Positions 1 through 39,222 of a DNA stretch of 39,222 nt are shown here, piece after piece; within the stretch, counting starts at the first letter, position 1, and every line of letters begins with the position of its first letter. The DNA is from Cytophagales bacterium (GTDB taxonomy: Bacteria; Bacteroidota; Bacteroidia; Cytophagales; Thermoflexibacteraceae): assembly GCA_013299115.1 (NCBI GenBank), contig JAAFKA010000040.1:1-39222 (forward strand). Direction: 5' to 3'. Below the pieces are notes generated by a model that saw only the letters and a list, made by a program, of their open reading frames with translations, searched no databases and had not been told where the DNA came from. The translations under genes and the position numbers were made by a program.

Positions 1-149
1 TTGCGCTGATGGCGATTGGCGAGCATACTGGGAATGCTGGCCTCGCTACAAGAAAACTGGTTACACAAAGTGACCAAACGACGATTTAAACGAATATCGC
101 CAAAAATATGGGCAGATATTTTTTTTTCAAAAGAATTAAATAAATCCAT
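1..149 (-). CDS. IS4/Tn5-like transposase, N-terminal part (cut by window edge)
   Basis: The minus strand reads from an ATG at 149 without a stop to the window edge, giving about 49 residues. They begin MDLFNSFEKK and contain GDIRLNRRLVTLC followed by a Ser-Ile-Pro motif. The pattern F/W..fGDxRlxxRLvxL....xxxxxSIP is typical of the N-terminal DNA-binding region of IS4/Tn5-type transposases. The catalytic domain lies outside the window, so neither family nor completeness can be confirmed. Its presence marks this edge as a possible IS boundary. Confidence 0.55.
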   Translation of the reverse strand, partial: MDLFNSFEKKISAHIFGDIRLNRRLVTLCNQFSCSEASIPSMLANRHQR

Positions 150-222
150 AATACAAAGATAGTAAAACTTGTGGGTAATCGATAGACTTAAAAGTGTCCG
201 ATAAATTTGTTTTATGTTTTGA

Positions 223-423
223 TTAAGCAATCGTTTCACCAATTCGCCAAGGGCAATGCTGGCACCATTTTTTGCAGCAATAACCACGTTTTTCGTGATA
301 AAAAGCTGTTAGGACTATATTGCCTTTGGCATCTAAATAAAAATCCTCGTCTGCCATTCCTTTTTGTTTGCAGTTCATAATTTTTAAGAGGTCTTTGCGT
401 TTCAATTTCGTTAGTTTGTTCAT
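223..423 (-). CDS. DUF5522-like small Cys-rich protein
   Basis: This 66-residue protein has a conserved C-terminal motif, YHEKRGYCCKKWCQHCPW, with four cysteines in a CC-x3-C-x2-C arrangement. The motif, preceded by a short hydrophobic strand ending in a Tyr-His pair, matches my knowledge of the DUF5522 family (usually about 50-70 residues, function unknown). The cysteines suggest metal or Fe-S binding, which is inference. The N-terminus is Lys-rich. It stands alone on the minus strand, with a hairpin (493-516) upstream. Confidence 0.7.
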   Translation of the reverse strand: MNKLTKLKRKDLLKIMNCKQKGMADEDFYLDAKGNIVLTAFYHEKRGYCCKKWCQHCPWRIGETIA

Positions 424-492
424 CTTTTCGTTTGTTTAAGGTGTATTCGTCGTGTGTAGCATAGGCTTTAGCGTGTGCAGACACATAAAAAA

Positions 493-516
493 CTTTTGGG
501 TTATGCAACCCAAAAG
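493..516. terminator. Perfect 10-bp hairpin between DUF5522-like gene and carboxyltransferase gene
   Basis: CTTTTGGGTT (493-502) pairs perfectly with AACCCAAAAG (507-516) around the loop ATGC. It lies downstream of the carboxyltransferase gene on the minus strand and may act as its terminator, although no long T-run follows. It may equally be a short palindromic repeat of the kind common in this window. Confidence 0.45.
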
Positions 517-614
517 CACAATTACTACCTTATACCAATGGTTGAAAAGATTTGTTTTGCGGAATAAAGCTTTTTGTTTTACTATGATACATATTATTTC
601 GTATCTATTCCTAC

Positions 615-643
615 CCTTACAAGATTTTCAAAACCTTGTAAGG
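615..643. repeat. Palindromic repeat of the CTTxxCAAG-TTTTCAAAA-CTTGxxAAG type
   Basis: CCTTACAAG (615-623) and CTTGTAAGG (635-643) form a 9-bp stem around ATTTTCAAAAC. The layout, including the TTTTCAAAA centre, matches the 31-bp palindrome at 31896-31926, so both seem to belong to one dispersed family. It sits just beyond the carboxyltransferase stop codon and could serve as its terminator. Confidence 0.55.
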
Positions 644-654
644 TTTGTGTATCC

Positions 655-2331
655 CTACGTCTGTATCACCCCCACATTATACCTTTTCGTAATCGGCGAA
701 TGATTGGCAGCCTCAATACCCATAGAAATCACTTTACGAGTTTCTTCGGGGGCAATAATGCCATCGACCCAAAGCCGAGAAGCAGCATAATAAGGCGAAA
801 GTTGCTCTTCGTATTTGCCCTTGATTTCGTCTAATAACTCTTTTTCTGCTTCGGGAGTAATCTCCTGCCCTTTGGCTTTCAATGATGCCACTTTTATTTG
901 CAACAAAGTATTTGCCGCCGCCGCACCACTCATTACCGCCATTTGCCCTGTTGCCCAACTGTAAATCAGGCGAGGGTCATAAGCCTTGCCACACATCGCA
1001 TAATTGCCCGCACCATAAGAATTACCGACAATAATTGTGAATTTTGGCACAACAGAATTTGCCATAGCATTTACCATTTTTGCCCCATCTTTGATAATTC
1101 CGCCATGCTCTGACCTACTACCCACCATAAAACCCGACACATCTTGCAAAAATACCAAAGGAATTTTCTTTTGGTTGCAATTCATAATAAAACGTGCAGC
1201 TTTGTCTGCCGAATCCGAATAAATTACGCCTCCCATCTGCATTTCGCCTTTTTTGGTCTTTACCATTTTGCGTTGGTTGGCAATGATGCCCACAGCCCAA
1301 CCGTCTATGCGTGCCAAACCACAAATTAGGCTTTGTCCGTACAAATCTTTGTAAGGTTCAAATTCCGAATTATCCACCAAACGGTTAATAATTTCCATCA
1401 TATCATAAGGCTTTGTTCTGTCCGCAGCAGGGAAAATTCCGTAAATATCCTTCGGATTTAGCTTAGGTAAGTGGGCTGCAATTCGGTCATAACCAGCCTT
1501 TGTAGGCTCGCCGACTTTGCTCATAATATTGCGAATGGCAGTCAAACAAGCTTGGTCATTGGGGAACTTGTAGTCCGTTACACCCGAAATTTCGCAATGC
1601 GTAGTAGCCCCGCCCAGAGTTTCGTTATCCACCGTTTCGCCAATAGCAGCCTTCACCAAATAAGAACCCGCCAAGAAAATGCTACCTGTTTTGTCCACAA
1701 TCATTGCCTCGTCTGACATAATGGGCAAGTAAGCACCACCTGCCACGCAACTTCCCATAACCGCAGCAATTTGCAAAATACCTTCGGAAGACATGATGGC
1801 ATTGTTGCGAAAAATACGCCCAAAATGTTCTTTATCAGGGAAAACCTCGTCTTGCATGGGCAAAAATACGCCTGCACTGTCCACCAAATAAATAATGGGC
1901 AGTCGGTTTTCCATCGCAATTTCTTGACAACGGAGGTTTTTTTTCGCACTTATCGGAAACCAAGCACCAGCTTTTACAGTTGCGTCATTTGCCACAACCA
2001 TACAAAGTCTGCCACTTACATAGCCAATTCCTGCCACTGTGCCACCCGAAGGGCAACCGCCAACGTCTTTATACATTCCATCACCCGCAAAGGCTGCCAC
2101 TTCCAAAAATTCGCTGTTTTCGTCTGTCAAAAACTTAATTCTTTCTCTTGCAGTGAGTTTGCCTTGTTTGTGTTGGTCTGCAATTTTCTTTTCGCCACCG
2201 CCAAGCATCACTTGTTCGTGTCGTTTTTTGAGGGCAAAGCAGAGATTTTTAAAAACGTCTTCGTTTTTATTGAACTCTAAGTTGATTTTTTCCTCTTTGT
2301 CTGTGTTTTGTGTGAGATTTGTGTGTGTCAT
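655..2331 (-). CDS. Acyl-CoA carboxylase carboxyltransferase (beta) subunit, methylcrotonyl-CoA carboxylase-like
   Basis: This is the carboxyltransferase half of a biotin-dependent acyl-CoA carboxylase, transferring CO2 from carboxybiotin to an acyl-CoA. The crotonase-fold N and C halves are both present: GSIFLAGSYLVKAA and LGGATTHCEISGV in the first, GNSYGAGNYAMCGKAYDP and a Gly/Ala-rich acyl-CoA pocket in the second. The GSIFLAG and THCEISGV forms look closer to methylcrotonyl-CoA carboxylase beta than to propionyl-CoA carboxylase, so leucine breakdown is the favoured role. No biotin carboxylase subunit is adjacent. The frame stays open to a GTG at 2352, but that start lies in a GC-rich palindrome. 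The ATG at 2331 (558 residues) is the likelier start. Confidence 0.9.
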   Translation of the reverse strand: MTHTNLTQNTDKEEKINLEFNKNEDVFKNLCFALKKRHEQVMLGGGEKKIADQHKQGKLTARERIKFLTDENSEFLEVAAFAGDGMYKDVGGCPSGGTVAGIGYVSGRLCMVVANDATVKAGAWFPISAKKNLRCQEIAMENRLPIIYLVDSAGVFLPMQDEVFPDKEHFGRIFRNNAIMSSEGILQIAAVMGSCVAGGAYLPIMSDEAMIVDKTGSIFLAGSYLVKAAIGETVDNETLGGATTHCEISGVTDYKFPNDQACLTAIRNIMSKVGEPTKAGYDRIAAHLPKLNPKDIYGIFPAADRTKPYDMMEIINRLVDNSEFEPYKDLYGQSLICGLARIDGWAVGIIANQRKMVKTKKGEMQMGGVIYSDSADKAARFIMNCNQKKIPLVFLQDVSGFMVGSRSEHGGIIKDGAKMVNAMANSVVPKFTIIVGNSYGAGNYAMCGKAYDPRLIYSWATGQMAVMSGAAAANTLLQIKVASLKAKGQEITPEAEKELLDEIKGKYEEQLSPYYAASRLWVDGIIAPEETRKVISMGIEAANHSPITKRYNVGVIQT

Positions 2332-2342
2332 TGGTTTTGGTG

Positions 2343-2380
2343 TTAGCCCCACCCAACCCTCCCCTGCGGGGGAGGGCTAA
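2343..2380. repeat. GC-rich REP-like palindrome (CCCTCCCC-GGGGAGGG family)
   Basis: CCCTCCCC (2357-2364) pairs with GGGGAGGG (2369-2376), and TTAGCCC (2343-2349) pairs with GGGCTAA (2374-2380). The sequence AGCCCCACCCAACCCTCCCC closely matches 18123-18142 inside the surface-protein gene, so this is one copy of a dispersed element. It lies in the 5' leader of the carboxyltransferase gene and contributes a spurious upstream GTG start. Confidence 0.75.
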
Positions 2381-2647
2381 ATTGGAATTTTATTTTGCAC
2401 AAAATAGCAAAAAATACATAGGTTTTGCAAAGAAAAATAGAAACTATAAATTTTGGGGTTTCCTCAATAAAAAAATTACTCAAAGCCAAAAAGTATAATC
2501 AAGCATAAAATTTGCAAAACATTTGTAGCAAGACTTTGCTAATTTCTTTTAATTTGCTGGTTAACACAAAAAAATTCGGTTAATCCTGCAATCTTGTCAA
2601 AAAATACGTATTTTACGCACAAAATTTAACTTCATACGAAAACTCTT

Positions 2648-4903
2648 ATGGTATTTGATTTAGAAATGATTAAGGAACTTTATGCAAAGTTTCCTGAGAG
2701 AGTGGCAGCAGCCCGCAAAATGGTAGGCAAGCCTTTAACTTTGTCCGAAAAAATCTTGTATGCACACTTGCACGCAGACCAAAAATTGGCAGCTTTCCAA
2801 CGTGGCAAAGATTATGTGGACTTTGCACCCGACAGAGTGGCTATGCAAGACGCAACGGCTCAAATGGCTTTGTTGCAATTTATGTCGGCAGGAAAACCAA
2901 AAGTAGCTGTACCTTCTACGGTGCATTGCGACCACTTAATTACTGCACAAATAGAGTCTAACACAGACTTAAAAGTGGCAAATAAAGACAATGCAGAAGT
3001 GTATGATTTCTTGTCTTCTGTTTCTAATAAATATGGTATTGGTTTCTGGAAACCAGGGGCTGGAATTATTCACCAAGTTGTGTTAGAAAACTATGCTTTC
3101 CCTGGTGGAATGATGATAGGCACAGACTCACACACCGTAAATGCTGGTGGTTTGGGTATGGTGGCTATTGGCGTGGGTGGTGCAGATGCTTGTGATGTAA
3201 TGGCTGGTTTGGCTTGGGAGTTGAAATTTCCAAAGCTGATTGGTATTAAATTAACAGGCAAATTGAGTGGCTGGGCAACACCAAAAGACGTAATTTTAAA
3301 AGTAGCAGGTATTTTGACTGTAAAAGGTGGCACAGGTGCTATTGTTGAATATTTTGGCGAAGGTGCAGAATCTATGTCTTGTACGGGTAAAGGCACAATC
3401 TGTAATATGGGTGCTGAAATTGGTGCAACAACTTCTACTTTTGGCTATGATGAGTCAATGGAAAGATATTTGAAAGCAACAGGCAGAGCAGAAGTAGCTG
3501 AATTGGCTAATAAAGTGAAAGAACACTTAACAGCAGACAAAGAAGTTTACGCCAATCCTGAAAAATATTTTGACCAAGTAATTGAGTTAAACCTTTCAGA
3601 ATTAGAGCCTTACGTAAATGGACCTTTCTCTCCAGATTTAGCAACACCTATTTCTAAAATGCGTGAAACAGCCCTTGCCAATGGCTGGCCTTTAAAACTA
3701 GAAGTAGGTTTGATTGGTTCTTGTACCAACTCATCTTACGAAGATATTTCACGTGCAGCATCTTTGGCACAACAAGCAGTGGATAAAAAATTAACGCCAA
3801 AAAGTGAATTTACCATTACACCAGGTTCTGAATTAGTGCGTTTTACGATTGCAAGAGATGGTTTTGTAGATACATTTGAAAAAATTGGTGCAAAAGTTTT
3901 TGCTAATGCTTGTGGTCCGTGTATAGGTATGTGGGCAAGAACAGGAGCAGAAAAACAAGAGAAAAACTCTATTGTTCACTCTTTCAACCGTAACTTTAAG
4001 GCTCGTCAAGATGGTAATCCAAATACGTATGCCTTTGTTGCCTCACCCGAAATTGTTACGGCTTTGGCTATTGCAGGTGATTTGGGTTTCAATCCTTTGA
4101 CTGATACCTTAATTAACTCTGAAGGTAAAGCAGTTAAATTGGACGAACCAACAGGACACGAACTGCCAACAAAAGGTTTTGCGGTAGAAGATGCGGGTTA
4201 TCAAGCCCCTGCGGTTGATGGTAGCAAAGTGCAAATTGCAGTTAGCCCAACTTCTGACCGTCTGCAACTCTTAGACCCTTTCAAAAAATGGGAAGGAACA
4301 GACTTAAAAGGCTTAAAACTCCTCATTAAAGCAAAAGGAAAATGTACGACTGACCATATTTCTATGGCGGGACCTTGGTTAAAATATCGTGGACACTTAG
4401 ACAATATTTCTAATAACTTGTTGATTGGTGCGACTAACTTTGCAAATGACAAAGCAAATAGCGTAAAAAATCAATTAACAGGTGAATATGGTGCAGTTCC
4501 TGCTACGCAACGTGCTTACAAAGCAGCAGGTATTGGTTCAATCGTAGTCGGTGATGAAAACTATGGTGAAGGTTCAAGTCGTGAACACGCAGCTATGGAG
4601 CCTCGTCATTTGGGAGTTCGTGCCGTATTGGTAAAATCTTTTGCACGTATTCACGAAACTAACCTCAAAAAACAAGGTATGTTGGCTTTGACCTTTGCAA
4701 ATCCTGCGGACTATGACAAAATCCAAGAGGACGACAGCATTGACATCTTAGGTTTAACAACTTTTGCAGCGGGAAAACCTTTGACGCTAAAACTCAATCA
4801 TAAAGATGGTAGCAGCGAAGAGATTTCTGTAAATCACAGCTATAATGACCAACAAATTGGTTGGTTTGTGGCAGGTTCTGCATTGAATTTGTTAGGGAAG
4901 TAA
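2648..4903 (+). CDS. acn: Aconitate hydratase (aconitase), mitochondrial-type
   Basis: It isomerises citrate to isocitrate via cis-aconitate in the TCA cycle. The protein is 751 residues, close to the length of mitochondrial-type aconitases. The three [4Fe-4S] ligand cysteines are visible: Cys359 in [12 protein letters not shown], and Cys422 and Cys425 in [14 protein letters not shown]. Other active-site regions include [14 protein letters not shown] in domain 1 and the swivelling domain 4 motif [20 protein letters not shown]. The gene is monocistronic, divergent from the carboxyltransferase gene and closed by a strong hairpin at 4924-4956. Nothing about it looks damaged. Confidence 0.97.
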
Positions 4904-4923
4904 ACAAATCAAATAGTTTTTTT

Positions 4924-4956
4924 ACCTCCTAAAAGTCATTGGCACTTTTAGGAGGT
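4924..4956. terminator. Strong terminator hairpin after aconitase
   Basis: ACCTCCTAAAAGT (4924-4936) is a perfect 13-bp inverted match to ACTTTTAGGAGGT (4944-4956) with the loop CATTGGC. It is flanked by T-rich sequence on both sides, lies 20 bp after the aconitase stop codon and precedes the promoter of the next gene. Confidence 0.8.
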
Positions 4957-4970
4957 TTAGTAAATATTTT

Positions 4971-4998
4971 TTTGCCAGTTTAAAAAATATTATCTTTG
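4971..4998 (+). promoter_or_regulatory. Bacteroidota-type promoter for the DUF262-HEPN pair
   Basis: TTTG at 4971-4974 and TATCTTTG at 4991-4998, with 16 bp between them, fit the Bacteroidota -33/-7 consensus (TTTG and TAnnTTTG). Transcription would begin near 5005, about 28 nt before the ATG of the DUF262 gene. Confidence 0.65.
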
Positions 4999-5032
4999 TA
5001 ATTCAATTTTTTTACTAACTCAAAATAATCAC

Positions 5033-6187
5033 ATGGTAACTGAAATAATGAATGGAAAATTAACCCAGCTTGACAAGGAAATAGGGGAAGAAAGAGAAAG
5101 AATATCTACTGATAGAATGGATATTTCTTTTAGTGAGATTATTAATATGTATAAAAATAGAGAATTTAATATTTTTCCAGAGTTTCAAAGATTATACAGA
5201 TGGAAAATTGAGCAAAAAACAGCTCTTATTGAGTCTATTCTGTTGGGTATTCCTATTCCTCCTATTTTTGTAGCCGAAGATATAAATGGAAATTGGGAAT
5301 TAGTCGATGGCTTACAACGAGTTACAACAGTGATTAGTTTTTTTGGTGAATTAGAAAGCAATATAGAGCTTCCTGAAACGGCTGAAGGTTTAGAGGATGA
5401 AGAAGACAATGAAGAGGAAGAAAAACCTCAATTACTTAATAAATGGACTTTAGAAGCTGGACATCTAATTAAAAGTTTAGAAGGTTTAAGTGTTGATACC
5501 TTGCCTAAAAAATATTTTTTGAATATAAAAAGGGCAGTTTGTAGAGTAGAGATTTTGCGAGGTAGTAGTATTCCTAATATGAAGTACGAATTATTTAAAA
5601 GACTAAATTCAAGTGGTTCGAAACTAACACCACAGGAAATGCGAAATGCAATTTACAGAGGTATTAACCCCCAAATGAGTTTATTATTAGTTAAATTGAG
5701 TCAAAATCCAGATTTCAAACGACTTACTAATTTAAGTTTACAAAAGAGGAATGAATTATACGACCAGGAACTCCTGTTAAAGTTCTTTGCTTTTTTGAAT
5801 AATATTGAGCAAATAAATGATAACATAGCCAATTTTTTAGATGCTTTTATGGAAAAAACTGTTATTGATACAAATTTTCCTTACACAAAATATGAGCAAC
5901 TATTTTTAAAAACATTGCAGCTTGTTGTAAACTTACAAGATGATAAAATATTTAAAACACAAGGAAGTAACTTTTTTGTACCTGCTGAATTTGAAGGAAT
6001 TATGGTAGGAGTAGCCCAGAATATTGCTCTTTATGAAAATAATGCTGACGTATTAAGGAAAAAAATTACTCAACTAAAAGCAGATAAGGAGTTTAAGAGA
6101 TTATCTGGGTCAGCTTCTAACAGCAAAAGTAGAGCAAAAAACAGGCTGAAAAGAGCTAATGAAATTTTTAGTATTTTAACCTCATAA
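5033..6187 (+). CDS. DUF262 (GmrS/ParB-like) domain protein
   Basis: The N-terminal half is a DUF262 domain: IFPEFQRLYRW at about residues 47-57, then the nucleotide-binding/hydrolysis signature VDGLQR at 91-96 (the family's DGxQR). DUF262 domains are ParB/sulfiredoxin-like NTPases known from GmrSD type IV restriction enzymes and several other anti-phage proteins. Here the GmrD-type HNH nuclease half is missing; the C-terminal half (about 200-384) is alpha-helical and Lys-rich. An acidic stretch (EDEEDNEEEE, around 120-130) separates the two. The gene starts an operon with the HEPN gene 6 bp downstream. An ATG at residue 6 is an alternative start. A defence or toxin-regulating role is inferred from family and context. 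Confidence 0.85.
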   Translation: MVTEIMNGKLTQLDKEIGEERERISTDRMDISFSEIINMYKNREFNIFPEFQRLYRWKIEQKTALIESILLGIPIPPIFVAEDINGNWELVDGLQRVTTVISFFGELESNIELPETAEGLEDEEDNEEEEKPQLLNKWTLEAGHLIKSLEGLSVDTLPKKYFLNIKRAVCRVEILRGSSIPNMKYELFKRLNSSGSKLTPQEMRNAIYRGINPQMSLLLVKLSQNPDFKRLTNLSLQKRNELYDQELLLKFFAFLNNIEQINDNIANFLDAFMEKTVIDTNFPYTKYEQLFLKTLQLVVNLQDDKIFKTQGSNFFVPAEFEGIMVGVAQNIALYENNADVLRKKITQLKADKEFKRLSGSASNSKSRAKNRLKRANEIFSILTS

Positions 6188-6193
6188 GCTCTT

Positions 6194-6868
6194 ATGCAAG
6201 ATTTTGAAGCCAACTTACTTGCTTTGATAGAGGAAAGGAAAAGTGTTTTAACCGAAATAGAAAGAACTGTTTTTACGAAACGGTACAATTTATCTAAAAA
6301 ACATTTAGAGATTCTGTCCATTCAAACAGTTGCTATGGTCTATTCTATTTGGGAAGGTTTTATACAACAAGCCTTTGGGTTGTATATAGACAATTTGAAT
6401 AGTTTAGATATTCCGTTTGCCCATTTTAACCCTGCCATCCAACTATTTCATATAGAGCATACTTTTAAGCAATTTTATGTATATCCTGAAAAACCTTCTT
6501 ACAAAGTAAATTTCCACGAAAAATTAAGAGTATTTCATCAGCAGACGCAACATACTATTCATAGAGTTGTTAATACAGGAAGCAATGTAAGTTTTGAGAT
6601 ACTCAATAGAACATTAGAAATACTAAATCTGGAAAAATTTATGCCTCATTGGGAAAGTTATAACTACCCAAATCCCAATTTAAAGGAGACAATGGAAAAT
6701 TTTTTACGCTATCGCAATGGTGTGGCACATGGTGGAGATATAAGTGCAGAAGAAAAAATAACACAAGAAGTTTATAGCAGATACAGAAAGTTGGTAGTTG
6801 ATTTGATGTATGCCATTCACGAAAAAATGATGAAAGGCTTAGAAAATCAAACTTATCTTAAAACATAA
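6194..6868 (+). CDS. HEPN-domain protein (MAE_28990-like), predicted RNase/toxin
   Basis: This 224-residue all-helical protein carries the HEPN catalytic signature Rx4-6H as RNGVAH (Arg174-His179) in the context NFLRYRNGVAHGGD. An upstream SIWEGF motif (51-56) is common in the MAE_28990/MAE_18760-like HEPN group. HEPN proteins with this motif are usually metal-independent RNases acting in toxin-antitoxin or abortive-infection systems. The gene follows the DUF262 gene by 6 bp with no promoter between them, so the two are expected to work together. Which one restrains the other cannot be told from sequence. Confidence 0.8.
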   Translation: MQDFEANLLALIEERKSVLTEIERTVFTKRYNLSKKHLEILSIQTVAMVYSIWEGFIQQAFGLYIDNLNSLDIPFAHFNPAIQLFHIEHTFKQFYVYPEKPSYKVNFHEKLRVFHQQTQHTIHRVVNTGSNVSFEILNRTLEILNLEKFMPHWESYNYPNPNLKETMENFLRYRNGVAHGGDISAEEKITQEVYSRYRKLVVDLMYAIHEKMMKGLENQTYLKT

Positions 6869-6969
6869 AGCTATGTTCCAAGTTCTTGTAACTTGGAAAG
6901 TTTTTTTGGTAGTGGTAAAAAAAATATGATATTTTGTTTCAACAATAATTGTAATTTTTACAATAAATA

Positions 6970-7289
6970 CAAAGCAGTTTTTTCAATCCAACCTCGAAGA
7001 CGTTGAACAATGACACAGGGTAGGTGCAAGAATGTTCAACCTCTATCGAGGTTGGATTGAAAAACTGCTTTGTTTCGCCTGCGTGCAACGCAGGGAAAAG
7101 GGTGCAAAGTCACTCCACAACCCCGAAGGGGTTGAACATTCGTGTAGCAATATGTCATTGTTCAACCCCTTCGGGGTTGTGGAGTAGCCTTGCGTCTCTT
7201 CCCCTACGTTGCACGTAGGGCTATTGTTGTTCAACCCTTTCAGGGTTGTAGGTTGTTTCTTAGCTTAACAGCATTGGACTAAAGTCTGT
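6970..7289. repeat. Cluster of nested palindromic repeats (same families as the 22-24.4 kb array)
   Basis: This gene-free stretch after the HEPN gene holds three structures. First, a long inverted repeat has arms at 6970-7008 and 7034-7072, with outer sequence CAAAGCAGTTTTT and inner CAATCCAACCTCG. Second, a perfect 26-bp inverted repeat, 7113-7138 against 7159-7184, is built on CAACCCCGAAGGGGTTGAAC. Third, a half composite at about 7201-7250 carries CCCTACGTTGCACGTAGGG and CTATTGTTGTTCAACC. It ends in a 34-bp tail (7256-7289) that recurs with two differences at 24441-24474. From 7290 to 7411 I see nothing further. Confidence 0.9.
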
Positions 7290-7411
7290 AATACAATCTT
7301 ACTTTTTAGACAGCCTCTTCTAATGAGGTTGCAATACCTTGCACACTCGACAAACATTTATCGAACACGAATGAGTGCAACAAGTAACAAATTGTCTAAT
7401 AAATTAGCTTG

Positions 7412-8056
7412 TTACAAATAATTTTTTTGGATAACTTTAATGGTTTCGTCTATATTAGCAGCCTTTACAGCCTCGCCTATGGCAGCAAACTCCCAGTTGC
7501 CATTAGATTTTTTTATCAACTTGCCCATCACCATCGACACACTGTCCGCAAAAGAAGGATCTGCTGAGAGGTTAAAAGTAGCAAAAACAGATTTTACTTC
7601 GTGCTTGTTGCCCTCAAAAATTCTAATTTTTGAGTACGGAATGGTGGCAAAATCTTGTCCTTTGAAAGAATTAAGAAAAAACACAATTTGCGTAATTTCG
7701 TGGTTGATTCGGGGCAAAGAAATTTGAATAACCTCATTGTCTTTGCCATCATCACCCGAAGTATCGCCAGACCTATCATCGCCACTGTGTTGTACTGCCC
7801 CGTCAGACGACTTTAATTTTCGGTATGATATAGTTTCTCTCACTTTTTTGCTCTCGTCAAACAGACTTACACTGCCGTCTAAGTCCACAGCATCTTGTCC
7901 GCCACCGACTAAGCCAAAAAAGCTGCTTTTTTTCTTGATAACTCCCCAATTTAAGCCTATACAGACTTCTTCGAGTCGTTTGCCTTCTTTCTCCAATGAA
8001 ATACGGCTTCCTTTGCTCAGGTTAATTCCTGTTTTTTTATCTAATACAATAGACAT
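7412..8056 (-). CDS. TerD-family protein (tellurite resistance/stress response)
   Basis: The protein has the TerD/TerE core: MSIVLDKKTGINLSKG at the N-terminus, a Trp in LNWGV, a DLDGSVSLFD strand, and an acidic calcium-binding loop HSGDDRSGDTSGDDGKDNE corresponding to the family's HxGDNRTGEGxGDDE. TerD proteins bind calcium and act in poorly understood membrane-stress, tellurite and phage responses. The open frame runs upstream to 8161, but family alignment places the start at the ATG at 8056 (214 residues). It lies 106 bp downstream of the lipoprotein gene on the same strand, so the two are probably co-transcribed. A TerB-like gene lies 7 kb away (15345-16085). Confidence 0.92.
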   Translation of the reverse strand: MSIVLDKKTGINLSKGSRISLEKEGKRLEEVCIGLNWGVIKKKSSFFGLVGGGQDAVDLDGSVSLFDESKKVRETISYRKLKSSDGAVQHSGDDRSGDTSGDDGKDNEVIQISLPRINHEITQIVFFLNSFKGQDFATIPYSKIRIFEGNKHEVKSVFATFNLSADPSFADSVSMVMGKLIKKSNGNWEFAAIGEAVKAANIDETIKVIQKNYL

Positions 8057-8162
8057 GATTAGTTCTGGGTTAAAAAATAATGATGTGTTGATTTTAAATT
8101 CACAACGCAAATAATAGCCCAAAGTTGTAAAAAGATGAATAGAGTTTTTTATTTTTTGCAAC

Positions 8163-8738
8163 CTATCTCCTTCTCCTCGATTCTATACCAATTTTATAGG
8201 GAATGATAATGGCATTTGGATAGGTTTTCCTCAGCTTGATATAAGTTTTGTGTGCCTCCAATCGTTGCAAATAATAGCCCACACGTACCTGAAAGTTAGG
8301 TTTATCGTAAGACATATCAGCTCTTTCTTGTAAATTGGTTTCTATATCGGTTTCTATACCTTGTGCCTCCTCGCGTGAGGTGCCAGAATAAACCAAAATT
8401 CTATACCCTTGTACACTTTTTACACTTTTGCTAAAATCGTATAAAGCCGTCATCAGACTATCCATACGTGCATTGTCGTGGGCAGCCAATGGGGTTTGAG
8501 CAGCCACAGTTGTTACTAAAGGCACATTAGTCGGTGTACTATTGGTTGTGCCGTTGCTTGTTTGCGAATTGATTACCAATTTTTTTGGTGTTTCAGGAGC
8601 AGGGTAGGAAGTTAAGCAAACAGTAAAGTCTTCTTCTACATTTTGCGAAGAATTATTGCCTTGCGAAATTCCCAAAGTAGTGCCACACCCGCACAAAATG
8701 AATAAACAAACAAAACTTAAATAACGTATATTTTTCAT
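8163..8738 (-). CDS. Lipoprotein with a SPOR-like C-terminal domain
   Basis: The 191-residue protein starts with a lipoprotein-like leader (MKNIRYLSFVCLFILCGCG, probable acylated Cys18; the -2 residue is Cys rather than the usual Ala/Ser/Val). A Ser/Thr/Asn-rich linker follows to about residue 90. The C-terminal third (GYRILVYSGTSREEAQ ... FQVRVGYYLQRLEAH ... YPNAIIIPYKI) shows the beta-alpha-beta pattern of SPOR domains, which bind denuded peptidoglycan glycan strands. An envelope-associated peptidoglycan-binding role follows from the family. It precedes TerD in a likely two-gene transcript. Confidence 0.75.
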   Translation of the reverse strand: MKNIRYLSFVCLFILCGCGTTLGISQGNNSSQNVEEDFTVCLTSYPAPETPKKLVINSQTSNGTTNSTPTNVPLVTTVAAQTPLAAHDNARMDSLMTALYDFSKSVKSVQGYRILVYSGTSREEAQGIETDIETNLQERADMSYDKPNFQVRVGYYLQRLEAHKTYIKLRKTYPNAIIIPYKIGIESRRRR

Positions 8739-8974
8739 ATAAACAGTTTTAATTGTTAATTACTTTTTTTGCTAAACTCTAAATCTTTCCTAACTCTTGC
8801 AAGACTACTAATTAAAAAGTAGCAAAACAAATAAGATGACAACAAAAAAATTGGCAAGATACTTTCCTTCTTTGATTCGCTGCCGAACTTGCTGCCTATG
8901 AGGCTATTCATAGAAGAACCGAAGATGAAATAACTAAGTTTTGCACAGATTCAAGCCTTACAAGAAAAAAATTT

Positions 8975-9154
8975 TCAACTCCTCAATAGCCAGCACAAGC
9001 TAAAAATAAGCAACCAAAACAACAGTTTTAGTTTGGGTTTGAGCCACCGCCACCAACGAGGCTGTTGTTCTTTTGCCTGCATTTGCTCAAAAAGCAGATA
9101 AGCTGCCTGCCGAGCCTGACGCAAGGCTTCGAGTTGTTGTTGGGGATTAGTCAT
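8975..9154 (-). CDS. Small membrane protein, 59 residues (hypothetical)
   Basis: An ATG at 9154 opens a 59-codon frame ending in TGA at 8975-8977. The first 35 residues are Gln/Ala/Glu-rich and helical (MTNPQQQLEALRQARQAAYL); then PRWWRWLKPK leads into one hydrophobic segment (LKLLFWLLIFSLCWLL, about 42-57). It looks like a single-pass protein with its N-terminus in the cytoplasm. I recognise no family. It lies in an 830-bp stretch between the lipoprotein gene and the BlaI operators; outside this frame, 8739-8974 and 9155-9390 show no supportable gene. Confidence 0.5.
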   Translation of the reverse strand: MTNPQQQLEALRQARQAAYLLFEQMQAKEQQPRWWRWLKPKLKLLFWLLIFSLCWLLRS

Positions 9155-9390
9155 ATTTTTTTGTGAGTGTATCCAAATATTTTAGCAAAGTGGCTTGCTG
9201 ATTGGTGTAGTGCGTATCAAAAGCTATGAACATAGAATTTTATAATTTGCAGCGTATTTTACTGCAAAATACACAAAGAAATAATACACACTTACACAAA
9301 GGCACATTTTCTTTGCTTTCTCTGCGTATTCCTTTGCGTATTTTGCGGTTAAAAGCATTTTGGTAGAGCAAAATAAATTTAACATTTATT

Positions 9391-9436
9391 TACGAAAATA
9401 ATCGTAGATAAATTTGCAAATACGAAAACAATCGTA
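9391..9436. promoter_or_regulatory. Paired operators for the first BlaI-like repressor (TACGA-N6-TCGTA, twice)
   Basis: Two identical-design dyads occur: TACGA-AAATAA-TCGTA at 9391-9406 and TACGA-AAACAA-TCGTA at 9421-9436. Their start-to-start distance is 30 bp, about three helical turns. The second lies exactly between the putative -33 and -7 elements (9413-9444). BlaI/MecI repressors bind dyads as dimers and often act at two sites in their own promoter, so autoregulation of the downstream pair is inferred. Confidence 0.75.
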
Positions 9437-9444
9437 CATCTTTG
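9413..9444 (+). promoter_or_regulatory. Promoter of the first BlaI-M56 operon
   Basis: TTTG at 9413-9416 and CATCTTTG at 9437-9444 (one mismatch to TAnnTTTG), 20 bp apart, form a plausible Bacteroidota promoter. The second BlaI operator fills the spacer. Transcription would start near 9451, giving a leader of about 120 nt that includes the palindrome at 9465-9528. Confidence 0.5.
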
Positions 9445-9464
9445 TATTGTCAATTCTTTCTAAC

Positions 9465-9528
9465 TATTTAGATACGTTGGCAATGGCTTAGGCAGCCCCG
9501 TTAAAACCTTGACAATCGTATCTAAATA
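9465..9528. repeat. Palindromic repeat in the leader of the BlaI-M56 operon
   Basis: TATTTAGATACG (9465-9476) and CGTATCTAAATA (9517-9528) form a perfect 12-bp inverted repeat. Inside, 25 bp at 9473-9497 (core GGCAATGGCTTAGGCAGCC) recur in inverse orientation at 12541-12565, beyond the end of the operon. The unit probably forms a large hairpin in the mRNA leader. Confidence 0.8.
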
Positions 9529-9571
9529 AGCAAAAGAAAGCAAGACACAAACAAAAAAATTACAAACTATT

Positions 9572-9994
9572 ATGAAAAACAACGCAAAACCTACCGAGTC
9601 GGAATTAGAAATCCTACAAGTCTTGTGGGAACTCGGAGCCAGCACAGTGCGGACAGTCAATGACGAACTCTGCAAACGAAAAGAGGCAGAAGTGGGCTAC
9701 ACCACCACCCTCAAACAAATGCAAATTATGCACGAAAAAGGTTTGGTCAGCCGAAATGACGAGGCAAAAACCCACATTTTCAGTGCTGCCATTGCCGAAA
9801 GTGAAACCAAAAAACAGCTGTTAGACAGGTTTGTCGACCACGTATTCAGAGGGTCGGCTACAAGTTTAGTGATGCAAGCCTTGGGCGGAAAAAAATCAAA
9901 TGCCGATGAAATTTCCGAAATCCGCCGTTTCTTAGACGAAATGGAAAACAAACAAAAAGGTAACGACAACGCAAACGAAAAAGGAGGAAAATAA
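9572..9994 (+). CDS. BlaI/MecI/CopY-family transcriptional repressor (first copy)
   Basis: This 140-residue protein has the BlaI winged-helix domain (PTESELEILQVLWELGASTVRTVNDEL ... VGYTTTLKQMQIMHEKGLV, about residues 6-75) and a C-terminal dimerisation/cleavage region. In BlaI/MecI systems the repressor is inactivated when a membrane M56 peptidase senses a signal; the M56 gene here starts 1 bp after the stop codon. AAGGAGG at 9982-9988, inside the end of this gene, could be a Shine-Dalgarno site for the peptidase gene, unusual for this phylum, although it may merely reflect the codons for Lys-Gly-Gly. Operators lie at 9391-9436. Confidence 0.93.
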   Translation: MKNNAKPTESELEILQVLWELGASTVRTVNDELCKRKEAEVGYTTTLKQMQIMHEKGLVSRNDEAKTHIFSAAIAESETKKQLLDRFVDHVFRGSATSLVMQALGGKKSNADEISEIRRFLDEMENKQKGNDNANEKGGK

Positions 9995-9995
9995 A

Positions 9996-12422
9996 ATGAT
10001 AACCCTGCAAAATCTTATCGGAAATTGGTTCACACCCGAATTGTTGGCAGCCATCGGCTGGACTATTGTTCACTCCCTCTGGCAAGGGGCTTTGGTAGCT
10101 GTTTTATTGGCTATTGTCTTGGGTGTACTCAAAAACAATGCCTCTACCAATCGTTATGCCGTATCGGTTACGGCTTTGTTTGCCTTGTTGCAAATCTCTT
10201 TGTTTACCTTTATTGCCGTTTACGAACCTCGTTCTTTGGCTCAAGACCTCACTGCACCTACTGCGGTGATTGGCGAAATGACCTTAGAAAATCAGGATTT
10301 AATTATTGGCAATGCAGCCGAAACAACAGTCCAAAACGTGCAAAATGCCAGCACTTGGGCTACTTTTTATGAAACTACTTTGCTTACCATTCAAGAACAC
10401 TTGCATTTTATAGTTTGTCTTTGGATAGTTGGTGTGTTGTTATTCAGTTTGCGTTTTGCAGGCAACTTGCTGTATGTCAATCGGTTGCGAACTAAACAAA
10501 CTTCGCTTGTACCTGCTGCTTGGTTGCAACTAACCAATGACCTCCGCAGCAAATTGCGTTTGCGTAAAGAAGTGCAGGTTTTCTTGTCCGACTTGGTGCA
10601 TACGCCTACAGCTATTGGAATTTTTAAACCTGTTATTCTCATGCCTATCAGTTTGCAAACAGGTTTGACTATGGGCGAAGTGGAGAGTATTTTAGCACAC
10701 GAATTGGCACATATTCGCCGAAACGACTACTTGATAAATATTTTCCAATCTGTTGCCGAAATTTTGTTTTTCTATCACCCCGCTATGTGGTGGATTTCTG
10801 CAAACATCAGAGAAGAACGTGAAAATTGCTGCGACGACATGGCAGTAGCTGCACTTGGCGACTCTATGGTTTACTCACGTACCTTAGCCCGCATGAACGA
10901 AATGGCACACCAACAAACCTACACACAAACAGCTTTGGCTTTTGCAGGGCGAAAAGGGTCGTTGTTGTTCCGTATCAAAAGGTTGTTTACCCAACGCAAC
11001 GAAAACAATGTTTTTGCCGAAAGATTTGCTGCTGCTACTATTATTGTTGCGGGTCTATTGGTTTCTCTCACTGCCAATGCTACTTTGCTTACAGACAAAG
11101 CTGCAACAGTTATCAAAGAAATGAGCAATGAAGTAGCCGAATTGAGTAAGGTAGCTATGCACGAACAACGCCAACCTACGGAAGTTCCTTTGGAAGTACC
11201 CTCTGAAATTCCTACGGAAGTACCATTTTTGGCAGCCTCCGACACGTCCAAACGCAAAAGGGCTAAGTACATCATCACTGTAAACGAAGACGGCAAGGTG
11301 GACACCCTCAAAATGCCTGATGCAAATGGAGAGTTTTATTTCTACAATGGAACACTTGCACCCTTAGCACCCATGCCTCCAATGCCACCCATGCCGCCTA
11401 TGCCTCCTGATTTGGCTGAATTACCAGAGATGCCCGAAATTCCTGAATTTGCCTACGCACCCGCAATGGTTGAAATTGACGATTTCGATTTTTCTTTTGA
11501 AACTGACGATGATGGCAAAGACAAAAAACGCAAAAGAGTCTATGTGCAGATGAAAAATGGCGACAATAAACAACGCCAAATTATTATCAACGGCAAAACG
11601 ATGTCCTTAGATTCTATGAAAGCAAACAACATAGAAGTTGGCAAAGATGGCAATCGAGTGAAATTGTATTTTAGTGGAACAGAAAATACAGTCATAGACT
11701 TGGGCAACATAGCCAATGGTACAGATATGAAATTGCGTAATGTTCCTTTTCGTATGGGAGGTTTTCGCACAGGTACTTTTAGTAACAGAAGTTTTGACAA
11801 AAGTTTTGACAGTTTAAAAAACACCAAAGAGTACAAGAAAAAACGCGAAAAATACGAAAAAGCCTTAGAGGAGTACGAGGAAATGATGCTCAAATATCGC
11901 CAGCAAGTCCGCAAACAAGGCAAAGACAAAGCCATGAATTGGAAACAAACCGAAGAATGGCGTGCTTATGAGGAGGCAATGCGTGATTATGCAGAAGTGG
12001 TGCGTGAAAACCAAAGAGAAGTTGCAAATTTGGACAGAGAACGTCAAGAAATCATACGTGAGCAAGCAAACATTGCACGTGAAGAAAGACGTGCTGCAAT
12101 GGAGGAGGAAAGGCACAAAGAAATTGAAGCAAGGCACAAAGAAATTGAAGCAAGGCACAAAGTAATAGAAAAACAACATCTCGAAATTGAGAAAAAGCAC
12201 CAAGAAATTGCTGCGGCTCAAGAAGCAAAGATGGAAAAAGTGAAAGAGGAACTCAAAAAAGATGGATTTGCTACCGACAAAATCAAAATAGAGGTCAATA
12301 GCAAACGAATGATTATTAACGGCAAAGAGGTAAGTGCAGAAGTAGCCGAAAAATATCGTAAAATCTTAAATTTGAATAGCACAGCAGACGGAGATTTTAC
12401 TTACGAACAAACGAAGGACTAA
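9996..12422 (+). CDS. M56-family (BlaR1/MecR1-like) membrane metallopeptidase with long charged C-terminus
   Basis: The 808-residue protein begins with membrane segments (about 15-40, 50-72, 130-150) and a cytoplasmic zinc peptidase domain with HELAH at His235-His239 and a downstream EERENCCDD motif; another membrane segment lies near 345-365. The sensor part is not a penicillin-binding domain. Instead there is a Pro/Met repeat (PMPPMPPMPPMPPD), an acidic patch (EIDDFDFSFETDDDGKDKK), a beta-rich region, and a long charged coiled coil with KEIEARH-type heptads around 700-760. It probably senses an unknown envelope signal and cleaves the upstream BlaI-like repressor. A 14-bp inverted repeat follows the stop codon by about 60 bp. 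Confidence 0.92.
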   Translation: MITLQNLIGNWFTPELLAAIGWTIVHSLWQGALVAVLLAIVLGVLKNNASTNRYAVSVTALFALLQISLFTFIAVYEPRSLAQDLTAPTAVIGEMTLENQDLIIGNAAETTVQNVQNASTWATFYETTLLTIQEHLHFIVCLWIVGVLLFSLRFAGNLLYVNRLRTKQTSLVPAAWLQLTNDLRSKLRLRKEVQVFLSDLVHTPTAIGIFKPVILMPISLQTGLTMGEVESILAHELAHIRRNDYLINIFQSVAEILFFYHPAMWWISANIREERENCCDDMAVAALGDSMVYSRTLARMNEMAHQQTYTQTALAFAGRKGSLLFRIKRLFTQRNENNVFAERFAAATIIVAGLLVSLTANATLLTDKAATVIKEMSNEVAELSKVAMHEQRQPTEVPLEVPSEIPTEVPFLAASDTSKRKRAKYIITVNEDGKVDTLKMPDANGEFYFYNGTLAPLAPMPPMPPMPPMPPDLAELPEMPEIPEFAYAPAMVEIDDFDFSFETDDDGKDKKRKRVYVQMKNGDNKQRQIIINGKTMSLDSMKANNIEVGKDGNRVKLYFSGTENTVIDLGNIANGTDMKLRNVPFRMGGFRTGTFSNRSFDKSFDSLKNTKEYKKKREKYEKALEEYEEMMLKYRQQVRKQGKDKAMNWKQTEEWRAYEEAMRDYAEVVRENQREVANLDRERQEIIREQANIAREERRAAMEEERHKEIEARHKEIEARHKVIEKQHLEIEKKHQEIAAAQEAKMEKVKEELKKDGFATDKIKIEVNSKRMIINGKEVSAEVAEKYRKILNLNSTADGDFTYEQTKD

Positions 12423-12483
12423 GTAAAGTAAATGTTTTGTCCGCAAAATCTGCGTTATCTGTTTACTAAGGAATGGTCGCAGA

Positions 12484-12526
12484 CCTTGACAATCGTATAA
12501 AAATGGAGTAAGTACGATTGTCAAGG
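12484..12526. terminator. 14-bp perfect inverted repeat after the first M56 gene
   Basis: CCTTGACAATCGTA (12484-12497) pairs perfectly with TACGATTGTCAAGG (12513-12526) around a 15-nt loop. It lies between convergent operons and could terminate both, but also resembles part of the palindrome at 9465-9528, sharing CCTTGACAATCGTA with 9507-9520. Confidence 0.6.
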
Positions 12527-12532
12527 TGCGAA

Positions 12533-12568
12533 AAGTACGTGGCTGCCTAAGCCATTGCCAACGTACTT
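12533..12568. repeat. Inverse copy of the 9473-9497 repeat core
   Basis: AAGTACGT (12533-12540) and ACGTACTT (12561-12568) flank a 20-bp core (GGCTGCCTAAGCCATTGCCA). With the next five bases, the core is the reverse complement of 9473-9497. The two inverse copies bracket the coding part of the first BlaI-M56 operon. Confidence 0.8.
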
Positions 12569-12580
12569 AAAAATTCAACA

Positions 12581-13012
12581 TTATCGTTTAAAGCCCATCA
12601 CCGCCCCTCCACAGTAGCTTTGCGAGTCTTTAAAAGTGAAAGAGAGGTAATAAATCCCTGTGGCTTTGCACTTAAAAGTCCAGCCGGGGAATAGTTTGTT
12701 GTTTACAAAACTCGAAGCCAATTCGTTGCGTTGTGCGTCATATAGCGTAACACGCAAGCCGTTTACGCCGCCGTCTTTGCTCGACATTCTTATCACATAA
12801 TCCGTATCTCGGCTGAGTACGCAGGTGTATTCTATCTGTTTTCTGATGCCTCCTTTGCCATCTACTCGGTAGCTTTTGACAAAAGTGAAACCTTTGGGCA
12901 TGGCTCGCAAAGCTTTTTCAATGTAAATTTCTGTATCACATTGGGCAAAGGCGTAGCCTGTCGGTGCAACTACTAAGAAAAGTAGCCACACCCATTGTGT
13001 TATTTTTTTCAT
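12581..13012 (-). CDS. Small secreted protein (hypothetical)
   Basis: The 143-residue protein has a clear Sec signal peptide (MKKITQWVWLLFLVVAPTGYAFAQ), a beta-rich body, and cysteines near residue 25, in the middle, and near the end (SYCGGAV). The body reads like a small beta-sandwich: VTLYDAQRNELASSF and KATGIYYLSFTFKDS suggest a jelly-roll or pre-peptidase-like fold, which I cannot assign firmly. It lies downstream of the second M56 gene on the same strand, separated only by the composite repeat at 13051-13195. It may be a target or partner of the second BlaI system. Confidence 0.75.
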   Translation of the reverse strand: MKKITQWVWLLFLVVAPTGYAFAQCDTEIYIEKALRAMPKGFTFVKSYRVDGKGGIRKQIEYTCVLSRDTDYVIRMSSKDGGVNGLRVTLYDAQRNELASSFVNNKLFPGWTFKCKATGIYYLSFTFKDSQSYCGGAVMGFKR

Positions 13013-13050
13013 CTTGTTGTTGATTTTTAGTTCCTCACGTACAACCTATT

Positions 13051-13195
13051 CGATTTTGATTTCAGATTCACGTGCTTTACTTTCCGTAGGTTGCACCTAC
13101 GGCTATTGTTGTTCAACCCCTTCGGAGTTGGCTTGGCATTTTTTTACAACCTCGAAGAGGTTGAACAATAATAGCCCCACGTGCAACGTGGGGAC
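13051..13195. repeat. Single composite palindromic unit inside the second M56 operon
   Basis: This is one roughly 145-bp copy of the composite element amplified at 22-24.4 kb. In order it has a GATTTnATTTC/GATTCACGTGCTTT unit, CCGTAGGTTGCACCTACGG, CTATTGTTGTTCAACC with CCTTCGG, a T-rich centre, CAACCTCGAAGAGGTTGAAC, AATAG, and CCCCACGTGCAACGTGGGG. The unit ends about 5 bp from the stop codon of the second M56 gene, and its other end reaches near the start of the secreted-protein gene. Confidence 0.9.
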
Positions 13196-13199
13196 ACCT

Positions 13200-14837
13200 T
13201 TATCTCGGCGTATAACGCATGGTAACTGTTGCGTCTTTTTCGGCAGCTATTTGGAGGTAGCCCCCAATATCTTTGACAGGCGAAATTCGCACAATCCCTT
13301 GCTTATCAGGCGTATAATCTGTACCAAAAGTTTCTTTGAATAGCAATTTTGCTTTGCCTGCTGTAACCTCAAACGAATAATCCATGTCGTTTCGCAAAGT
13401 CATGGTAATTTCGGCTGCATCAGGGCTGGCTTTGGCAGAAAGTTGCAAACTACCAGCCTGCGGCGGCGAAGGTGGTGTTTCGTGCTTGCTCATATCATAT
13501 TCGCCGACCAAAACGACTACATTTTTTGCTCTTTTGCCATTTTTCAGCACTTCCATCATACATTCAGGGTTGTTGTCTTTCTGTTTGCGGTAGAATAGCA
13601 AAAATTTGGGTTTGGTTATTTCGTAGTCCTCGCTAAACTTTTTGGTTGTTTCGTCAAAAATTCGAACAGTCAAACCCTGATAGTCGTTGTCCGTTGCCAC
13701 AAAACTAATGCCGTATTGCAGGTGGTCTTGGGCAAAAAAGCTGACTTGATTTGCCGAGTTCGGCAGCAAAGTTTTGATAGCCTTGTACTCAAATTCGGTT
13801 TGCATAATTTGCTTTTGAGCCTCTATTTCGGAGGTTTGCAATTTGTAAATTTCTTTGCTACAAGCCACCAAAAATAAACCACCAACCAATGCGGGCAAGA
13901 TACCCAGCATTTTCCACAAAGCCCTGCGGTTGGTTTGCTGCTTTTGCAACATCATAATTCGTTTTTTGAGCAAAGATTTTTTGAAAAAAGAGTGTGCCAA
14001 CGCATACACTTCGCCCTGAAAAGTCTGATTAACCAGCAATTTTGCGTATTCTCTGCAATGAATAGCCTTGTTTTGCAGGCTGTTTTGCGAGTCTTTGGTT
14101 GCGTCTGTTAGTTGCAAAGTATTGACTGCCTGACGGTCTGCCAAATATTCGTGCAGGGCTTGCAAGGACTGTTTAGCCCAATACGCCACAGGATTAAACC
14201 AGAAAATGATTTGCAAAACCTCCATCAACAGCAAATCTAAGGTGTGCAGTTGTTTGATGTGTGTCAATTCGTGTAGCAAGATTTTTCTCCGTTGTTGGGG
14301 ACTCAACGCCTCATTTTCATTCCAAAACAAGATGTTCAGAAAAGTAAAAACAGGCAAGTGCTTTGGTAATTTCACCTGATAGACGCCTGCGTAGGGCGAA
14401 GTTTGCAGCCCATATTTTGCCACTAAACGCAAAATATGCCCCAAACCTTTCAAAAAACGAAACGCAGCCACCAATACGCCCAAACCATATATTGCAGCTA
14501 ACCAATTCCAATACATTGCCGTACTGTTTTGCGGTGCATTGCCCACTGCAATAGAAGCAACGGCAGGAATGGTCAGCGTAGGTTGTGGAGTAGGGGAGGG
14601 GGCAAAAGTTTCGTCTATCAGCAGTTGAAACTCCCCCGCATGTACGTGGGCTTGCAAGGCTTGCAAGGCGGGCAAGGCAGGCACGCAAGGCAGCAACAGA
14701 GCCACCAAAGTAGCCAACAAAAGATACACCCTGTTGCGGTGAAAAAACGTATCTCCTTGTAAAGCAACCACATACACGCCATACAAGAGTAGCCAAATTA
14801 GGCTGGTTTGCAATAAATGATTAAAAAAAGTTTCCAT
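13200..14837 (-). CDS. M56-family membrane metallopeptidase (second copy)
   Basis: The 545-residue protein has N-terminal membrane segments (about 8-27, 38-60, 108-128), the zinc site HELTH at His189-His193 followed by FNPVAYWAKQSLQALHEYLAD, and another membrane segment near 312-328 (LGILPALVGGLFLVACSK). About 215 beta-rich residues follow, presumably periplasmic, with no penicillin-binding motifs. The pair with the BlaI-like gene directly upstream (1-bp gap) argues for a BlaR1-type sensor-protease. The periplasmic part differs completely from that of the first M56 protein, implying a different signal. The stop codon abuts a composite repeat. Confidence 0.9.
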   Translation of the reverse strand: METFFNHLLQTSLIWLLLYGVYVVALQGDTFFHRNRVYLLLATLVALLLPCVPALPALQALQAHVHAGEFQLLIDETFAPSPTPQPTLTIPAVASIAVGNAPQNSTAMYWNWLAAIYGLGVLVAAFRFLKGLGHILRLVAKYGLQTSPYAGVYQVKLPKHLPVFTFLNILFWNENEALSPQQRRKILLHELTHIKQLHTLDLLLMEVLQIIFWFNPVAYWAKQSLQALHEYLADRQAVNTLQLTDATKDSQNSLQNKAIHCREYAKLLVNQTFQGEVYALAHSFFKKSLLKKRIMMLQKQQTNRRALWKMLGILPALVGGLFLVACSKEIYKLQTSEIEAQKQIMQTEFEYKAIKTLLPNSANQVSFFAQDHLQYGISFVATDNDYQGLTVRIFDETTKKFSEDYEITKPKFLLFYRKQKDNNPECMMEVLKNGKRAKNVVVLVGEYDMSKHETPPSPPQAGSLQLSAKASPDAAEITMTLRNDMDYSFEVTAGKAKLLFKETFGTDYTPDKQGIVRISPVKDIGGYLQIAAEKDATVTMRYTPR

Positions 14838-14838
14838 A

Positions 14839-15204
14839 TTACAAATCTGTTTTTTTGCCTATCATTTGCATAATGTCGTCCAATTCTTTGGTGTCCACTT
14901 CGTTTTTAGTGGCAAAAAATGAAACTAATTGTTTCAACGAGCCACCAAAATACTGTTCTATCAGTTTGTTGGCTGCCGAGTGGCTGTATTCCTCCTTGCT
15001 CACCACAGGATAATATTCGTGGGTATTGCCGTAGGTTTTGTGGTCTATAAAACCCTTCTGCTCCAACAACCTGACGACTGTTGAAACTGTATTGTAATTG
15101 GGCTTAGGTTCTGGATATTTTTCCAAAATATCTTTCACAAACCCTTTGCCTATCTCCCACAAGTATTGCATCACTTGTTCTTCGGCTTTGGTTAGTTCTT
15201 TCAT
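14839..15204 (-). CDS. BlaI/MecI/CopY-family transcriptional repressor (second copy)
   Basis: The winged-helix domain is visible (MKELTKAEEQVMQYLWEIGK ... PNYNTVSTVVRLLEQKGFIDH, residues 1-65), followed by a dimerisation helix region ending DELDD-like. The open frame extends to 15243, but the conserved BlaI start and the ATG at 15204 give the usual length of 121 residues. The operators are two TAGTT-N4-AACTA dyads at 15279-15312. They differ from the TACGA-N6-TCGTA sites of the first copy, so the two repressors likely control separate regulons. Confidence 0.93.
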   Translation of the reverse strand: MKELTKAEEQVMQYLWEIGKGFVKDILEKYPEPKPNYNTVSTVVRLLEQKGFIDHKTYGNTHEYYPVVSKEEYSHSAANKLIEQYFGGSLKQLVSFFATKNEVDTKELDDIMQMIGKKTDL

Positions 15205-15258
15205 CTTGTTTTTTGGTTTAGGGGTGTGGGCTGAAGCCCACACTACATTTAACTGCTA

Positions 15259-15312
15259 CAAAGTAAAAAAGAAAAATTTAGTTATACAACTATTTTTATA
15301 GTTATTTAACTA
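15259..15312 (-). promoter_or_regulatory. Promoter and paired operators of the second BlaI-M56 operon
   Basis: Two dyads, TAGTT-ATAC-AACTA (15279-15292) and TAGTT-ATTT-AACTA (15299-15312), are 20 bp apart start to start and lie within a larger palindrome (GAAAAATTTAGTTA to TAACTAAATTTTTC, 15271-15320). On the minus strand a TTG (15289-15287) falls inside the first dyad and TTACTTTG (15266-15259) is a near -7 match, with 20 bp between. Repressor binding would cover the promoter. Confidence 0.7.
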
Positions 15313-15344
15313 AATTTTTCTTTTGGTTGTTTTTTGCTTAAAAA

Positions 15345-16085
15345 TTACAAACCATATTGCTGGTTTATATTTCTCACTTCTTGGGCAGCTAAACCCAAAT
15401 CATTTGTCAAATCAGTCAAAAAACTTTGCTCTCTACCTTCATAGTTGCCATCGGCTGCTATGATGAGGGCTGCTTGTTGGTAAAGTTGCAAAGCAAAAGC
15501 ACCGTTTTGTCGAGCCTGACCGACTACTTCCTCATAAGGCATGGGGCTATTAAAAATCTGGGTTAATTCCTGATTTACAAGGTCTTGATTGGCTATGTTG
15601 CTCGGAAATAACTGGTCTATGGTGCTTTGAATGAGGTTTTGAATGACCTGTTTTTCTTGGGGTTGGAAATCACGGTCTGCCCCCACGCTGTAAGACCAAA
15701 TGCTGACTGCCATACTTGCCGCTTGCATACGTGCCTGTAATAAATCCTCTGCATTTTGGGCAGACGGGGCTGCCGAATTGTAACTTCCTCTGCTGTTGGA
15801 GTTTTGAAAATGATTGACAGCATAGTTTACGGCTGCTCCAATGGCTACGGATACTAAGCTACCAAAAACGGAGTTATTGCTGCTTGACCCACCACCTACA
15901 CTACCACCGCCACCAAAAAGCATATTGGCAAGGCTACCCAAATCTAAGCCGCCGCCACTGGTTTGTTGGTTGTTGTTTTGCTGCTCGTCATAACCCCCAT
16001 TGTTAGTTTCATTGGGATTGTCAAAATTAAAATTTTCACTTAGAGATTCCTCATCAGGATTATCTCGTACAATGCGTACAGGCAT
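15345..16085 (-). CDS. TerB-like/DUF533-like protein
   Basis: The 246-residue protein has a disordered Asn/Gln/Gly/Ser-rich N-terminal part (to about 70), a short hydrophobic segment (VFGSLVSVAIGAAVNYAVNH, about 72-92), then an alpha-helical domain from about 115. That domain contains SVGADRDFQPQEKQVIQNLI and AALIIAADGNYEGREQSFL, the two acidic helix pairs seen in TerB-like and YebE/DUF533 proteins. The TerB-like fold often accompanies TerD-type proteins in stress or defence islands. It is monocistronic on the minus strand. Function beyond the fold is unknown. Confidence 0.7.
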   Translation of the reverse strand: MPVRIVRDNPDEESLSENFNFDNPNETNNGGYDEQQNNNQQTSGGGLDLGSLANMLFGGGGSVGGGSSSNNSVFGSLVSVAIGAAVNYAVNHFQNSNSRGSYNSAAPSAQNAEDLLQARMQAASMAVSIWSYSVGADRDFQPQEKQVIQNLIQSTIDQLFPSNIANQDLVNQELTQIFNSPMPYEEVVGQARQNGAFALQLYQQAALIIAADGNYEGREQSFLTDLTNDLGLAAQEVRNINQQYGL

Positions 16086-16173
16086 GGCTCTTGTGGTTTA
16101 AAAAGTTAGAAGAAGAAAGTTATTTACGCAATGATAAAAAAAAATATTAACTTTCGCAAAATAATTAGATTTT

Positions 16174-16695
16174 ATGCTTGCTATTCGCCTTGCCACGCCT
16201 GCTGATGCGGGGGTTGTGGCAGAACTAAGTTCCATAACTTTCAAAGAAACCTACTGGGGAACAGATACAGATGAAAATATTTTGCAACACATAGACGCCT
16301 ATTTTAATGAGGAGCAAATTTGTACTGAAATAGAAGATGCCAACGCAAACTGGTATTTCATAGCTTACCTGAACGAACAACCTGTGGGCTACATCAGACT
16401 TCGCCACGATATACTGCTCAAACCAGATTATTTGCAAAGCAAAGAAGCCTTAGAAGTGGCTCGGTTGTATGTGTTAAAAGCCTTTCATGGACAAAAAATA
16501 GGCTGGCAACTGCTGCAACAAGCCGAAAAATTTGCCGAACAGCTACAATGTGAGGTAATTTGGCTTTGTGTGTGGAAAGAAAACCAAAAAGCCTTGCTTT
16601 TTTATCAACAAGGTGGTTTTGAATTGGCGGGAGAATATTTATTCCAATTAGGCACTTCCACTTATATAGATTGGGCAATGACTAAGAAATTGTAA
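16174..16695 (+). CDS. GNAT-family N-acetyltransferase
   Basis: This 173-residue single-domain GNAT protein starts IRLATPADAGVVAEL, has the beta4 strand VARLYVLKAF and the acetyl-CoA pyrophosphate loop HGQKIGWQLL (Q/RxxGxG/A form), and ends with a beta6-7 motif around KENQKALLFYQQGGFELAGEY. It acetylates an unknown small molecule or N-terminus; the substrate cannot be inferred. It is divergent from the TerB-like gene and not clearly in an operon. Confidence 0.9.
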   Translation: MLAIRLATPADAGVVAELSSITFKETYWGTDTDENILQHIDAYFNEEQICTEIEDANANWYFIAYLNEQPVGYIRLRHDILLKPDYLQSKEALEVARLYVLKAFHGQKIGWQLLQQAEKFAEQLQCEVIWLCVWKENQKALLFYQQGGFELAGEYLFQLGTSTYIDWAMTKKL

Positions 16696-16749
16696 AGATT
16701 TACAGCACAAGAAACCTGTGGTAGTTCTATACCAATCCTAAGCAAAACC

Positions 16750-16802
16750 AGAGGGTGTCCGAAAAATCAAATGATGTACCACAGGCTTTTTAGGCACCCT
16801 CT
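16750..16802. terminator. Hairpin between two convergent GNAT genes
   Basis: AGAGGGTG (16750-16757) pairs with CACCCTCT (16795-16802), with further AAAAA/TTTTT pairing inside. It lies midway between the converging GNAT genes and could stop both transcripts. Nearby CCTGTGGTA/TACCACAGG form an additional alternative pairing. Confidence 0.55.
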
Positions 16803-16853
16803 GCGCATTACACCTGTGGCACTACCCAGCAGGATTATAGTTTAAAAATAACC

Positions 16854-17294
16854 CTATAACTTTTTGGTTAGCTTAAAATGCGAATTGGTATAGCCTTCTC
16901 TTACATAAAAACGGTGGGCATCTTTTCGCACTTGGTTGGAAGTTACCTCTATTTCTAAACAACCTTTGGTAACAGTCCACTCCGTTGCCGTTGCCAGCAG
17001 TAGTTTTCCTATGGCTTGTCCTCTGTATGCAGCCAATACATAGAGTTCTTGCACCTCCGCTACGAGGGCTGCATGATGCAACAAATGCTGCAAATGTACA
17101 CTGATAAAACCAGCAGGTTGCAAATTTTCGCCACTGCCAACCATTGCCAACCAACCTTTAATGTCGGAAGACTGCAAATTATGGAGAAAAACACGACTAA
17201 AAGCCTCATAAGGCAGTATTTCTTCTTCTAAATCACAAATAAATTGATAGACCACAGGCAGGTCTTCGGCAGTAGTTGGGCGGATAGTTAGCAT
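16854..17294 (-). CDS. GNAT-family N-acetyltransferase
   Basis: The 146-residue GNAT protein starts LTIRPTTAEDLPVVYQF and has VQELYVLAAYRGQAIGKLLL as beta4 plus the acetyl-CoA loop, with a DAHRFYVREGY motif near the end. It begins 1 bp after the stop codon of the Lys-tailed secreted protein, so the two are translationally close. The substrate is unknown. Confidence 0.9.
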   Translation of the reverse strand: MLTIRPTTAEDLPVVYQFICDLEEEILPYEAFSRVFLHNLQSSDIKGWLAMVGSGENLQPAGFISVHLQHLLHHAALVAEVQELYVLAAYRGQAIGKLLLATATEWTVTKGCLEIEVTSNQVRKDAHRFYVREGYTNSHFKLTKKL

Positions 17295-17295
17295 A

Positions 17296-17742
17296 TTAGT
17301 TTGTTTTTTTCTTTTCTTTTTTATTCTTTTTGGTTTTAGTTGCCTTTTTCTTCGTAGCTTTTTCGGCTTTCTTTTCAGTTTTGGCGGGGGTTGTTTTGGT
17401 GGTGCTGTTGGGCTTTTTCACAAAAGCATCTTGCTCTTTTTTGTTGAACTTGTCAAAGGCAAGTTTTTGTTCAGGAGTCAATACAGATTTTACTTTGACT
17501 GCATAGTTTTGGTTGGCACGCAATTTTTTGATACCTCGTTGGGTTTCATCAGCCTGCTTGTCTGCCTCAGCCAATTTTTGGTAGTATTCCTCACAAGCCT
17601 GTCGGATACGTCCAGAGATTTGGCTGTCTGTAATTTTCAACTGCTGGGCTATTTCGGTAGCGCGGCTGTCGGCTTGTGCTTGGAGATTAGTTGTCAATGA
17701 AAAAGCCAAACACAAAAATAGGAAAAAAGTTTTGAGTAGCAT
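17296..17742 (-). CDS. Exported Lys-rich-tailed protein, Spy/CpxP-like
   Basis: The 148-residue protein has a Sec signal peptide (MLLKTFFLFLCLAFSLTTNLQAQA), a helical middle (25-105) with the LTPEQKLAFDKF motif reminiscent of the LTxxQ motif of Spy/CpxP-like periplasmic proteins, and a low-complexity basic tail of about 40 residues rich in Lys, Thr and Ala. The tail may bind anionic polymers, which is inference. The GNAT gene follows with a 1-bp gap. Confidence 0.7.
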   Translation of the reverse strand: MLLKTFFLFLCLAFSLTTNLQAQADSRATEIAQQLKITDSQISGRIRQACEEYYQKLAEADKQADETQRGIKKLRANQNYAVKVKSVLTPEQKLAFDKFNKKEQDAFVKKPNSTTKTTPAKTEKKAEKATKKKATKTKKNKKEKKKTN

Positions 17743-17815
17743 CAGAAATAGGAAATATGGTTGTCTAACAGTTTTTGTGTAAATGTAGGTATTTAATTTA
17801 TCAAATGCCCATTTT

Positions 17816-17845
17816 TGTAGGTCTTTGATTTATCAAAGACCTACA
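17816..17845. terminator. 14-bp perfect hairpin after the surface-protein gene
   Basis: TGTAGGTCTTTGAT (17816-17829) pairs with ATCAAAGACCTACA (17832-17845) with only a 2-nt loop. It lies 35 bp after the stop codon of the surface-protein gene in its direction of transcription. On the minus strand the hairpin is followed by AAAAATGGGC rather than T's, so it may be a palindromic repeat acting as a processing barrier. Confidence 0.6.
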
Positions 17846-17879
17846 TTGTTTCCATTCCACAAAAATTCATAATTCAAAA

Positions 17880-20800
17880 TTACTCCACCACCAACTTCCT
17901 GCTCACCACTTCGCCCTGTTCAGTCGTTATTCGCACCACGTAACAGCCTTTTGCCAAGTGTTTTACGTTCAAAGTTGTTTGGTTTTCAAATTCAACAGGT
18001 TGTACCACCACACGACCTAATAAATCCATGACCACGACAGCCCCAGCCGACAGCCCTCCATCCCCCGAAGGGAGAGTTAAAGCTACGGTAACTTGGTCAG
18101 CAGTTGGATTTGGGAACAAAGTAGCCCCACCCCAACCCTCCCCAAAGGGGAGAGAGTTTGACGAAATTACGTCAACTCCCCCTGTTGGGGGTTGGGGGGC
18201 TATTCCCCCTTCGGGGGTTAGGGGGCTGTCGGCTGGGCTTGCACCACTACTCGCCGCCTGCTGCACCACCCACGCCCCGAAAGGTGTACCTAAGGTGGCA
18301 TCTGCCATACAGAAAGTTTTTACGCGGAAACGGTAGTAAGCACCGAAAGTTAAACCTGTGAAACTGTGCGAAGTGCCTACTACATAGCGTTGTTGCCCAC
18401 CTGTGCCTGTTAAACCTTGTAGGTTGGGGGTTTGTTGGTAATGCACTTGATACATGACTGCATTGGGCTGGGCATTCCAAGTCAAGTTGGCTTGCGTGCC
18501 TACGTTTTGGAAACCAACAGTTAAGCCTGTGGGCGTGGGGCAGGTCATGTTGCCACCAATGGTAGGGGTAAAAGTGGTGCTACCAAAGAGTCTGTCGCCC
18601 AAAGCAGTGCCACCGCACAAAGACTGCACATAAAATTCATAGACAATACCTGCCTCTACGTGGTTGATGAGGAAGGTGGTGGCGGTATTGGACAGAAACC
18701 TCGCTGTCCAAAAAGGAATGTTGGCGGGTTTGAACACGACTAATACCCTTTTGTTGAAGTCGGGCAGATTGTCTCCGTTTGTCCAATTGAGCCTAATCCC
18801 TGCAAAACCGCCACTGTGCCTTTCATTAGCTACCGTTAAGCCACCTATGGAATGTCCACAATTCACTCTGGTAAAATTGCTTGCCGAAGTAGCCACGCCG
18901 CCCTGCGTTACAGTGATAACCCCTGTGGCAAAGCCGTCGTTGGTAAAGGCAGTGATGGTATTGGCACTGACCACTGTAAAACTGCGGGCTGCCACGCCAC
19001 CAATCATAACCGCAGTAGCACCCAAAAAGTTTGTGCCTGTGATAGTAACGAGTTGGTCGACGCCACCAGAAATGGGCGAAAAAGAGGAGATAGTAGGACA
19101 ACCACTAACCACACTCGTAGGTATCAACACATTTTGTGTAGTTACTCCTGCACTGGTTAGCGTAATATTTCCACCTGCACCATTTACAGCAGTGGCAGTT
19201 TGGCGAATCCAAATAGTTTTGCAAGCTACCACACCACCCGACTGGGTTAAGGTTTGGGTAGGGGCAAAACCTGCGGTGGCACTGGTTTGAGAAACCTCAA
19301 AATCTGCCGAAGGAGGCGTAATCACTATATCTCCTGTTAAGTTATTGCCTGTTACAAAATAACTCTGGGCAACAGAAGCCACACCTGCACAAGCAGAAAA
19401 AGCATTTAACGAAGCAGTACCTCTACCTACACTGGGCGTAGTGCAGCCCCCTGCCTGACTATCTCCCGAAATAGTCCAACCCTTGCAAGCCAATATACTA
19501 CGAGCAGCAGCACCCTCACAATAAGTACGACCTGCACTACCTAAGAACACATTTGTTTTCACATTTTGAGCAGCCCAACCAATTAAAGTAGCATCATAGT
19601 TAGCTGTATTGATTCCGCAGTTATTGAGCATTTGGTCTGCACCATTACCAGCTCCTCCTCCACTTAAATTGCTAACATTCCAAGTAGCTAAACTCTGGTT
19701 AAAGGAAGTAGCATTTTGAAACATATTACTCATATTTGTAACATTATCCGTATTCCACATACTAAGGGGCTGATTAAAGGCAGTAGCATCCCTAAACATA
19801 TCTCTCATAAGTATAACATTTGCTGTATTCCAAGTGCCAATGGGTTGATTAAAAGCTGTAGCACCACTACCTTGCGAATTATACAAGTTACCAAACATTC
19901 CAATCATACTGGTAACATTCGCAGTATTCCATGTGCTGATAGGTTGGTTAAAGACAGGATTGGCAGTAAACATAGCACCCATCTCTGTAACATTTCCTGT
20001 ATTCCACGTGCCAATCGGCTGATTAAAGGCTGATTTTAGGAACATACCACTCATATCTGTAACATTTGCAGTATTCCATGTGCCAATCGACTGGTTAAAA
20101 AGAGTAGCAAACCCAAACATAAATTGCATATTTGTAACATTACTTGTGTTCCAAGTGCTAATTGGCTGGTTAAATGCTAAGGAAAACCCTGTAAGACCTG
20201 CAAACATATTACTCATTGTAGTGATATTTTGGGTATTCCAGTTAGCTATATTTCCTCCATTGAAAACAAAACAACGAAAAAACATCTCTTGCAGGCTGCT
20301 AACATTAGTTAGATTAGGTACATCTGTTGCATTTGAATTGAGATTGTAACAACCAAAATTAGGAGACAACCCAAAAGCCTGTTCCATAGAAGTCCATTGC
20401 ACACTCCCCCATTGTTTGATATTACGAATTTTAGCAGCATTAACAGCAGTAGAACCTCCAAAATGTATTCTTGGAAAAGTTCCTGTAATGCTCACTTCGT
20501 AAGTGCTACCATTGGTTAAGCTACTCAAAGTTACATTGCCTGTTTGTCCTGTGAGTACAGTAACACCACCTGCGGGAAGTTCTCGGTAGCTTACTGTATA
20601 GTTGTAACCTCCTCCTGTTGTTGGTATGGTCAATGTGCCATCTGTGGTTATCCATTCTGTAATAAAAGGTCTTTCTGAGGCTACAAAGTTGCTTGTTAAG
20701 GGTGAGCCTGTTTTGTAGTTGCGGTTGGTGCCGCAATCTTGGTTATATTCAAATACGGCTACGTGGTAGGTTGTTCCTTCTATTAGTCCTGTTACATTTA

Positions 20801-21872
20801 CTTGGCTTCCTGCTCCGTTATAGACCACAAAACCGCCGTCTATGGCTGTGCCAGTGCCAAAAGCTGCATTGGCGGTATAGGTGGTGTTGTCTATGGCTGC
20901 GGTGGGGCTTACTGCCGAGCCAGCTTTTAAGACTACGATGCGGTTATTGCCACTGCCACTTTGCATCCAGTAGATATGGGCTGTGGTTTTGTGGCTATTT
21001 GTCCAGATATTGCTTGCTTCGGTGGTGGGTTCACTGCTGTCAGGGCTTTGATAGACACCTTTTGGGCTTGCCCAAGCTGAATTGGTAAAGGCTGGGCTAA
21101 TGGTTGCCCCTACGCAATTATTAAAACTCCCTCCGTTGTATATGGCATTGGCAGTGAAGGCTGTAACGCCAGCCCCAATGGTAATAGGTACGTTGTTGTT
21201 GGCTGTCAAAGTGCCTGTTATCGTCAAATTTCTATCTATGGTAATGCCCGCAGTGTTTCTAAATGAAAAATGCAAAGGATTTCCCAAACTTGTAAAACCA
21301 GTAAAGCCTGTGCTTTGTGCAGCAGTGCCATTGAACCAATAGCTTGCTCCTGCGGTGAGTGTGGGGTTGGTGCTGGTAATAGACGCAGCCAGTCCGCCCA
21401 CATTGGCAGTCTGCACAATAGCCTGGTTGCCCAAAACTAATTGCCCTGCACCCGCAATGACACCTGTTGCCTGAAAAAACAGGCGGTTGCGGACAAACAA
21501 GTCATCACCTGCCCCGTCTGCAAGGGTAAGTGTTCTCCCGTTATTGACCTGCAAAATCCCATCTACCGACACTTGGTCGAGGGTTACGTTAGTCGTAACA
21601 CTGGCGGTGTGTGCAGCACCAATGGTAATAACGCCATCAGCCGAAGTGGGTGCAGCCGCAGCAGCCACCCAAGCAGTGCCGTCATAGCGTTGCCAACCTG
21701 TTGCGGTGGCAAAGTTAGTGCTGGCGGAGGTGCGGAAGTCGCCCACAGCTTGTGCCTGAGAAACCATCGGCAGGGTGCAAAAAAGCACCACTGCCGAGGT
21801 TATCGCAACCTCGGCAGTGGCTTTTTCAGCCCTGCCGATGGTTTTTAGCATGGAGAATACTAATTTTTTCAT
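17880..21872 (-). CDS. Large T9SS-secreted surface protein with BspA-type repeats
   Basis: The 1330-residue protein has, in order: a signal peptide (1-42) encoded by a hairpin; a beta-helix-like region (45-260) with TLTLADGAGDD; fibronectin-like domains (about 260-470); eight BspA/DUF285 repeats (about 510-770) of the form FNQPIGTWNTANVTDM; an IPT/TIG domain (PTISSFSPISGGVDQLVTITG, about 930-1020); two fibronectin III-like domains (about 1030-1210); a Pro/Gly linker made of in-frame repeats (1211-1251); and a T9SS sorting tail (TLFPNPTADQVTV to LAKGCYVVRI and SRKLVVE). It is expected to be cleaved by PorU and anchored or released at the outer membrane. Adhesion is likely by family analogy. 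A -7-like TACTTTTG lies at 21959-21952, and a 35-bp palindrome sits in the leader. Confidence 0.93.
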   Translation of the reverse strand: MKKLVFSMLKTIGRAEKATAEVAITSAVVLFCTLPMVSQAQAVGDFRTSASTNFATATGWQRYDGTAWVAAAAAPTSADGVITIGAAHTASVTTNVTLDQVSVDGILQVNNGRTLTLADGAGDDLFVRNRLFFQATGVIAGAGQLVLGNQAIVQTANVGGLAASITSTNPTLTAGASYWFNGTAAQSTGFTGFTSLGNPLHFSFRNTAGITIDRNLTITGTLTANNNVPITIGAGVTAFTANAIYNGGSFNNCVGATISPAFTNSAWASPKGVYQSPDSSEPTTEASNIWTNSHKTTAHIYWMQSGSGNNRIVVLKAGSAVSPTAAIDNTTYTANAAFGTGTAIDGGFVVYNGAGSQVNVTGLIEGTTYHVAVFEYNQDCGTNRNYKTGSPLTSNFVASERPFITEWITTDGTLTIPTTGGGYNYTVSYRELPAGGVTVLTGQTGNVTLSSLTNGSTYEVSITGTFPRIHFGGSTAVNAAKIRNIKQWGSVQWTSMEQAFGLSPNFGCYNLNSNATDVPNLTNVSSLQEMFFRCFVFNGGNIANWNTQNITTMSNMFAGLTGFSLAFNQPISTWNTSNVTNMQFMFGFATLFNQSIGTWNTANVTDMSGMFLKSAFNQPIGTWNTGNVTEMGAMFTANPVFNQPISTWNTANVTSMIGMFGNLYNSQGSGATAFNQPIGTWNTANVILMRDMFRDATAFNQPLSMWNTDNVTNMSNMFQNATSFNQSLATWNVSNLSGGGAGNGADQMLNNCGINTANYDATLIGWAAQNVKTNVFLGSAGRTYCEGAAARSILACKGWTISGDSQAGGCTTPSVGRGTASLNAFSACAGVASVAQSYFVTGNNLTGDIVITPPSADFEVSQTSATAGFAPTQTLTQSGGVVACKTIWIRQTATAVNGAGGNITLTSAGVTTQNVLIPTSVVSGCPTISSFSPISGGVDQLVTITGTNFLGATAVMIGGVAARSFTVVSANTITAFTNDGFATGVITVTQGGVATSASNFTRVNCGHSIGGLTVANERHSGGFAGIRLNWTNGDNLPDFNKRVLVVFKPANIPFWTARFLSNTATTFLINHVEAGIVYEFYVQSLCGGTALGDRLFGSTTFTPTIGGNMTCPTPTGLTVGFQNVGTQANLTWNAQPNAVMYQVHYQQTPNLQGLTGTGGQQRYVVGTSHSFTGLTFGAYYRFRVKTFCMADATLGTPFGAWVVQQAASSGASPADSPLTPEGGIAPQPPTGGVDVISSNSLPFGEGWGGATLFPNPTADQVTVALTLPSGDGGLSAGAVVVMDLLGRVVVQPVEFENQTTLNVKHLAKGCYVVRITTEQGEVVSRKLVVE
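18034..18240. repeat. GC-rich REP-like palindromes inside the 3' coding part of the surface protein
   Basis: Within the coding frame lie CCCCCTTCGGGGG, CCCCCTGTTGGGGG and CTCCCCAAAGGGGAG (18122-18240), and an inverse copy around 18043-18075 that shares CAGCCGACAGCCC. AGCCCCACCCCAACCCTCCCC at the left end resembles 2345-2364 upstream of the carboxyltransferase gene. They encode the linker (about 1211-1251) and part of the sorting domain (about 1264-1278) without breaking the frame. Confidence 0.8.
21761..21844. repeat. 84-bp hairpin forming the signal-peptide codons of the surface protein
   Basis: The outer arms AAACCATCGGCAGGG (21761-21775) and CCCTGCCGATGGTTT (21830-21844) are perfect complements. 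The inner arms CCACTGCCGAGGTT (21788-21801) and AACCTCGGCAGTGG (21807-21820) are perfect with the loop ATCGC. AAAAAGC/CTTTTT add pairing between them. Read on the minus strand, the element encodes residues 10-37, including the hydrophobic core AITSAVVLFCTLPM. Confidence 0.9.
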
Positions 21873-21890
21873 TTTGATTGGTGGTTTTTT

Positions 21891-21925
21891 AAACCTTATA
21901 AGGTCTTAAAGACCTTATAAGGTTT
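21891..21925. repeat. 35-bp perfect palindrome in the leader of the surface-protein gene
   Basis: AAACCTTATAAGGTCTT (21891-21907), a single A, and the exact reverse complement (21909-21925) lie 19 bp upstream of the start codon. It could fold in the mRNA leader and affect translation or stability, or be another dispersed palindrome. A -7-like TACTTTTG lies further upstream at 21959-21952. Confidence 0.85.
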
Positions 21926-22020
21926 GGATTAGGATTTGTTTGAAATTTCTACAAAAGTATGTAATTTTTTTGAGAGAAAAGAAAACTTTGAGGGAACTTT
22001 TTTTGAGGGTAGATTTTTCG

Positions 22021-22340
22021 ATTTTAATGCGGATTCATGTGCTTTGTCCTTGATTTTAATGCGGATTCACGTGCTTTGTCCTTGATTTTAATGTGGATTC
22101 ACGTGCTTTGTCCTTGATTTTAATGCGGATTCACGTGCTTTTTCTTCGATTTTAATGCGGATTCACGTGCTTTATCTTCGATTTTAATGCGGATTCACGT
22201 GCTTTTTCTTCGATTTTAATGCGGATTCACGTGCTTTATCTTCGATTTTAATGCGGATTCACGTGCTTTATCTTCGATTTTAATGCGGATTCACGTGCTT
22301 TATCTTCGATTTTAATGCGGATTCACGTGCTTTATGTCCC
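22021..22340. repeat. Tandem array of ten 32-bp units containing CACGTG
   Basis: Units begin at 22021, 22053, 22085, 22117, 22149, 22181, 22213, 22245, 22277 and 22309, with an exact 32-bp period. Each reads ATTTTAATGCGGATTCACGT followed by GCTTT and a short variable linker (GTCCTTG, TTCTTCG or ATCTTCG types). There are no unique spacers, so it is not CRISPR. The last unit runs directly into the first composite palindrome. Confidence 0.95.
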
Positions 22341-22842
22341 TACGTTTCACGTAGGGCTATTGTTGTTCAACCCCTTCGGGGTTGTAAAAAAAATGCCAAA
22401 CCAACCTCGAAGAGGTTGAACAACAATAGCCGTAGGTGCAACCTATGGAAAGTAAAGCACGTGAATCTGAAATCCAAACGAAGACGTCCCTACGTTGCAC
22501 GTAGGGCTATTGTTGTTCAACCTCTTCGAGGTTGTAAAAAAAATGCCAAACCAACCCCGAAGGGGTTGAACACCAATAGCCGTAGGTGCAACCTACGGAA
22601 GACGTAAAGCACGTGAATCTAAAATCCAAACGAAGACGTCCCTACGTTGCACGTAGGGCTATTGTTGTTCAACCCCTTCGGGGTTGTAAAAAAAAATGCC
22701 AAACCAACCTCGAAGAGCAATTCCATTGCGGGTTGAACAACAATAGCCCTACGTGCAACGTAGGGGACACGATGCAGTCGTCTTACAACAACCTCGAAGA
22801 GGTTGAACACCAATAGCCCTACGTGAAACGTAGGGACACAAT
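22336..22842. repeat. Composite nested-palindrome units, left block (three tandem copies)
   Basis: Units start at 22336, 22486 and 22638, about 150 bp each. Each has CCCTACGTTGCACGTAGGG (or the TTTC variant), CTATTGTTGTTCAACC, CCTTCGGGG, a T/A-rich centre with ATGCCAAACCAACC, GGTTGAACAACAATAG, CCGTAGGTGCAACCTACGG and a closing AAAGCACGTGAATCTGAAAT. The two halves are inverted relative to each other and each carries its own small hairpins. In the third unit the right-hand hairpin is expanded with a GCAATTCCATTGC loop, and an extra half unit follows. Confidence 0.92.
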
Positions 22843-22970
22843 GCACGTGAATCCGCATTAAAATCAAGGACAATGCACGTGAATCCGCATTAAAATCGAA
22901 GATAATGCACGTGAATCCGCACTAAAATCAAAGACAAAGCACATGAATTGAATCCGCACTAAAATCAAAG
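22840..22970. repeat. Four inverted copies of the CACGTG unit
   Basis: GCACGTGAATCCGCATTAAA and variants repeat about every 32 bp from 22840 to 22970, in the opposite orientation to the ten units at 22021-22340. Together the two sets bracket the left composite block as a large inverted repeat. The third and fourth copies have drifted (GCACTAAAATC; an inserted TTGAA). Confidence 0.9.
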
Positions 22971-23035
22971 CAGGAGAATCTGAAATAAAAAACGGTAAGA
23001 TTTGCTTTTATTGCAACAATTTACAAAAATTGCAT

Positions 23036-23095
23036 TTTCGGTTTTGAGAAACCGAAAGCACAGGAAAAGCACAGAAAAAGCACAGAAAAAACAGA
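23036..23095. repeat. Small hairpin and 11-bp tandem repeat just upstream of the Y1 transposase
   Basis: TTTCGGTTT (23036-23044) pairs with AAACCGAAA (23049-23057) around TGAG, followed by three tandem AGCACAGAAAA-like units up to the start codon. The hairpin and AGCAC recur at 33141-33165 upstream of the flippase gene. IS200/IS605 elements are bounded by such small hairpins, so this may be the left-end recognition structure. Confidence 0.6.
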
Positions 23096-23099
23096 CCAA

Positions 23100-23546
23100 A
23101 TGAGTAGATATAGTCAGATTTTATATCAAGTGGTTTTTAGTACCAAAAACAGAGAGCCTACTTTGCTCAAAGAGCATAGACGAGATTTGTATGGGGCTAT
23201 TCATGGGATTTTGAAGGCTAAAAACTGTTTTGTTTATCGGATTGGAGGCATAGAAGACCATATTCACATTGCATTTAGTCTGCACCCTACCATTGCGTTG
23301 GCAGATTTGGTGAAGGACATCAAATTAGGTAGCACCAGTTTTATCAAAGAGAAAGGCATTTTTCCCGATTTTATTGGTTGGCAGACGGGGTACAGTGCCT
23401 TCACGTATAGCATAGAGGCTAAGGATAATCTAATAGCCTACATAAAAAATCAAGAAACACACCACCAACAACTGTCTTCGGCACAAGAAATGAAGGATTT
23501 ATTAGCTGCTTTCGATGTAAGTTTTGACGAAAAATACTTCGAATAA
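23100..23546 (+). CDS. tnpA: IS200/IS605-type Y1 transposase (TnpA or RAYT-like)
   Basis: This 148-residue single-domain Y1 HUH nuclease has the start YSQILYQVVFSTKNREP, the HUH motif His54-Ile-His56 in EDHIHIAF, WQTGYSAFTYS (94-104), and the probable catalytic tyrosine Tyr114 in AYIKNQETHH. Length and motifs are intact, so it is probably active. IS200/IS605 TnpA cuts single-stranded DNA at sites defined by hairpins, and the domesticated RAYT branch acts on REP palindromes. It sits in the middle of a 2.4-kb array of hairpin-forming repeats, with 32/33-bp tandem units on both sides. No TnpB gene is present. Confidence 0.92.
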   Translation: MSRYSQILYQVVFSTKNREPTLLKEHRRDLYGAIHGILKAKNCFVYRIGGIEDHIHIAFSLHPTIALADLVKDIKLGSTSFIKEKGIFPDFIGWQTGYSAFTYSIEAKDNLIAYIKNQETHHQQLSSAQEMKDLLAAFDVSFDEKYFE

Positions 23547-23560
23547 GAGGAGATTTTTCG

Positions 23561-23692
23561 ATTTGATTTCGGATTCACGTGCTTTGTTCTTCGATTTGAT
23601 TTCGGATTCACGTGCTTTGTTCTTCGATTTGATTTCGGATTCACGTGCTTTGTTCTTCGATTTGATTTCGGATTCACGTGCTTTGTGTCCCT
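23561..23692. repeat. Tandem array of four 33-bp CACGTG units
   Basis: Units start at 23561, 23594, 23627 and 23660 with a 33-bp period. Each reads ATTTGATTTCGGATTCACGT plus GCTTTGTTCTTCG. They differ from the left array (32 bp, ATTTTAATGCGG) only in the first part, showing two subfamilies. The array begins 14 bp after the transposase stop codon and runs into the next composite units. Confidence 0.95.
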
Positions 23693-24430
23693 ACGTTTCA
23701 CGTAGGGCTATTGTTGTTCAACCTCTTCGAGGTTGTAAAAAAAAATGCCAAACCAACTCCGAAGAAACACCTCTTCCCTACGTTTCACGTAGGGCTATTG
23801 CTGTTCAACCCCTTCGGGGTTGGTTTGGAATTTTTTTACAACCTCGAAGAGGTTGAACAACAATAGCCGTAGGTGCAACCTACGGAAAGTAAAGCATGTG
23901 AATCTGAAATCCAAACGAAGACGTCCCTACGTTTCACGTAGGGCTATTGTTGTTCAACCCCTTCGGGGTTGGTTTGGAATTTTTTTACAACCTCGAAGAG
24001 GTTGAACAACAATAGCCGTAGGTGCAACCTACGGAAAGCAAAGCACGTGAATCTAAAATCCAAACAATAGCCCTACGTTTCACGTAGGGCTATTATTGTT
24101 CAACCCCTTCGGGGTTGTAAAAAAATGCCAAACCAACCTCGAAGAGGTTGAACAACAATAGCCGTAGGTGCAACCTACGGAAAGTAAAGCACGTGAATCT
24201 GAAATCCAAACGAAGACGTCCCTACGTTGCACGTAGGGCTATTGTTGTTCAACCCCTTCGGGGTTGTAAAAAAAAATGCCAAACCAACCTCGAAGAGGTT
24301 GAACAACAATAGCCGTAGGTGCAACCTACGGAAAGTAAAGCACGTGAATCTGAAATCTAAACGAAGACGTCCCTACGTTTCACGTAGGGCTATTGTTGTT
24401 TGACCCACAATGGAATTGCTTTTCGAGGTT
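23687..24430. repeat. Composite nested-palindrome units, right block (about five to six copies)
   Basis: Units start near 23687, 23776, 23923, 24067, 24218 and 24369. The 24218 unit is 151 bp and nearly identical to 22486. All are in direct orientation with each other and with the left block. The first (23687-23775) is truncated after CCAACTCCGAAG. The last (24369-24430) is truncated at TTTGACCCACAATGGAATTG, the same GCAATGGAATTGC variant as at 22717-22732. Either CCCTACGTTTCACGTAGGG or the GCAC variant opens each copy. Confidence 0.92.
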
Positions 24431-24440
24431 TTAAATATAC

Positions 24441-24474
24441 TTTCTTAGCTTAATAGCATTGGACTAAAGTCCGT
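24441..24474. repeat. 34-bp tail repeat (second copy of 7256-7289)
   Basis: The sequence beginning TTTCTTAGCTTAATAGCATT and ending GGACTAAAGTCCGT matches 7256-7289 at 32 of 34 positions. GGACT-AA-AGTCC is a small palindrome. In both places it directly follows the 3' end of a palindrome cluster. Confidence 0.85.
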
Positions 24475-24572
24475 CCTACAGTTGTTCTACTTTATAAGCT
24501 CAAACGCCAACTTTATACAAACATTCTTTTGGGGGCTGCAAAGCCATTATTTTTGAGAAAAATTTAACAGCA

Positions 24573-24655
24573 GTTGTAAAAGGTGTTGCAAAGAAGCAGA
24601 GATGACATCTTTTAGAAAGATGTCATCTTTGCTTCTTTGCAACACCTTTTACAAC
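24573..24655. repeat. 83-bp near-perfect hairpin upstream of the acyltransferase gene
   Basis: A 40-nt left arm (24573-24612, starting GTTGTAAAAGGTGTTGCAAA) and a 40-nt right arm (24616-24655, ending GCAACACCTTTTACAAC) pair with one G-T wobble around the loop TAG. It lies 24 bp before the ATG of the acyltransferase gene. It may be a terminator for the array side, a leader hairpin, or a miniature inverted-repeat element. Confidence 0.9.
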
Positions 24656-24679
24656 TATCAATTTTAACAACTCAAAAAT

Positions 24680-25822
24680 ATGGAAAATTCAATGCTCAAC
24701 ACTGCCAGACGTTATGATATAGATTGGCTGCGTGTACTTTTGTTTGGTTTGCTCATTTTTTATCACGTAGGAATGTTTTTTGTGCCTTGGGGTTGGCATA
24801 TCAAAAACAACGTGATTTACGATGGCTTGGTCTATCCTATGCTGTTTCTTAACCAATGGCGACTGTCGTTTTTGTTTCTCATTTCGGGCATGGGAACTTA
24901 TTTTGCCCTTTCCAAACGCACAGGTGGGCAGTTTGCCAAAGAAAGACTAACCAGATTGTTACTTCCTTTGTTGTTTGGAATGTTGGTCGTTGTGCCGCCG
25001 CAGGTGTATATAGAAAGGTTAGACAAAGGGCAATTTTCGGGCAATTATTTTACCTTCTGGTTTTCGGAGGCTTTTGTAGGTGTATATCCTGTTGGTAATA
25101 TAAGCTGGCATCACCTTTGGTTTATTGTCTATTTGTTGGTTTTTTCCTTGCTGTTCATTCCTTTGTTTTTGTATTTACGCCAAAACCCACAAAACATTTT
25201 CATTCAAAAAATTAGGAATTTGGTTGCCTCACCCTACAAAATTTATCTTTTTGTACTGCCTTTGTATGTTTGGGAAAGTTTGGTTGAGCCTTTTTTTGAT
25301 TCCACCCACGCCTTGTTAGACGATTGGTTTAATTTGATAAATTATAGCACCTTTTTCTTGTATGGTTTCTTGCTCATCACTGTTCGTGAAACTTTTTGGC
25401 AAACCATTCTTACCCACAAAAACAAGTTTTTAGTCGTGGGAATTGTCAATTTTAGCATTTTCATCACTATTAAAATTCTAATTGAAAATGGCTTGGAAGA
25501 CGGTTATGTGGTGCATTTCAGCGAGGCAGTTTTCAAAGTTCTAAATTGCTGGTCGTGGATTTTGACATTTCTGGGTTTTGCTGCCACCTACCTCAACCAC
25601 AACAGCCCTACCCTGCAATATGCCAACGAAGCAGTTTATCCCTTCTACATTTTGCACCAAACTCTTATTATTGTGTTGGCTTATTTTCTCAAAAACTTAG
25701 CTTGGAGTTTTGCCCTCAAATTCACCTTGCTTGCTGTGGGTACTTTTGTGCTTGCGTGGCTCTTGTACGAATTATTGATACGAAGGATTAAGGTCTTGCG
25801 GTTGTTTTTTGGGTTGAAGTAA
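24680..25822 (+). CDS. Acyltransferase family 3 membrane protein (OafA/OpgC-like)
   Basis: The 380-residue protein has about ten membrane segments. It starts RRYDIDWLRVLLFGLLIFYHVGM, and the conserved His of the family is in the YHVG motif. PWGWHIKN, LNQWRLSFLFLISGMG and a KERLTRLLLPLLFG motif follow, typical of acyl_transf_3 proteins that add acyl or succinyl groups to extracytoplasmic glycans. The acceptor is unknown; Bacteroidota carry many such paralogues. It appears monocistronic with an 83-bp hairpin just before it. Confidence 0.92.
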   Translation: MENSMLNTARRYDIDWLRVLLFGLLIFYHVGMFFVPWGWHIKNNVIYDGLVYPMLFLNQWRLSFLFLISGMGTYFALSKRTGGQFAKERLTRLLLPLLFGMLVVVPPQVYIERLDKGQFSGNYFTFWFSEAFVGVYPVGNISWHHLWFIVYLLVFSLLFIPLFLYLRQNPQNIFIQKIRNLVASPYKIYLFVLPLYVWESLVEPFFDSTHALLDDWFNLINYSTFFLYGFLLITVRETFWQTILTHKNKFLVVGIVNFSIFITIKILIENGLEDGYVVHFSEAVFKVLNCWSWILTFLGFAATYLNHNSPTLQYANEAVYPFYILHQTLIIVLAYFLKNLAWSFALKFTLLAVGTFVLAWLLYELLIRRIKVLRLFFGLK

Positions 25823-25933
25823 CGAAGGCAAAAGGAAAATAAAAATCAACCATCAGTTGAACATCCTGCAAACAAAGCACATAGTTTACTAATGAGTAAA
25901 AAAAGTTTCATTAAAAATACTTGTTACCTTATG

Positions 25934-25962
25934 TTGTGTGCAAACAAAAATAGATACCTTTG
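25934..25962 (+). promoter_or_regulatory. Promoter of the TPR-SpoIIE phosphatase gene
   Basis: TTG at 25934-25936 and TACCTTTG at 25955-25962, 18 bp apart, match the Bacteroidota consensus. Transcription would start near 25970, 9 nt before the ATG at 25979. This rules out the upstream in-frame ATG at 25892. Confidence 0.7.
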
Positions 25963-25978
25963 TTTGCACAAGCCTTTT

Positions 25979-28450
25979 ATGAAAAAAATACACTATTTTT
26001 ACGCTATTTTGCTTAGTTTCTCATTTTGTTTCCTCTTGCAAAGTTCGGCAACGGCACAAAATAAAAAAATTATAGACAGTTTGCAAAAGATTTACAGCAG
26101 TTCGCCGCAGGACAGCCTGAAATCTCTTGCTCTCAGCGAAATAGCCAATGAATACAGACCCTCCAACCCCGACACCGCCTTGTTATTGAGCAAAAAAAGT
26201 TATAAAATAGCAAAAAACATCAATTTCGAGAAGGGCATCGCATGGGCAGCCTTGCGTAAGGCTGATGCGTGGCGAAGGAAAAACAGCCTTGATTCGGCTC
26301 TAAACAGCTACAAAGAAGCACAGGTTTTATTCGACAAAATTCCCGATACCAATTTGGGGAAAGGTGCAGCCTATAATGGCGTTGGTAGTGTAAGTTTTAG
26401 TCAAGGTGAGTATGTGTTAGCCTTAGAAAGTTTTGAAAAGGCTTTATTTTTCAGAAAACTTACACCCGATAAAATGGGCATTTCTATTAGCTTAAACGGT
26501 GTGGGCAATAGTTATTACGGCATTGGCAACTACCCAACTGCCTTAAACTATTACCAGCAGTCGTTGAAAATGAAGGAGGAAATCAAAGATAGTCTGGGAA
26601 TTGGTATTTCGTTTAACAATATAGCACAGATTTATTACCAGCAAAAACAATACGATACTGCTGTTGTCTATCTGCAAAAATCTATGCTTATCAAAGAGCA
26701 AATGAAAGACAAAAGTGGTATGACTTATAGCTTAAACAATATTGCAGGCGTATATTTCGACCAAAAAAAGTATGCAACGGCTTTGCAATATCACTTCAAA
26801 TCCTTAGCCCTCAAAGAAGAATTAAACGACCATCGAGGAATTGCCACAAGCTACAATAACATTGCCCAAGTGTATGTGGTACAGAAAAAATATGCAGAAG
26901 CTGCCAATTATTATAGCAAAGCCCTAAGCATAGAAAAGCAGCAAAAAGACCAACAAGGTATGGTGTATAGCCTGAATGGATTGGCAAAAATAGGCAAAGA
27001 AACCAAAAAATATGACGAAAGTAATAAAAATGCTATCGAAGCCTTAACGATTGCTAAAAATATCAATGCACTTGCCGAACAAAAAGATGTGTATGAAACC
27101 TTATACCAAGTAGCCAAGTTGCAAGGGCAAACAGCTAAAGCCTTAACTTACTTTGAGTTGTATAAAGCCATTAGTGATAGTTTGTTTAATACAGAAAAAA
27201 TGAAAGTCTTAAACAGTTTAAATTCTTCTTACGAACTCAATAAGCACCAACAGCAGATTATGCTGCTGCAAAAAGATAAAATTTTGCAAGAAAGTCAGCT
27301 AAAACTAAAAGAGGAAGAGGCAAAAGAGCTAAGAACTTATACACTTGCCTTTGCAGTAGCTTTTTTGTCGTTTGGTTTGTTGGCTTTTGTTTTGTATCAA
27401 AATAACAAGCAAAAAGAACAAATCAACAATACCTTAACAGCCAAAAATAAGCTGATTGAAACCCAAAAATTTGAAATTGGAGAAAGCAACGAGGAATTAA
27501 AACAAGTGAACGAGGAGTTTAAAATTACATTGGATTTGATGGCACAGCAGAAAGCCGAAATAGAACATAAAAACGAAAATATTACATCGAGTATCAACTA
27601 TGCAAGGCGGATTCAAAATGCTGTGTTGCCTTTCAAGGATTATATAGAAAAAAGTTTTGGCAGTGGCAACTTTTTTGTTCTCTACCAACCAAGAGATATT
27701 GTTTCAGGAGATTTTTATTGGCTGCACAACACTGCAATTAATGAAGATTTGGGCATTTTATCTACACAAAATATTTCACAAACAGAAAATCAAGTAATTT
27801 TGGTGGTGGCAGACTGCACTGGACATGGTATTCCTGGGGCTTTTATGAGTATGATTGGCAATGAATTGCTAAATCAAATAGTGGTAACAAACCACCTCAC
27901 AGCACCCGACAAAATTTTGACTAACTTACACAAGGGCATACGTTATGCGTTGCAACAAGACGTAACGGCAAGCCAAGATGGTATGGACGTTGCCGTTGTA
28001 ACTTTGACCAAAAACAAAATTTACAGTACCGAAAATCAACCTAAATTTGAAAAATTAGATTATGCAGGGGCAATGAATCCTTTGTATTTTTTCGCAGGAG
28101 ATGAACAGTTGCAAGAAGTAAAAGCAACCAAAAAATCTATTGGTGGTGATAGAACTACCAAAGATACTTCGTTTGTCTTGCACAGCATAGACCTATTTAA
28201 TTCGCAAGCAAATCTTTTTGTACCTCTTAACTTTTATCTGTTCACAGATGGTTATCAAGACCAATTTGGAGGCGAAAATCACAAGAAATTTATGAGCAGA
28301 AATTTTAAAGATTTGTTGCAAAACATACAAGGAAAAAACTTCCAAATGCAACACCATATTCTGCAAAATACGCTTACCGAATGGATAAAAATAGGCAACG
28401 AACAACAAACTGATGATATTACTGTTTTGGGTGTGCAGGTAAATGGTTGA
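25979..28450 (+). CDS. TPR-repeat membrane protein with SpoIIE-type (PP2C) phosphatase domain
   Basis: An 823-residue sensor-phosphatase. In order it has a signal peptide (MKKIHYFYAILLSFSF, cleaved near TAQ), about nine tetratricopeptide repeats (50-400; for example GIATSYNNIAQVYVVQKKYA), a membrane helix (about 452-475), a coiled coil (480-565), and a cytoplasmic SpoIIE/PP2C domain. Metal ligands are visible in the last: DIVSGDFYW, VADCTGHGIPGAFMS, LFTDGYQDQFGG and DDITVLG. Such proteins are widespread in Cytophagales and probably dephosphorylate anti-sigma antagonists or gliding regulators; no partner gene is adjacent. The longer frame from 25892 is rejected because the promoter lies inside it. 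Confidence 0.92.
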   Translation: MKKIHYFYAILLSFSFCFLLQSSATAQNKKIIDSLQKIYSSSPQDSLKSLALSEIANEYRPSNPDTALLLSKKSYKIAKNINFEKGIAWAALRKADAWRRKNSLDSALNSYKEAQVLFDKIPDTNLGKGAAYNGVGSVSFSQGEYVLALESFEKALFFRKLTPDKMGISISLNGVGNSYYGIGNYPTALNYYQQSLKMKEEIKDSLGIGISFNNIAQIYYQQKQYDTAVVYLQKSMLIKEQMKDKSGMTYSLNNIAGVYFDQKKYATALQYHFKSLALKEELNDHRGIATSYNNIAQVYVVQKKYAEAANYYSKALSIEKQQKDQQGMVYSLNGLAKIGKETKKYDESNKNAIEALTIAKNINALAEQKDVYETLYQVAKLQGQTAKALTYFELYKAISDSLFNTEKMKVLNSLNSSYELNKHQQQIMLLQKDKILQESQLKLKEEEAKELRTYTLAFAVAFLSFGLLAFVLYQNNKQKEQINNTLTAKNKLIETQKFEIGESNEELKQVNEEFKITLDLMAQQKAEIEHKNENITSSINYARRIQNAVLPFKDYIEKSFGSGNFFVLYQPRDIVSGDFYWLHNTAINEDLGILSTQNISQTENQVILVVADCTGHGIPGAFMSMIGNELLNQIVVTNHLTAPDKILTNLHKGIRYALQQDVTASQDGMDVAVVTLTKNKIYSTENQPKFEKLDYAGAMNPLYFFAGDEQLQEVKATKKSIGGDRTTKDTSFVLHSIDLFNSQANLFVPLNFYLFTDGYQDQFGGENHKKFMSRNFKDLLQNIQGKNFQMQHHILQNTLTEWIKIGNEQQTDDITVLGVQVNG

Positions 28451-28474
28451 TAGAAAGTAATGTTTGTTGCGAAA

Positions 28475-30757
28475 TCACAACTCAAACTCCAGCCCCAACA
28501 TAAACAACCGAGGCGAAACAGGAATAGTAGAATTGTAAAAACTTCCACTGCCATTCCAAGCCCTGTTTGTCCATGTGCCTTGTCCTTGCCCTGCACCACT
28601 ATCATTTACACCTGCGGTAAAGGCTATGGTGTTCAGCAAATTGATAACTTTTACATTGGCGGTAATGCCCTTCACTATTCTGTAAGAAACATTGGTGTCA
28701 AACATTGCAAAACCATCGATGCTGCGAATGGGGTTGGTTCTGATAGTTTCTCTGTTGCTCACCGCCCTGCCGAACAAAGTAGCTGTTAATTTGTCTGTGA
28801 TTTTGCTGGTAATACCAAATTGTATTTTATGATAAGCCAAATCGCCAATCGTGGTTTTGTTGGTTTTGTTGCCTTGACGGTCAAATTGTTGTTCGTCTTC
28901 GTTGATAATCCACGAATAATTGAACCACCATTTGGTTTCTTTGAACAAGGAAATGATGCCCTGCCAACGCGAAGTTAAGCCCAACATAGACCTTTCGCCT
29001 ACGTTTCTTGCCCCACCTGCAAAATTGACAATAGCATTTGCAGACTGCACATAATATAAGCTCAAATCTGTACTAATTTTGGCTGTGGTGTAGTTGGCTG
29101 CTATCTCAAAAGTCCTCGACCTTTCGGGCTGCAATTTTGGGTCTGACCCCGACCCTTTCCAACCGCCATACAACACACGAGGCGTAGGCTCTTGAAAAGC
29201 CTCACCATAAAATGCTTTTAATACCAAACGGCTGAACTTCGTTGTGTAGCCTACACGCAAGGTGGGGGCTGCCCCATAAGCCGAATTTTCGTCATAACGA
29301 AAACCGCCATGCAAAATATGGTGTGTGCCAATTTGCCATTTTGCCTGTGCATAAATTCCCCTGTCTATCCATTGAATACGATTTTGTGGCACATAAAAGT
29401 TGGGAGGTGTGGGTGGTGTAATGACTGCCGAATTGGTAAGCAATTCAGGGAAGAAAAATGCACCCGAATAGGTTTCATAAGCCTTTTGCAAGTCTTTTAC
29501 CTCGTATTTGATACCCGAAAAAATAGAAAGATTATCTCGCAAACGGTATTCAAAATCTTGGTAAAAAGATACACTGCTGTTTTGCGTACTCCAATAGGTG
29601 AACTGCATAGCCCTGATAGTTTCGCGGGGCTGCAAAACTGTATTGCCAATTTGCATAGTTTTGGAAGTATCTGAATTGGAAATATTATAGCCTTCTACAT
29701 CATACGACGTATTGTCAATTCCACTTTGGCGGTAACGCAAAAAAGTACGTGATAACAACTTATTGGCAATGGTTGTGTTATAACGGGCATAGGTGTTAAT
29801 TTCTGGTTGCAACCACTTGCCATTACTCAACAAACCATCTGCGGGATAGACCATTCCGTAGCCTGTTTGGGTGGCATAATAAGCCAATCCGATTTCCAAT
29901 TTATCTAAATAGAGCCGAACATCAACGGCTTTGTTTTGGACAGGAGAACTAAATTTTCCTGTAGCCAATGTAGAATTATTGACTGCATCTCCCCAAATTC
30001 TTTTGTCTGCATACCATTTGTCTTGCAACCAATAGGAATTGCCCGCATCTACTAATTGATTGACATTTCCGTTTTCAATTCTGCCTGTAATGCTTAGTTT
30101 GAATTTATTTTTTTGGTACAAAAAGTTCATATCTGCCCACGCATAGCCGCGTTGGTTGCTGGCAATTTTACCTCTAAAACCAACTGTATGCGGTGTGTTT
30201 TTGATTGTAATGATGTTGATAACCCCCATAAAAGCATTGGGTCCATAAACCGAAGCTGCGGGACCATAAACTATTTCCACTTTGTCGATAAAAGACAAAG
30301 GAAAAGCTGCCAATACGGTGCCTTCGTTAAAATAGAGGTTGTTGTAAATAACGCCATCAACCATAATGAGGTAAGGAAACCCAATATTGGTGCGGTAGCC
30401 CCGCCAATGTACCTTTTGGAAAGTGTCGCCGTAGGGAGTGGTAACGTCCATTTCAGGCAAGTCTTGAAACAACTCTGTTAGACTCACATAGCCGCGTGCC
30501 TTCATGTCTTCGCGTGTGACGACTATGGTGGTGGCAGGAGATTCGCTAATTTTTTCAGCCCTGTTGGAGGCTGTTGTGATTTCTACATTTAGCAAATCTT
30601 CCAAACTATTTTTGGGCTTGATTTTCATAATTTCGCCTACCGAAGACTGAAAAAGAGTGTCTTTGGTTGTTTGGGCGTAGCTTAGGTAGCTATTGGTAAG
30701 ACCAAACAAGAAAAATGAAGTAAAAAATGAAGTAAGAAGTAAGTGTTTAGTTAGCAT
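28475..30757 (-). CDS. TonB-dependent outer-membrane receptor
   Basis: The 760-residue receptor has a signal peptide (MLTKHLLLTSFFTSFFLFGL, cleaved near SYAQ), a plug domain (about 45-175: VVTREDMKARGYVSLTELFQ, LIMVDGVIYNNLYF, VEIVYGPAASVYG, MGVINIITI), a 22-stranded barrel-like body, and a C-terminal strand ending LFMLGLEFEL. It lacks the carboxypeptidase-like SusC extension and no SusD gene is near, so a metal-chelate, vitamin or small-molecule substrate is more likely than glycan. The open frame extends to 30805, but the signal peptide begins at the ATG at 30757. It converges with the phosphatase gene. Confidence 0.93.
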   Translation of the reverse strand: MLTKHLLLTSFFTSFFLFGLTNSYLSYAQTTKDTLFQSSVGEIMKIKPKNSLEDLLNVEITTASNRAEKISESPATTIVVTREDMKARGYVSLTELFQDLPEMDVTTPYGDTFQKVHWRGYRTNIGFPYLIMVDGVIYNNLYFNEGTVLAAFPLSFIDKVEIVYGPAASVYGPNAFMGVINIITIKNTPHTVGFRGKIASNQRGYAWADMNFLYQKNKFKLSITGRIENGNVNQLVDAGNSYWLQDKWYADKRIWGDAVNNSTLATGKFSSPVQNKAVDVRLYLDKLEIGLAYYATQTGYGMVYPADGLLSNGKWLQPEINTYARYNTTIANKLLSRTFLRYRQSGIDNTSYDVEGYNISNSDTSKTMQIGNTVLQPRETIRAMQFTYWSTQNSSVSFYQDFEYRLRDNLSIFSGIKYEVKDLQKAYETYSGAFFFPELLTNSAVITPPTPPNFYVPQNRIQWIDRGIYAQAKWQIGTHHILHGGFRYDENSAYGAAPTLRVGYTTKFSRLVLKAFYGEAFQEPTPRVLYGGWKGSGSDPKLQPERSRTFEIAANYTTAKISTDLSLYYVQSANAIVNFAGGARNVGERSMLGLTSRWQGIISLFKETKWWFNYSWIINEDEQQFDRQGNKTNKTTIGDLAYHKIQFGITSKITDKLTATLFGRAVSNRETIRTNPIRSIDGFAMFDTNVSYRIVKGITANVKVINLLNTIAFTAGVNDSGAGQGQGTWTNRAWNGSGSFYNSTIPVSPRLFMLGLEFEL

Positions 30758-30973
30758 TTTTGCAAATTTTAAGAGTAATGTATAAAAAGTAAGCCATAAA
30801 TGCAAACAATAGGTACGATTTTTAGAATTTTTTAACTGCCTATTTTGTAAAACTTACGTAAAGTTACTTTTTTTGAAAAAAAACATTATTTTTGGCAATA
30901 AAAATCAAAACTTTGCGAAATTTGCAAAGTAACATTTTCGTTTACTCATTTAATTTATATACTCGAAAAATCT

Positions 30974-31741
30974 ATGCACTTTTTTTTGACAGATATACCC
31001 GAAAGAACACAAAAACCTCGTGATTTGGGTTTCACTATGGTCATGGACAAAGGCTTGAGCCTGCGCGAAGTGGAAGACATGATAGAAAGCAGTGGAAACT
31101 ACATAGACATTGTGAAGTTGGGCTGGGCTACTTCTTACTTCTTTCCAAAACTAAAAGAAAAAATAAATCTCTACAAAGCAGCCAATATACCTGTTTATTT
31201 TGGCGGTACGTTGTGGGAGGCTTTTGTCATTCGCAACCAACATGACGATTATTTGCGGTTGTTAGACAAATATCAAGTAGAACACGTGGAGGTTTCTGAT
31301 GGGTCTATCGAATTGGAACACGACATTAAATGCCAATATATTTCGCAGTTGGCAAAACGTGCAACAGTGCTTTCGGAAGTAGGCTCAAAAGATGCCGAAA
31401 AAATCATTCCACCTTACAAGTGGATAAAATTAATGAATGCAGAATTGGCAGCAGGCGCATGGAAAGTGATAGGCGAAGCAAGAGAAGGTGGCAATGTCGG
31501 GCTGTTTCGTTCCACAGGCGAAGTAAGGTCTGGCTTGGTAGAGGAGATTTTGACCCAAATTCCTTCTGAAAAAATAATTTGGGAAGCCCCCCAAAAAGCC
31601 CAACAAGTATGGTTTATCAAACTCTTAGGCACAAATGTAAATTTGGGCAACATAGCACCCAACGAGGTCATTCCCTTAGAAACCATCAGAGTCGGCTTGC
31701 GAGGAGATACTTTCGACTTTTTTTTGAAAAAAAATAAATAG
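30974..31741 (+). CDS. comA: Phosphosulfolactate synthase (ComA family)
   Basis: The 255-residue TIM-barrel protein matches ComA, which adds sulfite to phosphoenolpyruvate to make (2R)-phospho-3-sulfolactate. Seen motifs are KPRDLGFTMVMDKGL at the start, VKLGWATSYF, VYFGGTLWEAF, VEVSDGSIEL, LSEVGSKD, EAREGGNVGLF and IWEAPQKAQQVWFI. In archaea ComA begins coenzyme M synthesis. In Bacteroidota a plausible fate for sulfolactate is cysteate and then capnine-type sulfonolipids; that is inference, since no ComB/ComC or capnine synthase gene is in the window. Repeats follow the stop codon. Confidence 0.9.
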   Translation: MHFFLTDIPERTQKPRDLGFTMVMDKGLSLREVEDMIESSGNYIDIVKLGWATSYFFPKLKEKINLYKAANIPVYFGGTLWEAFVIRNQHDDYLRLLDKYQVEHVEVSDGSIELEHDIKCQYISQLAKRATVLSEVGSKDAEKIIPPYKWIKLMNAELAAGAWKVIGEAREGGNVGLFRSTGEVRSGLVEEILTQIPSEKIIWEAPQKAQQVWFIKLLGTNVNLGNIAPNEVIPLETIRVGLRGDTFDFFLKKNK

Positions 31742-31755
31742 CAAGGCAGTGAAAC

Positions 31756-31880
31756 CTTGGCAATGGTCGCAGACTTTGCCAATGGTTGAACGGAAGAAAT
31801 ACGTAGTCTTTTGTGAGGACACAAACAACGGCAGCAATGGTCGCAGACGGGGCTGCCACCAGCCTTGCCAAGGGTTGAAC
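31756..31880. repeat. CAATGGTCGCAGAC-type repeats between comA and fbp
   Basis: TTGGCAATGGTCGCAGAC appears near 31758, AATGGTCGCAGAC again near 31835, and GCCTTGCCAAGGGTTGAACG near 31863 is an inverse relative of TTTGCCAATGGTTGAACG at about 31774. AATGGTCGCAGACCTTGAC also occurs at 12472-12490, so this is a dispersed family with degenerate inverted copies. Confidence 0.65.
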
Positions 31881-31895
31881 GGCAGTATCAGCATA

Positions 31896-31926
31896 AACTT
31901 AGCAAGTTTTCAAAACTTGCTAAGTT
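31896..31926. repeat. 31-bp perfect palindrome before fbp
   Basis: AACTTAGCAAGTTTT (31896-31910), one C, and AAAACTTGCTAAGTT (31912-31926) are perfect complements. It shares its layout with 615-643. It may end comA transcription or lie in the fbp leader. Confidence 0.8.
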
Positions 31927-31964
31927 CAAAATATACCAATAGACACCAATAAACACAACATAAC

Positions 31965-32963
31965 ATGGCTCACAATTCATCGATGGACAAATTTGTTTCG
32001 TCTATCGGCATCACCTTAGACCGTTTTATTACCCAAAAACAGGCTGATTTTTCTTCGGCAAGAGGCGAATTATCGCAACTCCTGCGCGACATAGGGCTTG
32101 CTGCCAAAGTGATAAACAAAGAAATTATGAGGTCGGGCTTGATAGGCATAGAAGGACCCGCAGGCGACAAAAATGTGCAGGGCGAGGAGCAACAAAAGTT
32201 AGATGTAGTGGCTAACATACGCTATATCAGGGCTTTAACTCGTGGCGGCGAAGTATGTGCTATTGTATCGGAGGAGGAGGAAGACATGATAGACACAGGC
32301 AACCACAATGCTAAATATGTGGTGGCTATGGACCCACTCGATGGGTCGTCTAACATCGATGTCAATATGCCCGTAGGTACTATTTTTTCTGTTTACAAAA
32401 GAGTTACTCCCGTAGGTACAGCACCTACATTGGAAGATGCCCTACAAAAAGGCTCTGAACAAGTGGCGGCGGGTTATGTGATTTACGGCTCGTCCAATAT
32501 TTTGGTTTATACCACAGGCAAAGGCGTAAATGGCTTTACTTACGACCATTCTATTGGGGAGTTTATTCTTTCGCACACGCACATAGATACGCCTGCCGAT
32601 GGCAATATTTTTTCTTACAACGAAGGCAATATTGAGGATTGTGATGAGCAAATCAAGAAATATGTAGCCCATTGTCGCAGCAAAAAAATGACTGCCCGTT
32701 ATGTGGGTTCATTGGTGGCAGATTTTCACCGCAATATGCTCAAAGGAGGTATCTTTTTCTATACAGGGACTAAGAAAAATCCGACAGGCAAGTTGCGTAT
32801 CATGCACGAATGTAATTCGTTGGCTTTTATTATAGAGCAAGCTGGCGGAAAAGCTACTGATGGCACACAACGGATTTTGGATATTCAACCAACCAGCCTC
32901 CACCAAAGAGTGCCGTTGATTATTGGTTCGCCAAAAATGGTAGATGCTTTGCTTAGTTGTTAG
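31965..32963 (+). CDS. fbp: Class I fructose-1,6-bisphosphatase
   Basis: It hydrolyses fructose 1,6-bisphosphate to fructose 6-phosphate in gluconeogenesis. The 332-residue length and motifs fit class [20 protein letters not shown] (metal-binding acidic residues), [16 protein letters not shown] (residues 123-138, catalytic metal loop), [17 protein letters not shown] and [20 protein letters not shown]. It begins [10 protein letters not shown]; the second Met is an alternative start. It is monocistronic between repeat-rich spacers. Confidence 0.97.
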
Positions 32964-33030
32964 TTATTAATGCTTAATTTTTAGTTGAAGTTGATGCAAT
33001 ATAGTAGGCACACAGCTAACACTGATTAAG

Positions 33031-33081
33031 CTGATTTTACGGATAAAAAATAAAAATCAGTGTTTTTATCTGTAAAATCAG
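33031..33081. repeat. 19-bp hairpin after fbp (CTGATTTTAC family)
   Basis: CTGATTTTACGGATAAAAA (33031-33049) pairs with TTTTTATCTGTAAAATCAG (33063-33081) with one G-T pair. Flanking AACACTGAT/ATCAGTGTT copies suggest a palindromic repeat family; it can also end fbp transcription. Confidence 0.7.
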
Positions 33082-33140
33082 TGTTATCAGTATGCAATAA
33101 ACATTATAAGTTACCCAATTAAACAAGTGCCTTATTTACT

Positions 33141-33165
33141 TTTAGTTTTGAGAAACCGAAAGCAC
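33141..33165. repeat. Second copy of the hairpin found upstream of tnpA
   Basis: GTTTTGAGAAACCGAAAGCA here matches 23041-23060 exactly, while the left arm has TTTA instead of TTTC. It lies 25 bp upstream of the flippase start, so one repeat family precedes two unrelated genes. Confidence 0.75.
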
Positions 33166-33189
33166 TTTAAACAATAGCTTGAAAGAATT

Positions 33190-34464
33190 TTGCGTTTTCG
33201 CCACTATTTTTCAGTAGCAGCTTGGCAGTATGGGGGACTTGCCCTCAATGTAGCCCTGCAATTTATACAAACTTGGTGGTTAAGCCCTGAAATTTTTGGT
33301 GTTTTTGCCAAAATTCAAAGCCTTGCTATCATTTTGGGTGGCTTTGCGGGTTTTAGTTTGCACACTGTTTTGTTGGTAAAACCTTCGGAAAAGGTGCTTG
33401 CAAGTGAGCAAAATCTTGTGCATCACGTTTTTTGGTTGAGTTTGGGGCAAATTTTATTACTCTTGCTTTTGGGTTTGGGTATAGGTAGTTTATTGGGCTA
33501 TGGCAATTTTTATACAGCAGAAGAAAGTGTTTGGATAGTTGCTTTGTTGGTGGCGGGTGGTTTGCTCACAACCAAACAAGTGCTGCAAACTCTGTTAGAC
33601 AAGCACAAGCATTTTTTACTCAATTCACAAGTCAATTTTTGGTTGCAATTTGCCCTATTTTTTGTAAGTTTAGGTTGGCTTTGGTTGCAACCTACCCTCA
33701 CCGCCTTAGCAGGCAGAGTTTTACTTACCAATTTTGCATTTTTTGCTGTTTATCTTATTTTGGCTTTTTTCTATCTGCCTTATTCTTTTCGTTGGAAGTA
33801 TTTGCAAATCAATAGTTTGCGTTATATTTTTCAAGTTGCCAGCCGACTCTATGTAAGCCGTTTGATTGAAACTTTTCACAGCAAAGCAGATATTTTGATA
33901 GCAAGTTATTGGTTTGACAACTACCAAATTGGACTGTATGAAAGGATACGTTACTATGCTTCGCTGCCCCAAACTTTGCTGTCGAGCATGACCAATCGAC
34001 TAAATCCTTTGCAATTTCAACAGTCGGCTTTGAGTTTTTTGCACCAAACTAATTTGTTGGTTTTGGTTTTTAGTTTGCTTGGCTATTTGGCTTTGTTTTT
34101 GGTTTTGTGTGCAATTCAATGGCAGTGGCAAGTGGCAGCACTCACTTCCCTGTATCCGTTGTACTTAGGGTTTTGGCACTTTGCAGGACTTTTTGCTTGG
34201 GCAGATAATGTGCGAAATTATTTGCAAACTCACAACAACATTGTGCGTACTACCCTCAAAATCAGGCTTTTACCTTTGCTATGTTTTGTTTGTTTGCTTG
34301 GTGGCTACCAATGGACAGTAGGCAATTTTTCTTTGTTGGTTTATGCTACGCTGTTGGCAACTGCACATTTGTCTATTTTATTGGCAATGCCCCGCCAACT
34401 GTTAAGGCTGCAAAGCAAAAGGTTTTTGAAGGTTTTTTATTGGCAGTGGAAAAAACAACGATAA
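33190..34464 (+). CDS. Polysaccharide flippase/oligosaccharide exporter-like membrane protein (TTG start)
   Basis: The 424-residue protein has 11-12 membrane helices and the Wzx/MATE-like pattern: a first amphipathic segment FRHYFSVAAWQYGGLALNVA, WLSPEIFGVFAKIQSL, and central motif RLIETFHSKADILIASYWF. It is likely to flip lipid-linked sugars for surface polysaccharide. There is no ATG in frame before residue 267; an in-frame TAG at 33175-33177 limits the choice to TTG (33190) or ATT (33187). No glycosyltransferases are adjacent, unusual for Wzx, which normally sits in a polysaccharide cluster. Confidence 0.8.
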   Translation: MRFRHYFSVAAWQYGGLALNVALQFIQTWWLSPEIFGVFAKIQSLAIILGGFAGFSLHTVLLVKPSEKVLASEQNLVHHVFWLSLGQILLLLLLGLGIGSLLGYGNFYTAEESVWIVALLVAGGLLTTKQVLQTLLDKHKHFLLNSQVNFWLQFALFFVSLGWLWLQPTLTALAGRVLLTNFAFFAVYLILAFFYLPYSFRWKYLQINSLRYIFQVASRLYVSRLIETFHSKADILIASYWFDNYQIGLYERIRYYASLPQTLLSSMTNRLNPLQFQQSALSFLHQTNLLVLVFSLLGYLALFLVLCAIQWQWQVAALTSLYPLYLGFWHFAGLFAWADNVRNYLQTHNNIVRTTLKIRLLPLLCFVCLLGGYQWTVGNFSLLVYATLLATAHLSILLAMPRQLLRLQSKRFLKVFYWQWKKQR

Positions 34465-34470
34465 GTACTC

Positions 34471-34501
34471 TTGGTAAAATTGCCATATTTCCCTATCTTT
34501 G
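34471..34501 (+). promoter_or_regulatory. Promoter of the LysM protein gene
   Basis: TTG at 34471-34473 and TATCTTTG at 34494-34501, 20 bp apart, match the Bacteroidota consensus. The transcript would start near 34508, giving a leader of about 90 nt. Confidence 0.6.
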
Positions 34502-34598
34502 AAATATAAATTAAGTTTTTATAAAAACTTGTGAAAAAAATTTGATATTCTCATAAAAAATTACTTGCTTAAACCTTAAAATCTTAGCACCAACCAAT

Positions 34599-35915
34599 AT
34601 GACACATACAGTTGCACCAGGAGATACACTCTTTGGCATTTCTCGCAAATACGGCATCACTCCTGAACAAATCATTTCTTGGAATAGCCTACCCGCATCA
34701 GGGGCTTTAAGCATAGGGCAGCAACTCAAAGTTACGGCTGCATCTGCTGCTGCGGGAACTACCTACACTGTAAAACCCGGCGATACTTTGTTTGGGGTTG
34801 CTTCCCAATTCAAAATTAGTCCACAGGCTTTGCAAACAGCCAATAAATTGACCTCGCCCTCGTTGAGTGTGGGTATGAAATTGATTATTCCTTCGGCAAG
34901 TGGCAGCGTAGTAAGCAACCCAACAACTGTAACCCCCGTAACGCCACCACCTGCTACGGTCAATGTAAGCGGCGGCGTATCAGGAGCAAGGTCTATCATC
35001 AGGGTTAATGCAACCAATTTCTCTTTTCCTCACCCCACCACAGGGGCAATGGTCAATACGCCCAACTTTCGCCCAGTGAACGCAGGGATAGCCTACGGAG
35101 GTGGCAACAGCCCCGCTAATCTGGACTTGGGTTCTTATATGAAAGCTGGTTTGTCTAATGCCCAAGCTATGATGCTCAAAGAAGTATCGAAACACGAAGG
35201 TTGTTTTGATGCCATCAATACGTGGGACAAAGCTATTTTTTCTTTTGGTTTCATTCAGTTGGCAGGAGGTGTAACAGGCAGTCGTTTGCCTGCCTTTTTG
35301 CTCAATGTCAAAACCAAAGAACCCAATTTATTCAACGAATTATTCCGAAAATTTGGCGTAGATGTCAATGGCAATAGCATTTCGGTCATAGACGACAACG
35401 GCAACAACCAAACCGACAACAACGCCTACCTTGCTCTCCAACGCAGCAAACAACTCTGTGGGATTTGGGTAAGAGCAGGTTACAACCAAAGAGTAGCCGA
35501 ATTGCAAATAGAATCGGCAGCCCAATATTACTTAGTGCCAGCCCTCACTAAAATCAGAATCAACCTCACAGTAGGCGGCACCATAGTCCCCAGTGTACCT
35601 TTGACAGACATTATTCGGTCAGTGGCGGGGCAAGCCTCATTGATAGATATTACTGTAAATCAATGGATTAACACCACAGGTACTTATTTCAAATATGCTA
35701 TTGAAAGAGTAGCCAAAGCACAAGGGCTGAATACCTTAGACAAAATCAAGAACATAGACGAAAGAACAGTCTTGCAAGAAGTAGTAAATTTGGCTACTTT
35801 CTATGCAGCCAATCCTTCTACTACCGAAGCTGCCTTCCAAAGACCTGATGCTTGCCAACGCGTGGTAAAAAGAGTGGGTAGTATGCTTACTTCGGGTTTG
35901 TCGTTGGCTAAATAA
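34599..35915 (+). CDS. LysM-repeat protein with lysozyme/chitosanase-like C-terminal domain, no signal peptide
   Basis: The 438-residue protein begins directly with a LysM module (HTVAPGDTLFGISRKYGI, about 2-45) and has a second (YTVKPGDTLFGVASQFKI, about 54-98). A Pro/Thr/Val linker follows, then a helical domain with the motif KEVSKHEGCFDAINTWDKAIFSFGFIQ, where Glu200 could be the catalytic acid of a lysozyme-like hydrolase. An in-frame stop at 34554-34556 and the lack of any other start exclude a signal peptide. So it is either exported by another route or acts in the cytoplasm, for example as a phage- or tailocin-type lysin. LysM binds GlcNAc polymers. The enzyme activity is inferred. Confidence 0.78.
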   Translation: MTHTVAPGDTLFGISRKYGITPEQIISWNSLPASGALSIGQQLKVTAASAAAGTTYTVKPGDTLFGVASQFKISPQALQTANKLTSPSLSVGMKLIIPSASGSVVSNPTTVTPVTPPPATVNVSGGVSGARSIIRVNATNFSFPHPTTGAMVNTPNFRPVNAGIAYGGGNSPANLDLGSYMKAGLSNAQAMMLKEVSKHEGCFDAINTWDKAIFSFGFIQLAGGVTGSRLPAFLLNVKTKEPNLFNELFRKFGVDVNGNSISVIDDNGNNQTDNNAYLALQRSKQLCGIWVRAGYNQRVAELQIESAAQYYLVPALTKIRINLTVGGTIVPSVPLTDIIRSVAGQASLIDITVNQWINTTGTYFKYAIERVAKAQGLNTLDKIKNIDERTVLQEVVNLATFYAANPSTTEAAFQRPDACQRVVKRVGSMLTSGLSLAK

Positions 35916-35999
35916 GAAATGTGAATTCTTGGAATTGCTTTAATGCTTGCGAAACTTGGAATTTGTCCAATCAAATTTATAGCAATTATATGGAAATAA

Positions 36000-36030
36000 A
36001 AAAGCACCAAAACAAGATTTTGGTGCTTTT
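36000..36030. terminator. Bidirectional terminator between LysM gene and tRNA-Phe
   Basis: AAAAGCACCAAAA (36000-36012) and TTTTGGTGCTTTT (36018-36030) form a perfect 13-bp stem around CAAGA, with A's before and T's after on each strand. It can stop both the LysM gene and the convergent tRNA transcript. Confidence 0.85.
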
Positions 36031-36062
36031 AAAATAATGTACGAAACAAAAAATTAATTTTG

Positions 36063-36135
36063 TGGTGTTGAGTGGAATCGAACCACCGACACAAGGATTT
36101 TCAGTCCTTTGCTCTACCAACTGAGCTACAACACC
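36063..36135 (-). tRNA. tRNA-Phe (GAA anticodon)
   Basis: The minus strand folds into a complete 73-nt cloverleaf. The acceptor GGTGTTG/CAACACC is followed by discriminator A; the D-arm is GCTCAGTTGGTAGAGC; the anticodon loop CTGAAAA has GAA; the T-arm is GGTGGTTCGATTCCACT-like. The 3' CCA is not encoded (bases after the discriminator are CAA), so it must be added post-transcriptionally. A consensus promoter lies at 36148-36178. Confidence 0.97.
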
Positions 36136-36147
36136 AAGACAACGCTG

Positions 36148-36178
36148 CAAAGGTAGGACTTATTTTTTGATTTACAAA
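36148..36178 (-). promoter_or_regulatory. Promoter of tRNA-Phe
   Basis: On the minus strand TTTG (36178-36175) and TACCTTTG (36155-36148) are separated by 19 bp, an exact match to the Bacteroidota consensus. Transcription would begin about 6-8 nt before the tRNA. Confidence 0.8.
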
Positions 36179-36323
36179 CTTTTTGATATTTTTTTTAAAA
36201 AAAATACTTTTGGAATAGGAATTAAAATTAAAATGTAATTTTTTATATTGCAAACACTTGACAATCAATTAGTTTAATCTCATATTTCTTTTCGTATCTA
36301 CTATTTTGTATCTATTCCTGTCT

Positions 36324-36788
36324 ATGCTAAATGAACAACTAACTACTCATGAGGTACTATACCTGCAAATGTTATACTTATACAAAAAATGGTATTGGGA
36401 TATGCCCAATGTGTGTACTTATTGGAGAGCTACTACTAAGCAAAAACAAGAGATAAATAAATTAATAAGTTGGTTGCCAAATGAATTGCCTGTTTTAATC
36501 CTTTGGATTTTTGAAGATAACTGGACTGTTGTTTCTACTCAACGGCTATTAAATTACAAAAATAATCAATTACAAAGCATTGATTTAGAGGCAATAACAA
36601 TGATTGATGCAGATATACCTTTGTATTGGGTGGACTTGTATATTGGAGAATTGCTTGTACACAGTTTCCACGAAGTTTTTGTGATAGATGTTCCCAATGG
36701 CAACAGCCACGAGTTAATTAGTTTTTGGGGCTTGTTAAGGCAATTTAGAAGATTAGTTTTGGTTTCTTCTCTTGCCACAAAAACCTAA
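36324..36788 (+). CDS. Hypothetical protein, 154 residues
   Basis: I recognise no family. The protein is Trp- and Leu-rich, with about seven tryptophans, and alternates helix and strand (ATTKQKQEINKLISWLPNEL, LILWIFEDNWTVVSTQRLL, IDADIPLYWVDLYIGEL), resembling a small PH-like or immunity-type globular domain. The frame is open from a TTG at 36306, but the ATG at 36324 is the more credible start. It lies beside a nuclease-like gene on the other strand. Codon use matches its neighbours. Confidence 0.6.
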   Translation: MLNEQLTTHEVLYLQMLYLYKKWYWDMPNVCTYWRATTKQKQEINKLISWLPNELPVLILWIFEDNWTVVSTQRLLNYKNNQLQSIDLEAITMIDADIPLYWVDLYIGELLVHSFHEVFVIDVPNGNSHELISFWGLLRQFRRLVLVSSLATKT

Positions 36789-36822
36789 ATATTCTTTCCT
36801 CGCATTGTTTGCTATGGTTAAT

Positions 36823-37377
36823 TTATACAATTTTCCAAAGGCAGACCACGCACTCTACTTTTGACCTATGAATTTCGTCTTGTGTAGGAATAGGCAAAAA
36901 ACTATCTACCCTTGTGATACTGAGTTCGGCATTTGCCTCCAAGTCCACTATTCTGTCGTCTTGCTCACCTTTTACAGTATCTACTAAAGCACAAAGGAAC
37001 AAGTGGGCTTTGACATTGACGTGGTAACCTGCTTTTTGGATTTTCATAAGAGTTTTCACATCACGCACATACGCCTCGTAGTCATCTCTAAATTTGAATT
37101 GAAAGATGTAGGCTTCCGTAGTGCTATCTTTTTCTACTTTGAGTATCAAATCTACTACGCCTGCATCACCTACTTTCACTTCTTTTACCCACTGCACATT
37201 CGACTCTCCAAAGATTAATTGCTTGTTTAGCGTCAATGATTTGCTAATTTGGTAGAAAAAAGCCTGTTCGGGCATGAAGTAGATTCCTTTTTGGGCAAGA
37301 TTTTTTAATTCAAACTCTTCTTTCAAAACAACTTGCTTAATGGTTTCGAAAATTTTTTCATCTATGGTGCTGTGCAT
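36823..37377 (-). CDS. PD-(D/E)XK nuclease-like protein (hypothetical)
   Basis: The 184-residue protein contains VVDLILKVEKDSTTEAYIFQFKFRDD, in which Asp76 at the end of one strand and Gln93-x-Lys95 in the next match the D...(E/Q)xK core of the PD-(D/E)XK fold; Glu38 upstream may be the helix acidic residue. A small restriction-like or DUF-type nuclease is the best guess, but a non-catalytic relative is possible. It converges with the 154-residue hypothetical gene with 34 bp between the stop codons. Confidence 0.5.
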   Translation of the reverse strand: MHSTIDEKIFETIKQVVLKEEFELKNLAQKGIYFMPEQAFFYQISKSLTLNKQLIFGESNVQWVKEVKVGDAGVVDLILKVEKDSTTEAYIFQFKFRDDYEAYVRDVKTLMKIQKAGYHVNVKAHLFLCALVDTVKGEQDDRIVDLEANAELSITRVDSFLPIPTQDEIHRSKVECVVCLWKIV

Positions 37378-37460
37378 AACTCTACAAGAATAGGAGGTTC
37401 AGATATAGTTGTTGGTATCTAAGTTACAAAATTACATATTTGTATAAGAGTACAAAATAA

Positions 37461-37493
37461 TTTGCAAGTATTACTTTTTTTTATTTAGTTTTG
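37461..37493 (+). promoter_or_regulatory. Promoter of the lipoyl-like gene
   Basis: TTTG at 37461-37464 and TAGTTTTG at 37486-37493, 21 bp apart, fit the Bacteroidota consensus. The transcript would start near 37500, leaving a leader of only a few nt before ATG 37506. This supports that start over the TTG at 37491. Confidence 0.6.
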
Positions 37494-37505
37494 TCAAAAA
37501 AAACT

Positions 37506-37745
37506 ATGCAAAAGAAAACTCTTATGTTGTTACCTGCCATCGACAATCATACCCAAGAGGTAGAAATTGCGTTTTGGCTCAAAGCTGACGGCAGCCATGT
37601 ACAGAAAAACGAATCTATTTGCGAAGTCAATACAGAGGAATTTGCCTTCGAATTGGAGGCTACCGAAGAAGGGACACTGAAAATATTGGCTGCCGAAGGT
37701 ACTTTACTTAAAATAGGTGAGCCGCTGTGCGAAATTATTGAATAA
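37506..37745 (+). CDS. Biotinyl/lipoyl-like domain protein lacking the modified lysine
   Basis: This 79-residue protein has the whole lipoyl fold and nothing else: KTLMLLPAID, FWLKADGSHVQKNESICEVN, a hairpin turn, then EATEEGTLKILAAEGTLLKIGEPLCEI. In lipoyl domains the turn reads E-T-D-K-A; here the aligned residues are N42-T43-E44-E45-F46, so Glu45 replaces the lysine that carries lipoate or biotin. It cannot be modified in the usual way. It may be a decoy, a scaffold, or a domesticated binding domain. No dehydrogenase or carboxylase genes adjoin it. Confidence 0.8.
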   Translation: MQKKTLMLLPAIDNHTQEVEIAFWLKADGSHVQKNESICEVNTEEFAFELEATEEGTLKILAAEGTLLKIGEPLCEIIE

Positions 37746-37828
37746 AATTTTGGGGAAGTCTAACAATCTTTGTGTTTTTTGTAAAACTTGGAATCAAGTT
37801 TGAAATGAAATTTGGGAAAAAGGTTAAA

Positions 37829-37946
37829 TAGAGGTTATTACGATAATTTTTGTATAGAAAATTAACTTGTTGATTTTCAACTAATTGACCTTGCAGTTGG
37901 AGGCAACCCCCGCCAAAGGGTACGGTACAAATCATAATAACCTCTA
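37829..37946. repeat. 118-bp element with 12-bp terminal inverted repeats overlapping the SDR stop codon
   Basis: TAGAGGTTATTA (37829-37840) and TAATAACCTCTA (37935-37946) are perfect complements 118 bp apart. The right end supplies the TAG stop codon of the SDR gene (37946-37944 on the minus strand). TA at both ends would fit a TA-target miniature element (MITE). Only one copy is visible here. Confidence 0.5.
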
Positions 37947-38786
37947 ATATACTACACTTTCTGCAATATCTTTGTATGCGTTGATGTCTTTTTGCACACT
38001 TTCCAACTTTGCGGTTAAGGAAACAATGGCAATTTTTCCTAAGGGTAGTCGCAAAGGTGGTGTTTCCAATTTTGTGATGTCAAAAATTGCTTGTGCTGCT
38101 TTTATTGGATTGCCTTCTTGTTTGCCATTTACCTGTTTCATTCTCTCCCTGAATGCACCTGCTGTTGGGTGATAATCTGCAATGAGGTTGGAGGCTTGTT
38201 TGAAAGAACTCCCCGCAAAATTTGTTCTAAAAGGACCTGGTTCTACAATAGTCAGTTTTATGCCCATCGGTGCAACCTCTATTGCTAAGGCTTCGCTAAA
38301 ACCTTCTAAGGCAAATTTGCTGGCGTTGTAAATTCCAAAACCGGGAAAAGCCTTAAAACCACCATGAGAAGAAATTTGAATAATATGTCCACTTTTTTGT
38401 TGCCTAAATAATGGCAAAAAAGTTTGTGTAAGTTGCAAAGTACCAAAAAAATTTGCTTCAAAAATTTCCCTTGTTTCTGCCATACTTGTTTCTTCCACTG
38501 CACCTGCCAAACCAAAGCCTGCATTATTTACAAGCACATCTATTTTGCCGAATTTATCCCTAACCATTTGAACAGCTTGCTCAATTTCAGTCGGTTTTGT
38601 AATGTCCAAAGTCAAAGCATAAGCCTTTTCTCTGTATTGGCTATTAAAATCATCTGCTTGTGTTTGGTTGCGAAATGTACCAATAACAAAATCGCCATTT
38701 TCAATTACAGTTTGGGCAAGTGCCTTGCCCAAACCACTTGAAATACCTGTGATAAACCAAATTTTTTGCGTTTGCATTGTCTTCAA
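37944..38786 (-). CDS. Short-chain dehydrogenase/reductase (classical SDR)
   Basis: The 280-residue classical SDR has the cofactor motif TGISSGLG (13-20), Asp in DITKP (about 61), NNAG (87-90), catalytic Ser140 with Tyr153-x3-Lys157 in YNASK, and PGPFRTNF after beta6. Such enzymes reduce or oxidise carbonyl or alcohol groups with NAD(P)H. The substrate is not apparent. It lies directly downstream of an AraC-type gene remnant, which may once have regulated it. Met4 is an alternative start. Confidence 0.95.
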   Translation of the reverse strand: MKTMQTQKIWFITGISSGLGKALAQTVIENGDFVIGTFRNQTQADDFNSQYREKAYALTLDITKPTEIEQAVQMVRDKFGKIDVLVNNAGFGLAGAVEETSMAETREIFEANFFGTLQLTQTFLPLFRQQKSGHIIQISSHGGFKAFPGFGIYNASKFALEGFSEALAIEVAPMGIKLTIVEPGPFRTNFAGSSFKQASNLIADYHPTAGAFRERMKQVNGKQEGNPIKAAQAIFDITKLETPPLRLPLGKIAIVSLTAKLESVQKDINAYKDIAESVVY

Positions 38787-38857
38787 TATTAAATTGTGAT
38801 GTGAATATTAACAATACAAAGGTGGGCTAAAAGATAGGCTTTTTGTTAAGATAAAAC

Positions 38858-39067
38858 CTATCTTGTTCGGTATTTTTCGGATATTTCAGTTTTAAATCCT
38901 ATGGGTGATAGGTTTGTTTCTGCTCTAAATGCTTTGGCAAAGTACGAACTATCAGTATAATTCAACTCAAAAGCAATTTCTGAAACGGTTTTGTCTGTAA
39001 AGGTCAAAAGTCGTTTGGCTTCTAAAATACTTCTTGCTCTAATCACTTCACTAGTGTTACATCTCAT
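38858..39067 (-). pseudogene. AraC-family regulator remnant, truncated by a transposon
   Basis: Only the second part of the AraC DNA-binding domain remains: RARSILEAKRLLTF, KTVSEIAFELNYTDSSYFAKAF and SPIGFK, about 60 residues. The first helix-turn-helix and the effector domain are missing. Upstream the sequence switches at about 39055-39060 to DNA leading into an IS630-type transposase end. A TA at 39058-39059 at the junction fits the TA target of IS630/Tc1 elements. The residual ATG at 39067 is probably fortuitous. Confidence 0.8.
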
Positions 39068-39082
39068 AAATAACCGTTTACT

Positions 39083-39222
39083 TTATACCTTGCAAGGCTT
39101 TCCCCCATATGTCCATTTAAAAGGCTTTGCCATAGTTTGATTGAAGTAGTCAATAAATTTGTTTAGCTTTTCTTTGAGGTCTTCTTTGGAGCTAAAATGT
39201 CCTCTTTTGATTAGTTTTTTGT
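39083..39222 (-). CDS. IS630-family transposase, C-terminal end (cut by window edge)
   Basis: The minus strand reads, to a TAA at 39085-39083, KKLIKRGHFSSKEDLKEKLN followed by FIDYFNQTMAKPFKWTYGGK and PCKV. This is the characteristic IS630-type C-terminus (F-xS-xEDL ... FIxxYN..AKPFxWTY.GKP). The catalytic DDE core lies outside the window. About 24 bp separate the stop from the AraC remnant, the expected size of a terminal inverted repeat. Confidence 0.85.
   Translation of the reverse strand, partial: KKLIKRGHFSSKEDLKEKLNKFIDYFNQTMAKPFKWTYGGKPCKV

Follow-up and report, generated by a model that had tools for sequence, protein, structure and literature searches.

A two-hairpin repeat beside an IS200-branch Y1 transposase: a candidate REP/RAYT-like system in a Cytophagales bacterium

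The transposase gene tnpA at 23100–23546 on the forward strand of the window (the whole stretch of 39,222 nucleotides that was analysed) is flanked on both sides by a short repeat made of two hairpins, H1 and H2. This half-unit is a conserved module next to a clade of related TnpA genes, where it is mostly found as inverted pairs whose H1 is directed at the gene. It recurs elsewhere in many, mostly extragenic copies in BIME-like combinations. The tnpA locus is probably a REP/RAYT-like system (REPtron) built on an IS200-branch TnpA of subclass 1.2. Its REP would be a double hairpin with a mostly ATAG foot, mobilised by TnpA.

The half-unit and the arrays around tnpA

The basic repeat is 47 nt long (H1, an 11-nt linker, H2), and its copies are mostly arranged as inverted pairs. 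As single-stranded DNA the half-unit at 22338–22384 folds at −13.8 kcal/mol, against a shuffled mean of −3.7 (z −6.3), and none of 200 shuffles equals it. The left array (22338–22835) has seven half-units in the order + − + − + − −, the one at 22705–22765 containing an insertion. The right array (23689–24331) has nine (+ + − + − + − + −) and is followed by a degenerate final half-unit on the plus strand at 24371–24430 (35.8 bits). The gene-proximal half-unit is on the minus strand to the left of tnpA (22789–22835) and on the plus strand to its right (23689–23735), so that H1 points towards the gene from both sides.

The initial annotation had seen composite units of roughly 150 bp flanking tnpA. 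Tandem arrays of that period are indeed present (150 bp × 2.5 at 22336–22717 and 149 bp × 4.2 at 23775–24400), but the true repeating element is the 47-nt half-unit and not the 150-bp composite. The smaller palindromes named within the units are found, for instance CAACCCCTTCGGGGTTG, which occurs seven times in the window, six of them inside the array. Standalone copies were also rightly placed elsewhere in the window: two half-units form an inverted pair (+ then −, 16-bp gap) at 13084–13193, and a single plus-strand half-unit at 7202–7248 has H0, an outer module described below, after it at 7260–7276 and weak partial half-units upstream from about 6989. The inclusion of the 32/33-bp arrays in the unit system did not hold up. 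They are a separate local module, S, which contains CACGTG: a 32-bp repeat with GGATTCACGTGCTTT, present ten times on the plus strand at 22017–22335, about four inverted copies (32 bp × 3.5–4, minus strand) at 22838–22970 and about four of a 33-bp version (× 3.9, plus strand) at 23557–23686. Of the 20 genome matches to S with up to 3 mismatches, 17 are at the tnpA locus. The only Rfam match in the window is one tRNA, with which an RNA-family reading of the repeats was rejected, and a defence-system reading was dropped with no PADLOC match.

Dispersal in the host genome and the outer module H0

The 5.5-Mb host genome has at least 161 half-unit matches. Of the 68 clusters that they form, 63 were tested for position (the four on the contig of the window and a fifth, on C39, were left aside; gene calling followed a simple longest-frame rule) and 58 are intergenic, which is extragenic dispersal in more than 100 copies as known for REPtrons. 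Among the 150 of the 161 matches whose coordinates were listed, the neighbour pair −+ occurs 34 times (12 at exactly 105 bp, 20 within 104–109 bp), +− 24 times at spacings of 12–32 bp, and −− and ++ 17 and 7 times, 21 of these 24 being spaced 19–23 bp. Alternating orientation with fixed spacer classes is that of a BIME-like mosaic. Two 105-bp cores are each found in identical form at two sites (C2:31609 and C5:110107; C9:10637 and C52:16268), the flanks being unrelated at about 50% identity. In one comparison with the congener G002, made with a 199-bp element in 3.4 kb of surrounding sequence, the two sides matched separate contigs (C7 and C199), and no empty site could be read.

At its right end the array carries H0 (TTAGCTTAATAGCATTG, then GGACTAAAGTCC) on the plus strand at 24445–24461. 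It is independent of tnpA and complicates the picture. Exact sites of the H0 17-mer number 69, against 0 for the control, and 36 of the 68 half-unit clusters have an H0-like string no more than 90 bp from at least one end. Since these 36 clusters are at H0, and H0 is common to the host and G002, part of the dispersal may have another cause. Taken further, the larger elements bounded by H0 could be MITEs of another transposase, with half-units as passengers and the tnpA locus merely one site. The occurrence of H0-bounded elements in G002, where neither half-units of host type nor a close relative of tnpA was found, is in keeping with this, as is that in G000 of H0 elements with the other hairpin type. 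However, the other 32 clusters have no H0-like string nearby, H0 strings were looked for and not found at the three G002 tnpA loci (L060, L065, L068), and the inner hairpins of the G002 elements resemble, by eye, those beside that genome's own more distant gene (L060). The hairpin type looks as if it were set by TnpA and not by H0, and the MITE explanation is considered unlikely.

The repeat in a TnpA clade and across genomes

At 40 of the 43 loci of the TnpA clade the two-hairpin repeat lies within 600 bp of the gene, and these loci come from several bacterial phyla. The clade was cut at E ≤ 1.2e-39, a value chosen after a gap in the scores was visible; the next-best genes below it (G395 and G277) are outside the clade in the tree. 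The usual layout is an inverted pair with H1 towards the gene (20 of the 25 loci matched on both sides), as in the window with its − copy on the left and + copy on the right. Of 172 matches, 158 are in 50 kb of near flanks and 14 in 147 kb farther away, a 33-fold difference in density. Of 22 independent loci, which were kept out of model building and which blastn at 1e-20 does not link to the other 21, the repeat is present in 20, and a model-free count of perfect hairpins (arm ≥7) gives 4.74 per kb in the flanks, 0.85 outside them and 0.20 in shuffles. In the tree, from which four of 68 proteins were excluded as partial, broken or cut (L053, L056, L062, L091), the repeat-bearing TnpAs form one clade (98/99) with 39 of its 42 rows repeat-positive. 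Outside the clade, two of 24 loci (L055 and L098) have a match at E ≤ 0.001; L098 is labelled repeat-negative in the tree despite its match at E 0.00095, and therefore the outside-clade tree count is 2/22, not 1/22.

Half-unit alignment A1 has 23 of the 33 other-species half-units and 13 of the 27 own-genome ones. (The ten other-species omissions are a false pair in L035, a single half-unit from each of L055 and L068, which are outside the clade, and seven from L039, L040, L045 twice, L047 and L048 twice.) In the half-unit alignment 95.6% of cells are paired and 14 of 15 pairs have changed on both sides, counts that, like those for the own-genome copies, are weak evidence because the finder required near-perfect hairpins and a TATT-like linker. 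Foot and linker frequencies are biased towards the model by the same preselection: ATAG is the foot in all 13 own-genome copies of A1, and among 47 independent clade copies ATAG occurs in 31, [AG]TA[AG] in 43 and GTAG in none. A GTAG foot is seen elsewhere in one other-species A1 copy and in three clade-negative genomes, which have four such repeats between them (two in G311, one each in G237 and G362). The argument therefore rests on flank density, orientation and co-occurrence.

Among 395 Bacteroidota genomes, with 15 candidates scored per genome, the repeat is present in 20 of the 23 that have the TnpA clade and in 35 of the 372 that lack it (Fisher p 3e-16, genomes being treated as independent with kinship uncorrected; the repeat and transposase scan sets were equated by the equal numbers and handles of the 395 genomes). 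The REP/RAYT-like reading of the initial annotation stands because the units are not equally abundant in transposase-negative genomes. The clade-positive genomes G112, G088 and G050 gave no whole-genome repeat match at E ≤ 1e-4, deeper scoring included. That rescoring and the family scan took 150 candidates per genome; of the 12 family members other than the host, 11 are without the repeat and the twelfth has two weak matches. When 14 dispersed copies, taken from 8 hosts, were compared with the tnpA flanks of 14 hosts, the best match was a tnpA-flanking copy of the same host only 9 times.

It has to be considered whether the repeats serve the host, in transcription termination or mRNA stability or as nucleoid or gyrase sites, with a link to tnpA that is historical only. 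Their intergenic position agrees with such a role, and so does their retention without a transposase relative at E ≤ 1e-10, which is the case in 15 of the 35 genomes that have the repeat but not the clade. However, convergent gene pairs are not favoured among the intergenic clusters (8 lie between convergent genes, 10 between divergent and 39 between tandem ones, with 1 unassigned), and presence follows the TnpA clade and not host kinship, as the 11 family members attest; a host function of this kind is judged distinctly improbable. That an ordinary IS200 element inserted by chance into an older repeat array would suit the place of TnpA in the IS200/IS605 branch, but is scarcely credible with the same layout and characteristic orientation at so many clade loci in several phyla, a single close tnpA copy in the host genome, and a second Y1 gene (C20, 31% identity) whose flanks, searched for the half-unit, gave no match.

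Transposase class and the proposed system

The intact look of the Y1 HUH gene noted at the outset is borne out by an open frame of 148 aa with a Pfam Y1_Tnp match over residues 5–118 (E 1.4e-19). The AlphaFold2 model has a mean pLDDT of 89.9, and its top Foldseek match is ISDra2 TnpA (2xm3; E 4.2e-9, TM 0.58), with the TnpAs of ISDra2 and IS608 ranking higher than TnpAREP 4er8 (rank 25). By its motifs and length TnpA fits TnpA-Y1 subclass 1.2, which in Quentin et al. 2018 (PMC6006769) is characterised by 148 aa, DH[IV]H, WQ, Y---Q--HH, low copy number and Bacteroidetes among its hosts. Window TnpA has DHIH, WQ, YIKNQETHH and a low genomic copy number; Y---Q--HH is present in 41 of the 44 rows of the clade alignment, and the many near-identical gene copies of IS200/IS605 subclass 1.1 are not seen. 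Compared with IS608 and ISDra2, which are its closest solved folds, share the Y---Q motif and would likewise be expected to recognise hairpins, it has one close copy, and multi-hairpin arrays replace the small subterminal hairpin at each end.

A conventional class 2 RAYT (Y---NP) would also have inverted flanking REPs, BIME-like arrays and high extragenic copy number, but with YIKNQ in place of Y---NP, a mostly ATAG foot where GTAG (GT[AG]G) is expected, and the fold ranking above, it has next to no probability. The class 2 systems of E. coli and Stenotrophomonas nevertheless resemble the present one in the inverted REPs at the gene, the many extragenic copies and the arrays of fixed spacing. 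The Stenotrophomonas REP is GTAG with an 8-bp stem and a 3-nt loop, and the half-unit likewise has a tetranucleotide foot, 8-bp stem and 3-nt loop. Unlike them, TnpA here has a class 1 motif, the foot is mostly ATAG/ATAA, and the half-unit regularly includes another hairpin, H2, at a distance of about 11 nt. Subclass 2.6 (RAYT group 5) is also from Bacteroidetes and has 'atypical secondary structures' with genomic copies, but differs in YIH[QN]NP, a median of 179 aa and a 21-aa insertion between alphaC and beta4 (PMC6006769).

The REP column of Table 1 in that paper reads 'no' for subclass 1.2, whereas in the studied clade a dispersed repeat of two hairpins flanks the genes and co-occurs with them. 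No REP association for the subclass was found in the accessible parts of the literature searched (also PMC3733652, PMC2817692, PMC11194056, PMC8266576). Against that literature it is this association that is new. While the initial annotation was right about an association in Bacteroidota, REP/RAYT there is already known from subclasses 2.4 and 2.6 (PMC6006769).

In the REP/RAYT-like system proposed, TnpA, as an HUH single-strand endonuclease and by analogy with IS608 a dimer, would recognise the half-unit as single-stranded DNA, for example on the lagging-strand template. It would cleave and rejoin it, and half-units may thereby behave as non-autonomous elements that are copied or moved. The active strand is likely to be 5′-H2′(GAA loop)-AACAACA-ATAG-H1′(GCA or GAA loop)-3′, where the ATAG foot, 8-bp stem and 3-nt loop would be the REP-like part and H2′ an additional hairpin. 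In DNA, GNA triloops have unusually high stability. Gene and repeat family were probably acquired together by horizontal transfer and then spread in the host genome. Several observations weigh against this reading: the 15 repeat-positive genomes with no transposase relative, the three clade-positive genomes with no repeat match, the two matched loci outside the clade, the lack of GTAG among the 47 independent copies, the clusters that abut H0, and the modest own-host score of the dispersed copies.

More speculatively, REPs and transposases could have become partners a second time, independently, in the IS200 branch. TnpAs of subclass 1.2 would then all maintain REPs of their own, which in the studied clade have two hairpins and an [AG]TA[AG] foot and in its tree neighbours one hairpin and a CTAC/CTAT linker, with gene and repeat moving between phyla and re-seeding genomes. 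This is a real possibility that falls a little short of being favoured. Such joint travel would be why two congeners share H0 but differ in its inner hairpins, which in either genome resemble the hairpins beside its own transposase.

REPs are common bacterial repeats, and the finding bears on how a transposase of one or few copies gains hundreds of non-coding repeat copies. Related genomes offer with/without comparisons, and half-units, being short and well defined, could serve as substrates in assays of single-strand binding and cleavage. In a subclass tabulated as REP-free, one clade has a cognate repeat whose two-hairpin layout is conserved in several phyla, which joins the IS200 and RAYT branches.

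Anatomy of the half-unit

Re-reading of the window bears out the initial annotation's description of tandem arrays around tnpA, the gene for a Y1 transposase of 148 aa (23100-23546). The smallest conserved block of the repeat is a 47-nt half-unit, composed of a hairpin H1 (CCCTACGT-TKC-ACGTAGGG, or variants, e.g. CCGTAGGT-TGC-ACCTACGG), an 11-nt linker (usually CTATTGTTGTT) and a second hairpin, H2 (CAACCCC-TTC-GGGGTTG or CAACCTC-TTC-GAGGTTG). On folding of one copy either single strand forms exactly H1 and H2, and in 18 own-genome copies, chosen for good pairing, the stems change in pairs while loops and linker are invariant at most positions.

On the strand with the GNA loop, ATAG precedes H1' in all 13 own-genome copies of the half-unit alignment and in 31 of 47 independent copies. 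The foot is [AG]TA[AG] in 43 of these 47 and GTAG in none; in the alignment's 23 copies from other species, ATAG occurs 10 times, ATAA 8 times, GTAA twice and GTAG once. A GTAG foot is seen in repeats of three genomes (G311, G237 and G362), all without the clade of close tnpA relatives considered below (in G311 the linker CTACCGATGTT leads to it). In the Stenotrophomonas REP, as presented in PMC8266576, GTAG is joined to a perfect palindrome of 8 bp that encloses a 3-nt loop, and ATAG with H1' of the half-unit has the same form. Among 3-nt loops of perfect hairpins, GNA or its complement TNC accounts for 117 of 159 near the genes and 14 of 36 outside.

Elsewhere in the window, a long inverted repeat noted by eye (TTGTAAAAGGTGTTGCAAAGAAGCAGAGATGACATCTTT and its near complement, 24575-24660) sits just right of the array, ahead of the gene at 24680. 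The standalone unit at 13084-13193 lies between two pairs of BlaI-like regulator and M56-peptidase-like genes (9572-12422 and 13200-15243, from translations read by eye).

Dispersal in the host genome and the outer module

A search of the host genome (5.5 Mb, 74 contigs, containing the window) with R1, a covariance model of the half-unit, finds at least 161 half-units, a lower bound because scoring was limited to 150 candidates. The 150 listed form 68 clusters, and 131 of them lie outside the window's contig. Neighbours with H1 inside comprise 34 inverted pairs (20 with 104-109 bp between, 12 of exactly 105), those with H2 inside 24 pairs (12-32 bp between) and those in tandem another 24, of which 21 are spaced 19-23 bp. 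Intergenic location holds for 58 of 63 tested clusters, versus 12.5% of equal-width random positions in the same stretches. Since 105-bp cores are identical between sites with unrelated flanks, the elements have been recently dispersed or homogenised. One identical-core pair does not count towards dispersal, its flanks matching too in a duplicated region: the near-identical stretches (contig C49, about 14574-15772, and contig C52, about 15768-16966) span a 199-bp element with flanks of roughly 500 bp either way, and reflect either duplication or an assembly effect.

Many half-unit clusters are bounded by an outer module, H0 (TTTCTTAGCTTAATAGCATTG and then a GGACTWWAGTCC-like palindrome), for which a 17-mer has 69 exact sites in the host genome; in the window 17-mers stand at 7260-7276 and 24445-24461; H0-like strings are close to 36 of the 68 clusters. 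In a congener, G002, H0-bounded elements of about 240-300 bp have different hairpins, e.g. GTGCCGTAGGCAC, with linkers like GTAATATTTATAG. Similar hairpins adjoin that genome's own more distant transposase (L060), and the host too carries H0 elements of this type. H0 is thus shared within the genus and independent of the window's gene, and the type of inner hairpin seems to go with the transposase, as judged by eye at few loci. H0-bounded elements of this size, with two alternative inner hairpin sets, are common to the two congeners (L211-L215; L217-L234).

Association with one transposase clade

A scan of genome contigs yielded 27 relatives, from Bacteroidota, Spirochaetota, Thiotrichaceae, Coatesbacteria and Phycisphaerae, with a distant one in Bacillota (many of the hosts are metagenome assemblies, and single labels may be wrong). 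With relatives from 395 Bacteroidota genomes included, the group nearest the window TnpA numbers 43 loci (L033-L053 and L070-L091), and its 42 rows in a 64-row tree form one clade with support 98/99. An R1 match (E ≤ 0.001) is within 600 bp of the gene at 40 of the 43. At 30 of 36 loci the closest match on the left lies on the minus strand, and at 26 of 29 the closest on the right lies on the plus strand, so that H1 is toward the gene, on both sides at 20 of 25 loci. Of the 21 loci L033-L053, 14 contributed copies to the training of R1. The 22 loci L070-L091, outside that training and with no blastn match at 1e-20 to other clade loci, have an R1 match in 20, and where matches stand on both sides the orientation is typical in 10 of 14; their flanks hold perfect hairpins, regardless of sequence, at 5.6 times the density outside.

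Among 24 non-clade loci (L054-L069, L092-L098 and the host's second Y1 gene), two, L055 and L098, have R1 matches at E ≤ 0.001. Groups near the clade seem to have single-hairpin repeats of their own (flanks of L095, L098, L060 and L063), with a CTAC/CTAT-type linker, e.g. CTACCAATATT plus hairpin; perfect hairpins in neighbour-group tnpA flanks number 1.95 per kb versus 0.55 outside.

Of the 395 Bacteroidota genomes, 55 contain R1 matches (E ≤ 1e-4). The initial annotation had tied the repeats to the transposase, and their presence is indeed unequal, in 20 of 23 genomes with a clade member (called at E ≤ 1.2e-39) versus 35 of 372 without. By genus it is 14 of 14 versus 12 of 157 (in g74, one of these 14 genera, the gene carriers do not include G038, the genome with the repeat). 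All seven genomes that reached the ceiling of 15 scored candidates per genome are clade carriers, and maxima on deeper scoring are 76 in clade genome G365 and, among the clade-negative genomes tried, 31 in G023. Three clade genomes (G112, G088 and G050) have zero matches even on deeper scoring of the whole genome; weak R1 matches adjoin their clade genes. In another genome, G278, four sites match the clade, three of them interrupted by stops.

Of the 35 repeat-positive, clade-negative genomes, 20 have some TnpA relative at E ≤ 1e-10, and 15, of which 13 are in one family, have none at that threshold. In G104, one of the 20, the relative is apparently a clade gene divided between two contigs. 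The same two-hairpin layout is present at eleven sites in nine exception genomes. Two-hairpin repeats with no detectable TnpA relative were noted in genomes of family f19, genus g66 (e.g. G311, G068 and G022). Repeats in genomes without a relative may be relics, or be served by another enzyme.

Within the family of the host, R1 matches nothing in 11 of the 12 other genomes and gives two weak matches in the remaining one; no transposase closer than 42% was found in other members, and relatives of 59-64% identity occur in other phyla and orders, a distribution that suggests horizontal acquisition of both gene and repeat.

Classification and proposed mechanism

For TnpA-Y1 subclass 1.2, Quentin et al. 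2018 (PMC6006769) tabulate DH[IV]H, WQ and YIKNQKEHH at 148 aa, and the window TnpA agrees with it in the key motifs. That table gives the subclass as having no REP, and the accompanying text on the subclass describes typical terminal IS200 structures as generally absent from it. As Y---Q--HH is present in 20 of 24 rows outside the clade as well as 41 of 44 within, subclass 1.2 probably extends beyond the clade. With an AlphaFold2 model (mean pLDDT 89.9), the nearest folds are the ISDra2 and IS608 transposases (TM about 0.6); TnpAREP 4er8 ranks 25.

No published description of such a subclass 1.2 repeat system was found in the literature searched. The anatomy, clade-specific association, orientation, co-occurrence and dispersal are established. 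TnpA would recognise the half-unit in single-stranded form and cleave close to the ATAG foot, and half-units and pairs would be copied or moved. The system would work like REP/RAYT systems but, by motif and foot, is no member of the class 2 RAYTs; the locus is likely a REPtron-like system of subclass 1.2.
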